Source of the DNA: Ensifer adhaerens
GTDB taxonomy: Bacteria; Pseudomonadota; Alphaproteobacteria; Rhizobiales; Rhizobiaceae
NCBI RefSeq assembly: GCF_002940685.1
Contig: NZ_PNFP01000006.1
Coordinates: 1 to 64,000, forward strand
Direction: 5' to 3'
DNA: 64,000 nucleotides
Shown here: in pieces, positions 1 through 64,000 of the stretch
How positions within the stretch are numbered: position 1 is the stretch's first letter
How the letters are laid out: the number at the start of each line of letters is the position of its first letter
The notes under the pieces: model-generated
Databases searched by the model: none
What the model saw: only the letters and a program-made list of their open reading frames with translations
What the model was told of the DNA's origin: nothing
Made by a program: the position numbers and the translations under genes

Positions 1-2
1 TC

Positions 3-344
3 GCTACGGCGCTGTCGAGGGCGCGCTCGCGAGCGGCTTCGCTACCGCCCAGCTACACCACTTGTGGGGACGCGACCCACAGGCGAGCGCTAAAGATCAC
101 CCGACCTGACGAGCGAACTGGCAAAGATCGCGTTGACTTCCATTCGCTTCGACGCAGCGCGATCAAGGTTCTTGAGCGGGCAAGACTACCTCAAACCGAG
201 GTAGCGCAGGTTGTCGGACATGATCGGGAGGGCATAACGTTCGGCACCTACAACCCAGATGGCTTGGATATTCACGCCCTGCAACAGGTTGTCGAGGCGA
301 TTAGGTATCCAGAGATAGAGCAGGCCTTGGTGGCTGCTGCCTGA
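3..344 (+). CDS. Tyrosine recombinase (phage-type integrase), C-terminal part, cut by window edge
   Basis: The reading frame ending in TGA at 342-344 carries the C-terminal catalytic signature of tyrosine recombinases: an HxLR box (FHSLRR, from 138), then VGH, and a tyrosine in GTYNP about eight residues later, followed by a short helical tail. Such enzymes integrate and excise islands at tRNA genes, which fits the tRNA-Gln at the other end of this accessory region. The beginning of the gene lies left of the window. From about 3 to 100 the frame reads poorly, and a neighbouring frame (2-109) is also open, so a frameshift there is possible. The catalytic end looks intact; whether the whole protein is functional cannot be judged. 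Confidence 0.8.
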   Translation, partial: ATALSRARSRAASLPPSYTTCGDATHRRALKITRPDERTGKDRVDFHSLRRSAIKVLERARLPQTEVAQVVGHDREGITFGTYNPDGLDIHALQQVVEAIRYPEIEQALVAAA

Positions 345-380
345 GAACCCCTGAACGACCACCTTTACACGACCTTCTCT

Positions 381-415
381 GCCCCCGTTGAGCGATCTTC
401 GGGGGCTTTGCTTTT
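381..415 (+). terminator. Rho-independent terminator after the integrase
   Basis: GCCCCC (381-386) pairs with GGGGGC (401-406) around a 14-base loop, followed by a T-rich tract at 407-415. It sits 37 bases after the integrase stop and is in the right orientation to end that transcript. Confidence 0.65.
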
Positions 416-422
416 GGACGAC

Positions 423-600
423 GAATTACCACCACCATACGGATAGACCGCTGCTTCCCGGCGCTGTTCGATTACCACCCCCTTTAGAATAGACGCCTGC
501 TTCCGAGGACGGCGCTCGATTGCCACCACCTTAGAGAAAGAGGTGCCTCTTGGCGCGCGGAAGTCGATTACCCCACCCTTTGGAATAAATTGGAAATCGT
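423..600. repeat. Imperfect tandem repeat, about 46-48 bp period
   Basis: Three units of 46, 48 and 48 bases (428-473, 474-521, 522-569) and a partial fourth (570-600) each open with a [A/G]CCaCC-type block preceded by GATT. Units diverge strongly between these blocks. A minus-strand reading frame with a GTG start (619 down to 365) runs through the array and gives a protein with a matching 16-residue internal repeat (KGGVIDFR / KVVAIERR / KGVVIEQR). That frame also crosses the integrase terminator, so it may not be a real gene. The repeats might be arm-type binding sites for the neighbouring integrase; this is inference. It does not look like CRISPR because the conserved part is too short and the units abut. 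Confidence 0.5.
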
Positions 601-671
601 GACGAGCGTTTTTACGCACCCGCCGGGAACGTCACGTAGCTGTAGCGTTCATCTCATTGACGGTTGATTAG

Positions 672-698
672 GCCCGCTTCCTCCTCGTGAGGGGCGGG
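672..698 (+). terminator. Hairpin with T-rich tail upstream of the HTH gene
   Basis: CCCGC..CCTC pairs with GAGG.GCGGG around a CTCGT loop, followed by TCGTTCTTT. It could be a terminator or an attenuator ahead of the gene starting at 719 or 767. The flanks hold ACGGTTGATT (659-668) and its inverse complement near 738-747, a possible operator. Confidence 0.4.
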
Positions 699-766
699 TC
701 GTTCTTTATCGACCGCTGATGAGATGCACCGACAGCCAATCAACCGTCGCAACGAGAACTCAGCTA

Positions 767-1243
767 ATGACCAATTATCGTGAATGGCTGGAACGCCACG
801 ATGAAGCAGTTCGTGCAGCCTTTCCCCACACCCTCGACAGAGCCAACCAAGCTCGCAGGGACATCACCGAGTTCAATCACAAGGCCGTCCATCTCCTGGC
901 TGTGCTTGGATGGAAGGTGTGCCTGATTGCTGACGAGCTGGATATTTCCGAGCGCACTGTCTGGCGTCTCCTTAAGCAGCCCTGCGAAGCCCGTGAGGTG
1001 GAGCGTCAGGAGGCCCAGGAGCGGAGAGCAAGGGTAGCCCTCGCTCGTACCAGCGATCCCTTCCTTACAGACGAGGACATGCCGTGGCTCTCCCGCAAGG
1101 AGCATCACGAAGTAACCTCGACCCGTGGCAAAGTCAGGGAGTATCTTGCGGCTGGGCACTCGCAGGTCGAGATCGTGAAGCTCTCCGGGCTCTCTAAGCA
1201 GCTCATCAGCTACCACGTTCAACAGCTCAAGAAGGCTGCTTGA
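767..1243 (+). CDS. HTH-containing protein of unknown function
   Basis: I do not recognise this 158-residue soluble protein as a named family. Two helix-turn-helix-like stretches are visible. A central one reads ADELDISERTVWRLLKQ, and a C-terminal one includes GLSKQLISYHVQQL; both resemble winged-helix or sigma-region-4-like DNA-binding helices. A DNA-binding role in the mobile region is therefore likely. The frame is open from an ATG at 719, but that codon has no ribosome-binding site and lies 21 bases after a hairpin. The ATG at 767 gives a more natural amino terminus (MTNYREWL), so I prefer it with low certainty. No partner gene is directly coupled to it. Confidence 0.6.
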   Translation: MTNYREWLERHDEAVRAAFPHTLDRANQARRDITEFNHKAVHLLAVLGWKVCLIADELDISERTVWRLLKQPCEAREVERQEAQERRARVALARTSDPFLTDEDMPWLSRKEHHEVTSTRGKVREYLAAGHSQVEIVKLSGLSKQLISYHVQQLKKAA

Positions 1244-1599
1244 TGGATTGTTATCACGGGAGAAACAGTCTCCTCTGATTGTTCACCGCGCCGTGCCATT
1301 TGGGAAAGTCAGAAAACCACATAAGTATCTGATAATAATGGATAAAATCAGGTCAAAATCCTCATGTATAGTTCAACATCACTTCATCACCTTGTCCTCA
1401 TCATCGAGACCTCAGAAGACATCACCACCTCCTTCGTCGGTAAGACCAAGGATGGGAATTGAATGAAGGTTGTCGATGGTGGACCTGATGAAAGCAGGCT
1501 TCATCGGTGATCTTCATCTCGATTATGGTGGACCTGATCGACGTCCTCCCCCCTCGCGGCCATCTCCAGTCGCACATCAACCAACATCAGGACATTCTC
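1244..1599. other. Intergenic stretch with a 14-bp direct repeat, no convincing gene
   Basis: About 356 bases separate two small HTH genes. An AT-rich segment at about 1315-1375 could hold a promoter. The 14-mer ATGGTGGACCTGAT occurs twice, at 1476-1489 and 1525-1538, exactly 49 bases apart, with a small inverted repeat (GATGAA / TTCATC) around 1487-1504 between them. Short open frames here start at TTG or lack a ribosome-binding site and show no recognisable motif, so I do not call them. Confidence 0.4.
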
Positions 1600-1794
1600 A
1601 TGGAAGACACCAGCTACCATGTTCGTGGCAGCAGGCACTATCGCGCCAAACTGACAGCAGCTGACATCCCGGTCATTCGTCAGATGAACCGTGATGGTGT
1701 CGCTCAAACTGTGATTGCTCGTCAGTACGGCGTGAAGCAGCCAGCAATCTGGTTTTTCATTGCCAAGCGAAGTTGGTCACACATTCCCGACTGA
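1600..1794 (+). CDS. Small HTH-domain protein, phage-type
   Basis: This 64-residue protein consists mostly of a helix-turn-helix of the type common in phage and island proteins: LTAADIPVIRQMNRDG, then TVIARQYGVKQPAIWFFI, then a short tail. Such modules bind DNA, often as N- or C-terminal parts of homing nucleases or as small regulators. I chose the ATG at 1600 because AGGA at 1589-1592 sits seven bases upstream. The frame is open back to about 1507, but that extension looks like noise. Function beyond DNA binding cannot be said. Confidence 0.55.
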   Translation: MEDTSYHVRGSRHYRAKLTAADIPVIRQMNRDGVAQTVIARQYGVKQPAIWFFIAKRSWSHIPD

Positions 1795-1816
1795 CCGCAA
1801 TCATCATCATCACCAC

Positions 1817-1850
1817 GACCAGCGTTCTTACGCACCCGTAGGCCGTCACG
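1817..1850. repeat. Second copy of a motif also present at 601-636
   Basis: The core AGCGTT.TTACGCACCCG followed by GTCACG occurs at 601-636 and again at 1817-1850, with a few differences and a two-base length change. Both copies lie in non-coding DNA of the accessory region. It may be a duplicated regulatory or recombination site. Confidence 0.4.
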
Positions 1851-2013
1851 CCGAGAGCCTCCCGCTCTTGCCGGGAACAGGTCGTTCAACCGTTCATCTG
1901 ATTGGGAGAGACACCGACCGAGGCCTTGCAAACCTTGGTCGGCCCTCACTACGCCCCGGCTCTGATGAACCATCACGCCTGTTCGATCCTCAACCCAATC
2001 AGGAACGAACTTC

Positions 2014-2424
2014 ATGAACATCTTCAACAACACCGCCCACCGCTTCTACATCGTGCCCACCAAACGGGATAAGCGGCACACTCTCTACTCGGTCATCTTC
2101 AATGGCCGCGTTGTGATCCTCGGAACGCATCTCCCGTCCGCTGCTGGCTGTCGATACCTCGCTTCGATGTGTCTCTCTGGTCGAGCAGAGATGTGGGACT
2201 TCTCACGGCCGTACGCCCGCATGGTCTTCCCTGATCTGGTCAAAGCCGCTGGTATGACGGTCGAGGATGATGACCTCGGTAGACCTCGCGTTAAACCGGT
2301 CAGAAAGCCGTGTCAGGGCCGCAATCATAAAGGTTCAGACGCCGCGACGGACATTCACCCATCCAGCGATGAACGCCTCTCTACGGTCGATACCTCGGCG
2401 CGCCCCTGCCCTCGACGACAGTGA
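2014..2424 (+). CDS. Hypothetical protein of the accessory region
   Basis: A 136-residue protein that I do not recognise. The first 90 residues look like a compact fold (HRFYIVPTKRDKRHTLYSVI, then MWDFSRPYARMVFPDLVKAAG), while the last 45 are basic and low in hydrophobics and may be disordered or spurious. An AGGAA about eight bases before the ATG supports the start. It has no signal peptide or membrane segment. Neighbours are a small HTH gene upstream and a convergent unknown gene downstream, so context gives no function. GC content and codon use look lower and less biased than in the core genes to the right. Confidence 0.5.
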   Translation: MNIFNNTAHRFYIVPTKRDKRHTLYSVIFNGRVVILGTHLPSAAGCRYLASMCLSGRAEMWDFSRPYARMVFPDLVKAAGMTVEDDDLGRPRVKPVRKPCQGRNHKGSDAATDIHPSSDERLSTVDTSARPCPRRQ

Positions 2425-2549
2425 TCGGGGCTTGAAGCGCTCTTCGGGGGGCGGAATTTTCGCATCGAATTTTTCTGCCCCCAAATCAGAGAAGCGGAGA
2501 CAGCACTCCCCCCCGGCACCCCCCGACCCCGAAAACCATGCCCTGGGGA

Positions 2550-3095
2550 TCAAAAATCGACTGACCACACCTGCACCCCATTCCTCTCAAACTGAGGAAG
2601 GCGCATGTTGCCGGGAAACCGGGGAGACATGAAGAAGACGTAGCGGTTGGTCTCAGGACGGCTCGCCAGCTTGGACAAGTCTTTAGACAGCTTGTTGTTG
2701 TTTCGTGGGGTGACTGCTGCAAACGTCTCCGCTCCAACCAGCCCCTCGACTTCACTCATCACGTCGAGCGGTTGTGAGGCATGCGCACCGGGAGCCAGGT
2801 GGTAACCTCCCGCATCAGGGTGCAGTTGAAATAGCCGCCTCGCGGCCAACAACGCGACAGCATAGGTCCATGTTTGATTGACCTGCTCAATGACGTTGAG
2901 CGCATGATGTGCGATCGGGTGATATCCGACCGCCTCGAACTTCAGCCGCCGCAAGAAGTCGAGTGGCTCACCATCAAAGGCGGTGATCCACTGCCGAACC
3001 TGTGTTGCCGAAGCTACCATACGAGCAAGCAAGAGATCGACATCCTCTACGGACTGTACCTTTATCGAGCTCTCCAGATACGCACTGTTGTCCAT
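2550..3095 (-). CDS. Hypothetical protein, divergent from the serine recombinase
   Basis: A 181-residue soluble protein without a family I can name. The N-terminal half is helical (QSVEDVDLLLARMVASATQ and onward). The C-terminal part has a more conserved look: an acidic helix, AETFAAVTPRNNNKLSKDL, then YVFFMSPRFPG and a terminal RNGVQVWSVDF. The E...FAA...K.SKD pattern before a hydrophobic strand is vaguely reminiscent of restriction-endonuclease-like folds, but this is speculation. The frame extends to a TTG at 3146; I prefer the ATG at 3095. It is transcribed away from the recombinase gene at 3290, with repeats between them, so the two may share a control region. Confidence 0.6.
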   Translation of the reverse strand: MDNSAYLESSIKVQSVEDVDLLLARMVASATQVRQWITAFDGEPLDFLRRLKFEAVGYHPIAHHALNVIEQVNQTWTYAVALLAARRLFQLHPDAGGYHLAPGAHASQPLDVMSEVEGLVGAETFAAVTPRNNNKLSKDLSKLASRPETNRYVFFMSPRFPGNMRLPQFERNGVQVWSVDF

Positions 3096-3207
3096 TTTAT
3101 GAGCCAAACACTGATGATGCAGCCAATGGACAATCACAGCCTTCAAGTCACGTCAACCATCGCACCGACAGGTTCGCTTTCGGTACACGTTAAGAGAACC
3201 ACGTCGG

Positions 3208-3280
3208 AATTGGTTCGATAAAGCCCGATTGACAACCCATAGCGAACCAACAATAAAAGAACCACCCATAACGAACCGAG
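3208..3280. promoter_or_regulatory. Repeat cluster in front of the serine recombinase, possible res site or operator
   Basis: TTGGTTCG (about 3208-3215) is the inverse complement of CGAACCAA (about 3242-3249), and the 14-mer type ACCCATA[G/A]CGAACC occurs twice in direct orientation 29 bases apart (about 3236 and 3265). The region lies between two divergent genes and directly precedes a resolvase-type gene. Serine resolvases often bind such repeats upstream of their own gene, so a recombination or autoregulatory site is a reasonable inference. Confidence 0.45.
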
Positions 3281-3289
3281 GTGATTTCC

Positions 3290-3910
3290 ATGCATGTCCG
3301 CGCCTATCTCCGAGCCAGCACCAAAGACCAAGATGCCAGCCGTGCAAGGGACGACCTGTTTCGCTTCTCTGAAGAGCGCGGGCTGAAGGTAGCGGCATCC
3401 TATGTGGAGAATGAAAGCGGCGCATCCTTGGCCCGGCCTGAACTGTTCCGGCTTCTCTCAGACTGCCACCCCGGCGATGTCCTGCTGGTGGAGCAGGTGG
3501 ACCGACTGAGCCGCTTGAACGCCTCCGACTGGGAAAGACTGAAAGCCGAGATTACATCGCGACGGGTGAAGGTGGTGGCGCTCGACCTGCCCACCTCGTG
3601 GATGATGGCCACGGCTGACAAGGACGACATTCAAAGCCGTATACTGGACGCCATCAACGGAATGATGCTCGACATGCTCGCAGCCATCGCCCGCAAGGAC
3701 TACGAGGATCGCAGGAGACGACAGGCGCAGGGCATCGCCAAGGCAAAGGCTGAAGGCGCCTACAAGGGACGCCCTGAAGACACAGAACGTAACGAGGCCA
3801 TCATGAGGATGCTCCAGACTGGCCAGTCCTGGAACACTATTGTGAATGCCACCGGTTGCTCACGCTCAACCTTGGCGAGGTTGGCTGCAAGAATGAAGAC
3901 GGACGCATGA
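3290..3910 (+). CDS. Serine recombinase, resolvase/invertase family
   Basis: A 206-residue serine recombinase that would cut and rejoin DNA through a 5'-phosphoserine link. The N-terminal catalytic domain shows the YLRASTKDQ box with the nucleophilic serine near residue 9, then VEQVDRLSRL near residue 60, and a long helix (AINGMMLDMLAAIARKDYEDRRRR) typical of the dimer interface. A short C-terminal HTH (GQSWNTIVNATGCSRSTLARL) matches the resolvase DNA-binding domain. I chose the ATG at 3290 because AGGTGA lies just upstream; an in-frame GTG at 3281 is less likely. It resembles small resolvases of plasmids and transposons, but no transposase is visible nearby. The stop is only 13 bases from the convergent gene at 3924. 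Confidence 0.88.
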   Translation: MHVRAYLRASTKDQDASRARDDLFRFSEERGLKVAASYVENESGASLARPELFRLLSDCHPGDVLLVEQVDRLSRLNASDWERLKAEITSRRVKVVALDLPTSWMMATADKDDIQSRILDAINGMMLDMLAAIARKDYEDRRRRQAQGIAKAKAEGAYKGRPEDTERNEAIMRMLQTGQSWNTIVNATGCSRSTLARLAARMKTDA

Positions 3911-3923
3911 AGTCATCAGCTTC

Positions 3924-4598
3924 TCACGCCCGCTCACTTTCGAGGGGGCGATTATGTCTTTTTCGCCGGGCGTTTGACGCCACTGGCCACGGCAGAGTGA
4001 GAGGTCGCTCCGGCAGTTCCCAACGCGTCGGGTCTTTCAGTACGTGGTCACCTACTGGGCGGATTTTTCGCCTCATCGACCCACCCACCTCGTCTTGCAG
4101 CAGTTCCACGAAATCTCTTCGCGATTGCCAGACATGCTGCCTTAACGTTTTTCTGTCCCCTTCCTTCCCGACGGATACATGGCGGGCCACGTAGCAGACC
4201 CTCAGCACGTGATCGAGGACCTTAACGCGGGTTCCCTCGTCATCGTTCTTGCCACCTTTCGCCTTGGCCGAAGGTGTCGACCACCAAGTGAACTGAAGGT
4301 CGAGTAGTCTGCCGCCTCCTTGTTCCTTAACGTTTGGAAAGAACAGCCGCCCCTTGTCGACGAGTGCACTCGCTCTCTGGCTGAGCTTCTCGGTCTCAGC
4401 GGCGCTGTATGTCGTCTCAGGAGATAGTGGAAAGCACGCCGTTTCGATTTCGGCCATGACATCAATCACTTCCTGCCCCCACTGGGTCATCTCGACATCG
4501 CGTTGGCGGCTCGCTGCACGAGAAGTAAAGAACCATTGCGCGAGCGCGACCAAGACGGCAGCCACAGCAGCAATTGAAGCAAGCATGCCCTCAGACAT
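3924..4598 (-). CDS. Membrane-anchored hypothetical protein downstream of hsdR
   Basis: A 224-residue protein with one N-terminal hydrophobic segment (residues about 4-24, MLASIAAVAAVLVALAQWFF) and a long polar, probably cytoplasmic remainder. A GRLFFPN motif near residue 85 is seen in other uncharacterised bacterial proteins, but I cannot name a family. It starts 40 bases after the hsdR stop on the same strand, with an AGGAA ribosome-binding site, so it is probably the last gene of the restriction-modification operon. A role in defence is suggested by position only. The last 40 residues are basic and proline-rich. Confidence 0.65.
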   Translation of the reverse strand: MSEGMLASIAAVAAVLVALAQWFFTSRAASRQRDVEMTQWGQEVIDVMAEIETACFPLSPETTYSAAETEKLSQRASALVDKGRLFFPNVKEQGGGRLLDLQFTWWSTPSAKAKGGKNDDEGTRVKVLDHVLRVCYVARHVSVGKEGDRKTLRQHVWQSRRDFVELLQDEVGGSMRRKIRPVGDHVLKDPTRWELPERPLTLPWPVASNARRKRHNRPLESERA

Positions 4599-4638
4599 TA
4601 ATTCCTACCCTTCCTGGTCGCCCACGAAGCCACACCCC

Positions 4639-7600
4639 CTAATGGGCGGCCACTTCCTTCAACAATAACTCGGCCTGCGCCAGCACGGTCTGCACCGCTT
4701 CCTGCTCCAGATCAGGAGGATAGCCGAACTTCTTAAGGATGCGCTTGACCAACACCCGCATCTTGGCCCGAGCGGCTGCCCTATGCTGCCAGTCGACGGT
4801 TACAGACTTGCGCATTTGCTCAACCAGCTCATGCGCGATCACGCGGAGCTGTTCGCTCCCCATGGCTTGGACGGCGCTGTCATTGGCCGCAAGGGCGTCA
4901 TAGAAGGCGACCTCCTCCTGCGTGAGACCCAACTCTTCGCCCCTTGCAGCTGCGGCCTGCATCTCCTTGGCGAGAGCGATCAACTCCTGGATCATCTCGA
5001 CGGTGGAGATCGCGTTGGCGTGGTAGCGCGCTACCGCCTCTTCCAGCCGCTTGGAGAAGGCCTTGGACTGGACGACGTTGGTTTGCGAGCGGCTCCTGAT
5101 CTCGCCATTCAGCAGCTTCTTCAGCGCCTCCAGCGCGAGGTTCTTCTTTTCCATGCGCTGGACATCTGCAAGGAATTCATCCGATAGAACGGAGATATCC
5201 GGCGACTGCAGCCCCGCAGCTTTGAGGATGTCCACGATCTCGGCATTGGCGACAGCTTGGTTCAGCAACTGCTCCACGGCGAGCGACTTGGCCTTGTCCG
5301 ACATCTTGCCGGTGGCAGTCGTCTTCACGAGTGCAGCACGCACCGCCTGGAAGAAGCCGACCTCATCGCGAATTTCGGCTGCGGCATCGCTTGCCGAGGC
5401 CAGCGCATAGGCTTTGCTCAGTTCAAGCACCACGTCCTGGTAGCGGCGGTGGGCCTTCTTTTTCGCCTCAATGCCCTCAACCTTCGCGGCTTCCTTCTCC
5501 TGCCGCTTCAGTATCCAGTCGATACCATTAGCTAATGCCTTCAAGCGCTGCTGCGACGTGCCCACGATGCCGAAGCTATAATCATGACCGTTGAACATGG
5601 CCCGCACGATCTCGTACTTCTCCAGAAGAACGGCAACGGCCTCCTCCTCATCGATGCCCGTCTTATCTCGGTCGGACTGGGAGTATTGCGCCAGCGCCTT
5701 CTTAAGGTTCTGGGCAATACCGATGTAGTCGACAATCAGTCCACCCGGCTTGTCTTTGAAGACGCGATTGACCCGGGCGATCGCCTGCATCAGGCCGTGG
5801 CCGTGCATCGGCTTGTCGATGTACATCGTGTGCATGCAGGGCGCGTCGAAACCGGTCAGCCACATGTCGCGCACGATCACCAGCTTCAGCGGATCATCGA
5901 GGTTGCGGGCTCGCTTGGCGAGATCATCGCGCCGCCTCTTGTTGCCAATGTGGGGCTGCCACTCCAGCGGGTCGGAGGCCGAGCCGGTCATCACGATCTT
6001 GATCGCGCCCTTGTCATCATCGTCCGAATGCCAATCGGGCCGAAGCGCAACGATCTCGTTGTAGAGGTCGACACAGATGCGGCGGCTCATGCAGACAGCC
6101 ATGGCCTTGCCCGGCAAACCTTCAACGCGCTTCTCAAGGTGTGCGACAAGATCGGCAGCGATCTGCGAGAGCCGCTTCTTAGAGCCCACCAACCGCTCGA
6201 CGGTCGTCCATTTGGCCTTCTGTTTCTCCTGCTCGCTGAGGGTATCGTCTTCGAGCATCGCCTCAATCTCGGCATCGATCTTCGGCTTCTCGTCTTCGTT
6301 CAGCTCGATGCGGGCCAGCCGGCTCTCGTAGTAGATGGGGACCGTCGCCTTGTCCTCGACCGCCCGGCTGATGTCGTAGACGTCGATGTATCCGCCGAAG
6401 ATCGCGGGCGTGTTGACGTCGTCCCCCTCGATCGGCGTTCCGGTGAAGCCGATGAAAGAGGCATTCGGCAACGCCTCGCGGATATAGTGCGCGTAGCCAT
6501 AGCGCCGCTTGCCGGTGTCCTTGTCGAGCTTGGCGTCGAACCCGTATTGGCTGCGGTGCGCCTCGTCGGCCATGACGATCACGTTGCGCCGATCCGTCAG
6601 CATCGGGAAGCTTTCCTCGCCCGCCTCGGGCGTGAACTTCTGAACAGTGGTGAAGATTACGCCGCCCGATGCCCGGTTCAAGAGCCGCCGGAGATCGTCC
6701 CGGCTATTGGCCTGTTCCGGTGTCTGGCGGATCAAATCCTTGCACAGGCTGAAGGTGCCGAAAAGCTGGTCATCGAGATCGTTACGGTCGGTCAATACGA
6801 TCAGCGTCGGGTTCTCAAGCTCCCGTGAACGGACGATCAACCCGCCGAGGAACGCCATCAGGAAGCTCTTGCCGGAGCCCTGGGTATGCCAGATCACGCC
6901 GATCTTGCGGTTGCCGTCCGGCTTCGCCGCCTCGATCGCGCTGGTAATCGCCTTGCGGGCACCGTGGAACTGGTGATAGCCACCAATGATCTTGAAGGCA
7001 CCCGCCCCCTGGTCTCCGAACACGATGAAGTCGCGGATGAGCGCAAGGAACCGCTCCTTGTCGAACACCCCCCGCAGCAGCGTATCCATCTCGTAAGGGC
7101 CATGGGGTGTGAAGTCGCCAGCCGCGCCCGTCACAGAGCGCCAGGGCATGAAGCGCTCCTCATCCGCCGTCAGAGAGCCGATGCGGGCGAGCATACCATC
7201 CGAGGCGATCAACACGGCATTGGTGCGGAAGAGCGAGGGTACCTGTGCCTTGTAGGTCTGAAGCTGCTGGAAGGCGTGGTCGATGGTCGCCGCCTCGCTG
7301 CCTGCGTTCTTCAGTTCGATGATGCCGAGTGGCAGACCGTTGACGAAGATCATGACGTCGGGTCGGCGGGTGTACTTGCCCTCGACGACGGTGAACTGGT
7401 TGGTCACGAGCCAGTCGTTGTTCTCGGGGTTATCGAGATCGATCAGCCAGACCTTGTCGCCCTTGACTTCGCCATCGCCGATACCGAACTCAACATCGAC
7501 GCCTTCGGCAATCAGCCTGTGAATGCGCCGGTTTTCCTCCACCAGCGAGGGCGTCTCCGTGACCAGCAATTGTCGGATGGCCTGCTCGCGGGCGTCTGTC

Positions 7601-7830
7601 GGGATTGTCGGGTTCAGCCGCTCAGCAGCAACCCTTAACCGCTCTGCCAGCAGCACATCGCTATAAGCCTCGCGAGCGGGTGAGCTGCCATCGGGAGAGA
7701 TCACCGCTGCATTCTCGTAGGTGTAGCCCAGATCGCGGAAGGTGCCGATCACCGCCTCTTCGACAAGGCCTTCGTTGAAGCCACTCTTGCTGTGTTCGGA
7801 AGCTGACTGCGTGTAGTGGACGTCGTCCAT
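4639..7830 (-). CDS. hsdR: Type I restriction endonuclease subunit R
   Basis: HsdR is the ATP-driven motor and nuclease of a type I restriction complex (R2M2S) that translocates and cleaves unmodified DNA. The 1063-residue protein shows the expected order: an N-terminal nuclease domain with RPDV near residue 158 and ELKN near 173, then Walker A (HTQGSGKS, near 316), the Walker B box DEAH (near 423), the TGTP box, and the late helicase motif ending in QAIARVNR. The length is normal and no key motif is missing. The ATG at 7830 overlaps the stop of the preceding small gene (TGATG), so translation is probably coupled. It is the fifth gene of the hsd operon and likely functional with the hsdM and hsdS upstream. 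Confidence 0.95.
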
Positions 7831-8258
7831 CACCAGACCTCAAAACGTTCAAGGTTGCGCTCACCGGCTCGCTGCAGAAGCGCGGATCGAAACTCTTCTT
7901 TGATCACACCGGCATCGCGACAAGCGGTGCTCAGGTCGTCCACATCAGGGATCGCAGCCAGCCAAAGAGCCTCAAACTCTGCAGCAGTCAGACGCTCGAC
8001 TTCTTTTAGGAGGAAGGCATCCAGAATGCTGTCCCAGGGGTCGCCGTCATCAAAGTGCGGGCCATTTTGTGCATCGTGGCAAAACTCATCCCAAAGGCTC
8101 TTATGGTTGTAGTCGTCACCAAAGATGCCGGAAGAAGGCCGACGCTGAAGGGCGTGGATGATGCGCTGTGCCGCACGCTGATTGTATTCTGCGGCCAGTC
8201 GAAATAAGGCTGATTGAGCTGCCTCGGGCAGATCATAGCAAGCGCTGGGGCTATCCAT
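7830..8258 (-). CDS. Unknown small protein inside the type I RM operon (second of two)
   Basis: A 142-residue soluble, acidic protein between hsdS and hsdR. No family is recognised. It is predicted mostly helical, with an aromatic and acidic middle ([20 protein letters not shown]) and a C-terminal half rich in L and E. Its ATG overlaps the stop of the preceding gene as TGATG, and its own stop overlaps the hsdR start in the same way, so it is translationally coupled on both sides. That arrangement argues it is made together with the restriction enzyme. It could modulate, chaperone or limit HsdR, or be an independent defence component; nothing in the sequence decides between these. Confidence 0.75.
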
Positions 8259-8668
8259 CACTTGGCGCCCCCGCCCTTCACTGCGTCTAGGATGCTGTCC
8301 AGGTCCCTAACTGTTTTCGGCACGAAACGCCACGCGTCCCTGCGATGCAGCCGATCCATTGTCTTCAGGGCAGAGTGACGGCCATATTGCATCCCGCCAT
8401 AGGGACTGGGAACTGAATATGTCTCGCTCCCCGACCGAAACTGCCCTCCCCGCGACAGGGCGTAATGGCGATCTATCGCCCGCGCCTCGCACCATAGCTG
8501 CAGGTTGGCCCCCTTTACTATGATCACCACCTCGACACCTCCGAGCGCAGCATTGGGCATGACATATCGGCGCGCGTGGACGTTCTGATGATTGGACCGA
8601 TGGACCGTAGCCTCCTTGTCCAGTCTCGCGGTTGCCTGCATCTTGATCAGTTCTGCCTGTGCGGTCAC
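8258..8668 (-). CDS. Unknown small protein inside the type I RM operon (first of two)
   Basis: A 136-residue protein of unknown family directly after hsdS. Its GTG start at 8668 overlaps the hsdS stop (GTGA), and its stop overlaps the next gene (TGATG). The first 35 residues are charged and helical ([18 protein letters not shown]). The middle has a strand-rich look (VEVVIIVKGANLQLW), followed by a glycine- and tyrosine-rich stretch (YSVPSPYGGMQYGRHSAL) and a basic C-terminal helix with DAWRFVPKTVRDLDSILD. It is slightly basic and might bind nucleic acid, which is only a guess. Position makes it a candidate accessory subunit of the restriction system. Confidence 0.75.
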   Translation of the reverse strand: MTAQAELIKMQATARLDKEATVHRSNHQNVHARRYVMPNAALGGVEVVIIVKGANLQLWCEARAIDRHYALSRGGQFRSGSETYSVPSPYGGMQYGRHSALKTMDRLHRRDAWRFVPKTVRDLDSILDAVKGGGAK

Positions 8669-10065
8669 TGCGCCGCCTCCAACCGTTCTTCTGTTTCCGA
8701 AAGGCGAATTTCGCCTGAAATCAGCTTCGGCAGGAGGAGATCGCGGGTAGCGCCGAGGGTCTGGATTTGTCGATTATTGACGCTCTGGAGTAAGCAGAGG
8801 CTTTGAACGATTTTTGAAAACTCAAGCGCAACCTCATCCGACGAATGCAGAAATGGCATTGCATTAAGAGTAGAGGTGTTGAGGTTTGGCATAGTTGCGC
8901 CGATCGCCCGAGAGCGTATCCACTCGACCATAGCCGGTTGATCAAGCCAATAGTATAAAAACTCTGCAGGCATTGCGCTCGCTGGAAAACGCACCTTTAG
9001 ACAACCAGTTCCGCACAACCATCCCGCTTGATCGTCGCCGATTAGTGCCTTGCGCCCAATGTCACCCCTTCGCCCATACACGATGTCCCCTTTTGCCAAG
9101 CGGTGCTTCGCAAGGCGATTGGCTGTGTCTTCGGCAACATAAGCAAACTCACTGTTATCTCGAAAACCAGAATAGGTCAGGTTTGCGGGCATCACCACCG
9201 GAACGCCTAAAGCGCAATAGTCTGCTTGGTGCAACTGACTGCCAAATGGTCCTGTTTGAATAACTCCTGAAACACGAGAAGCTACCTCGTTCAACGTGCC
9301 GTACGACCACCCCTCCGGCAGCCCATCATCTCCAAGCTTGGTCGGGAAGAGGTCGGCGAGCTGCTGCGCCCGGTCGGCATCGATGACGAGGCCGCCCATG
9401 ATTTCGACGGGATCGGACACGCCTTCGATTTTGCGGAGCGTGGGGCCAAAATCGACGAACCAGTCGCGGAAGATCGCCTGCGCCATCGCCTCCAGCGTTT
9501 CGTTCATCCGCCGGTTCAGTTCGATCTTGTCGTCGAGGGAGCCGAGGAGCTCCGCGATTTCCACCTGACGATCGCGGTCAGGAACAGGAATGCGCCACTG
9601 AGATGCGAAGTCGGTGTACTGAAAACGAGCCACACCGGTGTGCTGAATGTGGTAGGGCAGCATTTCCCGCGTTTCATAGATCGACTGAAGATACCAGTAG
9701 AGGTATCGAGGATCGATCAAGCCCTGCTTCACTCGCAGAAATCGACTGAAGCTCGCGCAGGTTAACGGGACTTCTCTTGCGGCAAATCGCTTCTCGGACA
9801 GATAGACGGTACGACCAGTCGGCTGGTCCTTAGTGCCACCGGCAGTTTCAAGCAAAATGTCACCTGGCTGCAGTACCTTCCGTCCAGCTATTTTCTCGGG
9901 AATGAAACGGGTGGGAACTGAAGAAAAATCGCCGTACCGTACGGCCCCAAAGTCGGTACCACGAATGACGGCCATCTCGACCAACCCGTCTCCCGGTTCG
10001 CCCTTACCCCACTCTCCATCGCGCGTGTATTCCAGAAGGTCTTGCAACAGGAAAAGGTCAGCCAT
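8665..10065 (-). CDS. hsdS: Type I restriction-modification specificity subunit S
   Basis: HsdS determines the split DNA target of a type I restriction-modification complex through two target-recognition domains separated by conserved helical spacers. Two such halves are visible in 466 residues. The first ends with [20 protein letters not shown] and the spacer helix [19 protein letters not shown]; the second ends with a similar helix near the C terminus that closes in [11 protein letters not shown]. The ATG at 10065 lies within the last codons of hsdM, giving an eight-base overlap (ATGGCTGA), so I prefer it over the longer frame to 10119. The 3' end overlaps the following small gene. No repeats or second hsdS copy suggestive of phase variation are seen. 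Confidence 0.93.
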
Positions 10066-11611
10066 TGGCCCTCTCCAAGAGTGACGAGACCTGACTTTCG
10101 AGCTTTTGCCCCTCCTCAAACTGCCTGATCAACGTCTCCCTCAGTCCCTCGAATTTCTCCGCAAACGAGACGCCATCGTCTTCGGCATCCGCCGCGCCGA
10201 CATAGCGCCCCGGTGTCAACACATGACCGTGCGAGTGCACCTCCTCCAAGGTCGCCGACTTGCAGAAGCCCGGCTCGTCCTGATAGTCCGCCCAGCCGTT
10301 CTTTTCGCGCGCCTCCGGTTTTGCCCGCCAGCGATGATAGACCCCGGCAATCTTCTCGATGTCCTCGTTGGTGAACTCGCGTCGAACGCGATCCACCATG
10401 AAGCCGAGCTTGCGGGCGTCGATGAAGAGGATTTCGCCGCGCCGGTCGCGGTGGCCATTGGCGCTCTTGTCACGGGCGAGTATCCACAAGCAGGCGGGTA
10501 TCTGCGTCGAGAAGAACAGTTGTCCCGGTAGTGCGACCATGCAGTCCACCTGATCGGCCTCGATCATCGCCTTGCGGATGTCACCCTCGCCCGACTGCTG
10601 CGAGGACATCGAGCCGTTTGCGAGAACCACTCCCGCCGTGCCGCGAGGGGCGAGATGATGGATGATGTGCTGCAGCCAGCCGAAGTTGGCATTGCCCTTG
10701 GGAGGCACGCCGAACTTCCAACGCGCATCCTCCGCCAGCCGCTCACCGCCCCAGTCGGAAATGTTGAAGGGCGGGTTGGCAAGGATGAAGTCGGCTTTCA
10801 GGTCCGGCAGTTCGTCGCGATGGAAGCTGCCCTCGTTGTTCCATCGGATATCGGCATCGATACCCTGCACGGCGAGGTTCATCTTTGCGAGGCGCCACGT
10901 GGTGTGATTGATCTCTTGCCCATAAATGGCGATGTCGTTTCGCCGTCCGCCGTGCTCCTCGATGAACTTCTCTGACTGCACGAACATACCGCCCGAGCCG
11001 CAGCAGGGATCATAGACGCGTCCCTTATATGGCTCCAGCAGCTCGACCAGCGTCCGCACCACAGAGCGGGGAGTGAAGAACTCGCCACCACGCTTGCCCT
11101 CGGAGCTGGCAAAACCCGATAGGAAGTACTCGTAAACGCGGCCAAGCAGGTCCTTGGCCTTGTCCGAACTGTCATGCATGCCGATGTTGGAGAACAGATC
11201 GATAAGCTCGCCGAGCATCGTCTTGTTCAGCGTCGGCCGAGCGTAGTTCTTCGGCAGCACACCCTTCAGCCCCTCGTTGGACGGGGCCTTCTCGATGGCC
11301 TCCATCGCCTCATCGATCAGCTTTCCGACCTCCGGGCGCTTGGCGTTGGCCTGCAGGAAGCCCCAGCGAGCCTCCTTCGGCACCCAGAAGACGTTCTCGG
11401 CAAGATACTCCTCCGGGTCTTCCGCATCCGCGTACTCATCCGCGTCGAGCTTGGCATGCAGCCCCTCGAAGGCATCGGAGATATATTTCAGGAAGATGAG
11501 GCCGAGAGCGACGTGCTTGTACTCCGACGGCTCCAGATTGCCCCGGAGTTTATCCGCCGCTTTAAAAAGCTCAGCCGTGAAGCTGAGGTCACCATTTACT
11601 TCTTTCGCCAC
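10058..11611 (-). CDS. hsdM: Type I restriction-modification methyltransferase subunit M
   Basis: HsdM is the N6-adenine DNA methyltransferase subunit that modifies the type I target together with HsdS. The 517-residue protein has the N-terminal helical domain ([20 protein letters not shown]), then SAM-binding motif I ([10 protein letters not shown], residues 201-210) and the catalytic NPPF motif (279-282), in the order of gamma-class N6 methyltransferases. Length is typical. The start is a GTG at 11611 with a GGGGG run upstream; no ATG is nearby. It is the first gene of the operon, 164 bases from the 3' end of tRNA-Gln, so the operon promoter must lie between the two. Confidence 0.95.
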
Positions 11612-11700
11612 GTATGCGCCCCCAAATCAGTGGGGATGACGATAGGATGTGGGCATAACGGGTGTAAAGGATAAAGCGCAAGCCTCAGTTGTCCACCCAG

Positions 11701-11723
11701 CGTGTACCACCAACGTGTACCAC
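11701..11723. promoter_or_regulatory. Two direct repeats between tRNA-Gln and hsdM
   Basis: CGTGTACCAC occurs at 11701-11710 and again at 11714-11723, a 13-base period that puts both copies on roughly the same DNA face. They lie in the only interval where the hsd operon promoter can be, and also where an island junction with tRNA-Gln is expected. They could be operator half-sites or integrase arm sites. Confidence 0.4.
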
Positions 11724-11775
11724 TGGCGACACACATCGGCGCATAAGCTATTGAATTTATTACACAAAGAGAATG

Positions 11776-11850
11776 TGGCTGGGGCGCCAGGATTCGAACC
11801 TGGGAATGCCGGTACCAAAAACCGGTGCCTTACCGCTTGGCGACGCCCCA
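11776..11850 (-). tRNA. tRNA-Gln, anticodon UUG
   Basis: Read on the minus strand, a 75-base cloverleaf is visible: acceptor stem TGGGGCG pairing with CGCCCCA, a D-arm, an anticodon stem ACCGG/CCGGT with loop TTTTGGT giving anticodon TTG, a T-arm with GGTTCGAATCC, and an encoded CCA end at 11776-11778. Its 3' end faces the accessory region, the usual orientation when an element has integrated into a tRNA gene. Confidence 0.97.
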
Positions 11851-12064
11851 ACGGATGTGGCGGGACGACACGTCCGCCAAATCGAGCGCCTGATTATCAA
11901 AGCTCGCCGCCGGTCACAATCACTAAGTTGGCATGAAGTTGAAATTTCGGCGGATTTGTTGGCACCTCGTGCAAAACGCGCTTCGAGCTCCACGGCGCGG
12001 GCGGCGTTTGTGCCCTTCCCTTCATGCGCCGCACCTCCTATTGTCCCGGCCAATGGAGAATGTC

Positions 12065-12361
12065 ATGAGCCAGTTTCGCGCCCGTCCCCCCGCCGTTCCG
12101 AGCATTCTCGTCGATGACGCGGTCGTCAGGATCACCCGCTGGGATTTCGAGCCCGGCGCCGACACCGGCCATCATGTGCACGGGCTCGGCTATGTCGTGG
12201 TGCCGATGACAGACTGCCAGTTCCTGCTCGAGGAGGAAGCGGGCAGCCGCCGGGTCGATATCGCCAAGGGCGCCGCCTACCGCCGTGAAGCCGGCGTGGC
12301 GCACAATGTCGTCAATGCCGGGGCCGAGCCGATGTCGTTCATCGAGATCGAATACAAGTGA
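12065..12361 (+). CDS. Cupin-domain protein
   Basis: A 98-residue single-domain cupin. The first metal-binding cupin motif is present as FEPGADTGHHVHGLGYVVVP, with paired histidines, and the second as AYRREAGVAHNVVNAG, with a single histidine. The fold is a small beta-barrel that often binds a metal and a small ligand, but the substrate cannot be read from the sequence. The ATG at 12065 follows GGAGAA six bases upstream; an upstream ATG at 12053 is possible. It overlaps the longest frame of the next gene and lies 17 bases before its preferred start, so the two are probably co-transcribed. Confidence 0.8.
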   Translation: MSQFRARPPAVPSILVDDAVVRITRWDFEPGADTGHHVHGLGYVVVPMTDCQFLLEEEAGSRRVDIAKGAAYRREAGVAHNVVNAGAEPMSFIEIEYK

Positions 12362-12378
12362 AAGCCAGGAAGAGGCGC

Positions 12379-13302
12379 ATGCAGGGCCCGGACTTCGATC
12401 TCGATTTCAAGCCGGCTCATGGCGAGGCCGTGACGGTTGCCGACGACGTGCAGCGCATCACCGTCAACAATCCCGGCCCCTTCACCTTTCACGGCACCAA
12501 CAGCTACATCGTCGGCAAGCGCTCCGTTGCCTTCATCGACCCCGGGCCGGATGACGAGGCCCATTTCCAGGCGCTGATGACGGCGCTCGAGGGCCGCGAG
12601 GTCACGCATATCGCCGTCAGCCATACGCATCGCGATCACTCGCCGCTGGCCCGCCGGCTGAAGGCGGCAACCGGCGCGGTGATCGTCGGCGAGGGCCCGC
12701 ACCGCCCCGCCCGCCCCTTGCATGCCGGCGAGAGCAACCCATTTGCCGAAAGCTCGGACATGGAGTTTCTCCCCGATCTCGTGCTTGCCGATGGCGCACG
12801 CATCGAAGGCGACGGCTGGAGCCTGACGGGGCTTGCCACACCCGGCCACACGGCCAACCACATGGCCTTTGCGCTCGACGGCACCGGCATTCTCTTTTCC
12901 GCCGATCACGTCATGGCCTGGGCGACGACGATCGTCGCGCCGCCTGACGGCGCCATGGCCGACTACATGGCCTCGCTCGAAAAGCTGCTTTCCCGCGAAG
13001 ACCGTCTCTACCTGCCCGGCCACGGCGGGCCGGTGAGCGAGCCCGCCTCCTTCCTGCGGGGCTTGCGCGCCCATCGCAAGATGCGCGAGCGCGCGGTGCT
13101 CGAACGCATCCGCGCCGGAGACAGCCGGATCTTCGAGATGGTCAAGGTCATCTACGCCTCCACCGACGTCCGGCTGCATGGGGCGGCGGCACTTTCGGTG
13201 CTCGCCCATCTCGAAGATCTGATCGAGCAGGGGCGGATCGAGACCGATGGCCCGCCCTCGCTTCTCGGAACCTACCGGCTGGCGCCCGGCGGAGCCGGCT
13301 GA
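12379..13302 (+). CDS. MBL-fold metallo-hydrolase (LACTB2-like)
   Basis: A 307-residue metallo-beta-lactamase-fold hydrolase. The zinc-binding box appears as SHTHRDHS near residue 85, followed by ATPGHTANHMAF and the FSADHVMAWATT segment, which supply the remaining metal ligands. The C-terminal 70 residues form the small winged-helix-like domain found in the LACTB2/glyoxalase-like group. The substrate is unknown, perhaps a thioester or a nucleic acid. I chose the ATG at 12379 because AGGAAGAGG lies directly upstream; a GTG at 12358 overlapping the cupin stop is the alternative. Its stop is followed within two bases by the next gene. Confidence 0.85.
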   Translation: MQGPDFDLDFKPAHGEAVTVADDVQRITVNNPGPFTFHGTNSYIVGKRSVAFIDPGPDDEAHFQALMTALEGREVTHIAVSHTHRDHSPLARRLKAATGAVIVGEGPHRPARPLHAGESNPFAESSDMEFLPDLVLADGARIEGDGWSLTGLATPGHTANHMAFALDGTGILFSADHVMAWATTIVAPPDGAMADYMASLEKLLSREDRLYLPGHGGPVSEPASFLRGLRAHRKMRERAVLERIRAGDSRIFEMVKVIYASTDVRLHGAAALSVLAHLEDLIEQGRIETDGPPSLLGTYRLAPGGAG

Positions 13303-13304
13303 TC

Positions 13305-13757
13305 ATGCAGCGGGACGCCTACAGTTATCGGAATGATGCCGCGGTGCCCGCCTTTGCCGACGACAAGCCCGTGATCGTCTTCGACGGCGAATGCATCTTC
13401 TGTTCCGGCTGGGTGCGCTTCCTGCTTCGCCATGACCGCCAGGCGCAATATCGGTATCTGACCGCACAGTCGCCGCTTGGCCAGGCGCTCTACCGGCACT
13501 ATGGGCTGAGTGCCGTCAGCTTCGAAAGCAACATGCTGATCGAGGACGGAGTCGCCCGCTTCAAATCCGACGGATCGATCCGCACGCTGACACGGCTGGG
13601 CCTGCCCTGGTCGCTCGTCAACATCTGCCGGATCCTGCCGGCAGCCCTTCGCGATCCGCTCTATAATCTCGTGGCGAGAAACCGCTATCGCATCGCCGGC
13701 CGCCGCCAGAGCTGCATGGTGCCGACGCCTGAGGAGCGTGGGCGCTTCATCGCATGA
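13305..13757 (+). CDS. DCC-family thiol-disulfide oxidoreductase-like protein (DUF393)
   Basis: A 150-residue protein carrying the DCC signature DGECIFCSGWVRFLLRHD near residue 27, with the acidic residue and the CxxC pair that name the family. It has a thioredoxin-like fold and probably acts as a redox protein, although no member function is firmly known to me. The start two bases after the upstream stop and the four-base overlap (ATGA) with the next gene show that the cupin, MBL, DCC and DUF4166 genes form one transcription unit. Confidence 0.85.
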   Translation: MQRDAYSYRNDAAVPAFADDKPVIVFDGECIFCSGWVRFLLRHDRQAQYRYLTAQSPLGQALYRHYGLSAVSFESNMLIEDGVARFKSDGSIRTLTRLGLPWSLVNICRILPAALRDPLYNLVARNRYRIAGRRQSCMVPTPEERGRFIA

Positions 13758-14363
13758 CGATGGAAGACATGGTCCAAAAACAGAGCATTTACCGCCAGAT
13801 CCTTGGCCAGCAATGGGACCACCTGCCCGCATCGATCCGCGCCCTGCACGACCTGTCAGAGGGGCATGCCGCCTTTCGTGGACGTGCGGTCATCGAGCGC
13901 GGCAGCTCGATAGGGGCTCGACTCATCGCCTCCATGCTCGGCTTTCCCAGTGCAGGCGCTGACGTGCCTGTCGAAATCCACTTCGCATGCAGCAATGGTC
14001 GGGAAGTCTGGACCCGACGCTTCGGTGGGAAAGTCCTGCGCAGCTCGCAAAGAAAGGCCGAGAGGCGGAACGAACCAATGCTCGCGGAAGTTTTCGGACC
14101 GTTCCGTGTCCTCTGCGCTCTGGAGCCTAGGGAAAACCGCCTGCACCTCTCGGTTCGCGCCTGGTCCATCCTCGGCCTTCCGCTTCCTTTACTTCTTGCG
14201 CCGGGTGGCCAGACCTTCGAGGAAGAGTGACGGCCTGTTTCATTTCGACGTGGAGGTCGCAAGCCCGTTGACCGGCCTGATCGTGCATTATCGCGGCTGG
14301 CTACGGCCAGCGAGCGAGCCGACGGCCGACTTGGATGGTCGCAAAGCCCTCGTAAACGAATGA
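13754..14363 (+). pseudogene. DUF4166 protein gene with an internal frameshift
   Basis: The first frame (13754-14230) encodes the N-terminal three quarters of a DUF4166 protein: ALHDLSEGHAAFRGRAVIERG, then a P-V-E-I-H-F strand, EVWTRRFGGKVLRSS, and PLPLLLAPGG. It then stops at TGA 14228-14230. The expected C-terminal end (GLFHFDVEVASPLTGLIVHY, RGWLRP) continues in the +1 frame from about 14226 to the TGA at 14361-14363. A single base gained or two lost near 14215-14232 explains this. It is either a recent inactivating mutation or a sequencing error, as both halves remain well conserved. The start overlaps the DCC gene by four bases. Confidence 0.8.
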
Positions 14364-14389
14364 CGTTTTCTGGCGGGCACTCCGCCGGA

Positions 14390-15298
14390 TCAGTCGCCGG
14401 CAATGCCCAGCAATTCGGCATCAAGCGCCCGCAGGAACTGGTCGGCGAAGGCCGCACCCATGCCGAGATCATGCGGCCCGTAACGCGAGGCGACGCGCAG
14501 ATCAACGAAGGTCGTCTCCGCTTCCTCGCGCAGCCGGATCAACACGTCGAAGCGGAAACCGGCAATCAGGGTGCGCCACTCGCCCTGAAGCACGACGTCG
14601 CTGGCGCGGCGCCCGGCAATCGCACCCTCGAGCGCCAGTTCCGGACGCGCCGCCGGAACGGGAATGTTTTCCGGCTCGGCGTTCGTGTCCGCGCCCGCAT
14701 TTGGCCGGACCGCCAGATCCTCGAGATCGGCGCGGGCATTCTCGACGCCGAGCTCCTCCGTAATGCCGACACGGCTCTGTTCGATGACGTTGCGTACCCC
14801 CTGATAGACGCGGTCAAGCGCGCCATCGTAGCGTCGGCCGGTCAGGGCCGGATAGGCCAGGATCTGCGCCTCGCGGTCCTGAGGCGTCACCGCCGCCTTG
14901 CGCTTCAGCCAGCTCTCCTGCGCCTGCGGCACCTTGAGCCACGGTGGCGGCGTCACCGTGTCGGTGCTGACATCGTAGATCTCCGGGCGGGTGAGATACT
15001 GGACGACACCAAAGCCGATGAAGCCGAGCGCCGGCGCGGCATAGACGAGGGCTGCCGCCGAGGCGAGACCGCCGATCGCGGCAGCCTGCCAGAGCCGCGC
15101 CAGACCAACAACGGCGAGCAGAACGCCAGACAGGGCAAAGAGCCCGGCCAGGGCGACAAGGGCAAGGAAGTGCGGCGTCGTCAGCGGGCCGAAGCGATGC
15201 GCCAGCAGCGACAGCGCAAAGAGCAGGAAGGAGACGCGAGCGAAGCGGCGCGCCCAGTGGGCGGCATAGGAATAGGGGCGCTCGTACCGGACCATCAT
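14390..15298 (-). CDS. DUF1499 domain membrane protein
   Basis: A 302-residue protein with about three N-terminal transmembrane segments (residues about 20-45, 48-70 and 75-100) followed by a soluble DUF1499 domain. Recognisable pieces are the RRYDGALDRVYQGVRNVIEQS helix, GFRFDVLIRLREE, and the DLRVASRYGPHDLGMGA strand near the C terminus. The function of the family is not established. It is convergent with the broken DUF4166 gene, 26 bases apart. Start at 15298 or one codon later, as two ATG codons are adjacent. Confidence 0.8.
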   Translation of the reverse strand: MMVRYERPYSYAAHWARRFARVSFLLFALSLLAHRFGPLTTPHFLALVALAGLFALSGVLLAVVGLARLWQAAAIGGLASAAALVYAAPALGFIGFGVVQYLTRPEIYDVSTDTVTPPPWLKVPQAQESWLKRKAAVTPQDREAQILAYPALTGRRYDGALDRVYQGVRNVIEQSRVGITEELGVENARADLEDLAVRPNAGADTNAEPENIPVPAARPELALEGAIAGRRASDVVLQGEWRTLIAGFRFDVLIRLREEAETTFVDLRVASRYGPHDLGMGAAFADQFLRALDAELLGIAGD

Positions 15299-15564
15299 GT
15301 AGTTGAATCAATTCCCTGCCGCGAAACAGACCGCATTCTTAGACCATGCCCCGTGCCGAGGAAACAGGCAATGCGGCAGTCCGACACCGCGCCGAGGCGC
15401 CTCCCTCAAGCTTCGCCGCAAAATCGCCATTCTCGTTAACCACCTATCAACACATGGGAATGTGCCCGCGCGCCGGGGATTCGATGGCACGCGGCGTTTC
15501 AATCGGAGGCAACGGCCAGCGCGCGACATCCAGCAAGGCGCGCGGCAATCGACGGAGAACCGAC

Positions 15565-15948
15565 ATGGGCGCATCGCAGGCAGCCGTGGCCATCGCCGCT
15601 CCCTCTGTTCTTCCTGCGGGAGACGGCGGCATCCCCATGGGGCTCATCGAGCTCGAACTCTCCCTCGACGGCTTCTCCGGTAACAATGCCGATTTTACCA
15701 GCTTCGTGCGCACCGTCGCGGACAAGGCCGGCGGCGAGTTCCTGTTTGCCTTGCCAGCCTCGGATCTGATCGAAGACTGCCTGAACATTGCCGTCCTTCG
15801 TATGGGCGCTGCAGACGGCGACGCTTCGATCCTGTTTGCCTGCCTTGACGACCAGGGCAGAGCCGTCCGCATCGAGCATCCGAGCGACACAACGCGCGAC
15901 CTCGAACGATTCGCCGAATCCTTTGTCGGCGTGCTCGAACGCATGTGA
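15565..15948 (+). CDS. Hypothetical protein
   Basis: A 127-residue protein that I do not recognise. It looks like a small globular alpha/beta protein (LIELELSLDGFSGNNADF, FVRTVADKAGGEFLFALP, then a helix DLERFAESFVGVLERM at the end). The first 25 residues are alanine-rich but not a clear signal peptide. I chose the ATG at 15565 because GGAGAA lies five bases upstream; the longer open frame from 15346 has atypical composition. It is divergent from the DUF1499 gene, with 266 bases between that probably hold promoters for both. Confidence 0.55.
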   Translation: MGASQAAVAIAAPSVLPAGDGGIPMGLIELELSLDGFSGNNADFTSFVRTVADKAGGEFLFALPASDLIEDCLNIAVLRMGAADGDASILFACLDDQGRAVRIEHPSDTTRDLERFAESFVGVLERM

Positions 15949-16281
15949 CGCGCCAGGCCCGCACCGGGAAAATTTGAACCGCGCCCCTGGGCGTAGCGAG
16001 ACCGCCAGCGACGGTGAAGCTTGTCCTGGTCGACCACCGCGCCGGGATCACTCCGACATCCCTCCGACAAGGCTCCGACACATCGGCGACCAGCGGCGAA
16101 TACCTTGGCGTGCAACCGGAACCCGGCACAGAATTGGTGCCGTTCGTTTCGCTTCTCGATACAAGTCCCTATATTGATTGTGATTCGAGGCGTTGAGCGG
16201 CGTGCCGCCTGGTTGCTCACGACGAGACACCCACCGGCACGACTTCACACGACCCGGTTGCGCCGAGGAGGCGCGAGAGCC
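15949..16281. other. Gene-free interval with promoter-like sequence
   Basis: These 333 bases contain no frame I can support. An AT-rich patch around 16155-16190 (CTATATTGATTGTGATTCG) could contain the promoter of the lipoprotein gene at 16282, and a small hairpin (CGCCGAGGAGGCG) lies at about 16261-16274. I see no RNA gene or repeat. Confidence 0.3.
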
Positions 16282-16554
16282 ATGATGACCCGCCTGTCCA
16301 TCCTTATCGCAGCCGCGCTTCTTCTGACCGCATGCCAGACAATGACACCGGAGGAACGGCGCATCGCCGACGGCAATACCTGCGCGTCCTACGGCTTCCG
16401 CCGCGGCACCGATGCGTTTGCCACCTGCCTGCAGCGGATCGAACTCGACCGCCGCGCCGAATCGCGCGCCTTCCGCTACCAGAACGACATGATGATGTGG
16501 GGCTGGGACCGGCCGGTCATCGTCTCGCGACCGGTGATCGTTCAGGCCAGGTGA
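16282..16554 (+). CDS. Small lipoprotein
   Basis: A 90-residue predicted lipoprotein. The N terminus MMTRLSILIAAALLLTAC has a positive residue, a hydrophobic core and the lipobox LTAC with cysteine at residue 18, so it should be lipidated and membrane-anchored. The mature part is small and polar (NTCASYGFRRGTDAFATCLQ), with two further cysteines that may form a disulfide. This pattern is common in short rhizobial lipoproteins of unknown function. A GAGAG about six bases before the ATG supports the start. Confidence 0.75.
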   Translation: MMTRLSILIAAALLLTACQTMTPEERRIADGNTCASYGFRRGTDAFATCLQRIELDRRAESRAFRYQNDMMMWGWDRPVIVSRPVIVQAR

Positions 16555-16572
16555 AGCAAGCATCGTGACGAA

Positions 16573-16598
16573 GCCAACGCCGTGCGAACGGCGCTGGC
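16573..16598. terminator. Hairpin between convergent lipoprotein and ppdK genes
   Basis: GCCAaCGCCGT (16573-16583) pairs with ACGGCGcTGGC (16588-16598) with one mismatch and a four-base loop. There is no strong T run, so termination is uncertain, but the site lies between two convergent genes. Confidence 0.4.
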
Positions 16599-16605
16599 AT
16601 AACCG

Positions 16606-19272
<2,667 letters not shown>

Positions 19273-19591
19273 GCCTGCTCTCCACCCAGAAACAGTCTTT
19301 GATGACGATCTACAGTATATGCTTCAGCCTGAAAATGCACCCGGCGAAGATTTATGTTGCAACGCATCATTTTATGTAACAGGCCAACATATTGGCGAAT
19401 TTTCCGCCAAAGGCACCGGTGCACGCGCCATGACATCCCCTGATCCCGGCATTGCCGGCTTGCCATGGCCAGGCGGCTCGATTGCCGACTACATAACAAT
19501 TATCTAATATAAATGCGCGACGGAGACGCTTTCACCGGCAACCCGTCAGCAATCCGTTTCAGTCTTGGAGCCCTGGCCCCGGAGATAAGTC
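19273..19591. other. Divergent promoter region between ppdK and the caspase-like gene
   Basis: This 319-base interval is visibly richer in A and T than its neighbours, especially around 19350-19400 and 19490-19515, where CTAATATAAATG could be a -10 element. It should contain the ppdK promoter on the minus strand and that of the broken gene at 19592 on the plus strand. A short plus-strand frame across it shows no motif, and I do not call it. Confidence 0.4.
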
Positions 19592-20831
19592 ATGGAATGG
19601 CGCACACGATTGCTGTCCCTCATCCTGTCTGCCTTGTCTCTCCTGGCGATCTTATGTGTCGCAGACGGTGCGTCGGCTGAAGGAAGCGGAAAGCGATTGG
19701 CGCTGGTCGTCGGCATGTCGAACTACACCGTGGCCGGGGCACTGCCGAACGCAGCACGCGACGCCGAAGCCTTCGACACGTTCCTTAGGGGTCAGGGGTT
19801 TGAAACGAACCTGCTGCTTAACGCCGACCGGAAGGGACTTGCCGCCGCGCTCTCAAGTTTTTCCCGAAAGATCGGCCCTGACGATGTCGCCCTGTTCTAC
19901 TATGCCGGACATGGCATGCAGCTGCATGGAGAGAATTTCCTCGTCGGTACCGATGCAAGGCTCGAAAGCGAGTTCGACGTGCCGGCCGAGACCGTGGCGC
20001 TGTCCGAGATCATCAATGCGCTGGAAAAACGCGCCCGCATTTCGCTGGTCTTCCTCGATGCCTGCCGCAACAATCCGCTCGCCGAGCGGCTGACGCGCGA
20101 AGTGGAAGGTGCCACGCGCGGCGCCGCGATCAGAGGGCTGGCGCCGATCGAAACACAAGGCGGTGGTACGCTCGTGGCCTTTGCCGCAGCACCCGGGCAG
20201 GTGGCGGCCGACGGCACCGACGGGCACTCGCCCTTCGCCGAACGTCGACGGCATCTACAGCGCCACCAAACCCCGCGAATACGACATCGACGACCTGAGA
20301 GGGCTGGAAACCGACGCGCGTGTCTTGAAGGCTGTCGGCTGCCTGCCGCACTACCACATGGTCTATGGCATGTTCCAGAGCCACCTCTACGTCGCCGTCC
20401 AATCGCCCGTCTACGTTCAAGCCTCCACGGCACAATTCTGGACCAAGCTCTGCGGCGCGCATCTGGCGACGATCTCTTCGGAAGCGGAGAACGAATTCGT
20501 TGCCTCGCTCTTCAACTCGGACGAGAGCTTCTTCAACTCCGGCTATGATCCGCGCGGCTCCGTCTCCTATAAAATGGGTCCGTGGATTGGACTCGCCCAG
20601 GCACCTCAGGGCAAGGAGCCGCGGGGCGGCTGGCATTGGGACAACGGCGAACCCATGGTCTATTCGAAGTGGTTTGCCAACATGCCGAACGAGAACAAGC
20701 AAGGCGACGACGTCGGAATGTACTATGCCCATCGAGAGGGCAAGGCGGACGTAAGATCGCTCCGGGTGACGACCTGGGACGATATGGGGCCGCTCGACAG
20801 CACCAGCAGTTTTGTTCTTGAGTTCGAGTAG
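19592..20831 (+). pseudogene. Broken gene: caspase-like peptidase fused to a C-type-lectin-like domain
   Basis: The first part (from 19592) has a signal peptide (residues 1-29) and the p20 half of a caspase-like C14 peptidase: KRLALVVGMSNY, the histidine box FYYAGHGMQ, and the cysteine box FLDACRNNPLAERL. After GTDGHSPF, at about 20238, the frame runs into unrelated sequence. From about 20241 a second frame (to 20831) encodes a C-type-lectin-like domain: AQFWTKLCGAHLATISSEAE, GGWHWDNGEPMVYSKW and TTWDDMG. The rest of the caspase domain and any linker are missing, so a deletion plus frameshift has joined the two. The lectin part retains good coding character. I infer a secreted peptidase that is now inactive or truncated; a sequencing error alone would not explain the missing segment. 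Confidence 0.75.
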
Positions 20832-20833
20832 GT

Positions 20834-23800
20834 TCAGACCACTTCGCGCAGACGCTCCGCCGTCTGCAGGTCGACGGAGACGAGCTGCGATACGCCCTGC
20901 TCCGCCATCGTCACGCCGAACAGGCGGTTCATGCGCGCCATGGTGATCGGGTTGTGGGTGATGATGATGAAGCGGGTCTCGGTCGAAGCCGCCATCTCGT
21001 CCATCAGGTTGCAGTAGCGCTCGACATTGTGGTCGTCGAGCGGCGCGTCCACTTCATCGAGCACGCAGATCGGCGCCGGATTGGTGAGGAACACGGCAAA
21101 GATCAGCGCCATGGCCGTCAGCGCCTGCTCGCCGCCCGAAAGCAGCGTCATCGTCTGCGGCTTCTTGCCCGGCGGACGAGCGAGGATTTCGAGGCCCGCT
21201 TCCAGCGGATCGTCGCTCTCGATCAGTTGCAATTCGGCGGTGCCGCCGCCGAAGAGGTGCGTGAACAGCCGCTGGAACTGGACGTTGACCACATCGAAGG
21301 CGGCGATCAGCCGCTCACGGCCTTCCCGGTTCAGGTTCTGGATGGCGCTTCTGAGCTTGCGGATCGCCTCGATCACGTCGTCGCGCTCCTTCAAGAGAAG
21401 AGCAAGCTTTTCGGAAAGCTCCTTCTGCTCCTCTTCGGCCCGCAGGTTGACCGCACCAAGCCGCTCGCGCTCGATCTTCAGCCGCTCGAGCTCGCGCTCG
21501 ATGTTGCGCATGTCCGGCAGCGCCTCGTCGACGGCAAGCCCGGTCAGGCGCATGACCTCATGCGGCGCGCAAGAGAGCGCCTCCTGGATGCGTGCCTCGA
21601 TCTCGACACGACGCTCACGGGCCGAGACCAGGCGTTCCTCGGCACGGCCGCGCTTTTCGCGCGATTCCGCCAGTTCGGAAAGCGCGGTCGCGGCCTGGCG
21701 ATCTGCCTCGCGCTGCCGGTTTTCGGCCTCGGCAAGGAGATCGGCCGCTTCGCGGCGTGCCGCTTCCGCCTTCTGCAATTCGTTCATCAGCGCCCGGCGC
21801 TTGTCCTCGAACTCGTCGGGCGCGTCGATCAGCTCTTCGACCTCGTCGCGGGCTTCCGCCTCGCGGTCGCGCAGCGTGGCGATGTGTTCCTCGGCGCTCG
21901 CCGCGCGCGCTTTCCAGGTCTGCCGTTCATTGGCAATCGCGGCTATGCGCCGCTGGCGGGCCTCGTTTTCGCGCGCCAGGCCATCATGGGCGGCACGGAA
22001 CTCGGCAACGGACGCGCGATCGGCGGCGACATCGGCCGTCTGGGTGCGCAGCTTCAGCTCCAGTTCCGAGAGATCAGGCGCGTCGGCCAGCGCATCGTTT
22101 GCCGTCTCGATCTGCTCGGCAACTTCCTCGACCTGGGCCTCGATCTGGCTGCGCGATTCGGCAAGCACGGCACGCCGGCGGGCAAGATCGCCGGAGGCGC
22201 GCTCGGCGGCAGCAAGGGCATCGCGTGCTTCGGCGAGCTGCCGGGTGATCATGCGCTGCGCATCACGCGAGAGCCGCAGCCGCTCGTCTTCGGCGCGGAT
22301 GCGGCTGCCGGCCGCCGCCAGTTCGGCCTCGGCGCGGTTGAGCGCCTCCTCGGCACCTTCTGCCTCGGCGTCGAGCTCGGCCAGCCGGTTCTTCTGGGCC
22401 AGCCGCAAGGCGGCCGCACTTGGCGCCTCGGAGCCGGTGACGTGCCCGTCCCAGCGCCAGACGGAACCCTGCTTGGTGACGAGGCTCTGGCCGGGCTTCA
22501 ACAGCGGCAGCAGCCGTTCCGCATCCGCCTCGCTTGCGACGATGCCGATCTGCTTCAGCGCGCGGGTCAAGGCATCCGGCGCCTTCACATGCGCGATCAG
22601 CGGGCTGACACCCTCAGGCAGCTCGCCGTCGCCCGCATGATCTCCTGGCGCGCGCCAATGGGCCGGCGCGTCGGTTTCGAGCGGAGAGTCGAGATCGTCG
22701 CCGAGGGCCGCGCCCAAGGCGGTCTCGAAGCCGCGGTCGACCTTCATCTCCTCGACGACGGCGGGATAGGCGCCGCCTGCGACTGCCTCGAGCATGCGCC
22801 GGATGGTGCGTGCCTCGGTTTCGATGCCGTTCAACACGGCGCGGGCGCGATCGACGGGCTGACGCGCCTCGACCTCCATACGCCGCGCCTCGGCGAGGCT
22901 TTCCTCGATCGCGAGCACATTGCTCTCGGCTTCTTCAAGTGCTGCCTCTGCGACCTCGACCTGGCCCTGCTTTTCGTGCGGATCGGGAAGGGCCGCCATC
23001 TGGCGGTCGAGTTCATCGAGATCGCGCGACTGCTCGCCAAGCTGGCGGGCGAGCCGGGCCTGGCGCTCCGAGAGGTCACGCAGCGTCCGCTCGAGCTGGT
23101 TGCGGCCGGCCTGCGCCTCGGCGCGTTCGGCTGTCAATCGCGCCAGCAGCGCTTCACTATCGGCAAGCTTTTCATTCGCTTCCTCCAGCCGCTCGCGGGC
23201 CTCCGTTGCGCGGTCGTCGGCCTCGGCGAGCATGTCGCCGAGTTCGGCTTCTTCCGCGTCGAGGCGGGCAAGAATGCCGGCATTGTCGACGACAAGCCTT
23301 TCTTCGCGGGCGATGTCCTCGGCAAGCTGCGCCAGGCGGCGCTGCAATTCGTCGCGGCGCCTGAGAATACGGCCGGCATCCTCTTCGAGCTGCGAACGCG
23401 CGATCTGCAGGCGCTGAAGGGCGGCGGCGAACCTCGCTTCGTTCTCGCGCAGCTCCGGCAGCTTCAGGCTGGCGACCGCCTGGTCCTTGGCCGCCTGCAT
23501 CTGCATCTGCGCCTTTTCCGCGACCAGCGCCGTCACCTGGTTGAGCTGGCTTGTCGCCTCGGCCTCCGCCTCCTTGGCCTGCACCCAGCGGATATGGAAC
23601 AGGATCGCCTCATGCTTGCGGATATCGGCCGAGAGCATCTTGAAGCGGTTGGCCTGACGCGACTGGCGCTTGAGGCTCTCGATCTGGCTTTCGAGCTGAG
23701 AGGTCACGTCGTCGAGGCGTTCGAGATTGGTCTCGGCGGCGCGCAGGCGCAGCTCCGCCTCGTGGCGGCGCGAATGCAGGCCGGAGATGCCGGCTGCCTC

Positions 23801-24295
23801 TTCCAAGAGCTGGCGGCGGGCCTGGGGCTTGGCGGAGATCAGTTCGCCGATGCGGCCCTGCCCGACCATCGACGGCGAGCGCGCGCCGGTCGAGGCGTCG
23901 GCAAAGAGAAGCTGCACATCCTTGGCGCGCGCCTCCTTGCCGTTGATGCGGTAGACCGAACCCTGCTCGCGCTCGATGCGGCGGCTGACCTGAATCTCGT
24001 CGCTGTCGTTGAAGGCGGCAGGCGCTGTACGGTCGCTGTTGTCGAGATAGAGGCCGACCTCGGCCGTGTTGCGCGCCGGGCGGTTGCCGGATCCCGAAAA
24101 GATCACGTCGTCCATGCCGGAGGCGCGCATGTTCTTGTAGGAGTTCTCCCCCATCACCCAGCGCAGCGCTTCGACAAGGTTCGACTTGCCGCAGCCGTTC
24201 GGCCCGACGACGCCGGTCAGGCCCCGCTCGATGATGAACTCGGTCGGTTCGACGAAGGACTTGAAGCCCAGCAGGCGGAGCTTGTTGAACTTCAT
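20834..24295 (-). CDS. smc: Chromosome segregation/condensin protein SMC
   Basis: SMC forms the ATPase core of condensin, which organises and helps segregate the chromosome. The 1153-residue protein has the canonical layout: an N-terminal head with Walker A (VVGPNGCGKSN, about residue 31), two long coiled coils rich in E, R, A and L (about 170-500 and 650-970), a hinge with GGAYPAVVEEMKVDRGFETA in between, and a C-terminal head with the signature LLSGGEQALTAMAL and Walker B (PICVLDEVDAPLDD). The kleisin partners ScpA and ScpB are not in this window. It is leftward, with a DsbA-like lipoprotein upstream across a terminator, and its stop nearly abuts the convergent broken gene. Confidence 0.96.
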   Translation of the reverse strand: MKFNKLRLLGFKSFVEPTEFIIERGLTGVVGPNGCGKSNLVEALRWVMGENSYKNMRASGMDDVIFSGSGNRPARNTAEVGLYLDNSDRTAPAAFNDSDEIQVSRRIEREQGSVYRINGKEARAKDVQLLFADASTGARSPSMVGQGRIGELISAKPQARRQLLEEAAGISGLHSRRHEAELRLRAAETNLERLDDVTSQLESQIESLKRQSRQANRFKMLSADIRKHEAILFHIRWVQAKEAEAEATSQLNQVTALVAEKAQMQMQAAKDQAVASLKLPELRENEARFAAALQRLQIARSQLEEDAGRILRRRDELQRRLAQLAEDIAREERLVVDNAGILARLDAEEAELGDMLAEADDRATEARERLEEANEKLADSEALLARLTAERAEAQAGRNQLERTLRDLSERQARLARQLGEQSRDLDELDRQMAALPDPHEKQGQVEVAEAALEEAESNVLAIEESLAEARRMEVEARQPVDRARAVLNGIETEARTIRRMLEAVAGGAYPAVVEEMKVDRGFETALGAALGDDLDSPLETDAPAHWRAPGDHAGDGELPEGVSPLIAHVKAPDALTRALKQIGIVASEADAERLLPLLKPGQSLVTKQGSVWRWDGHVTGSEAPSAAALRLAQKNRLAELDAEAEGAEEALNRAEAELAAAGSRIRAEDERLRLSRDAQRMITRQLAEARDALAAAERASGDLARRRAVLAESRSQIEAQVEEVAEQIETANDALADAPDLSELELKLRTQTADVAADRASVAEFRAAHDGLARENEARQRRIAAIANERQTWKARAASAEEHIATLRDREAEARDEVEELIDAPDEFEDKRRALMNELQKAEAARREAADLLAEAENRQREADRQAATALSELAESREKRGRAEERLVSARERRVEIEARIQEALSCAPHEVMRLTGLAVDEALPDMRNIERELERLKIERERLGAVNLRAEEEQKELSEKLALLLKERDDVIEAIRKLRSAIQNLNREGRERLIAAFDVVNVQFQRLFTHLFGGGTAELQLIESDDPLEAGLEILARPPGKKPQTMTLLSGGEQALTAMALIFAVFLTNPAPICVLDEVDAPLDDHNVERYCNLMDEMAASTETRFIIITHNPITMARMNRLFGVTMAEQGVSQLVSVDLQTAERLREVV

Positions 24296-24350
24296 GCGGA
24301 CGACGCTGGGGCGATAGGACGCCCCCCTCTGCCATCAGTGCAAAACGAAA

Positions 24351-24382
24351 AAACGGGCGCACGGCTGCTGCCGTCGCCCGTT
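24351..24382. terminator. Terminator between the DsbA-like gene and smc
   Basis: AACGGGCG (24351-24358) pairs with CGCCCGTT (24375-24382), extended inward by ACGGC/GCCGT with a bulge. A-rich sequence on the left and T-rich sequence on the right suit termination of the leftward DsbA-like transcript. Confidence 0.75.
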
Positions 24383-24400
24383 TTCAGGAAAAGCGAAGGA

Positions 24401-25237
24401 TCAGAGCTTGCTGTCGATGAGGGCCGACATAACGTCAACCGACATGTCCCCCGAATAGTGATCGCCATTGACGAAGAAGGTCGGCGTCGACTGAACCCCG
24501 AATTCCTTGGCGCCCCGTTGCATAACAGAGTTCACATCATCCAGAAGTTTTTGGTTCGTCAAGCAGGCCTCGAAGCTCTCCTGTGTAAAACCGGCGAGTT
24601 TGGACATCTGCAGCAGGGCGTCGCGGCCATTCTGGGCGGCAGCCCACTGCTGCTGCTGCTTGAAGAGCATCGAGATCATCGGGAAATACTGGCCCTCCGG
24701 AGCGCAACGCGCCAGCATGAAGGCAGCCGCCGCGCGCGGATCGAACGGGAATTCGCGCAGCACGAAGCGGACCTTGCCGCTGTCGACATACTTCGTCTTG
24801 ATCGCCTCGAAGGTGTTGTTGTGGAAGGCGGCGCAATGCGGGCAGGTCATCGACATGTATTCGACGATCGTCACCGGCGCGTTCGCGTCGCCGATCGCCA
24901 TTTCCGGCAGCGCACCCGGCTCCATCAGCTTGGCGACGTCGACTGAACCCTCCGACGAGGGAAGCTCGACCTTGACCGGAGCAGCCGTCGACTGGGCGAC
25001 TTCCGTGCCTGCGGCGGGCTTCGCTTCGGTGGTAGCCGGCGTCGCGGTCGTCGATGCGGTGGTGGTCGCGTCCGTTGCCGGCTTGGTTTCAGCCTTGGCG
25101 GCTTCGGTCGTTGCGGCCGGTGCAGTCGAGGCCGTTTCCTTCTTTTCGTCGCTGCAGGCGGCAAGCACCAAGGCTACGGTTGCGATGGCGGCACCGCTGA
25201 GCAGGCGTTTGGTAAGGTTCATTGCGGAAGCGGACAT
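24401..25237 (-). CDS. DsbA-family thiol-disulfide oxidoreductase, lipoprotein
   Basis: A 278-residue secreted thioredoxin-fold protein. The N terminus has a signal with lipobox (VALVLAAC, cysteine near residue 26), followed by a low-complexity linker of about 60 residues rich in A, T, K, E and P. Then comes the DsbA-like domain with the active site TCPHC (after VTIVEYMSM) and, near the C terminus, the cis-proline region QSTPTFFVNG. It is probably a periplasmic oxidoreductase or isomerase. I chose the ATG at 25237; a second ATG at 25222 is equally possible. The linker may span from the membrane through the periplasm. Confidence 0.88.
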   Translation of the reverse strand: MSASAMNLTKRLLSGAAIATVALVLAACSDEKKETASTAPAATTEAAKAETKPATDATTTASTTATPATTEAKPAAGTEVAQSTAAPVKVELPSSEGSVDVAKLMEPGALPEMAIGDANAPVTIVEYMSMTCPHCAAFHNNTFEAIKTKYVDSGKVRFVLREFPFDPRAAAAFMLARCAPEGQYFPMISMLFKQQQQWAAAQNGRDALLQMSKLAGFTQESFEACLTNQKLLDDVNSVMQRGAKEFGVQSTPTFFVNGDHYSGDMSVDVMSALIDSKL

Positions 25238-25389
25238 GATTTGACCCGTGTTCGGAGGGATTTGCAGTGCGGATTCGATATCTTGCCGCGAAGAGGGCGG
25301 CAAGTAGCCGGGCGTCAACAGAATTCAAAGAATTGTGACCGGGTGATGGTCCAGCCAAAACGCGTCTCGACCGATCTGGTCCCCGGGCT

Positions 25390-25558
25390 TTGAACTTTTG
25401 GCTTCTCGCATGTCGTTTTCGCAAAACCACAGCGCGCGTTTGCGCAAATGCCCTAAAGCGCGTCGCGCTCTTTCAGATTCGCTCCGTGCGCTTTAAGTTA
25501 TTGGTTTGGGCATGTCGTTATCGCAAAACCGCTGCGCACTTTTGCGCGACATGCTCTA
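25390..25558. repeat. Rhizobial palindromic mosaic repeat, compound
   Basis: Two related palindromic modules of the GCATGTCGTTxTCGCAAAAC type, each closing with TTTGCGC and a GCATG-like complement, lie at about 25408-25453 and 25510-25557. Between them is a second module (AAAGCGCGTCGCGCTCTTTC, continuing through CAGATTCGCTCCGTGCGCTTT). From memory, this mosaic composition matches interspersed repeats in rhizobial chromosomes. The right copy is a near-perfect hairpin, whereas the left one is decayed. Its right end covers the stop codon of the DUF721 gene at 25556-25558. Confidence 0.7.
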
Positions 25559-26122
25559 GCGACGCCGCGGATTGAGCACGGCCGTTCCCAGCCGACGCAA
25601 GGCCGCCCTCAGCTCCTCGCTTTCGATGCCTTCGACCATTGCCTCGAGCCGGCGGGCAGGCTCGCCCGATAGCGGCTTCGGCTTGCCGCGGTGTTTCGGC
25701 TGCTGTGAGACGGGCTTTTGAACGATGCGCAGCTGCGCGATCGCATAGAAGCCGAAGAAGCCGTTGATGCGCTGGATCAATTCGCCCTGAGCATGGGTCA
25801 GGAACAGGGCGCGGGCGCCCTCGCAGGCGACCGTCAGGACGCCCGGCTGATGGCCGCCCTCGCCGATGATCTCGGAGGCGCGGCGCGGCCAGGCGATCTT
25901 TTCGGGCCGTGTGCAATCGGCGAAGTCTTCGCCGGCGATTTCGTCCCAGGAGCCGAGCAGCATGGTGTTGATGCCAGCCCGCTTCGCAAGCACCGGGTCG
26001 ATCAGGCCGTTTGCCACTTCGCTGATCTGGACGACGCCCCTCCGGGTCTTCTGCTCTCTCACGTATGGACTTTCTGTAGGCAATGTCGATTGAGCCTTGA
26101 TGCCGCGGCTCCGCTTCGCCAA
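25556..26122 (-). CDS. DUF721/DciA-like protein
   Basis: A 188-residue protein with the DUF721 domain in its middle: RAGINTMLLGSWDEIAGEDFADCTRPEKI, then VLTVACEGARALFLTHAQGELIQRINGFFG. DUF721 proteins related to DciA are thought to help load the replicative helicase; that role here is inferred from the family. The C-terminal third is basic (RIVQKPVSQQPKHRGKPKPL), probably flexible and nucleic-acid-binding. The only start extending the domain fully is a TTG at 26122; a GTG further in is an alternative. It is divergent from mutY with 32 bases between. The 3' end coincides with a mosaic repeat. Confidence 0.75.
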   Translation of the reverse strand: MAKRSRGIKAQSTLPTESPYVREQKTRRGVVQISEVANGLIDPVLAKRAGINTMLLGSWDEIAGEDFADCTRPEKIAWPRRASEIIGEGGHQPGVLTVACEGARALFLTHAQGELIQRINGFFGFYAIAQLRIVQKPVSQQPKHRGKPKPLSGEPARRLEAMVEGIESEELRAALRRLGTAVLNPRRR

Positions 26123-26154
26123 GTATAGGCCGGAAACGGAACTCCCGGCAAATC

Positions 26155-27243
26155 ATGCACGATACGATACCGGCGGCAAACGCCGCGCCCCTGCTTTTGG
26201 AATGGTATGACAGGCACCATCGCGACCTGCCCTGGCGGGTCTCGCCGCCCATGGCGCGTCGAGGCATTGTGGCCAATCCCTATCACGTCTGGCTGTCGGA
26301 GGTCATGCTGCAGCAGACGACCGTGCAGGCGGTGAGGGCCTATTTCGAAAAGTTCCTGGCGCTGTGGCCAAGCGTCGAGGACCTGGCGCGCGCCGACAAC
26401 GAGGACGTAATGAAGGCCTGGGCCGGGCTCGGCTACTATGCCCGCGCCCGCAACCTGAAGAAATGCGCCGAGGCCGTCGCGAACGATCATGGTGGCCGCT
26501 TTCCCGACACCGAAGACGGGCTGAAGTCGCTTCCCGGCATCGGCGACTATACCGCCGCCGCGATCGCTGCGATCGCCTTCAACCGCAGGAGCGCCGTGCT
26601 CGACGGCAATGTCGAGCGGGTGATCTCGCGCCTTTATGCAATCGAAACGCCGCTGCCTGCGGCAAAGCCCGAGATGCGCGCGCGCGTCGCGACGCTCACC
26701 CCCGGCGACCGGCCGGGCGACTTCGCCCAGGCGATGATGGATCTCGGAGCGACGATCTGCACGCCGAAACGGCCCGCCTGCTCGCTCTGTCCTTTCCGCG
26801 GCCACTGTCGCGCGCTTGCCGTCGCCGACCCGGAGACCTTTCCGCGCAAGGCGCAGAAGAAGGACAAGCCGCTCCGGCGCGGCGCCGCCTTCGTCGCGAT
26901 CGACACCGACAACGCGGTCTATCTGCGCAAGCGGGCCGAAACGGGCCTGCTTGGCGGCATGACCGAAGTGCCCGGTACCGACTGGACGTCGCGGCAGGAC
27001 GGCGACACCTCGGTTGCCTCCCAGCCCTTTGCGGCGGTCTGGGAAGATTGCGGCACCATCAGCCACGTGTTCACGCATTTCGAGTTGCGTCTCTCGGTCT
27101 ACCGCGCCAATGTCGCGCGCGCCGGAACGCAGGGCAACGGCTGGTGGGAACCGGTTCATTCGCTGAAAGCCCAGGCGCTGCCAACCGTGATGAAGAAGGC
27201 TATCGCCCAGGCGATCCCGCATGCCTTCAAGGCGGAACGCTAG
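26155..27243 (+). CDS. mutY: A/G-specific adenine DNA glycosylase
   Basis: MutY removes adenine mispaired with 8-oxoguanine in base excision repair. All main features are visible in 362 residues: catalytic E49 in SEVMLQQTTV, the helix-hairpin-helix LPGIGDYTAAAIAAIAF (about 126-142), catalytic D150 in VLDGNV, the [4Fe-4S] ligands C202, C209, C212 and C218 (CX6CX2CX5C), and a C-terminal NUDIX-like domain that recognises 8-oxoG. The ATG at 26155 gives a normal amino terminus. It is followed after 60 bases by a HAD hydrolase on the same strand. Confidence 0.95.
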   Translation: MHDTIPAANAAPLLLEWYDRHHRDLPWRVSPPMARRGIVANPYHVWLSEVMLQQTTVQAVRAYFEKFLALWPSVEDLARADNEDVMKAWAGLGYYARARNLKKCAEAVANDHGGRFPDTEDGLKSLPGIGDYTAAAIAAIAFNRRSAVLDGNVERVISRLYAIETPLPAAKPEMRARVATLTPGDRPGDFAQAMMDLGATICTPKRPACSLCPFRGHCRALAVADPETFPRKAQKKDKPLRRGAAFVAIDTDNAVYLRKRAETGLLGGMTEVPGTDWTSRQDGDTSVASQPFAAVWEDCGTISHVFTHFELRLSVYRANVARAGTQGNGWWEPVHSLKAQALPTVMKKAIAQAIPHAFKAER

Positions 27244-27303
27244 CGCGGTACGGGAACCACCCGTCCCGCTCCAACTCCGAAAGTTCAAGCAGGGAATTCG
27301 TTC

Positions 27304-27921
27304 ATGAGCAGCATCGAGATCCGTCACATCGTCTTCGACATCGGCAAGGTGCTGATCCACTACGATCCCAACCTGCCCTATAGCCGCATCATACCGGATG
27401 AAGCGGAGCGGGAATGGTTTTTCGCCAATGTATGTACCCATGACTGGAACATCGAGCAGGATCGCGGCCGCTCCTGGGAAGAAGCCGAAGCGCTGCTGAT
27501 CAAGGACTTCCCCGAGCGCGAGGAGCACATCCGCGCCTTCCGCAAGTATTGGCAGGAGATGGTGCCGCACGCCTATGTCGAGACGGTATCGCTCCTGGAG
27601 CGGCTGATCGCCGAGGGCCGCGACGTGACGATGCTGACCAACTTCGCCTCCGATACGTTCCGCGAGGCGCAGGTTCTCTACCCCTTCCTGACGCTCCCGC
27701 GCGGCGTCACGGTTTCGGGCGACGTCAAGCTGATCAAGCCCGATATCGCCATCTATGAAACGCACACCCGCGCCTTCGACCTCGATCCGCCGGCGACACT
27801 TTTCATCGACGACAGCATCGCGAATGTCGAAGCTGCCAGACTTGCCGGCTGGCATGCGATCCACTTCGTCGATCCGGAAAAGCTGAAAGTCGACCTCGCA
27901 GCCTACGGCATCCATCCGTAG
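27304..27921 (+). CDS. HAD-family hydrolase (haloacid dehalogenase-like)
   Basis: A 205-residue phosphatase-type hydrolase of the HAD superfamily. Motif I is FDIGKVL, with the nucleophile D and with glycine replacing the second aspartate, as in many YihX-like sugar phosphatases. Motif II is the T of MLTNFA, motif III is KLIKPD, and motif IV is LFIDDS. A small helical cap lies between residues about 20 and 80. The substrate cannot be read. It shares orientation with mutY and sits 60 bases downstream, so the two may be transcribed together. Confidence 0.85.
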   Translation: MSSIEIRHIVFDIGKVLIHYDPNLPYSRIIPDEAEREWFFANVCTHDWNIEQDRGRSWEEAEALLIKDFPEREEHIRAFRKYWQEMVPHAYVETVSLLERLIAEGRDVTMLTNFASDTFREAQVLYPFLTLPRGVTVSGDVKLIKPDIAIYETHTRAFDLDPPATLFIDDSIANVEAARLAGWHAIHFVDPEKLKVDLAAYGIHP

Positions 27922-28026
27922 GCCGGGCGGAACCGCTGATCGCCGGATGCCTCGCTGCGTCCGGCGGCACGATTTCGCCACGAATCGCCAGCACTACCTG
28001 TGATTGCTGTATCGCAGGAGTACTCT

Positions 28027-28959
28027 ATGAATAATTTAGAATTTTCCGTAATCCGTGACGGCGCCGCCAAGGATGCGCTGATCAACGAGTTCTACGCAAG
28101 CGCCGACGCCAGCTTTCGCGACGAGGTTTCGCCGGAAGAGTTCGCGGAACGTTTTTCTGCAGACCGCTTCGTCGTCGCCAGGCGCGGTTCGGAACTGGCC
28201 GGCTGGATCACTGTTCATGCGCCGATCGAACGCGGTGACGAGAGAGCCGCCGATCCCGGATTGCAGGTCATGCCGCCCTCTGATCAGCGCGATCCAGAAA
28301 TTCTGGCGCAGCTCCTTCGGCTTGCAGCCGTCGAGGCAGGGCCAGAGGGCATTATCTGGCACTCCCGCACAACCGCCCTCAACCAGCAGGTCGTCGAAAT
28401 GACCGGTGCGGTCGTGCTTCGGGACCTGTTCCGGACCTGGCAAGCGCCCCGCGAGCGCTGGCAGGCCGCAGCCGCGACGGATGGGGCCATCATCCACGCC
28501 GTCCACATTCCCCTTCCCGAAGATCTCCTCGCAAAGGTCGTGGATTTCCTGACACGCGCGGGAATATCGAACTGCAGTGGCGAGACCTGCACCACGACCT
28601 GGGACGCGGACGCGGTCGCCCAGAGCTTTGCTGACAGGGAGGCGGGCGAGTTGCTGACGCAGATGCTGGAGCATCAGGGCCTCGTCGTCGCCGAGGCCTA
28701 TGCTTTTGTCTGGAGCACAGAAATGATGATCACCATCACCGAACACCAGGCCCCTTTTTCCGGGCTGGTCGCCATGATCGCCGCCCTGCTTCAGCGCTTT
28801 CCTGCCGCTCATCCCGAAATCGGTATCGCCACGGTCGAACTGCAGGAGGATGAAAGAGCGCGCCTCGAGCCTGTGCTCGCAGCCTTAGGCTTTGAAGACA
28901 AGGGACCGCGCACGCTCTTCCATTTGCGATCACGAGACGAAGCATCACGCAGCGGCTGA
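28027..28959 (+). CDS. Hypothetical protein, possibly GNAT-like
   Basis: A 310-residue protein without a clear family. The first 150 residues have the look of an acyltransferase-like fold (EEFAERFSADRFVVARRGSE, then LAGWITVHAP). The second half repeats a similar pattern with AAHPEIGIATVELQEDERAR and a closing GFEDKGPRTLFHLR that resembles the end of GNAT domains. A tandem GNAT is therefore possible but weak. The ATG at 28027 follows AGGAG six bases upstream. It is followed by a perfect terminator, so it ends a transcription unit. Confidence 0.6.
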   Translation: MNNLEFSVIRDGAAKDALINEFYASADASFRDEVSPEEFAERFSADRFVVARRGSELAGWITVHAPIERGDERAADPGLQVMPPSDQRDPEILAQLLRLAAVEAGPEGIIWHSRTTALNQQVVEMTGAVVLRDLFRTWQAPRERWQAAAATDGAIIHAVHIPLPEDLLAKVVDFLTRAGISNCSGETCTTTWDADAVAQSFADREAGELLTQMLEHQGLVVAEAYAFVWSTEMMITITEHQAPFSGLVAMIAALLQRFPAAHPEIGIATVELQEDERARLEPVLAALGFEDKGPRTLFHLRSRDEASRSG

Positions 28960-28970
28960 TACGGAAATAC

Positions 28971-29008
28971 AAACGCCCGGAATCCCCTCAAGAGGATTCC
29001 GGGCGTTT
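28971..29008. terminator. Bidirectional terminator between convergent genes
   Basis: A perfect 15-bp stem (28971-28985 with 28994-29008) around an eight-base loop starts with AAACGCCC and ends with GGGCGTTT. It lies between the convergent unknown gene and ccrM and suits termination on both strands. Confidence 0.88.
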
Positions 29009-29083
29009 AAAGCTCTCCTTCCGGGACTGAAGGTACAAAAACCGGTCGGAGCGCTTTTCGAAGGATCGGGCGGAACTGGTTGA

Positions 29084-30247
<1,164 letters not shown>

Positions 30248-30258
30248 TCATGGAGCTT

Positions 30259-30280
30259 ATGGTTACCGAAGATGGTTACC
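30259..30280 (-). promoter_or_regulatory. Tandem repeat upstream of ccrM, possible cell-cycle operator
   Basis: ATGGTTACC occurs at 30259-30267 and 30272-30280 (13-base period); on the ccrM strand this reads GGTAACCAT twice. It lies 45-66 bases upstream of the start codon. The half-site resembles the TTAACC element bound by CtrA in alphaproteobacteria but has G for T at one position, so the assignment is inferred. Confidence 0.4.
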
Positions 30281-30412
30281 AAAGCCTGAAGGCCGTTTCG
30301 AAAAAGTGCGTAGTCACGCTATGTTAGAGAGATCTTCTGGAGTGGACGGGAAAGGCGGAAACGGGCGTGCACCCGCCTCCCGCCGCCCTGTTCGAGCGTC
30401 GCGGACGGCGTT

Positions 30413-30763
30413 TCACCTGTTGTCGTGAAAGGCGCGGCTATCTGCGGGGGCCTCATGGCGTTCGTTCAGCCCGTAGTCGCGGATCACGGATGCGATGCGC
30501 AGGCGATAGTCCGCAAAGACGCCGTGGCGCCCGGCATCCTGGGCGGCGCGATGTTCGGCGCCGTTGCGCCAGGCCTTCACCGCCTCCTCGTCACGCCAGA
30601 ACGACAAGGACAGCACCTTGTCGGGATTGGTCAGGCTCTGGAACCGCTCGATCGAAATGAACCCGTCGATGTCGTCAAGCAGCGGGCGCAGGTCGGCGGC
30701 GATGCCGAGATAGGCGTCCCGCTGGCCTTCGGCCGGCAGGACTTCGAAAATGACGGCAATCAT
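30413..30763 (-). CDS. Antibiotic biosynthesis monooxygenase-family protein
   Basis: A 116-residue protein of the ABM (dimeric alpha/beta barrel) family. Visible features are the opening strand MIAVIFEVLPAEGQ, the helix YLGIAADLRPLLDD, the GFISIERFQSLTNPDKVLSL segment and SFWRDEEAVKAWR, which recur in this family. Members are small oxygenases or heme-degrading-like enzymes, or simply bind small ligands. It starts three bases after the NIPSNAP-type gene on the same strand, so the two are an operon, divergent from an ArsR-type regulator. Confidence 0.8.
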   Translation of the reverse strand: MIAVIFEVLPAEGQRDAYLGIAADLRPLLDDIDGFISIERFQSLTNPDKVLSLSFWRDEEAVKAWRNGAEHRAAQDAGRHGVFADYRLRIASVIRDYGLNERHEAPADSRAFHDNR

Positions 30764-30766
30764 GAT

Positions 30767-31087
30767 TCACTTTCCCCCGTGAGGCGAAGAGACGTTTTTC
30801 AGGAAGATCCGGTCCTCCTTCAGGATAAACCGTTCGCGGCGGGAAAAGGCATAATTCTCCCGGCCGAGCGGATCGGCGGCAAGCCTGGCGCGATAGGCCT
30901 CGTAGGCCGCAAGGCTCTCGATGTTGTAGACCCCATAGGCGGTGGTCGCCGATCCCTCGTGCGGTCCGAAGTAGCCGATGAGATCGGCGCCGCAGCGCGG
31001 GATGACCTCGCCCCAGTTGCGCGAATAGGTGGCGAACTCCTCCTTCTTGAAGGGGTCGATTTCGTAGCGGATGAAGCAGGTGATCAT
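30767..31087 (-). CDS. NIPSNAP-family protein
   Basis: A 106-residue protein with NIPSNAP features: opening ITCFIRYEIDPFKKEEFATY, then IGYFGPHEGS, YGVYNIESLAAYEAYRARL and a basic closing segment. Like the next gene it has the dimeric alpha/beta-barrel fold, and a substrate cannot be named. AAGGAG lies six bases upstream of the ATG at 31087; earlier in-frame starts exist at 31093 and 31111. It is the first gene of a two-gene unit facing away from the ArsR-type regulator at 31181, which probably controls it. Confidence 0.75.
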   Translation of the reverse strand: MITCFIRYEIDPFKKEEFATYSRNWGEVIPRCGADLIGYFGPHEGSATTAYGVYNIESLAAYEAYRARLAADPLGRENYAFSRRERFILKEDRIFLKNVSSPHGGK

Positions 31088-31180
31088 CGTCATCTCCTTG
31101 TGGCCGGGCAAATCGCCGGGCCTTCGATGACGTGACTATGCCCGCTTGTCTGTCGGGGATGCTTCGATTACGATCGAAGT

Positions 31181-31861
31181 ATGAAGGAAGGTCCTGACAT
31201 CGCTCTCATCGGTTCGCTGATCGGCGATCCCGCCCGCGCCAACATGCTGACGGCACTGATGGGCGGCCGTGCGCTGACGGCAACCGAGCTTGCGACCCAT
31301 GCCGGGATCACGCTGCAGACCGCCAGCTCCCACCTCTCCAAGCTCGAAGCCGGCGGCCTGCTCAGCCAGCGCAAGCAGGGTCGGCACCGCTACTATCAGC
31401 TTGCCGAAGACGAAGTCGGCCTGATGCTCGAGAACCTGATGGGCTTTGCCGCGAGCCGCGGCATGAACCGGCACCGGCCGGGGCCGAAGGATCCGGCGCT
31501 CCGCAAGGCGCGCGTCTGCTACAATCACCTCGCCGGCGATTATGGCGTGCGCATGTATGACAGCCTGCTGGCCGAAAAGCAGATCGAGATCAGCGGCGAC
31601 GATCTGGCACTGACATCGGCCGGCCAGAGCCGGGTCGAGGCGCTCGGCATCGACTATTCGGCCCTGACGAAATCCCGACGCCCGATCTGCCGTACCTGCC
31701 TCGACTGGAGCGAGCGCCGCTCACATCTGGCCGGTTCTCTGGGCGAAGCGCTGTTGACGCTGTTCATCGACAAGGGCTGGGCGAAGCGCGAGGCCAACAG
31801 CCGCGCCATCCGATTTACCGCAAACGGCGAAAAGGCTTTCTCCGAACTGTTCCCGCAATAG
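31181..31861 (+). CDS. ArsR-family transcriptional regulator
   Basis: A 226-residue regulator. The N-terminal winged helix-turn-helix is of ArsR type: DPARANMLTALMGG, then ALTATELATHAGITLQTASS and HLSKLEAGGLLSQRKQG, about residues 15-75. The C-terminal part includes RRPICRTCLDWSERR, a pair of cysteines that could bind metal or sense redox state; this is typical of a larger subgroup of ArsR-like proteins rather than the small metal sensors. It is divergent from the NIPSNAP/ABM pair with 93 bases between, a standard arrangement for local control. Confidence 0.88.
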   Translation: MKEGPDIALIGSLIGDPARANMLTALMGGRALTATELATHAGITLQTASSHLSKLEAGGLLSQRKQGRHRYYQLAEDEVGLMLENLMGFAASRGMNRHRPGPKDPALRKARVCYNHLAGDYGVRMYDSLLAEKQIEISGDDLALTSAGQSRVEALGIDYSALTKSRRPICRTCLDWSERRSHLAGSLGEALLTLFIDKGWAKREANSRAIRFTANGEKAFSELFPQ

Positions 31862-31885
31862 GCGGTCGTCCGCTCGACGCGGACC

Positions 31886-32554
31886 TTATCCAACGATCGA
31901 AAAGGCTTCGCGGGTTTCGCCGGCGGCAGTTCTGACCGGCGTCTTGCCGATCCAGCCGACATGGCGTTCGAGGATCTTGGCAGCCTCTTCCCCCCTACCC
32001 TCGCGCAAGGCGGCCAGGATCGCGCGGTGGTCATGGTCCGTGCGTGCCTCCCAGCTCGTGCGCCAGGCCGAAAACAGGAACCGCGCGCTTGCCGCATGCA
32101 GGTCGTCGATCGCCGCGAGCAGCCGCGGCATGCCGCAGGGCTCGAGGATCAGCCGATGAAAGGCACGGTTTGCCGCCTCCCAGGAGCGCACGTCGCGCGA
32201 GGTATCGGCGGCGGCCGTCGCCGCTTCGGCCCTATCGAGGATCGCCGGCGTCAGGTGGGGGATCGCATGGCGCAGCGCCAGCACTTCGAGAACGGCGCGC
32301 ATCTCCGCCACTTCCCGCACCTCCTTGAGATCAAAGGAAGCGACACGCACGCCACGGCGCGGCTCGCTGACGGCAAGCCCCTGCGCTTCCAGCCGCCGGA
32401 AGGCTTCGCGAACGGGAACGTGGCTCGCGCCGAATTCCTCGGCGATGTGATCCTGCCGCAAGCGCTCTCCCGGCATCAGCAAGCCGGAGATGATCCGCTC
32501 GGCCAGGGCCTTGCTGATGCGACTTGCGAGGGTATCGTCCTGCTGCTTTTCCAT
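31886..32554 (-). CDS. GntR-family transcriptional regulator (FCD domain)
   Basis: A 222-residue GntR regulator. The N-terminal winged HTH is clear (ISGLLMPGERLRQDHIAEEF, then SHVPVREAFRRLEAQGL). The C-terminal all-helical FCD ligand-binding domain runs from VREVAEMRAVLEVLALRHA to the end, with metal-ligand-like histidines (AFHRLILEP). The ligand is unknown; such proteins commonly respond to organic acids or sugar acids. It is convergent with the ArsR-type gene and divergent from the HAD gene at 32734, which may be a target. Confidence 0.9.
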   Translation of the reverse strand: MEKQQDDTLASRISKALAERIISGLLMPGERLRQDHIAEEFGASHVPVREAFRRLEAQGLAVSEPRRGVRVASFDLKEVREVAEMRAVLEVLALRHAIPHLTPAILDRAEAATAAADTSRDVRSWEAANRAFHRLILEPCGMPRLLAAIDDLHAASARFLFSAWRTSWEARTDHDHRAILAALREGRGEEAAKILERHVGWIGKTPVRTAAGETREAFSIVG

Positions 32555-32733
32555 CGCCTACTGATAGAGCCGCGAAACCAAGCTGTCGAGCAAGCGAAAC
32601 GGCGGTTTCGAGAATTTCCAAAGGTTGAGCTTTGGCCTGCCATCGTATAAAGCTCTGCCGTACGAAAGTCCCGCGCCGCGCGAACGATCCTCCCCCCGCC
32701 TGCGGCGCCTCTCCTCCCAGGGAACTGATCCAA

Positions 32734-33429
32734 ATGACCGGTATCGATCTCATCATTTTCGATTGCGACGGCGTTCTCGTCGATTCCGAAATCATCGCCT
32801 CGGAAGTGGAAGCAGCACTTCTGACCGAAGCGGGTTATCCGATCAGCGTCGAGGAAATGGCGGAGCGTTTTGCCGGCATGACCTGGCACAACACGCTGCT
32901 TCAGATCGAGAAGGAAGCAAGCATTCCGCTTTCGGCATCGCTGATCGACAAGGTCGACACGATCCTCGACGAGCGCCTAGCCCGCGACGTCCAGATTATC
33001 GATGGCGTCAAGCAGATGCTGCTGCAGCTTGATCTGCCCCACTGCATCTGCTCGAACTCCACCTCGGCGCGCCTTGCGATGATGCTCGGCAAGGTCGGCA
33101 TCAAGGACCATTTCGGCAAGCACATCTATTCGGCGCGCGACCTCGGTCCCGATCGCGTCAAGCCGAAGCCGGACATCTTCCTGCACGGCGCCAAGCAGAT
33201 GGGCGTCGACCCGTCGCGGGTGCTTGTCATCGAGGATTCGGTGCACGGCATTCACGGCGCACGCGCCGCCGGCATGCGCGTCATCGGCTTTACCGGCGGT
33301 TCGCACACCCATCCCTCGCATGCCGACCAACTGACCGAAGCAGGCGCGGAAACGGTGATTTCGCGCATGACGGCGCTGCCGGGCGTGATCGCGGCCCTTT
33401 CCGAATGGTCGGAGTCGATGACGGCCTGA
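32734..33429 (+). CDS. HAD-superfamily phosphatase (beta-phosphoglucomutase-like)
   Basis: A 231-residue HAD hydrolase. Motif I is FDCDGVLVDSE with both aspartates, motif II is CSNSTS, motif III lies in RVKPKPDIFLHGAK and motif IV is VIEDSVHGIHGA, which matches phosphoglycolate phosphatase or beta-phosphoglucomutase-like enzymes. A helical cap lies at about residues 18-85. It should be a cytoplasmic sugar- or glycolate-phosphate phosphatase. The ATG at 32734 follows an AGGGAA, ten bases upstream; the longer frame looks spurious. Confidence 0.88.
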   Translation: MTGIDLIIFDCDGVLVDSEIIASEVEAALLTEAGYPISVEEMAERFAGMTWHNTLLQIEKEASIPLSASLIDKVDTILDERLARDVQIIDGVKQMLLQLDLPHCICSNSTSARLAMMLGKVGIKDHFGKHIYSARDLGPDRVKPKPDIFLHGAKQMGVDPSRVLVIEDSVHGIHGARAAGMRVIGFTGGSHTHPSHADQLTEAGAETVISRMTALPGVIAALSEWSESMTA

Positions 33430-33657
33430 GTGGCCGCGGGCGGTCGCGCACCGTCATGCCCCTTTCGCTCCGGCTTTCGGCCGGAGCGGGAAAGAAGCCT
33501 TCGGCCAACACGGCAGACGTCCAATTAGACGCCGAGGGACATGATGACACATTGCAGTGGCATCGCGTCCCCTGGAAAATCTTCCCGGTTTTCGAGAAGC
33601 CGCGCACGAGGGCCGTATCAAGCAAGCCCCATCGGGGTATTTTTAGGAGGAAACACA

Positions 33658-34764
33658 ATGCGTCTTTCAATGTTGACCGGCCTGACCCTGGCGGCCAGCG
33701 TCGCCTTCGGCCCGCTCGCTTTCGCCGATATCACCGTTGGCGTCATCACGCCGCTCACCGGCCCGGTCGCGGCCTATGGCGAGCAGGTGAAGAACGGCGC
33801 GGAAACGGCCGCCGAAGAGATCAACAAGGCTGGTGGCATCAATGGCGAGAAGATCGTCCTGAAGCTGCTCGACGACGCCGGCGACCCGAAGCAGGCCGTT
33901 TCGGTTGCCAACCAGGCTGCCGGTGAAGGCATTCGCTTCGTCGTCGGCCCTGTTCTCTCGGGCACGTCGATGGCGGCTTCGGACATCCTTGCCGAAAACG
34001 GCATCCTGATGGTGACGCCGACGGCAACCACGCCTGACCTCACCACCCGCGGTCTCTGGAACGTTCTGCGCACCTGCGGCCGTGACGACCAGCAGGCCGA
34101 AGTCGCCGCTGCCTACGTGGTCAAGAACCTCAAGGACAAGAAGATTGCCGTGCTGCACGACAAGGCACCCTACGGCAAGGGCCTTGCTGACGGCTTCAAG
34201 AAGGCGGTCAATGCCGGCGGCATCACCGAAGTCGTCTATGAGGGCATCAACCCGGGCGACAAGGACTTCAGCGCCATCGTTACGCGCCTGAAGGCCGAGA
34301 ACGTCGAAGTCGTCTACTTCGGCGGCTACCACCCGGAAGGCGGCCTGCTTGCACGCCAGATGCACGACCAGGGCGTGAAGGCGCAGATCTTCGGCGGCGA
34401 CGGCCTGTCGAACACCGAGTTCTGGGCAATCGGCGGCGAAGCTGCAACCGGCACGGTCTACACCAACGCCAGCGACGCGACCACCAACCCGGCGTCGGCT
34501 CCGGCCGTCGAAGCGCTGAAGGCGAAGAACATCCCGGCGGAAGCCTTCACGCTCAACGCCTATGCTGCCGTTCAGGTGCTGAAGGCCGGCATCGAGAAGG
34601 CAGGCTCGGCCGAGGACGCGACCGCGGTTGCAACCGCGATCAAGTCGGGCGAAGCCATCGACACGGTTCTCGGCAAGCTGACCTACGGCGAAGCCGGCGA
34701 CCTCACCTCGCAGGCGTTCTCGCTCTACAAGTGGGAAGGCGGCAAGAGCGTCCCGGCCGAGTAA
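33658..34764 (+). CDS. Branched-chain amino-acid type ABC transporter substrate-binding protein
   Basis: A 368-residue periplasmic binding protein of the LivJ/LivK type. An N-terminal signal ([20 protein letters not shown], cleavage after AFA) is followed by [40 protein letters not shown] and [20 protein letters not shown], all typical of this fold. A strong AGGAGGAAACACA ribosome-binding site precedes the ATG. No permease or ATPase gene is adjacent, so it is an orphan binding protein as in other rhizobia, ended by a strong terminator. The ligand is probably leucine/isoleucine/valine or a related amino acid. Confidence 0.92.
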
Positions 34765-34783
34765 TCGGACCAGATCGGAAGTG

Positions 34784-34815
34784 AAAACGCCGGGGCAAGC
34801 CCCGGCGTTTTTTTT
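34784..34815 (+). terminator. Strong rho-independent terminator after the binding protein
   Basis: AAAACGCCGGGGC (34784-34796) pairs with GCCCCGGCGTTTT, followed by a run of eight Ts, a textbook terminator. It lies 20 bases after the binding-protein stop. Confidence 0.92.
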
Positions 34816-34834
34816 GCGCGGTCGATGCCGCTCC

Positions 34835-35386
34835 TTACTTCTTCTTGCCCTTGGCCGGCGGGCCCTCGTCGAAGCCGACATAGACGGTAACGTTGGAGCC
34901 GGCGCCGGCCGGCAGCGTCACGTTCGCCTTGGTGAAGACGAACTGCCCGGAGCCGGTCGAGGGGATTTCGACGGGATGCTGGGTCAGCTCGGAATAGAGC
35001 GTCTTGTCTTCGTCCGTCGCCGCAACGCGGATCGGCATCGTGACCTTGCCGGGACCGCCTGCCGGTCCGCTGACCACTCGTCCCTGGACCACAACGGTCA
35101 TCGTCAGCGCGCCTTCGCTCTGCACGCATTGGCGCGTGGTGTCGGCAAGCGATGCCTGGTAGACGACCTTGGTCGGGTCGTTCTTGGCGCCCTTGGCGTA
35201 GCTGGTGAACACCGAAGTGCCGTCACGCAGGATGACCTGCGGGCACGCGGCCTGGATGACGGCGGGCGTCGGAGCGGCGGCACTGCCGCCTGCGTCGATC
35301 GCGCCTCCGGTTTGCGTCTTGTTGCAGCCGGCGAGGACCGCGAGAAAAGATATTGCGAGAACAGGCCGGGATACTTTGCCAAACAC
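34835..35386 (-). CDS. Predicted lipoprotein of unknown function
   Basis: A 183-residue predicted lipoprotein. A GTG start at 35386 gives a normal signal (MFGKVSRPVLAISFLAVLAGC) with lipobox VLAGC; AGAGG lies upstream of it. An ATG at 35452 also exists but adds an unusual 22 residues. The mature part is strand-rich and threonine/valine-rich (GALTMTVVVQGRVVSGPAGG, then GKVTMPIRVAATDEDKTLYS), and ends with a KGKKK tail. I recognise no named domain. It is divergent from thrC and convergent with the binding protein. Confidence 0.75.
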   Translation of the reverse strand: MFGKVSRPVLAISFLAVLAGCNKTQTGGAIDAGGSAAAPTPAVIQAACPQVILRDGTSVFTSYAKGAKNDPTKVVYQASLADTTRQCVQSEGALTMTVVVQGRVVSGPAGGPGKVTMPIRVAATDEDKTLYSELTQHPVEIPSTGSGQFVFTKANVTLPAGAGSNVTVYVGFDEGPPAKGKKK

Positions 35387-35667
35387 GTTGAACAACCTCT
35401 GCTGGACCGGTTGAAACTCCTTGACCGAATTCTCGGCCGGAAGACCTTTCATGGCCTTCGGGCATCGTCTATAGCAGCGACAAATTGAAAAATCGATTGG
35501 GTCAGTCCGTCCCTTCCGAATTTTCCGAAGCTGGATTTGCGGCCGGAAATTGGGTCGGTGACAAGAATACCTGCAGACTTTGTCAGGGACTGACGCAATA
35601 AGACGAGCATGTCGCGACGACGTTTCCCAGGGTCGCCGCAATCCTTGAGGTGGGACGAAGGACAATC

Positions 35668-37068
35668 ATGGTGAAGTATATTTCGACGCGCGGCGAAGCC
35701 GCTCCTCTCGGCTTCTGCGACGCGCTGCTGGCCGGTCTTGCGCGCGATGGCGGTCTCTATCTCCCCAAGGAATGGCCGAAGTTTTCCAAGAAGGAGATCC
35801 GGGGCCTGCGCGGAAAGTCCTATCAGGAGATAGCCTTTGCCGTGCTCGAACCCTTCATCAATGGCGAGATCCCGGCGGCCAAGTTCCGCGAAATGATCGA
35901 CGAGGCCTACGCCACCTTCCGTCATCCGGCGGTGGCGCCGCTGGTGCAGACCGGGCCGAACGCCTTCGTCATGGAGCTTTTCCACGGCTCGACCCTCGCC
36001 TTCAAGGACGTGGCGATGCAGTTGCTCGCCCGGCTGATGGACTATGTGCTTGCCGAACGCGGCGAGCGCGCCACGATCGTCGGCGCGACCTCGGGCGACA
36101 CTGGCGGTGCCGCGATCGACGCCTTTGCCGGCCGCGAACGCACCGACATCTTCATCCTCTTCCCGCACGGCAAGGTCTCGCCAGTGCAGCAGCGGCAGAT
36201 GACGACCTCGACGGCGTCGAACGTTCACGCGATTGCCGTCAACGGCAACTTCGACGACTGCCAGAACCTCGTCAAGGCGATGTTCAACGACGCCGCCTTC
36301 CGCGATCGGGTCAAGCTTTCGGGTGTGAATTCGATCAACTGGGCGCGCATCATGGCCCAGATCGTCTATTACTTCACGACGGCGGTCGCGCTCGGAGGCC
36401 CGGACCGCAAGATCTCCTTCACGGTGCCCACCGGCAACTTCGGCGACATCTTCGCCGGCTACGTCGCCAAGCGCATGGGCCTGCCGATCGACAGGCTCGT
36501 CATCGCCACCAACGAGAACGACATCCTCGCGCGCACGCTGAAGACCGGCCGCTACGAGATGCGCGACGTCAAGGCGACCACCGCGCCGTCGATGGACATC
36601 CAGATCTCGTCGAACTTCGAACGACTTCTGTTCGAGGCGAACGACCGCGATCCGGGCGAAATCCGCTCGGCGATGGACGGGCTGAAACAGTCCGGCTCCT
36701 TCACCATCCGCGAAAAGGCGCTGAAGGCGATCCGCAAGGAGTTCCGCGCCGGTCGCGCCTCGGAAAAGGAAGTGGCCAACTCGATCGCAAAGACGCTCAA
36801 AGATACCGGCTATCTGCTCGATCCGCACAGCGCCGTCGGCGTCTTCGTCGCCGCCAAGCACGAGAAGCCGTCCGCCCCCATGGTGACGCTCGCTACCGCC
36901 CATCCGGCGAAATTCCCGGACGCGGTAAAATCGGCCAGTGGTATTGACCCGGCGCTTCCGACGTGGCTTGCTGACCTGATGAACAGGGAGGAGCGTTTCG
37001 ATATCCTGGATCCGGACCTGAAAACCGTCGAAACCTTTATCGGCGAGCGTACCCGCCTCCGGGGGTAA
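35668..37068 (+). CDS. thrC: Threonine synthase
   Basis: ThrC converts O-phosphohomoserine to threonine. The 466-residue protein has the PLP-binding lysine in HGSTLAFKDVAMQ, the phosphate/PLP loop GATSGDTGGAAIDAF and the long C-terminal region of type I threonine synthases, with the N-terminal MVKYISTRGEAAPLGFCDAL. Length is normal. Homoserine kinase (thrB, 45004) lies about 9 kb away on the other strand. It is followed after 16 bases by an M16 peptidase and probably shares its transcript. Confidence 0.95.
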   Translation: MVKYISTRGEAAPLGFCDALLAGLARDGGLYLPKEWPKFSKKEIRGLRGKSYQEIAFAVLEPFINGEIPAAKFREMIDEAYATFRHPAVAPLVQTGPNAFVMELFHGSTLAFKDVAMQLLARLMDYVLAERGERATIVGATSGDTGGAAIDAFAGRERTDIFILFPHGKVSPVQQRQMTTSTASNVHAIAVNGNFDDCQNLVKAMFNDAAFRDRVKLSGVNSINWARIMAQIVYYFTTAVALGGPDRKISFTVPTGNFGDIFAGYVAKRMGLPIDRLVIATNENDILARTLKTGRYEMRDVKATTAPSMDIQISSNFERLLFEANDRDPGEIRSAMDGLKQSGSFTIREKALKAIRKEFRAGRASEKEVANSIAKTLKDTGYLLDPHSAVGVFVAAKHEKPSAPMVTLATAHPAKFPDAVKSASGIDPALPTWLADLMNREERFDILDPDLKTVETFIGERTRLRG

Positions 37069-37084
37069 GAACGAGAAGAAACGT

Positions 37085-38386
37085 ATGATGAAAGTTGAGT
37101 GCACCCGGCTCCCTTCCGGGTTGACGGTGGTAACCGAGCAGATGCCGCATCTCGAAAGCGTGGCGCTCGGGGTGTGGATCAAATCCGGTTCGCGCAATGA
37201 GACCCTCGGCGAACATGGCATTGCCCATCTGCTGGAGCACATGGCTTTCAAGGGCACCGCGCGGCGCACGGCCCGCCAGATTGCCGAGGAAATCGAGAAT
37301 GTCGGCGGCGAAGTCAACGCCGCCACGTCGACCGAGACGACGTCCTACTACGCCCGCGTGCTCAAGGACCACGTGCCGCTCGCGGTCGATATTCTTGCCG
37401 ATATCCTCACCGAATCCGTCTTCGACGAGGAAGAACTGCGGCGCGAAAAGCACGTGATCCTGCAGGAAATCGGTGCTGCCGACGACACGCCAGACGACGT
37501 CGTCTTCGACCGTTTTGCAGAGACGGCCTACCGCAACCAGACCGTCGGGCGACCGATCCTCGGCACCCCAGACACGGTCATGTCGTTCTCCGCCGATCAG
37601 ATCCGCCAGTATCTCGGTCGCAACTACACGACCGACCGTATGTTCGTGGTCGCAGCCGGTGCCGTGGAACACGACGCCTTCGTTCGCCAGGTGGAGGAGC
37701 GCTTCTCCTCGCTGCCGCGCACGCCGCTCGCAACCCCGGTGCTGGAGGCTGCCCGCTACACCGGCGGCGAGAGCCGCGAAACCCGCGATCTGATGGATGC
37801 GCAGGTGCTTCTCGGCTTTGAAGGCAAGGCCTACCACGCTCGCGATTTCTACTGCTCGCAGATCCTCGCCAACATCCTCGGCGGCGGCATGTCCTCCCGC
37901 CTCTTCCAGGAAGTGCGCGAGCATCGCGGCCTCTGTTACTCCGTCTATGCCTTCCACTGGGGCTTCTCCGACACCGGCATTTTCGGCGTGCACGCGGCGA
38001 CCGGCGGCGAAAACCTGCCTGAACTGATGCCTGTCATCGTCGACGAACTGCGCAAGTCCTCGATGAACATCGAGCAGCAGGAAATCGAGCGCGCCCGCGC
38101 CCAAATCCGGGCGCAGCTGTTGATGGGCCAGGAAAGCCCGGCGGCGCGCGCCGGCCAGATCGCCCGCCAGATGATGCTCTACGGCCGTCCGATCCCGAAC
38201 GAAGAGCTGATGGAGCGCCTGTCTGGCATCACCATCGAACGCCTGACCGATCTTGCCGGCCGGCTGTTCTTCGACACCACGCCGACGCTCTCGGCGATCG
38301 GCCCGCTGGAGCAGCTCGCGCCGATGAACGACATCCTGTCGTCCCTGACCGGTAAGGCCACCGTCCCGCACGCCGTCGCAAGCTGA
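37085..38386 (+). CDS. M16-family zinc metalloprotease (insulinase-like)
   Basis: A 433-residue processing-peptidase-like zinc protease. The inverted zinc motif HxxEH is present as HLLEHMAFKGT near residue 48, and the third ligand, a glutamate, lies in a downstream helix (VGGEVNAATSTETTSYYARV). The two halves match the M16 beta-type architecture of bacterial and mitochondrial processing peptidases. It probably degrades small peptides in the periplasm or cytoplasm; no signal peptide is visible. The thrC-M16 order is widely conserved in rhizobia as far as I recall. Start at 37085, or one codon later (adjacent ATGs). Confidence 0.92.
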   Translation: MMKVECTRLPSGLTVVTEQMPHLESVALGVWIKSGSRNETLGEHGIAHLLEHMAFKGTARRTARQIAEEIENVGGEVNAATSTETTSYYARVLKDHVPLAVDILADILTESVFDEEELRREKHVILQEIGAADDTPDDVVFDRFAETAYRNQTVGRPILGTPDTVMSFSADQIRQYLGRNYTTDRMFVVAAGAVEHDAFVRQVEERFSSLPRTPLATPVLEAARYTGGESRETRDLMDAQVLLGFEGKAYHARDFYCSQILANILGGGMSSRLFQEVREHRGLCYSVYAFHWGFSDTGIFGVHAATGGENLPELMPVIVDELRKSSMNIEQQEIERARAQIRAQLLMGQESPAARAGQIARQMMLYGRPIPNEELMERLSGITIERLTDLAGRLFFDTTPTLSAIGPLEQLAPMNDILSSLTGKATVPHAVAS

Positions 38387-38687
38387 CCGTGCCCTCAAGG
38401 GTCGGGTTTGGTTTCATCAGATACGGTGAAGCGCTCCCGACCTCATCCAGCATCGATCAATTCGGACGACCCCTTTCATGTGCCGTCCGGCGCTGCCGTC
38501 GGCCGACCGAACACCGCCGATGACGGCAGCGTGTCCGAATGGTGAAGTCTTTGCGTCTTTTCGCAAAATCGGATTCGATTTGCGCGCAAAGTTGTGCAAC
38601 GTTTCGAATTGTGACGGCACAAGAGCGTGCCGTCGGGCGGGTGGTAAAAGGTCCTCGCGCGCAAACGGAACGGCCTCGGAGGCAGCT
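38387..38687. other. Intergenic region with a perfect hairpin before the acetyltransferase gene
   Basis: GACGGCAC (38613-38620) pairs with GTGCCGTC (38627-38634) around AAGAGC, without a following T run, so it is more likely a regulatory structure in the leader of the gene at 38688 than a terminator. The rest shows no gene I can support. Confidence 0.45.
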
Positions 38688-39299
38688 ATGACACGATCGG
38701 TTTTTCGGTTCCTGTCGCGGCAGCCGGAGACGATCGAAATTGCCGACCAGAATTACCTTCTGCGCCTCCCCCGCTATCACGATTATCGCCAGTGGTATCA
38801 GCTCAGGAGCGACAGCCGCGCCTTCCTGGAGCCGTGGGAGCCGACCTGGCGCACCGACGAGATGACCGAGAGCGCCTTTCGCGGCCGGGTGATCCGCAAC
38901 GAGCAGGAATATGCCTCCGGCCAGGCGGTACCACTCTTCCTTTTCCACAAGCCAGGCGAGGTTCTGCTCGGCGGGTTGACGATCGGTCACATCCGCCGCG
39001 GCGCCGGGCAAAACTGCATGATCGGCTACTGGATGGGCGCGCGCCACGCCGGCAAAGGCCACATGTTTGCGGCCCTGAAGCTCGCGATCCCCTACATCTT
39101 TTCGACCCTTGAGTTGCACCGTATTGAAGCAGCCTGTATTCCGGACAACTCAAGAAGCATCCGGCTCCTTGAAAAGGCCGGTTTTGAGCGTGAAGGCTAC
39201 TTAAGACAGTACTTGAGAATCAACGGCCAGTGGCGGGACCACGTGCTCTATTCTCTCCTGTCCGATGATGCCCTACCGAACAGGAATATGCCCCTTTGA
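38688..39299 (+). CDS. GNAT N-acetyltransferase (RimJ-like)
   Basis: A 203-residue GNAT acetyltransferase of the RimJ/RimL type, which acetylate protein N-termini or small amines using acetyl-CoA. Visible features are the FLEPWEPTWRTDEMTE opening, the acetyl-CoA region ARHAGKGHMFAALKLAIPY, and ELHRIEAACIPDNSRSIRLL near the C terminus with KAGFEREGYLRQY. GGAGG lies just before the ATG at 38688. The stop overlaps the start of the next gene by one base (TGATG), so the pair is translationally coupled. Confidence 0.9.
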   Translation: MTRSVFRFLSRQPETIEIADQNYLLRLPRYHDYRQWYQLRSDSRAFLEPWEPTWRTDEMTESAFRGRVIRNEQEYASGQAVPLFLFHKPGEVLLGGLTIGHIRRGAGQNCMIGYWMGARHAGKGHMFAALKLAIPYIFSTLELHRIEAACIPDNSRSIRLLEKAGFEREGYLRQYLRINGQWRDHVLYSLLSDDALPNRNMPL

Positions 39300-42208
39300 T
39301 GCCTCTAGCCCGCTCGCCCTTCGCCTGGTCAGCCTCCAAGCTGGCAGCGTTCTTGGTAACGCTCACGACGATTTTTTGTGCGCTCGGCGGCGCGGCCCAG
39401 GCCCTTGAGCCGGTGAAGATCTCGCGCGAAGACACGGCGCTCGACCTGACGGCGACGACCGAAATCTACAGCGGCCGCAACGAAGCCTTCCAGGTTTCAA
39501 CAGCACCGGGGACCGACGGCATCGTGCGCCGCATCGAAGTGCGTTCGAACAGCCCGGACCATCAGGGCGACTGGGCCGTATTCGCGCTCGCCAACGTTTC
39601 GGCCGAGCCGCTCGACCGCGTCATCGTCGCACCGCATTTCCGATTGGTGAACTCCAAGCTCTTCTGGCCGGACCTCGGCTCGAAGCGCATTCTTTCGATC
39701 ACGCCCAGCGAAGGATCGTCGCTCAGCCGCGAACCGAGCGACGAGGCGGACGTCTTCCGCATCACGCTGGCGCCGGGCGTCATCATCACCTTCGTCGCCG
39801 AGCTCGCGACACCGGAGCTGCCGCAGATCTACCTCTGGGAGCCGGACTCCTACAAGGATACGGTCAACGCCTTCACGCTTTATCGCGGCATCGTGCTCGG
39901 CATCGCCGGCCTGCTGGCGGTGTTCCTGACCATCCTTTTCGTCGTCAAGGGCACCTCGATGCTGCCGGCAACGGCCGCCCTTGCCTGGGCCGTCCTTGCC
40001 TATATCTGCGTCGACTTCGGCTTCCTGTCGAAGCTCATCAGCGTGACGGCGGGGGACGAGCGAATATGGCGCGCGGGCACCGAGGTCTTCCTCGCGGCCG
40101 GCCTCGTGATCTTCTTGTTCACCTATCTCAACCTCAATCGCTGGCACCAGCATCTGGGCTATGCGACGCTCGCCTGGATCCTCGGTCTCGGCCTGCTTTT
40201 CGGCGTTGCCGTCTACGATCCGGCGATCGCATCCGGCATCGCCCGTCTTTCCTTCGCGCTGACGGGCACGGTCGGTATCGTTCTGATCGCCTATCTCGGC
40301 TTCAACCGCTACGACCGCGCGATCCTTCTCGTTCCCGCCTGGCTGCTCATTCTCGTCTGGCTGTTCGGTGCGTGGCTGACGGTCACCGGCCAGCTCGCAA
40401 ACGACATCGTTCAGCCGGCGCTCGGCGGCGGTCTCGTGCTCATCGTGCTCCTGATCGGCTTTACCGTCATGCAGCACGCGGTTGCCGGCAGCGGCTATCA
40501 GCAGGGCCTGTTCTCCGATCTCGAGCGCCAGTCGCTCGCGCTCACCGGCTCCGGCGATACTGTCTGGGACTGGGACGTCGCCCGCGACCGCGTGGTGACC
40601 ATGCCCGATATCTCGACGCAGCTCGGACTCTCGCTCGGCAGCATGCACGGGCCGCTGCGCAACTGGCTACCGCGGTTGCACCCCGATGATCGCGACCGCT
40701 TCCGCGCCACGCTCGACGTTCTGCTCGAACGCCGCCGCGGCAAGCTCAACCATGAATTCCGCGTGCGCGCCGAGGATGGCCACTACCACTGGCTCTCGAT
40801 CCGCGCCCGGCCGGTGCTTGGCGCCAACGGCGAAATCATTCGCTGCGTCGGCACCATCATCGACATCACCGAACAGCGCAATTCGGTCGAACGGCTGCTG
40901 CACAATGCCCTGCTCGACAATCTGACGGGTCTGCCGAACCGCCAGGTCTTCCTCGACCGGCTGCAGGCGATGCTGCTGATGGCGGACGGCAGCAATTCCG
41001 TGCGCCCGACGGTTCTTGCGATCGACATCGACCGCTACAAGCAGGTCAACGATCTCTTGGGCATTGCCGCCGGCGACAACATTCTCATCGCGTTGACGCG
41101 CCGCCTGCGCCGGCTTCTGCGCCCGCAGGACACGCTCGCTCGTCTCGGCGGCGACCAGTTCGGCCTCATCCTGATGTCCGAGCGCGATCCGGCCAAGGTC
41201 GCGGATTTCGCCGATGCGGTGAGCAAGGCGATCATGGTGCCGCTCAACTACGGCAACCGCGAAATCAACCTGACCGCTTCGATCGGGCTTGTCTCCTGGC
41301 TCGACCAGGAGCAGAGCGCTGCCGGCCTTCTCGACGACGCCGAGCTCGCCATGTTCCGGGCCAAGAAGGAAGGCGGCAACCGCGTCGAACCGTTCCGCCC
41401 GGCCTTCCGGACCTCCGGCTCGGACCGGATGCAGCTCGAAGCGGACCTCAAGCGGGCGATCGAACGCAAGGAGCTTTCGCTCGTCTACCAGCCGATCGTA
41501 CGGCTGAACGACGCCGAGATCGCCGGATTCGAAGCCTTGATGCGCTGGGATCATCCCAAGCGCGGCAACATCTCGCCGACCGAATTCATCCCGATCGCCG
41601 AGAACTCCGACCTCATCAACCAGCTCGGCATGTTTGCCTTCGACCGGGCGACCAGCGACCTGACGGAATGGCAGCTCCAGACCGGCGACCTGCCGATCTT
41701 CGTTTCGATCAATCTTTCGAGCGCGCAGCTTCTCAACAACGAGCTCTATGACGACGTTCGCGCCATCCTCAACAAGAACCGGTGCGACCCGGGCAAGGTG
41801 AAGATGGAGCTGACGGAATCGCTCGTGATGGAAAATCCCGAGCAGGCGCGCCTCGTGCTCGAAAAACTGAAAGAAGCCGGGCTCAAGCTGGCGCTCGACG
41901 ACTTCGGAACCGGCCATTCGTCGCTCTCCTACCTCACCCGCTTCCCCTTCGACACAATCAAGATCGACAAGGCGCTGGTGCGCGACCCGAGCGACAAGCG
42001 CGGTATTCTGCTGCGCTCGGTTATCACCATGGCGCGCGAACTCGACATGCAGGTGGTGGCCGAGGGCATCGAGTCCGAGGACGACGCGATCCAGCTGTCG
42101 CAGATGGGCTGCGACTACGGCCAGAGCTTCCTCTTCGGCCCGCCGATCGGCTCGGAATCGATCCAACGGCTGCTGAAGGAACGCTTTCCTCTGATGAAGC
42201 GGGCGTAA
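39299..42208 (+). CDS. Membrane-bound 7TM-PAS-GGDEF-EAL cyclic-di-GMP protein
   Basis: A 969-residue signalling protein. Order: signal/TM region (about 10-30), a periplasmic DISM-like sensory region to about residue 195, seven transmembrane segments (about 200-400), a PAS domain (about 410-530), a GGDEF domain and an EAL domain at the end. The GGDEF signature is degenerate, reading LGGDQF (codons near 41146-41160) instead of GGDEF, which probably removes cyclase activity. The EAL domain keeps FEALMRWDHP and ALDDFGTGHSSLSYL and can act as a c-di-GMP phosphodiesterase. Its TGATG overlap with the acetyltransferase couples the two. Confidence 0.9.
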   Translation: MPLARSPFAWSASKLAAFLVTLTTIFCALGGAAQALEPVKISREDTALDLTATTEIYSGRNEAFQVSTAPGTDGIVRRIEVRSNSPDHQGDWAVFALANVSAEPLDRVIVAPHFRLVNSKLFWPDLGSKRILSITPSEGSSLSREPSDEADVFRITLAPGVIITFVAELATPELPQIYLWEPDSYKDTVNAFTLYRGIVLGIAGLLAVFLTILFVVKGTSMLPATAALAWAVLAYICVDFGFLSKLISVTAGDERIWRAGTEVFLAAGLVIFLFTYLNLNRWHQHLGYATLAWILGLGLLFGVAVYDPAIASGIARLSFALTGTVGIVLIAYLGFNRYDRAILLVPAWLLILVWLFGAWLTVTGQLANDIVQPALGGGLVLIVLLIGFTVMQHAVAGSGYQQGLFSDLERQSLALTGSGDTVWDWDVARDRVVTMPDISTQLGLSLGSMHGPLRNWLPRLHPDDRDRFRATLDVLLERRRGKLNHEFRVRAEDGHYHWLSIRARPVLGANGEIIRCVGTIIDITEQRNSVERLLHNALLDNLTGLPNRQVFLDRLQAMLLMADGSNSVRPTVLAIDIDRYKQVNDLLGIAAGDNILIALTRRLRRLLRPQDTLARLGGDQFGLILMSERDPAKVADFADAVSKAIMVPLNYGNREINLTASIGLVSWLDQEQSAAGLLDDAELAMFRAKKEGGNRVEPFRPAFRTSGSDRMQLEADLKRAIERKELSLVYQPIVRLNDAEIAGFEALMRWDHPKRGNISPTEFIPIAENSDLINQLGMFAFDRATSDLTEWQLQTGDLPIFVSINLSSAQLLNNELYDDVRAILNKNRCDPGKVKMELTESLVMENPEQARLVLEKLKEAGLKLALDDFGTGHSSLSYLTRFPFDTIKIDKALVRDPSDKRGILLRSVITMARELDMQVVAEGIESEDDAIQLSQMGCDYGQSFLFGPPIGSESIQRLLKERFPLMKRA

Positions 42209-42249
42209 TCGCCAACGCGACGTCGCCCAGCGTGCAAACCATCATCTCC

Positions 42250-42281
42250 AAGCCCGTCGGCTACAACCCGACGGGCTTTTC
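42250..42281 (+). terminator. Terminator after the EAL gene
   Basis: AGCCCGTCGG (42251-42260) pairs with CCGACGGGCT (42268-42277), loop CTACAAC, followed by TTT. It suits termination of the GGDEF-EAL gene. Confidence 0.85.
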
Positions 42282-42322
42282 ATTTCGGCATCAAGGATCT
42301 GGAAGAAGGGGTTACCCGCCAA

Positions 42323-42931
42323 TCAGGCGTGGCCGGCGTCCATGGAGAGCATCGCTGCCGAGACGCCCATCAGCGCCAGCGCCCGGTCGTACTTGTCGTC
42401 GAGCGCCTTGTCGAAGATCAGTTCCTCGCGCGCCGGGCATGTCAGCCAGCCGTTCTGGGTAATTTCCGATTCGAGCTGGCCCGGTCCCCACCCGGCATAG
42501 CCGAGCATCATCGTCGCCCGAACGGGACCTTCCCCGCGCGAAATGGCGCGGACGATGTCGAGCGTTGCCGTCAGGCAGATATCGTCGCTGACGGGGATGC
42601 TGGAGTCGCTCAGATAGTCGTCGGAATGGAGCACGAAGCCGCGCCCGGTCTCGACCGGACCGCCTGCCTGAATCTGGAAATCCCGTGTGATCTGCGGAAG
42701 GCGGATCGCCTCTTCCTCATCGAGAAGATCGAGATGGAGCAGTACGTCGGGGAAGGTCAGTTGCTGTGGCCGGTTGAGCACGAAGCCCATGGCGCCATCG
42801 TCCGAATGGGCGCAGATGAAGATGACCGTGCGGGCAAAGTTGGCGTCAAACATTCCAGGCATGGCGATCAGAAACTGACCGTCAAGAAAGCCTCGCTCGC
42901 GTCTCTTCTGCGCCGTCGGAGTTGCCATCAT
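42323..42931 (-). CDS. YqgE/AlgH-family protein
   Basis: A 202-residue YqgE/AlgH (DUF179) protein. The family hallmarks are present: [20 protein letters not shown] near the start, [20 protein letters not shown], and the [19 protein letters not shown] region. The biochemical role is not established; in pseudomonads the family was linked to alginate regulation, a link that has not proved general. It is convergent with the EAL gene and divergent from the DsbD-N-like gene. Confidence 0.9.
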
Positions 42932-43097
42932 GTAAACAGCCTATCAATTCGCCGCGAAATGAAAAGCGCCTCAGCGTCGCGGCCCAGAATTAATGCACGC
43001 ACGACGTTCACTTCGCCGTGTCCGATCAAGCAATTATGATCGTAGCGTCCGATGCAGCGTCTGGAGCGTCTTCGGCAAAAGCGATATTGCTTGCCGC

Positions 43098-43940
43098 ATG
43101 CTCCAGTGCTCTACACACCAGAAAATGGCCCAGTTGATCGGCGCGGCAACCCTCGTCGGCGGTTTTTTTCTCCCGCTCAGCGCCAATGCGGCCACCAGCG
43201 AGTGGGTCACCTCCCCCGGCGGCATGATCCGCCTGGTCGCGGCCTCCCCCAAGCAGGATGGCACGATCCCGGCGACACTTGAAATCAAGCTCAACCCGGG
43301 CTGGAAGACCTATTGGCGGGAGCCCGGCGCAAGCGGCATTCCTCCGCAGGTGACGCTCGATCCCGCAGGCGGCGTGGTGCTGGAGAAGATCGGCTTTCCG
43401 GTACCGAAAACGTTCGACGACGGCGTCGTGCGCTATGTCGGCTACGACAAGCCAGTCGCCTTCCCCCTGACGCTGAAGCGTGTAAGTGGCGACGGCGACG
43501 TCACCATTCGCGCCTCGGTGTTCCTCGGCATCTGCGAGGATATCTGCATTCCGGTTCAGGGCGAGCTGACGCTCGCCGTCAAAGAGGACGGCTTCGACAA
43601 TCCGCTCGACGGCGCGCGCATCGATGATGCCGTCGCCGCGCTGCCGGAAGCGCCGTCGGCGGATTTTTCCGTGACCGCGAGCCGCTTCGACGCGGACAAG
43701 GCCGTGCTGCATCTGTCCGTGCGCCTGCCCGCCGGCGGCAAGGATCCGGAGCTTTTCCTTGCCGGTCCCACAGGCTTCGCGTTCGGCAAGCCGGAAATGC
43801 AGCCCGAAGGCGACGGGGAACTCAGAGCGATCGTGCCGGTCAAGCTTGCGGGCAAGGACAGGGAACTCAAGGGCAAGCCGATCGTTTTGACGGTGCGCAC
43901 CGCGAACCGCAGCATGGAGACCACGCTTGCCTTTGACTAG
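43098..43940 (+). CDS. DsbD N-terminal (DsbD-alpha)-like periplasmic protein
   Basis: A 280-residue secreted protein. It has a signal segment (to about residue 34, ending LPLSANAA), then a domain resembling DsbD-alpha, the periplasmic electron-acceptor domain of the DsbD system: LNPGWKTYWREPGASGIPPQ and FLGICEDICIPVQGEL with the CxxxC cysteines of DsbD-alpha. The membrane and thioredoxin parts of DsbD are absent, so it is a stand-alone alpha-like protein. I chose the ATG at 43098; 43125 is also plausible. A peroxiredoxin follows, which fits a redox context. Confidence 0.8.
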   Translation: MLQCSTHQKMAQLIGAATLVGGFFLPLSANAATSEWVTSPGGMIRLVAASPKQDGTIPATLEIKLNPGWKTYWREPGASGIPPQVTLDPAGGVVLEKIGFPVPKTFDDGVVRYVGYDKPVAFPLTLKRVSGDGDVTIRASVFLGICEDICIPVQGELTLAVKEDGFDNPLDGARIDDAVAALPEAPSADFSVTASRFDADKAVLHLSVRLPAGGKDPELFLAGPTGFAFGKPEMQPEGDGELRAIVPVKLAGKDRELKGKPIVLTVRTANRSMETTLAFD

Positions 43941-44008
43941 GGCGGCTCTATAGTCCCGCAAGCTCTCCGACGTGCGCGGAGAGAGACAAGCAACGCAAGG
44001 AGAGTGCC

Positions 44009-44494
44009 GTGACCATTGCCGTCGGAGACAAGCTGCCAGCCGCAACATTCAAGGAAAAGACCGCCGACGGTCCGGTCGAGGTCACCACCGACCAGCTCTT
44101 TGCCGGCAAGCGGGTCGTACTCTTCGCGGTCCCCGGCGCGTTTACACCCACCTGCTCGCTCAATCATCTGCCCGGCTATCTCGAAAACCGCGACGCGATC
44201 CTTGCCCGCGGCATCGACGACATCGCCGTCGTCTCCGTCAATGACCTGCATGTCATGGGCGCCTGGGCGACCACGTCGGGCGGCATGGGCAAGATCCACT
44301 TTCTCTCGGACTGGAACGCGGCCTTCACCAAGGCGCTCGGCATGGACATCGACCTTTCGGCCGGCACGCTCGGCGTGCGCTCGAAGCGCTATTCGATGCT
44401 GGTCGAGGACGGCGTGGTGAAGTCGCTCAATCTCGAAGAGAGCCCCGGCCAGGCGACCGTTTCGGGCGCTGCCGCGATGCTCGAGCAGCTCTGA
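44009..44494 (+). CDS. Peroxiredoxin (Prx5/AhpC-type)
   Basis: A 161-residue peroxiredoxin. The peroxidatic cysteine lies in VPGAFTPTCSLNHLPGY, the Prx5-type signature; a second resolving cysteine is not obvious, so it may use glutaredoxin or another partner. It should reduce peroxides in the cytoplasm. AAGGAG lies before a GTG start at 44009. The preceding gene is a DsbD-alpha-like protein on the same strand and the following hairpin ends the unit. GC composition and neighbours look normal for the core genome. Confidence 0.92.
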   Translation: MTIAVGDKLPAATFKEKTADGPVEVTTDQLFAGKRVVLFAVPGAFTPTCSLNHLPGYLENRDAILARGIDDIAVVSVNDLHVMGAWATTSGGMGKIHFLSDWNAAFTKALGMDIDLSAGTLGVRSKRYSMLVEDGVVKSLNLEESPGQATVSGAAAMLEQL

Positions 44495-44518
44495 GCGCAG
44501 AAACAACCGCAAACGAAA

Positions 44519-44540
44519 ACGGGCCTCGCGGCCCGTCTTT
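44519..44540. terminator. Terminator between peroxiredoxin and rnhA
   Basis: ACGGGCC (44519-44525) pairs with GGCCCGT (44530-44536) around TCGC, then CTTTC. The genes on either side are convergent. Confidence 0.7.
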
Positions 44541-45007
44541 CATTTCACCAGAAGCGAGCCCAGGCCGCGCTTTTTCTTGTAGGGCTCCATGCCCTTGCGC
44601 GCGAGCTCGTCGGCACGCTCGTTCTCCGGGTGGCCGGCATGGCCCTTGACCCAGTGCCAGGTCACCTTGTGCCGCCGGTTGGCTTCATCCAGCCGCTGCC
44701 AGAGTTCGCCGTTCTTGACCGGCTTCTTGTCGGCGGTCTTCCAGCCGTTCTTCTTCCAGCCATGGATCCACTTGGAGATGCCGTCCATGACATATTTGCT
44801 GTCGGTGTGGAGATCGACCTCGCAGGCGCTCTTCAGCGCATCGAGTGCGGAGATCGCCGCCAGCAGTTCCATGCGGTTGTTGGTGGTCTCGGCCTCGCCG
44901 CCGGAGAGTTCCTTTTCCACCTCGCCATAGCGCAGCACCGCGCCCCAGCCGCCCGGCCCCGGATTGCCCGAGCAGGCGCCGTCAGTGAAGATTTCGACGT
45001 GCTTCAT
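44540..45007 (-). CDS. rnhA: Ribonuclease HI
   Basis: RNase HI cuts RNA in RNA-DNA hybrids, removing R-loops and primers. The 155-residue protein has all four catalytic acidic residues in canonical spacing: D near residue 8 ([19 protein letters not shown]), E near 46 in [13 protein letters not shown] near 68 in [10 protein letters not shown], and D near 132 in [11 protein letters not shown]. Its ATG overlaps the thrB stop (ATGA), coupling the two. A terminator follows. Confidence 0.96.
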
Positions 45008-45984
45008 GCCCGGCCCCCATCAAGGCGCAGGCCATACTCCGCACTGGAAGCAATCGCCCGATGGAAGCGGATCTTCGTCAGATATTCGAGTGGATCCTTC
45101 TTGACCACGAGCGCGCCGGCCGGCGTCGTCAGCCAGTCGTAGAGGCGCGTCAGGAAGAAGCGCAGCGCCGAGCCGCGGCAGAGCAGCGGCAGGGCTTCGA
45201 CCTCCTCAGGCGTCAGCTTGCGCACGCTCTCGTAGCCCGAAAGCATCGCCATGCCCTTGGTGATGTTGTAGGAGCCGTTCTTCTCGAAGCACCAGGAATT
45301 GAGGCAGACGGCAACGTCATAGGCGAGGTAATCGTTGCAGGCGAAATAAAAGTCGATCAGGCCGGAGAGCCTGTCGCCGAGGAAGAAGACGTTGTCCGGG
45401 AAGAGATCCGCGTGGATGACACCTTCCGGCAGCGATTTCGGCCAATGGCGCTCCAGGTGCTCAAGCTCCGCCGATATCTCGTCCTTCAGGCCCGGCTGCA
45501 CCTCGTCGGCGCGCGCCTCGGAGTTGAGCCAGAGCGGCCGCCAGCCGCCGACGGAAAGCGCATTGGTGCGCTTCAGCGCGAAGCCTTCGCCGGCCAGATG
45601 CATGGCGGCAAGCGCCTTGCCCACTTCATGGCAATGCTTGGCTTCGGGTTTCCTCAGCCACATGCCCTCAAGGAAGGAGATGACGGCAGCCGGGCGCCCG
45701 GAGAGCTCGCCGAGCAGCTTGCCGTCGGCGCGCGGCAACGGCAGCGGGCACGACAGGCCGCCCTCGGCAAGGTGATGCATCAGCCCGAGGAAGAACGGCA
45801 GGTCGTCGGCATTCACGCGCTTTTCGTAGAGCGTGAGGATGTAGGAACCCTTGGTCGTGTGCAGCAGGAAATTGGAGTTCTCGACACCCTCGGCAATCCC
45901 CTTGTAGGAGGTCAGCTGGCCGACGTCATAGGCGGCGAGAAAACGGGCGAGATCATCTTCCGTGATATCGGTGTAAACGGCCAA
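45004..45984 (-). CDS. thrB: Homoserine kinase (type II, choline-kinase-like)
   Basis: ThrB phosphorylates homoserine for threonine synthesis, feeding the thrC enzyme encoded 9 kb away. The 326-residue protein belongs to the kinase-like (APH fold) family: [20 protein letters not shown] near the start, the catalytic loop [14 protein letters not shown] and [19 protein letters not shown]. This is the usual thrB type in alphaproteobacteria, distinct from the GHMP kinase of enterics. It lies 40 bases after ispH and overlaps rnhA. Confidence 0.95.
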
Positions 45985-46024
45985 GATTGTCCACTCTCAA
46001 GAAAATGCGGGCAGGAAATGGGGC

Positions 46025-47035
46025 TTATTCGCCGTTGACGAAAGCCATGTCGGCGGATGTCAGCGGCACGTGGCGGATCTCGCGGTTGACGAGGAAATTC
46101 TCGTTTTCCTCGACCGTGTCGGCAAGTTCCACCGAAGCATCGTAGCGTTCGCGAAACGCCTCGATGATCTCGTTGACGATGACTTCCGGCGCAGACGCGC
46201 CGGCCGACAGGCCCACCGTCGAAATATCGCCGATTTCGTCCCAATCGATTTCCGAGGCGCGCTGCACCAGCACCGATTTCTTCGCGCCGGCTCGCAGCGC
46301 CACTTCGACCAGGCGCTTCGAGTTGGACGAGTTGGGAGCGCCGACGACCAGGAACAGGTCGCAGCCTGGCGCTGCCTGCTTGACCGCCTCCTGGCGGTTG
46401 GTGGTGGCGTAGCAGATCGAGTCGGCCGCCGGCGCCGTCAGGTTCGGGAAACGCTCGTGCAGGCGCTTGATGACGCCGGCGGTATCGTCGACCGAGAGCG
46501 TCGTCTGCGTGACGAAGCCGAGATTGTCTGCGTCCGGCGGCTGATAGACGTCGGCGTCCTCGACGGTCTCGACCAGCGAGACCGCACCCTCCGGCAATTG
46601 GCCCATGGTGCCGATCACTTCCGGATGGCCGGCATGGCCGATCAGGACGACGTGGCGGCCGAGGCGGTGATGGCGCATCGCCTGCTTGTGGACCTTGGAA
46701 ACCAGCGGACAGGTGGCGTCGAGATAGAAGAGGTTGCGGGCATCCGCATCGGCCGGCACCGATTTCGGCACGCCATGGGCGGAGAAGACCACCGGCTGCT
46801 TGCGGTGTTCCGGCGGGATCTCGTCGAGTTCCTCGACGAAGATCGCACCCTTGGCTTCGAGCCCCTCGACCACATAGCGATTGTGAACAATCTCGTGGCG
46901 GACATAGACCGGCGCGCCGAATTCCTTCAGCGCCAGAACGACGATCTGGATCGCCCTGTCGACGCCGGCGCAGAAGCCGCGCGGGCCGCAAAGGCGAATG
47001 GTGATCGGGGATTTTGCTGCTGCCGATGATGCCAT
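46025..47035 (-). CDS. ispH: 4-hydroxy-3-methylbut-2-enyl diphosphate reductase
   Basis: IspH makes IPP and DMAPP in the last step of the MEP isoprenoid pathway. The 336-residue protein has the three iron-sulfur cysteines in their known contexts ([36 protein letters not shown]). It also has the histidine-containing AHGVPKSV and [14 protein letters not shown] segments that bind substrate. It starts at ATG 47035, three bases after the DUF1304 gene stops, and lies 40 bases before thrB on the same strand. A distant connection to the heme-O synthesis of the oxidase cluster through prenyl supply is possible but speculative. Confidence 0.96.
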
Positions 47036-47038
47036 GGA

Positions 47039-47404
47039 TCAGGATGCCATTAGTAGGAAAACGAGCGCTGCGATCGCCGGGCCACCCTGGATGAAGAGGA
47101 TGCGCGGCTTGACCGACCACGCGCCATATATAGCGGCAACGACCACGCACACAAGGAAGAACACCTTCAGCTGAACGGCGAAGGACGGTTCTGCCTGGAT
47201 CAACGACCAGAACAGGCCGGCGGCAAGAAAGCCGTTGTAGAGGCCCTGATTGGCGGCGAGCACGCGCGTCGTCTCCGCCTGCTCCGGCGTCATGCGGAAG
47301 ACCGCCCTCCCTTGAGGGCCGGTCCACAGGAACATCTCGAGAACCAGAAAGCCGACATGCAGCAGCCCGGTCAAGGCAATCAGTGTATTCGCGATGATCG
47401 TCAT
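47039..47404 (-). CDS. DUF1304 membrane protein
   Basis: A 121-residue small membrane protein with four predicted transmembrane segments. It matches DUF1304: HVGFLVLEMFLWTGPQGRAV near the start, then ETTRVLAANQGLYNGFLAAG and a C-terminal IQGGPAIAALVFLLM. The function is not known. The ATG at 47404 follows GAGGGC; the longer frame to 47425 lacks support. It lies between SURF1 and ispH on the same strand, with tight spacing to ispH. Confidence 0.85.
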   Translation of the reverse strand: MTIIANTLIALTGLLHVGFLVLEMFLWTGPQGRAVFRMTPEQAETTRVLAANQGLYNGFLAAGLFWSLIQAEPSFAVQLKVFFLVCVVVAAIYGAWSVKPRILFIQGGPAIAALVFLLMAS

Positions 47405-47455
47405 CGTTGCCCTCGCGGTCGTCACACCAGCGTTACCATGACGGCAAGCGCGCGG

Positions 47456-48199
47456 CTATCGCCCCCGCCGAAACGCGTAGATACCGCTGACCAGCACCAG
47501 TGCACCGGCCAGCCCGTACCAGGTCAGGGCATATTGCAGGTGGTTGTTGGGCAGGTCGAACTGGGTGACGCCGCCGATCGGAAGACCACCGGGATTGGGC
47601 GCCGCATCGGCATCGACGAAGAACGGCACCACCTTGTCGGCCGGAAGGTCGACCGAGGACGCCATCGTGTCGAGGTCCTTCCAGTAGAAGATGTTCTTGG
47701 CCAGATCGTTGTCCGGGACGAGCGACGACGGCTTTCCGTCAAGCTTCGGTCTTGCGAGACCATGCACGCCGACGAAGGCGGGCAGCTCGCCGGCAAGACG
47801 GGTCGATGCATCCTTCTGCTCGAAAGGCACGAAACCGCGATTGACGAAGAGAAAGCGGTCGTCGTCCAGCCGTAGCGGCGTGAAGACGTAGTAGCCGGTG
47901 CGACCATTGAACGTCGCGAAGAAATGCCGCTCCTTGGTGTGGTCGAACCCGCCGGTCACCGAAACGGTGCGGTAATCGATGTCGCCACCATCAGCGAGGA
48001 TCTTCTCGATCTCGGCAAGCGTCGCCGGCGGCGCGGACCTGCGCTCGGCCATCGCCGAAAGCAGCCCTTCCTTCCAGTACAGCCGCTGCATCTGCCAGGT
48101 ACCGAGCGAGACGAGAATGGCGAAAGTCGCGACGAGCAGCAGCAACGTGCCGATGCGGCCGGCCAGGCCGCCCTTTTTCCTGGTCCCGATCTCAGCCAC
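47456..48199 (-). CDS. SURF1-family cytochrome oxidase assembly protein
   Basis: A 247-residue SURF1 protein, which helps insert heme a into cytochrome oxidase subunit I. It has one N-terminal transmembrane helix (IGTLLLLVATFAILVSLGTW), a periplasmic domain with FVNRGFVPFEQKDAS and a C-terminal transmembrane helix before the terminal arginine-rich tail. The GTG at 48199 overlaps the stop of the DUF983 gene. Placement after the oxidase genes fits its role in aa3 assembly. Confidence 0.9.
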   Translation of the reverse strand: MAEIGTRKKGGLAGRIGTLLLLVATFAILVSLGTWQMQRLYWKEGLLSAMAERRSAPPATLAEIEKILADGGDIDYRTVSVTGGFDHTKERHFFATFNGRTGYYVFTPLRLDDDRFLFVNRGFVPFEQKDASTRLAGELPAFVGVHGLARPKLDGKPSSLVPDNDLAKNIFYWKDLDTMASSVDLPADKVVPFFVDADAAPNPGGLPIGGVTQFDLPNNHLQYALTWYGLAGALVLVSGIYAFRRGR

Positions 48200-48575
48200 G
48201 GTCGATCTCGCCCGGCCGCGCATTGTTGCGGTATTGCAGGTTGATCAGGATGCCTTTCAGCATGCGCGTCAGGCCGAGGCTGAAGATCACCGCAAGCGGG
48301 ATCCACAGAATGAAGTGCAGCCAGAGCGGCGGATTGAAGTTGACCTCCGCCCACAACGCCGCGCCGACGACGACGAAGCCGACGATCAGGATCACGAAGA
48401 CCACCGGACCGTCGCCGGCATCGGCGAACTTGTAGTCAAGATCACAGCTTGCGCAGGCGGGCTTGACCTTCAGAAACCCGTCAAAGAGCTTGCCCTGGCC
48501 GCAGCGCGGGCAGAGCCCCTTGATCCCGGTCATCACCGGATCCACCGGCGGGAAATGTGCCTTGTCTTCACTCAC
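48192..48575 (-). CDS. DUF983 membrane protein
   Basis: A 127-residue protein with two cysteine pairs (LCPRCGQGKLFDGFLKV and PACASCDLDYKF) that probably bind zinc, then two transmembrane helices (VVFVILIVGFVVVGAALWA and LHFILWIPLAVIFSLGL). This is the DUF983 family, found next to cytochrome oxidase genes in many alphaproteobacteria, so a role in oxidase biogenesis is likely. Its GTG start overlaps the L,D-transpeptidase stop and its stop overlaps SURF1. Confidence 0.88.
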   Translation of the reverse strand: MSEDKAHFPPVDPVMTGIKGLCPRCGQGKLFDGFLKVKPACASCDLDYKFADAGDGPVVFVILIVGFVVVGAALWAEVNFNPPLWLHFILWIPLAVIFSLGLTRMLKGILINLQYRNNARPGEIDRG

Positions 48576-49060
48576 GGCTTGATCTCGATCGGCGTGTTGT
48601 TGGGGACCATCGTCCAGATTTCATCCATTTGCGCATTGGTAACGGCAATGCAGCCGTTCGTCCAATCGAAGCGCTGCGTCAAAAAGGCCAGCCAGCCGAA
48701 ATAGTTGCGCTGGCCATGGATCATGATCATGCCGCCTGGATCGACGCCACCTGCCGCGGCGGCAGCCACGTCGGCCGGTGCCGGATAGGACACGTGGATC
48801 GACTTGTGGTAACCGCTCCCGGGATTGCGCCAGTCGAGCAGATAAAGCCCTTCCGGCGTCCTCTCGTCGCCTTCCTGCCGCTTGTGGCCGAGGGGGTTGC
48901 CACCGTGCGCAACCGCATACTCGCGGATCACCTGATCGCCCTGGAACAGCTGCAGCAGCCGCCGCTCCTTGTGCACGACAACCCTGTCCGCGATATCGGC
49001 CGCCGCAGCGGGGAGCCCGCTGGATGCCAGAAGGGTCACCGCCAGAAACGCCAACCTCAT
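48572..49060 (-). CDS. L,D-transpeptidase (YkuD) family protein
   Basis: A 162-residue secreted protein with signal peptide (MRLAFLAVTLLASSGLPAAAA) and a YkuD domain. The catalytic motif is visible as MIMIHGQRN and, after a short gap, DWTNGCIAVTNAQMDEIW, with the nucleophilic cysteine. The family makes 3-3 cross-links in peptidoglycan or attaches proteins to it. It overlaps the DUF983 gene (GTGA) and follows the oxidase terminator, so it heads a unit that also carries oxidase assembly genes, an unusual combination. Confidence 0.9.
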   Translation of the reverse strand: MRLAFLAVTLLASSGLPAAAADIADRVVVHKERRLLQLFQGDQVIREYAVAHGGNPLGHKRQEGDERTPEGLYLLDWRNPGSGYHKSIHVSYPAPADVAAAAAGGVDPGGMIMIHGQRNYFGWLAFLTQRFDWTNGCIAVTNAQMDEIWTMVPNNTPIEIKP

Positions 49061-49104
49061 TTCGCTCTACCCCGCAACGCTGATCCCCGAGCACACCACC
49101 AAAA

Positions 49105-49140
49105 GAACAAGGCGGCTGCATGGCTGCAACCGCCTTGTTC
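49105..49140 (-). terminator. Terminator after ctaE
   Basis: GAACAAGGCGG (49105-49115) pairs with CCGCCTTGTTC (49130-49140). On the minus strand it ends with a CTTGTTC tail and follows the ctaE stop by 22 bases. Confidence 0.8.
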
Positions 49141-49162
49141 AAGAACTTAGATGCTCGCGCGA

Positions 49163-50041
49163 TCAGCCGTGAGCGATCGGCGCACCCCAGCTTCCCCAGA
49201 TGTAGATCGAGAAGAAGAGGAACAGCCAGACGACGTCAACGAAGTGCCAGTACCAGGCTGCCGCTTCGAAACCGAAGTGCTGCTTCGGGGTGAAGTCGCC
49301 ACGCAGCGCGCGGAACAGGCAGACCAGCAGGAAGATCGTACCGACCAGAACGTGGAAGCCGTGGAAGCCGGTCGCCATGAAGAAGGTCGCGCCGTAGATC
49401 GAGTCCTTGAAGGCGAACGGAGCGTGGGCGTATTCGTAGGCCTGGACGAAGGAGAACAGCACGCCAAGCACGACCGTCAGCGTCAGGCCGTTGACGAGGC
49501 CCTTGCGATCATTGTGCAGCAGCGCGTGGTGCGCCCAGGTCACCGTCGTGCCCGACAAAAGCAGGATGACGGTGTTGTAGAGCGGCAGGTGCCACGGATC
49601 GAGCACTTCGATGCCCTTCGGCGGCCAGACGCCGCCAGTGAAGGTGGCGCGGGTTGCCTGGATGGCTTCGCCCGGGAACAGGCTCGCATCGAAGAAGGCC
49701 CAGAACCAGGCCGCGAAGAACATCACTTCCGAAGCGATGAACATGATCATGCCGTAGCGCAGGTGCAGCGACACGACGCGGGTGTGGTGACCCTCGTGGG
49801 CTTCCTTCACCGTATCCGACCACCAGCCATACATGGTGTAGAGCACGATGATGAGACCTGCGAGCAGGATCCAGACGTTGGCAAGCTCGAGGCCGAAGAT
49901 CTTCAGCGAGCTGCCCGACAGGTAGCGCATATAGCAGATGCCGCCGAACGCCATGACGAAGGCGCCGATCGAGGCAAGCAACGGCCAGGGGCTCGGGTCG
50001 ATGATGTGGTAGTCGTGATTCTTCTGATGCGCACCGGCCAT
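49163..50041 (-). CDS. ctaE: Cytochrome c oxidase subunit III
   Basis: Subunit III of the aa3 cytochrome c oxidase, a seven-helix membrane protein stabilising the proton-pumping core. The 292-residue protein matches the family well: [20 protein letters not shown] near the start, [31 protein letters not shown] with the conserved glutamate, and [18 protein letters not shown]. The ATG at 50041 gives the standard start. It follows ctaG in the operon order. Confidence 0.96.
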
Positions 50042-50105
50042 GTCAGTAATCCCCGATATGTCTCTCTCTTGTCGCCTCTCCGGCATAGCCGAAAAGGACC
50101 TCCAG

Positions 50106-50699
50106 TCAAAGTTTGTTCTCTTCCGTCTTCACCTGTGCGACCGGTTTCGACGGTTCGCGCGGATAGAAGGTGTAGGAAAGCGTCAGCGTCTTGATGTCCT
50201 TGGTCTCCACCGCCTTGACGATGTCCGGATCGACGAAGAATACCACCGGCATCTCCATCTCCTCTCCCGGCTGCAGCGTCGTCTCGGTGAAGCAGAAGCA
50301 TTGCACCTTGTTGAAATAGGCCCCCGCCTGCATCGGCGTGACGTTGAAGGTCGCCTGGCCGGTCGTCGGCTTCGACGACAGGTTCTTCGCCTTGTACATC
50401 ACCTGCACGGTCTCGCCGATGCGGACGTCGATGTCACGCTGGACCGGCTTGAACTCCCAGGGCAGGCCGCCCGAGGTGTTGGCGTCGAAGGTGACCTTTA
50501 CCTTTTCGTCGAGGATGACGTCGGATGCCTGTTCGACCCGCTGCGTCGTACCGTTGTAGCCGGTGACGCGGCAGAACATGTCGTAGAGCGGTACCGCCGC
50601 ATAGGCCATGCCGACCATGCCGCCGACGAAGGCAAGGCAAGTGCCGACGACGACGCGGTTGGAGCGCTGCTTGGAGGCCGTTTCCGGTGAATTCGCCAT
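50106..50699 (-). CDS. ctaG: Cytochrome c oxidase assembly protein (copper chaperone)
   Basis: CtaG/Cox11 delivers copper to the CuB site of subunit I. The 197-residue protein has one N-terminal membrane helix ([20 protein letters not shown]), the [18 protein letters not shown] segment, and the CFCF copper motif in [12 protein letters not shown]. Length is normal. It sits between the small coxF gene and ctaE as in other alphaproteobacterial aa3 operons. Confidence 0.95.
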
Positions 50700-50710
50700 G
50701 CCAGTCCGCC

Positions 50711-50851
50711 TCAGTTGACCATGCCATTGCCGAACTTGATCAGCGTGACGATGTAGAAGAGGACGACGAGGCCGAAGAGCACGAAGCCGAGCGCAATGTT
50801 GCGGCCGCGACGCGATTTCTTCTGGGCATCAGTGAGCTTGACGGTGTCCAT
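50711..50851 (-). CDS. coxF: CoxF-like small membrane protein
   Basis: A 46-residue protein with a basic N-terminal stretch ([11 protein letters not shown]) and one transmembrane helix ([20 protein letters not shown]). This size, sequence style and location between ctaB and ctaG match the CoxF/DUF2970-type small protein of alphaproteobacterial aa3 operons. Its ATG overlaps the ctaB stop (TGATG), and its stop lies 12 bases before ctaG. It probably helps assembly or stability of the oxidase. Confidence 0.85.
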
Positions 50852-51807
50852 CAGGCAATACTCCCGGCATTCAGCCAGATATTGACGATCAGGTGATCCG
50901 CCATCAGGGCGGAGAAGATCACGAAGAGGTACATGATCGAGAAGGCGAACAGCTTCTTGGCCGGCAGCATGCGCTCATCCGTCTCGGGCATGCGCAGCAC
51001 GCCAATCGAGTACCAGACGAAGCCGAGGCCGAGGGCCGTTGCGAAGGCGCCGTAACCGATGCTCGCGAAACCGAGCAAGGTGGGACAGATGCCAATCAGA
51101 GCGGTCAGGACCGCATAGATGACGATCTGTTTCTTGGTGGTCGCCTGGCCGCAGACATTCGGCATCATCGGCACGCCGACGGCGCCGTAGTCGCCCATCT
51201 TGAACAGCGCCAGCGCCCAGAAATGGGCCGGGGTCCACAGGAAGGTGATGAGGAACAGCACGATGCTTTCGATCGACACGGCGCCGGTGACGCAGGCCCA
51301 GCCGATCATCGGCGGGAAGGCGCCGGCGGCACCGCCGATGACGATGTTCTGCGGCGTCGAGCGCTTCAGCCACATCGTGTAGATGACCACGTAGAAGAAG
51401 ATGGTGAAGGCGAGCAACCCGGCTGCGAGCCAATTGACGGCGAGCCCGAGGATGATCACGGAAAAGGCGGACAGCGTCAGGCCGAATGCCAGCGCCTCCT
51501 GCGGCAGGATCTTGCCGGCTGGGATCGGGCGCTTGGCGGTACGGCTCATGACCGCGTCGATGTCGGCGTCATACCACATGTTGAGCGCACCGGAGGCGCC
51601 AGCGCCAACGGCGATGCAGAGGATGGCAATGAAACCGATGAAGGGATTGATATGGCCGGGCGCGAGTACCAGCCCGGCAAACGCCGTGAAGACGACGAGG
51701 GACATGACACGCGGCTTCAGAAGCTCGAAGTAATCGCGTGCAGAGGCTTCGGACAGACGCGCTACGCCTTCCATGCCGACTGCTTCGTGATTGTCGATGA
51801 CCGTCAT
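50851..51807 (-). CDS. ctaB: Protoheme IX farnesyltransferase (heme O synthase)
   Basis: CtaB farnesylates heme b to heme O, the precursor of heme A for the aa3 oxidase. The 318-residue membrane protein has the prenyltransferase motif [19 protein letters not shown] in one loop and the later [18 protein letters not shown] segment, with eight to nine predicted transmembrane helices. ATG 51807 follows an AGGA; the longer frame to 51993 overlaps ctaD sequence and is not credible. Confidence 0.95.
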
Positions 51808-51868
51808 ATCCTGTCCCTGCAAAAGTCCCGGCCGCAAGGGCCGTGTGTCGCCGGTTTCCCGGCGGGGT

Positions 51869-51892
51869 GAAGCCGCCGGAACCGGCGGCTTC
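51869..51892. terminator. Perfect palindrome between ctaD and ctaB
   Basis: GAAGCCGCCGG (51869-51879) pairs perfectly with CCGGCGGCTTC (51882-51892) across a two-base loop. No T run follows on either strand, so it may act as an attenuator or RNA-stabilising hairpin rather than a full terminator inside the operon. Confidence 0.6.
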
Positions 51893-51905
51893 TGTTCGTT
51901 GCCCG

Positions 51906-54496
<2,591 letters not shown>

Positions 54497-54862
54497 AATG
54501 TGTCTCCCCAATGCGCTTGATCAGGATCAAACCGGAACGCAGAATCCCTGCGATACTGCTGCGCTTCAAACCACAGTTTGTCCGATGCCGCAACATCTGA
54601 CCAATCAACCCCATGCGGCATTTTTGCACAAACGTTGCTTTTCACACAGGCACCCCTCGAAACCCGTCGCGAAACCACCTATAGGGGCTGTTCTGCGCGC
54701 TTGGCGACCGGTTTCAACGGCGCTTGAGCGGCGGCGCAGCCGATAGGGCGTCGAACCCGCCCAATTTCCGCCATATGGCGCTGGAATGTGCCCCGCAGGG
54801 CTTTTCATTTATTCCTGCGCGCTTCAAGAATAGCCCTGATGATTCGACGTTTTGAGGTTTAC
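54497..54862. other. Divergent promoter region of ctaC and the IalB-like gene
   Basis: This 366-base interval should hold the aa3 operon promoter (minus strand) and that of the IalB-like gene (plus strand). It contains the FNR/FixK-type palindrome at 54518-54531 and no open frame worth calling. The short frames here lack ribosome-binding sites and family features. Confidence 0.6.
54518..54531. promoter_or_regulatory. FNR/FixK-type binding box upstream of ctaC
   Basis: TTGATCAGGATCAA is an exact match to the TTGA-N6-TCAA anaerobox with perfectly complementary five-base arms. It ends 22 bases upstream of the ctaC start codon, so it lies in or near the leader. That position would suit repression of the aa3 oxidase under low oxygen by a FixK/FnrN-type protein; this is inferred. 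Confidence 0.75.
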
Positions 54863-55393
54863 ATGGGCCTGCCCCTCTTTTCCCGACTGTCGGCCTTCGC
54901 CGCCTTCGGCCTTGCCGTTCTCGCTCTCCCGGCTCAGAGCCTGGCCCAGCAGCCCGCCGGAACACCCGGCACGGTCAAGTCCAACCATGGCGCATGGTCG
55001 ATCGTCTGCGATCAGCCGCCGGGCGCGTCCGCTGACCAGTGCGCCCTGATGCAGAACGTCATCGCCGAGGACCGGCCGGAAGTCGGCCTGTCGGTGGTCG
55101 TGTTGAAGACGGCCGACCGCAAGGCCAAGATCCTTCGCGTGCTGGCGCCGCTCGGCGTGCTTTTGCCGAACGGCCTCGGCCTCAACGTCGATGGAAAGGA
55201 TATCGGCCGCGCCTATTTCGTGCGCTGCTTCTCCGACGGCTGCTACGCGGAAGTCGTGCTCGAGGACGAACTCCTGAAGACCTTCCGTTCAGGCGCGACG
55301 GCGACCTTCATCGTCTTCCAGTCGCCCGAAGAAGGCATCGGCATCCCGGTCGACCTCAAGGGCTTCGGCGAAGGCTACGACGCCCTGCCCTGA
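54863..55393 (+). CDS. Invasion-associated locus B (IalB) family protein
   Basis: A 176-residue secreted protein of the IalB family. A signal peptide (about residues 1-29, ending LPAQSLAQ) is followed by NHGAWSIVCDQPPGASADQC with the conserved cysteine pair, LRVLAPLGVLLPNGLGLNVD and YFVRCFSDGCYAEVVLEDEL. IalB was named from Bartonella invasion; in rhizobia the role is unclear. GAGG precedes the ATG at 54863; the ATG at 54839 is an alternative. A strong terminator follows. Confidence 0.88.
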   Translation: MGLPLFSRLSAFAAFGLAVLALPAQSLAQQPAGTPGTVKSNHGAWSIVCDQPPGASADQCALMQNVIAEDRPEVGLSVVVLKTADRKAKILRVLAPLGVLLPNGLGLNVDGKDIGRAYFVRCFSDGCYAEVVLEDELLKTFRSGATATFIVFQSPEEGIGIPVDLKGFGEGYDALP

Positions 55394-55423
55394 TCGGACA
55401 GCAAATCGAGCACGAACGACAAG

Positions 55424-55446
55424 AGCCGCGCCTGCGCGGCTTTTTT
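55424..55446 (+). terminator. Terminator after the IalB-like gene
   Basis: AGCCGCGC (55424-55431) pairs with GCGCGGCT (55434-55441) and is followed by a T run, 30 bases after the IalB stop. Confidence 0.9.
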
Positions 55447-55475
55447 GTTGAACACGTTTCAACCCAAAATGACAA

Positions 55476-55498
55476 AGCCCGGATCGCTGATCCGGGCT
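55476..55498 (-). terminator. Terminator after ribB
   Basis: AGCCCGGATC (55476-55485) pairs with GATCCGGGCT (55489-55498) around GCT. On the minus strand it follows the ribB stop by 25 bases and runs into a T-rich tail. Confidence 0.75.
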
Positions 55499-55523
55499 CT
55501 ATGCATTGCGAGAGCGGCGCTCC

Positions 55524-56624
<1,101 letters not shown>

Positions 56625-56668
56625 GGTGTTCTTCCCGAATTGTCTGGGCCGCTTCGCTTGAAGCCGGA

Positions 56669-57766
56669 TTACTTGAGGCGACCGGTCTGGCCGCGGTCAC
56701 GCAGGTAGTGATCGGCGATCGTGCAGGCAAGCATCGCCTCGCCGATCGGAACGGCGCGGATGCCGACGCACGGGTCGTGACGGCCCTTGGTGCGCACATC
56801 GACCTCGTTGCCGTCGCTGTCGACCGAGCGGCGCTCGGTCAGGATCGACGAGGTCGGCTTGATGGCGAAACGCGCGATCACCGGCTCGCCGGTGGCGATA
56901 CCACCGAGGATACCGCCGGCATGATTGGAGAGGAAGACCGGCTTGCCGTCGGCGCCGATGCGCATCTCGTCGGCGTTTTCCTCGCCGGTGATCTCGGCAG
57001 CGCCGAAGCCGTTGCCGATCTCGACGCCCTTGACGGCGTTGATCGACATCAGGTTCGAGGCGATGTCCTGGTCGAGCTTGGCGTAGATCGGCGCGCCGAT
57101 GCCGGCGGGCACGCCCTCGGCGACGACTTCAATGACGGCACCGATCGAGGATCCAGCCTTGCGGATGCCGTCGAGATACTCTTCCCAGACCGGCACGATC
57201 TCCGGATCCGGCGCGAAGAACGGGTTGTTGCCAACCTCGGCCCAGTCCCAGTTGGAGCGATTGATCTTGTGTTTGCCGATCTGCACGAGCGCACCGCGCA
57301 CGACAAGCCCGGGCACCACCTTGCGGGCGATACCGCCGGCAGCAACCCGCGCCGCAGTCTCGCGCGCCGAGGAGCGGCCGCCGCCGCGATAGTCGCGGAT
57401 GCCGTACTTCAGATCATAGGTGTAATCGGCGTGACCCGGACGGTAGCGCTTGGCGATCTCGGAATAGTCCTTCGAGCGCTGGTCGGTGTTTTCGATCAGC
57501 ATCGAGATCGGCGTGCCGGTCGAGATCATCGTCTCGCCGTCCTCGTCGAACATGACGCCCGAGAGCACCTTGACGAGATCGTCCTCGCGACGCTGGGTCA
57601 CGAAACGCGACTGGCCGGGCTTGCGCTTGTCGAGCCAGGCCTGGAGTTCGGCGAGCGTGAAGCGGATGCCGGGCGGGCAGCCGTCGACGACGCAGCCAAG
57701 CGCCGGACCGTGGCTTTCGCCCCAGGTGGTAACACGGAAGAGGTGACCGAAAGTGTTATGCGACAT
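56669..57766 (-). CDS. aroC: Chorismate synthase
   Basis: AroC makes chorismate from EPSP in the shikimate pathway, using reduced FMN. The 365-residue protein starts [20 protein letters not shown] at 57766. It has the family signatures [12 protein letters not shown]-type (seen as [20 protein letters not shown]) and the C-terminal [17 protein letters not shown] segment. FMN requirement connects it loosely with the ribB gene next downstream (riboflavin pathway), though this neighbourhood may be chance. The longer frame to 57796 is not supported. Confidence 0.96.
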
Positions 57767-57883
57767 GAAGGCTACCGGACCTTGAGCAAGCAACATCAGT
57801 ACGTCTTGTACTTAGATGCCCTCTCTTAGTGGAAAGCCGATGGCGGGGAAAGGCTTTTGCGCCTGCCGACCCCGTCGCATTCG

Positions 57884-60800
57884 TCAAGAGGCCAGACGCA
57901 GGCCACGTTCGGTTGCAAAGGCCAGGAACTTCTCGGCGCTCAAGGGTCTTGCGAAGGCATAGCCCTGCAGGACGTCGCAGCCGAGGATTCCGAGCATTTC
58001 GGCATGCGCCATCGTCTCGACACCTTCCGCGACCGTCTCGATGTTGAGCGAGCGGGCGATCTCGATGATCGAACGAACCAGCGCCTGTTCTCTGCGCGCG
58101 CTCAGGACCGGAACCACGAGCTGGCGGTCGATCTTCAGCCGCTTCGGCTTGATTTTCAGAAGGCTGACGATCGAGGTGTGGCCGGTGCCGAAATCGTCGA
58201 GCTCGATGTCGATGCCAAGCTTCTTGATGCCCTCGATGTTGGTGGCGACGATATCGTCGCTCTCATCGAGGAAGATCGATTCCACCAGCTCGAAACAAAT
58301 CTGCCCGGGCGCGATGCTCAAACCTTGAAGCGAAGGCAGCAGGTCGTCGTCCTGAAGCCGTTTGGCCGACACGTTGACCGAGATCTTGGGAACCCGCACG
58401 CCAGCGGCCGCCCAGAGCATATGATCCTTGAGGGACTTCTCGAGAACGAGGCGGTCGAGCGCCGCGGTGACGTTGAGTTCCTCGGCGATCCCAAGGAAAC
58501 GGTCCGGCGTCAGGATGCCCTCGCGCGGGTGCCGCCAGCGCACCAGCGCTTCCACGCCGCAAAGCGCAAGCGTGGTCGCATCGAACTGCGGCTGGTACCA
58601 GGGCTCGAATTCGTCCCGCTCGATGCCTTCCAGAATCTCGTCGGCGATGCGCTTGGCGGTCACCACTTCCGCCTGCAGCACCTCGGTGAAGAACTGATAG
58701 CGGTTACGGCCGGCTTCCTTGGCGCGGTAGAGCGCGATATCTGCATTGACGAGCAGCTTGCGCGCGTCGATCTCTGCCCCCTGCCCGACAGCGACGCCGA
58801 TGCTGACGCCGAAGCGACAGGGAAATCCGTTGTAGTCGACCGGCTGGCGCATGGCCGCAATGATGCGATCGCAACGCGCCGCGAGTGCCGCTTCACCCGC
58901 GGCACCGGTGACGGCGACGACGAATTCATCGCCGCCGATGCGCGCGATGATATCGCCAGGCGATGTGTTGGCTCTCAGGATCTCGGAGGCATGGACCAGC
59001 ATGGCGTCGCCGGCGGCATGTCCGAGCGTATCGTTGATCTGCTTGAACCTGTCGAGATCGATGTGGAGGATGGCGATATCCTCCCGCTCGCCGTGGGCCG
59101 TCGTCGTCAGGCGCTCCAGCGCCTTGTCGAGCATGCGGCGATTGCCGAGGCCGGTCAGCGGATCGTGAAGCGCATTGTGCTCGATGCGCACGCGCGCCTG
59201 CTCCAGTTCGGCGTTCTTTGCATCCGCCATCGCCTTTGCCGCGCGCAACTGCTCGGTCATCAGCACGTCGTCGGTGACATCGAGCGCCATCCCCACGAAC
59301 TTGCGCGCGCCATCCGGCGCGACATGCAGCTTGCCGACCGAACGAATATGGCGGACACCACCGCTCGACAGGACGACACGGGCCTGATGCACATAGGTTT
59401 CGTCCGCGGCAATGGCACGGTTGACCGCTTCCAGAGCGACCTGACGATCATCGGGATGAAGTGTCGTGAGCCATATTTCCTCGTTCGTAGCGCCGTCGGA
59501 GTAGACCAGGCCATAGAGCTGGTGCATGCGCTCGTCCCAGTAGGCGACGTTGTTGTCGAGATCCGCCTCCCACATGCCGCAGCGATAGGAATCAAGCGCG
59601 AGATCGAGGCGCCGCGACAGGAGTTCGAGGTCCTGTTCGCGTTCGTAGAGCCCCTTCAGCGCCTGTTCGAGTTCGTGGTTCTGCTGGTCGACCTGCGCCT
59701 TGGCCGCACTCAGCCGCTCATTCTTCAACACGTCGTCGCTGACATCCCAGCTGATGCCGGTGACCTTGGCGCGACCATCGGGCCCGCGGTAGCTGGATCC
59801 GACATTGCGGATGTGACGTATGCTTCCGTCCGACAGGACGACACGATACTGCGACCGATACTCCAGCCCATCGTCGAGGCTGCGGAACAGCGCGTTGGCG
59901 GCAATGCCGACATCGTCGGGGTGCACGGTCGCCCGCCACTCGTCATATGTCGGCTCCTCCAGGTGAACCTCCAGTCCGTGCAGATGGAACATCCGGTCGT
60001 CCCAGGAGCGCTGCTGCGTCTCGACGTCGATCTCCCAGATGCCGATCTTCGACGCGTCGAGCGCCAGGTTCAGGCGGTGGGACAGCGTCATCACCTCCCC
60101 TTCCCGCGCCTTCAGCTTGGCGATGTTGCGCTGCCGTTCGTTGACGAGGCCGCCGGCCAGCAGGATCGGGATGACTACCACGGTGACGGCGGCCGCGATT
60201 GCCAATTGGATGAAGCCGCTGTTTTCGGGAAGCTGCCGCCATCCGCCGACCGGCATGGCCGCAAGCTCCCACACACCGCCTGCGAGTTCGAGCCGGCGCG
60301 TGACCGGCGCGGCGCGAAAAAGAGCGTCGTCGCCATAGAAGGCATCCTGTATGCGCTCCGGTTCGGAAATGTCGCGGATCGCCAGGTGAACGTCGATGTG
60401 GCGGTGATCCCGCGCCAGTTCCGGCGCCTCGCCGCCTGCTTCAAGCAGGCGCGCCGCACGGTACAGCGCCTTCTCGTCGATGATCGCCTCGACATAGCCC
60501 CAGCGCTCCATGCGTCCCTGGATTTTCGAGAACACCGGCAGGAACAGTTCGAAACCGCTGCGGCCGCTCGGCAGGCGAATTGGCCCGATCATCACCGGCC
60601 TCACGGTCGACGACGCTCGCTCGATGGCATGGCGCGTGGCGCCGAATCTGTTGAAATCGCTGCCGACGAACCATTGCTGACTCTCGCGCGGAAAGGCGAT
60701 CCGCACCACCCCGCCCGGCGCCGCCGAGGCCCGCGCCATCTGCGGATTCTGCAGAAGCAACTTCGTCGCCATGACGGTGAAATCGTCAGGCGTCATGGCC

Positions 60801-61063
60801 GGATGCACGCCGATGCTGTTGGCAAAGCCGTTCAGCGCCGCGATGTTGGTGTTTACCTCCGATTGCAGCCGGTTGGCGATGAGGTTCAGCTCATTCTCCG
60901 CGTCGATCCTGAGGTCGTTCTGGAAGTTTTCCCGATTCTGCCGCTCGTAAGTGTGCCCGCCTGTAAAGACGACGAGGCCGGCAATCGCTGCCGGTATGAG
61001 CGATGGTCTCGCAAATCTGGCGGCCGCCCGAATACGGTGGCGCAGAACGTCAATGATTTTCAA
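57884..61063 (-). CDS. Membrane sensor with CHASE-like, PAS, GGDEF and EAL domains
   Basis: A 1059-residue c-di-GMP signalling protein. An N-terminal transmembrane helix (about 22-45) leads to a periplasmic CHASE-like domain (QNDLRIDAENELNLIANRLQ, continuing to about residue 290), then a second transmembrane helix, two similar PAS domains (RLNLALDASKIGIWEIDVET and RLDLALDSYRCGMWEADLDN, evidently an internal duplication), a GGDEF with intact RIGGDEFVV and an EAL with GVEALVRWRHP. Both domains look catalytically complete. The start is a TTG at 61063 preceded by GAGGGG; the frame extends to a TTG at 61084. The activity balance between synthesis and breakdown cannot be read. Confidence 0.9.
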   Translation of the reverse strand: MKIIDVLRHRIRAAARFARPSLIPAAIAGLVVFTGGHTYERQNRENFQNDLRIDAENELNLIANRLQSEVNTNIAALNGFANSIGVHPAMTPDDFTVMATKLLLQNPQMARASAAPGGVVRIAFPRESQQWFVGSDFNRFGATRHAIERASSTVRPVMIGPIRLPSGRSGFELFLPVFSKIQGRMERWGYVEAIIDEKALYRAARLLEAGGEAPELARDHRHIDVHLAIRDISEPERIQDAFYGDDALFRAAPVTRRLELAGGVWELAAMPVGGWRQLPENSGFIQLAIAAAVTVVVIPILLAGGLVNERQRNIAKLKAREGEVMTLSHRLNLALDASKIGIWEIDVETQQRSWDDRMFHLHGLEVHLEEPTYDEWRATVHPDDVGIAANALFRSLDDGLEYRSQYRVVLSDGSIRHIRNVGSSYRGPDGRAKVTGISWDVSDDVLKNERLSAAKAQVDQQNHELEQALKGLYEREQDLELLSRRLDLALDSYRCGMWEADLDNNVAYWDERMHQLYGLVYSDGATNEEIWLTTLHPDDRQVALEAVNRAIAADETYVHQARVVLSSGGVRHIRSVGKLHVAPDGARKFVGMALDVTDDVLMTEQLRAAKAMADAKNAELEQARVRIEHNALHDPLTGLGNRRMLDKALERLTTTAHGEREDIAILHIDLDRFKQINDTLGHAAGDAMLVHASEILRANTSPGDIIARIGGDEFVVAVTGAAGEAALAARCDRIIAAMRQPVDYNGFPCRFGVSIGVAVGQGAEIDARKLLVNADIALYRAKEAGRNRYQFFTEVLQAEVVTAKRIADEILEGIERDEFEPWYQPQFDATTLALCGVEALVRWRHPREGILTPDRFLGIAEELNVTAALDRLVLEKSLKDHMLWAAAGVRVPKISVNVSAKRLQDDDLLPSLQGLSIAPGQICFELVESIFLDESDDIVATNIEGIKKLGIDIELDDFGTGHTSIVSLLKIKPKRLKIDRQLVVPVLSARREQALVRSIIEIARSLNIETVAEGVETMAHAEMLGILGCDVLQGYAFARPLSAEKFLAFATERGLRLAS

Positions 61064-61325
61064 TGTATTCCCCTCAGTCCCCAACCAAAGGTAGCGGCCG
61101 AGTCTTAAGATTGGCTTTCGTCACAAATCCTTGGAAAACCCCACAATTCATGGGGAAACCTTGCCGCGATCGTTCCGTTGGAAGCCCTCACCCGCTTGAA
61201 AAATATGGTATCGCCGTCCAGTCTTTCCGCGTCGGCCAGACCATCAAAAAAGCGGGGTTGCCCGGCCAAAAGCCAGGTCGCAAGGCAATTTTTGCCACAA
61301 TCGGGGATCAAAGGGAGTGACAAGA

Positions 61326-61619
61326 ATGTTCGCAGTTTCGTTGAAGAGGGCAAGAAGAATGCGTTTTGTTATTGCCGCGCTCATGGCCACCGCAGGCCTG
61401 CTCTCCCCCTTGTCAGCCCTGGCCGAAAGCGCCGATGTGGAAGCTACCATTACGGGTGTCGATACCGAACGCCTGAGCCTGTCCCTCGATGACGGCAAGA
61501 ACTATCAGGCGCCCGAGGAATTCAACTTCGAAGGCCTGAAGGCCGGCGTAAAGGTTCTCGTCTTCTATACGGAAGTGGACGGCAAGCGGGTCATCAACGA
61601 TCTCGAAATCGTCCAGTAG
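61326..61619 (+). CDS. DUF1344 small periplasmic protein
   Basis: A 97-residue protein with a signal peptide (residues 1 to about 33, ending LSALAES) and a small beta-rich DUF1344 domain (VEATITGVDTERLSLSLDDG, then FNFEGLKAGVKVLVFYTEVD). Members are exported proteins of unknown function common in rhizobia. GGGAG upstream supports the ATG at 61326, although an internal ATG at 61359 would give a more typical signal peptide. Confidence 0.8.
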   Translation: MFAVSLKRARRMRFVIAALMATAGLLSPLSALAESADVEATITGVDTERLSLSLDDGKNYQAPEEFNFEGLKAGVKVLVFYTEVDGKRVINDLEIVQ

Positions 61620-61746
61620 GAAGGCAGCCCGCCGCTCGGGCCGCTACACAATTCGGACCACCCGATTTTCACATTCCTGGAACTTTCTGCGGATGCCTCA
61701 CAGGCATCCAGGCGAAGCGCGTCGCGCCTCGCCACGTTTCAATCCG

Positions 61747-62331
61747 TCAGACCCAGCCGATGGCACTACCGGAGATGCGCAGGAGGCGGTCCTGCGGGAT
61801 TGCCGCGGTCGCGGCCTCCTCCGCTTCCATTTCGCCAAAAAGCTTGAAGAGCACCCGAATGACGCCGCCGTGGCTGACGCAGACGGTCGGCTTCGTCACG
61901 TCCCTGAGCCAGGCGGCGATACGCCAGGACAGGATTTCGTAGCTTTCGGCGTCCTTGCCGGGCGGAATGAAATCCCACTTCACCGCACGCCTCTCGGCGA
62001 TCCTCTGGGGCGCCGAACGCTTGAGTTCGGGCAGCGTATGCCCTTCCCAGTCGCCGAAGGAAACTTCCTTCAGCCGCTCGTCGGTCCGGTAGGCCTCGGG
62101 CGCAAGGCCCATGGCCAACCTGACGCGCTCCATGGTCTCGCGCGTGCGGCCAAGCGGACTGGCGACGAAATCGAAATGCCGGGCATCGGCGCCGAGGATG
62201 CCTCCAAGCGCCGCGCCGTTGCCGGTCGCCTGCTGGCGACCGAAATCATTCAAAGGGATATCCTTTTGCCCCTGGAGCCGGCTTTCGGCATTCCAGTCGG
62301 TCTGTCCGTGACGGATCACATAGATCAGCAC
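61747..62331 (-). CDS. Histidine phosphatase (phosphoglycerate-mutase-like) family protein
   Basis: A 194-residue phosphatase with the RHG motif: MLIYVIRHGQTDWNAESRLQ, followed by GQKDIPLNDFGRQQA; the second catalytic histidine lies in VCVSHGGVIRVLF. The substrate is not specified by these motifs; alpha-ribazole phosphatase, phosphoglycerate and other roles are possible. It is 47 bases downstream of fabI on the same strand. Confidence 0.9.
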   Translation of the reverse strand: MLIYVIRHGQTDWNAESRLQGQKDIPLNDFGRQQATGNGAALGGILGADARHFDFVASPLGRTRETMERVRLAMGLAPEAYRTDERLKEVSFGDWEGHTLPELKRSAPQRIAERRAVKWDFIPPGKDAESYEILSWRIAAWLRDVTKPTVCVSHGGVIRVLFKLFGEMEAEEAATAAIPQDRLLRISGSAIGWV

Positions 62332-62378
62332 AACGTGTCTCCGGGCAGCTGGCTGCCGAACCGGTCCCTACGGTTCGG

Positions 62379-63197
62379 TCAGTCCTTGATCACGGAGATA
62401 TCGGGCGCGTCCACGGCCTTCATGCCGACGACATGATAGCCGCTGTCGGCGTGGTGCACTTCGCCGGTAACCGAGCGCGAAAGGTCCGAGAGCATGTAGA
62501 GGCCGACGTCGCCGACTTCCTCGATGGTGACGGTGCGGCGCAGCGGCGCGTTGTACTCGTTCCACTTGAGGATATAGCGGAAGTCGCCGATGCCGGAGGC
62601 TGCCAACGTCTTGATCGGGCCGGCGGAAATCGCGTTGACGCGGATGTTCTTCGGGCCAAGGTCAACGGCCAGGTACTTGACGCTGGCTTCGAGGGCCGCC
62701 TTGGCGACACCCATGACGTTGTAGTTCGGCATGACCTTTTCGGCGCCGTAGTAGGTCAGCGTCAGCATCGAGCCGCCGTCGGTCATCAGCTTTTCAGCGC
62801 GACGGGCAACCGAGGTGAAGGAGTAGACCGAGATCTGCATCGTCTTGGCGAAGTTGTCGGGCGTCGTGTCGACGTAGCGGCCGGTCAGTTCGTCCTTGTC
62901 GGAGAAACCGATCGCGTGCACCACGAAGTCGATCTTGCCCCACTTCTGCTCGAGCGTATCAAAAACGGCGTCGATGGTGGCTTCGTCGCTGACGTCGCAG
63001 TGGCCGGCCAGGAAGCCGTCGATTTCAGCGAGCAGCGGCTCGACACGCTTCTTCAGCGCGTCGCCTTGATAGGTCAACGCAACTTCACCACCCTGCGCGT
63101 GGATGGCCTTGGCAATGCCCCATGCGATGGAACGGTTGTTTGCAACGCCCATGATGACGCCGCGCTTGCCCTTCATCAGACCGGATGCCTGAGCCAT
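62379..63197 (-). CDS. fabI: Enoyl-[acyl-carrier-protein] reductase (NADH)
   Basis: FabI reduces enoyl-ACP in fatty acid synthesis. The 272-residue SDR-fold protein has the FabI-specific nucleotide loop GVANNRSIAWGIAKAIHAQG near residue 16, the catalytic tyrosine and lysine in YYGAEKVMPNYNVMGVAKAA (Y-x6-K), and RVNAISAGPIKTLAASGIGD. Start ATG 63197. It follows the DnaJ-type gene on the same strand after a 209-base gap that should contain its promoter. Triclosan sensitivity would be expected for this family. Confidence 0.96.
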   Translation of the reverse strand: MAQASGLMKGKRGVIMGVANNRSIAWGIAKAIHAQGGEVALTYQGDALKKRVEPLLAEIDGFLAGHCDVSDEATIDAVFDTLEQKWGKIDFVVHAIGFSDKDELTGRYVDTTPDNFAKTMQISVYSFTSVARRAEKLMTDGGSMLTLTYYGAEKVMPNYNVMGVAKAALEASVKYLAVDLGPKNIRVNAISAGPIKTLAASGIGDFRYILKWNEYNAPLRRTVTIEEVGDVGLYMLSDLSRSVTGEVHHADSGYHVVGMKAVDAPDISVIKD

Positions 63198-63406
63198 GGT
63201 AAGTCCCCAATACTATTTCCAGCATCGGCCGGCGCCGGTGCCAAAGATCAAAAATGTCACAGACGCCCCACGAGAACGGGTGCGGCAAAATGTCGAGAAT
63301 TGCCTATGGCATAGCCGCAAGGGTGGTTCAAGCACGGCTGAGATCAGGAACTGTTAGTCCCCGTAATATTGCTTCAGTGTGTCAGCGAACTGTCACAAAC
63401 GGCCTC

Positions 63407-64000
63407 TCACAGATAGAGACCGTCCCGTTGCGACTTCATCAGGTCGGTAATTTTGTCGTCCGGCGCGTCGGGCAGAACCAGCCGCAGCTCGACCAGCAGG
63501 TCGCCATGAGTCCCGTAAGCCCCGGGCATCCCCCTGCCCGCAAGCCGGATGACCTTGTCCGAGCCGGACCAGGCCGGCACGACCACCGTGACCGGCCCGA
63601 TTGGCGTATCGAGAACCTGCTCGCAGCCGAGAACCGCGCCCTGCAGGTCGATCGGCAAGGTGGTCATGAGATCGAGACCGCGGGTGCGGAAGGTGCCGCC
63701 CTGGTCGACCCTGAGCGTGACGACGACGTCGCCCCGCGTCATGCCGGTGACCCGGTAGCCCTGCTCCGCCAGGCGAATGGTCTGGCCGTCAACGGCGCCC
63801 GGGGGAATTTGAACCTTCAGGCTCTCGCCGTCGGGAAGCTCGACGGTGAGGCGGTGGCGGTTGATCAGGTCGTCAATGCTGACGGCGAGATCCACGGGCA
63901 GGTCCGGCACCTTTTCAGTGGTCTTTGCCGCACGGCCGCGGATGCGCCGGACGATCGCCGCCACGAGCTCGGCTGCCGGCGCCGCAGCGCGCTGCATGAG
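63407..64000 (-). CDS. DnaJ-family protein, C-terminal part, cut by window edge
   Basis: The C-terminal client-binding region of a DnaJ/CbpA-like co-chaperone: VELPDGESLKVQIPPGAVDG, RLAEQGYRVTGMTRGDVVV, the TTLPIDLQGAVLGCEQVLDT segment, PIGPVTVVVPAW and the closing RLAGRGMPGAYGTHGDLLVE. There is no zinc finger in the visible part, which points to the type II/III (CbpA-like) group. The J domain should lie right of the window. An ATG at 63997 is in frame, but the coding sequence probably continues beyond it. Confidence 0.8.
   Translation of the reverse strand, partial: LMQRAAAPAAELVAAIVRRIRGRAAKTTEKVPDLPVDLAVSIDDLINRHRLTVELPDGESLKVQIPPGAVDGQTIRLAEQGYRVTGMTRGDVVVTLRVDQGGTFRTRGLDLMTTLPIDLQGAVLGCEQVLDTPIGPVTVVVPAWSGSDKVIRLAGRGMPGAYGTHGDLLVELRLVLPDAPDDKITDLMKSQRDGLYL

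What the first reader, a model, noticed from the sequence alone, without database searches (positions are those of the whole stretch)
7830..8668. Two unknown, translationally coupled genes between hsdS and hsdR
Two small proteins (136 and 142 residues) of no family I recognise are inserted in a type I restriction-modification operon with stop-start overlaps (GTGA, TGATG, TGATG) on all sides. Such strict coupling suggests they are made in fixed ratio with HsdS and HsdR and could be accessory subunits, regulators that restrain restriction, or a separate defence module carried inside the operon. Overlaps are seen directly; function is inferred.
Basis: partly seen in the sequence, partly recalled or inferred. 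Interest (0 to 1): 0.75.

Follow-up and report, generated by a model that had tools for sequence, protein, structure and literature searches.

The report
Two swappable passenger genes in hsdS–hsdR
Two small bacterial genes of unrecognised families sit between two genes of a DNA-cutting defence operon; relatives show that this spot carries exchangeable passenger genes, so they are more likely add-on defence genes than parts of the cutting enzyme, and one of them belongs to a recurring family of unknown fold.

Summary
On the minus strand the order is hsdM–hsdS–A136–B142–hsdR with 4-, 1- and 1-base overlaps. Neither protein has an acceptable match in Pfam, NCBIfam, PADLOC, PHROGs or PDB sequences. 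B142 is a real gene: in one pair of relatives dN/dS is 0.16 in frame, 1.4–1.7 in the other forward frames.

They are not core subunits of this enzyme. The closest HsdR found (86%, Rhizobium johnstonii) carries an FRG-domain gene instead, and related operons carry SIR2, Fic, DUF4268, GmrSD_N, BstXI-like or Abi_C genes, or nothing. B142 without A136 follows hsdS in five other operons; A136 without B142 lies between hsdS and hsdR on a Roseomonas plasmid. On the HsdR tree B142 needs at least three gains or losses. Four-base overlaps also join hsdS to unrelated cargo, so coupling does not show a fixed-ratio complex.

These are new families in a known place, the hsdS–hsdR interval (RloF, TgvAB, DarTG2). 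B142 is acidic, confidently predicted all-helical, without structural match; it often precedes a restriction or defence gene, so a partner or brake role is my best, unproven guess.

The parts
10058..11611 (-). hsdM, type I modification subunit (GTG start)
   Evidence: Pfam HsdM_N and N6_Mtase; 8-nt overlap with hsdS if hsdS starts at the ATG at 10065, as annotated in R. johnstonii pRL11
8665..10065 (-). hsdS, specificity subunit (ATG at 10065; mechanical ORF from TTG at 10119)
   Evidence: Methylase_S, 2 stretches; PADLOC Specificity_I E 2e-86
8258..8668 (-). A136: basic 136-aa protein (pI 10.1) of an unnamed family; elsewhere the C-terminal domain of a DEDDh exonuclease, or a gene without B142 between hsdS and hsdR
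7830..8258 (-). B142: acidic 142-aa protein (pI 4.5), predicted all-helical, of an unnamed family that recurs directly after hsdS and in other defence gene clusters
4639..7830 (-). hsdR, restriction subunit (ATG at 7830; GTG at 7833 also possible)
   Evidence: HSDR_N, SWI2_SNF2, T1R_D3-like, T1RH-like_C; TIGR00348 595 bits
7830..8668 (-). cargo interval between hsdS and hsdR, occupied by an FRG-domain gene in the closest relative found
   Evidence: nucleotide match to R. johnstonii pRL11 stops in the hsdS 3' end and resumes about 50 nt inside hsdR
11776..11850 (-). tRNA-Gln just upstream of hsdM, at the edge of a lower-G+C segment
   Evidence: ARAGORN; G+C 0.54-0.61 for 1-12 kb, 0.65-0.66 for 12-19 kb, 0.58 again at 19-20 kb

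Best explanation
A136 and B142 are two independently acquired accessory ('R-linked') genes lodged in the hsdS-hsdR interval of a type I restriction operon, a site that in relatives is loaded with exchangeable defence-type genes. They are coupled by overlap to hsdS and hsdR because that is how the site is built, not because they are enzyme subunits (supported by comparison). Mechanism, inferred: B142 is a small acidic helical partner protein, made immediately before a nuclease or other effector, that holds that effector in check or delivers it to its target until infection is sensed; here the next gene is hsdR, in relatives GmrSD_N, DUF4268, HNH or a PADLOC candidate gene. A136 is a basic nucleic-acid-binding module, which elsewhere serves as the C-terminal arm of a DEDDh exonuclease.
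For: Same interval, different cargo, in the nearest HsdR relatives found: FRG (HsdR 86% identical), pentapeptide + DUF6615 + DUF4268 (70%), SIR2 (65%), BstXI-like (64%). DNA similarity to R. johnstonii ends in hsdS and resumes in hsdR. B142 needs at least 3 gains/losses on the HsdR tree; P. yeei and genome G1055 are HsdR sisters with the same DUF4268 cargo (66% identical), with B142 present in the first and absent from the second. B142 lies just 5' of a restriction or defence gene in 7 of 11 loci: hsdR 2 (window, L002), GmrSD_N 2 (L008, L009), DUF4268 1 (L028), HNH 1 (L027), PADLOC candidate S19/S11 1 (L010, after a gap of 63 bases). All 10 members of alignment A6 are acidic, pI 4.3-5.2, and the 11th, P0011, has pI 4.05; as a rough control, 1 of 16 ORFs of 100-200 aa picked in the window is as acidic as -0.06 charges per residue. 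Confident helical model, pLDDT 82, pTM 0.74. A136 domain fused to an RNase_T exonuclease 207 bases upstream of hsdM-hsdS-hsdR in G084.
Against: No activity, binding or phage phenotype was tested. In 4 of 11 B142 loci (L007, L024, L044, L045) no recognised effector follows directly, and around L024 I saw no defence gene by eye. B142 is mildly clustered on the HsdR tree (25 of 500 shuffles as low), so some vertical descent with the enzyme is not excluded. The acid charge is modest for a DNA mimic (L008 net -5). The A136 model is unreliable (pLDDT 51), so 'nucleic-acid binding' rests on charge and fusion only. No exonuclease of the fused kind was found elsewhere in the own genome at E 0.001, so A136 has no evident partner in trans.
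Confidence: 0.55

Rival explanations
1. Both are genuine accessory subunits or dedicated regulators of this HsdRMS enzyme, e.g. a brake that restrains HsdR until the host genome is methylated.
For: Stop-start overlaps on all sides; B142 directly follows hsdS in five relatives and is the only gene between hsdS and hsdR in Croceicoccus; acidic charge could mimic DNA.
Against: Nearest HsdR relatives found lack both; B142 also occurs with a DISARM/Dpd-like helicase-methylase cluster, after a KAP NTPase, and without any defence gene in view; overlaps are seen with unrelated cargo.
Confidence: 0.22
2. A136 and B142 together form one two-gene defence or toxin-antitoxin unit (basic plus acidic partner).
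For: Adjacent, overlapping, opposite charge (pI 10.1 and 4.5); two-gene embedded systems such as TgvAB and DarTG2 are known in type I operons (PMC11411939, PMC12255303, abstracts and passages seen).
Against: They were found together only in the window: 1 of 11 B142 loci and 1 of 5 A136 loci (tblastn on loci; on plasmids).
Confidence: 0.15
3. Decaying leftovers of recombination at the site without present function.
For: The Roseomonas copy of A136 lies in a frameshifted operon and is itself broken; the families are rare.
Against: Frames in the window are intact; B142 dN/dS 0.16 in one pair of relatives; invariant motif at about 22-36% identity to the window protein.
Confidence: 0.06

Closest known systems
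R-linked ORFs (Rlo genes, RloF) between hsdS and hsdR of Campylobacter jejuni type I loci
   Same: Unrelated accessory genes between hsdS and hsdR of a type I operon (name and position from passages of PMC4619093; the original paper it cites was not seen)
   Different: RloF is a DUF262/GmrS protein; neither A136 nor B142 matches that domain, although B142 stands beside a GmrSD_N gene in two operons
TgvAB, GmrSD-type two-gene system embedded in the Vibrio cholerae VPI-2 type I operon
   Same: Two genes of once-unknown function inside a type I operon (PMC11411939, abstract and passages seen)
   Different: TgvA and TgvB have DUF262/DUF1524 domains and need each other; A136 and B142 lack these and occur apart
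[quoted passage not shown]
   Same: Same interval, described there as a potential recombination hotspot (PMC12255303, abstract and passages seen)
   Different: Different families; no regulator of the RptR kind was looked for here
PrrC anticodon nuclease in the ecoprrI locus
   Same: Accessory gene embedded in a type I locus, activated when restriction is inhibited (PMC12707154, passage seen)
   Different: PrrC is a tRNA nuclease; A136 and B142 have no family match
PADLOC candidate PDC-S48 / DEDDh exonuclease
   Same: The A136-type domain is the C-terminal part of P0007, whose N-terminal part matches DEDDh and PDC-S48
   Different: In the window the domain stands alone, with no exonuclease part

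Membership tests
R-linked ORF / embedded accessory gene of a type I restriction operon | Intact gene between hsdS and hsdR, same strand | tested here: met
R-linked ORF / embedded accessory gene of a type I restriction operon | Not shared by close relatives of the same enzyme; replaced by other genes | tested here: met
   a part of the relatives found was opened (12 of 60 listed of 182 plasmid records, plus 3 genomes)
R-linked ORF / embedded accessory gene of a type I restriction operon | Own anti-phage or regulatory function | not testable with these tools
   needs phage assays
Core HsdRMS subunit | Present with the enzyme throughout its close relatives | tested here: not met
   absent from the R. 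johnstonii (86%) and G1081 (70%) operons
GmrSD / RloF | DUF262 and/or DUF1524 domain | tested here: not met
   no such Pfam match in either protein
DEDDh exonuclease (PDC-S48 type) | RNase_T exonuclease domain | tested here: not met
   A136 aligns only with the C-terminal part of P0007/P0008 and has no RNase_T match
Known small helical toxin or other protein of solved structure (HEPN and the like) | Structural match of the B142 model to a solved structure | tested here: not met
   Foldseek: 43 PDB matches at E up to 10, best E 1.2, none at 0.001 or less; a second aligner was not available
DNA-mimic antirestriction protein (Ocr, ArdA; named from memory) | Strong acidity and sequence or fold similarity | tested here: inconclusive
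   pI 4.3-5.2 but no sequence or fold match

The most novel reading that the evidence does not exclude
B142 founds a class of acidic helical 'safety-catch' proteins of new fold, translated just ahead of nucleases of unrelated kinds (HsdR, GmrSD, DUF4268, HNH) in mobile defence operons, so that one exchangeable cassette controls many different effectors.
Probability: 0.15. Interest if true: 0.8.

Novelty: new member of a known kind. Interest (0 to 1): 0.42.

Why it matters
The hsdS–hsdR interval is a known lodging site for defence genes. This adds two unnamed families to it, one of them (B142) with a confident helical model that matches no solved structure searched, a sharp sequence motif and a habit of preceding different effectors. 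Its presence or absence in sister operons makes a clean test possible: the same enzyme and cargo with and without the gene.

Tried and rejected
Rejected hits: L011–L017 (MAGs of Oscillospiraceae, Clostridia and one unnamed bacterium), 7 of the 11 loci. In all seven the match lies in a protein of about 450-474 aa that begins like a beta-glucosidase (naming recalled) and shares only a WDEFCH stretch (L015, the other six). L026 (G010, E 2e-4): the region reads as a glycerol-3-phosphate-dehydrogenase-like protein (naming recalled), and tblastn of A136 against L026 gave nothing at E 1. All were dropped before counting.

Led nowhere: viral-contig scans for B142 and A136 (no relatives); phage records with P0009 and the L007 protein (no match); A136 in plasmids by its own sequence (none); plasmids with the G757 protein (none); PDB profile searches (none; best E 0.58); structure of A136 (pLDDT 51; no fold search made); fold search of B142 in PDB and BFVD (best E 1.2 and 0.57). 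A repeat of the tRNA end that would mark an island edge was not found in the window (only 11-12-base matches). Distribution is sparse: B142 in 1 of 249 (order), 2 of 385 (class), 3 of 329 (phylum) genomes, each count including the own genome, and in 1 of 5 and 1 of 28 genomes around G722 and G608, these two counts including the centre itself; A136 in 4 of 249, 1 of 385, 2 of 41 (one false) and 1 of 170, own genome included.

Considered and rejected: B142 as a HEPN-type toxin (no fold match); fixed stoichiometry deduced from overlaps; A136 and B142 as an obligate pair.

Full report
Anatomy. The operon runs on the minus strand: hsdM 11611–10058, hsdS 10065 (or TTG 10119)–8665, A136 8668–8258, B142 8258–7830, hsdR 7830–4639. 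The flanking genes carry the expected type I domains. A136 and B142 have no acceptable match in Pfam, NCBIfam, PADLOC, PHROGs or PDB sequences (the best sub-threshold hit is MRP-S27 for B142, E 0.0029, 17 bits against a cut-off of 25.9). Third-position G+C is 0.78–0.80 in hsdM and hsdR, but 0.60, 0.69 and 0.56 in hsdS, A136 and B142, as expected for a part with its own history.

Relatives of B142. I count 11 loci, the window included: Croceicoccus plasmid (L002), Rhodospirillales MAG (L007), Erythrobacter (L008), Citromicrobium (L009), Ancylobacter (L010), genome G608 (L019/L024), Paracoccus marcusii plasmid (L027), P. yeei plasmid (L028), G722 (L044) and G757 (L045). The scan gave 11 loci, of which 4 are kept (L007–L010) and 7 (L011–L017) dropped as false. 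G757 is the most distant member (28% over 80 residues to B142). In an alignment of 10 of the 11 (P0011 of L027 left out), G48, W57, D58, E59 and A132 are invariant, and R40, G45, C61, G67, E95 and L99 are kept in 9 of 10. In a nine-row alignment with P0011 but without G722 and G757, G45, W57-D58-E59, G67 and A132 are invariant and G48 is not.

Contexts of B142. In the window it lies between A136 and hsdR; in L002 it is the only gene between hsdS and hsdR; in L008 and L009 it is followed by a GmrSD_N (DUF262) gene and then hsdR; in L028 by DUF4268 and hsdR; in L010 it follows hsdS and is followed, 63 bases on, by a gene matching PADLOC candidates S19/S11, after which the contig ends. Elsewhere: L027, in a cluster of two annotated helicases (the one scanned is DpdE/DrmD-like) and a DrmMI-like methylase, overlapping an HNH gene by 4 bases; L044, about 2.6 kb from an hsdR; L045, after a KAP NTPase matching PDC-S20; L007, after a 277-aa gene of no Pfam family and 2.6 kb from a Methylase_S protein; L024, with no defence gene that I could see nearby.

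Relatives of A136. Five loci: the window; [quoted passage not shown] and three genomes (G084, G119, G197) where it is the C-terminal domain of an exonuclease (RNase_T E 5e-17 for G084 and 2e-13 for G197; the G119 protein reads the same as that of G197). In G084 that fusion gene stands 207 bases before hsdM–hsdS–hsdR of a more distant type I system. In G119 and G197 tblastn found no hsd gene in the 12 and 16 kb fetched. Only the window holds both families among the loci tested (plasmid searches).

The interval as a cargo site. HsdR relatives were found on 182 plasmid records (60 listed). I opened 12 of the listed ones, chosen for spread; 11 have hsdS upstream (the Deinococcus record has not). 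Between hsdS and hsdR these 11 hold, as annotated or as scanned: FRG; SIR2; a BstXI-like gene (hsdS there by Pfam); an IS5 transposase; nothing (Acetobacter ascendens); nothing (Priestia); Fic; PDDEXK nuclease domain gene + LprI; an ATP-binding protein; DUF6883 + DUF4926 + one unknown; DUF4268. Three of 151 genomes of the window's family, besides its own, have an HsdR at E 1e-200 or better; their intervals hold pentapeptide + DUF6615 + DUF4268, DUF4268, and Abi_C. Four-base overlaps with hsdS occur with Fic, PDDEXK, ATP-binding and BstXI-like cargo and with hsdR itself; other junctions have gaps, up to 108 bases. Overlap therefore says nothing special about A136 and B142.

Gain and loss. In DNA, the window and R. 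johnstonii pRL11 match at 83% in hsdM, 80% in two parts of hsdS (the second ending 34 bases before its stop), and 78% from about 50 bases inside hsdR; nothing matches between. On an HsdR tree of 20 rows the window's sister is R. johnstonii (support 100/100), and the 5 B142-bearing rows need at least three changes; 25 of 500 shuffles were as low, so the label is mildly clustered, as the Croceicoccus–Erythrobacter–Citromicrobium clade shows. P. yeei (L028) and G1055 (L052) are sisters (100/100) with DUF4268 proteins 66% identical; hsdS–DUF4268 is 108 bases apart in G1055, while P. yeei has B142 there. The tree has long branches (L034, L035, L039, L053), which do not touch these pairs. L010, L021 and L022 were not in the tree.

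Coding and selection. L008 and L009 B142 differ at 49 of 390 bases; dN/dS is 0.16 in frame and 1.73 and 1.39 in the two other forward frames. This is one pair; no close pair was available for the window copies or for A136.

Structure. Foldseek gave 43 PDB and 139 BFVD matches with E up to 10, none at 0.001 or less; a second structural aligner was not available. A136 modelled from 3 sequences is unreliable.

Mechanism. Supported by comparison: cargo in an exchangeable site; B142 acidic in all 11 members; B142 just 5' of a restriction or defence gene in 7 of 11 loci. Inferred: coupling of translation; B142 as a partner or brake of the effector that follows; A136 as a nucleic-acid-binding arm that lost or never had an exonuclease. 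No exonuclease of that kind was found elsewhere in the window's genome at E 0.001. The acidity of B142 and basicity of A136 invite a pair model, but their separate distribution speaks against it.

Setting. The operon starts 164 bases from tRNA-Gln (11776–11850), where G+C steps from 0.54–0.61 to 0.65–0.66 (it falls to 0.58 again at 19–20 kb); a resolvase gene lies at 3281–3910. This looks like the end of a tRNA-linked island, but no repeat of the tRNA end was found in the window.

Literature. The interval is known as a lodging site: RloF 'R-linked ORF' (passages of PMC4619093), TgvAB (abstract and passages of PMC11411939), DarTG2 and a putative RNA-binding protein/ATPase pair (abstract and passages of PMC12255303), PrrC (passage of PMC12707154, which says embedded in the locus, not where). 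I found no description of A136 or B142; the searches behind this were made, which searched words, not sequences, in one open-licence library.

Filing check. Searches were made after the first attempt to file; they confirmed the false hits and the domain labels used above.

Noticed in passing
window 3281-3910 (+): Site-specific recombinase (Pfam Resolvase and HTH_7) downstream of the hsd operon, in the lower-G+C segment.
   Followed up: partly
window 3924-4598 (-): 224-aa protein of no Pfam family 40 bases after hsdR on the same strand; may be a further cargo gene.
   Followed up: partly
window 11776-11850 (-) and about 12000: tRNA-Gln at a G+C step (about 0.58 to 0.65), suggesting a tRNA-linked island that carries the hsd operon.
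   Followed up: partly
L022:6635-9195: Three genes before a type I operon in genome G084: 320-aa unknown, 192-aa unknown that looks like a GIY-YIG/T5orf172 protein (recalled; no Pfam match), and the DEDDh exonuclease with the A136 domain.
   Followed up: partly
L045:5964-7858: KAP NTPase matching PADLOC candidate PDC-S20 followed by a B142-like gene; possibly a two-gene form of that candidate.
   Followed up: partly
L031:4815-5990: BstXI-like restriction endonuclease gene inside a type I operon on a Klebsiella plasmid, overlapping hsdS by 4 bases.
   Followed up: no
L021:4831-12577: Type I operon of a Roseomonas mucosa plasmid broken by several frameshifts.
   Followed up: no
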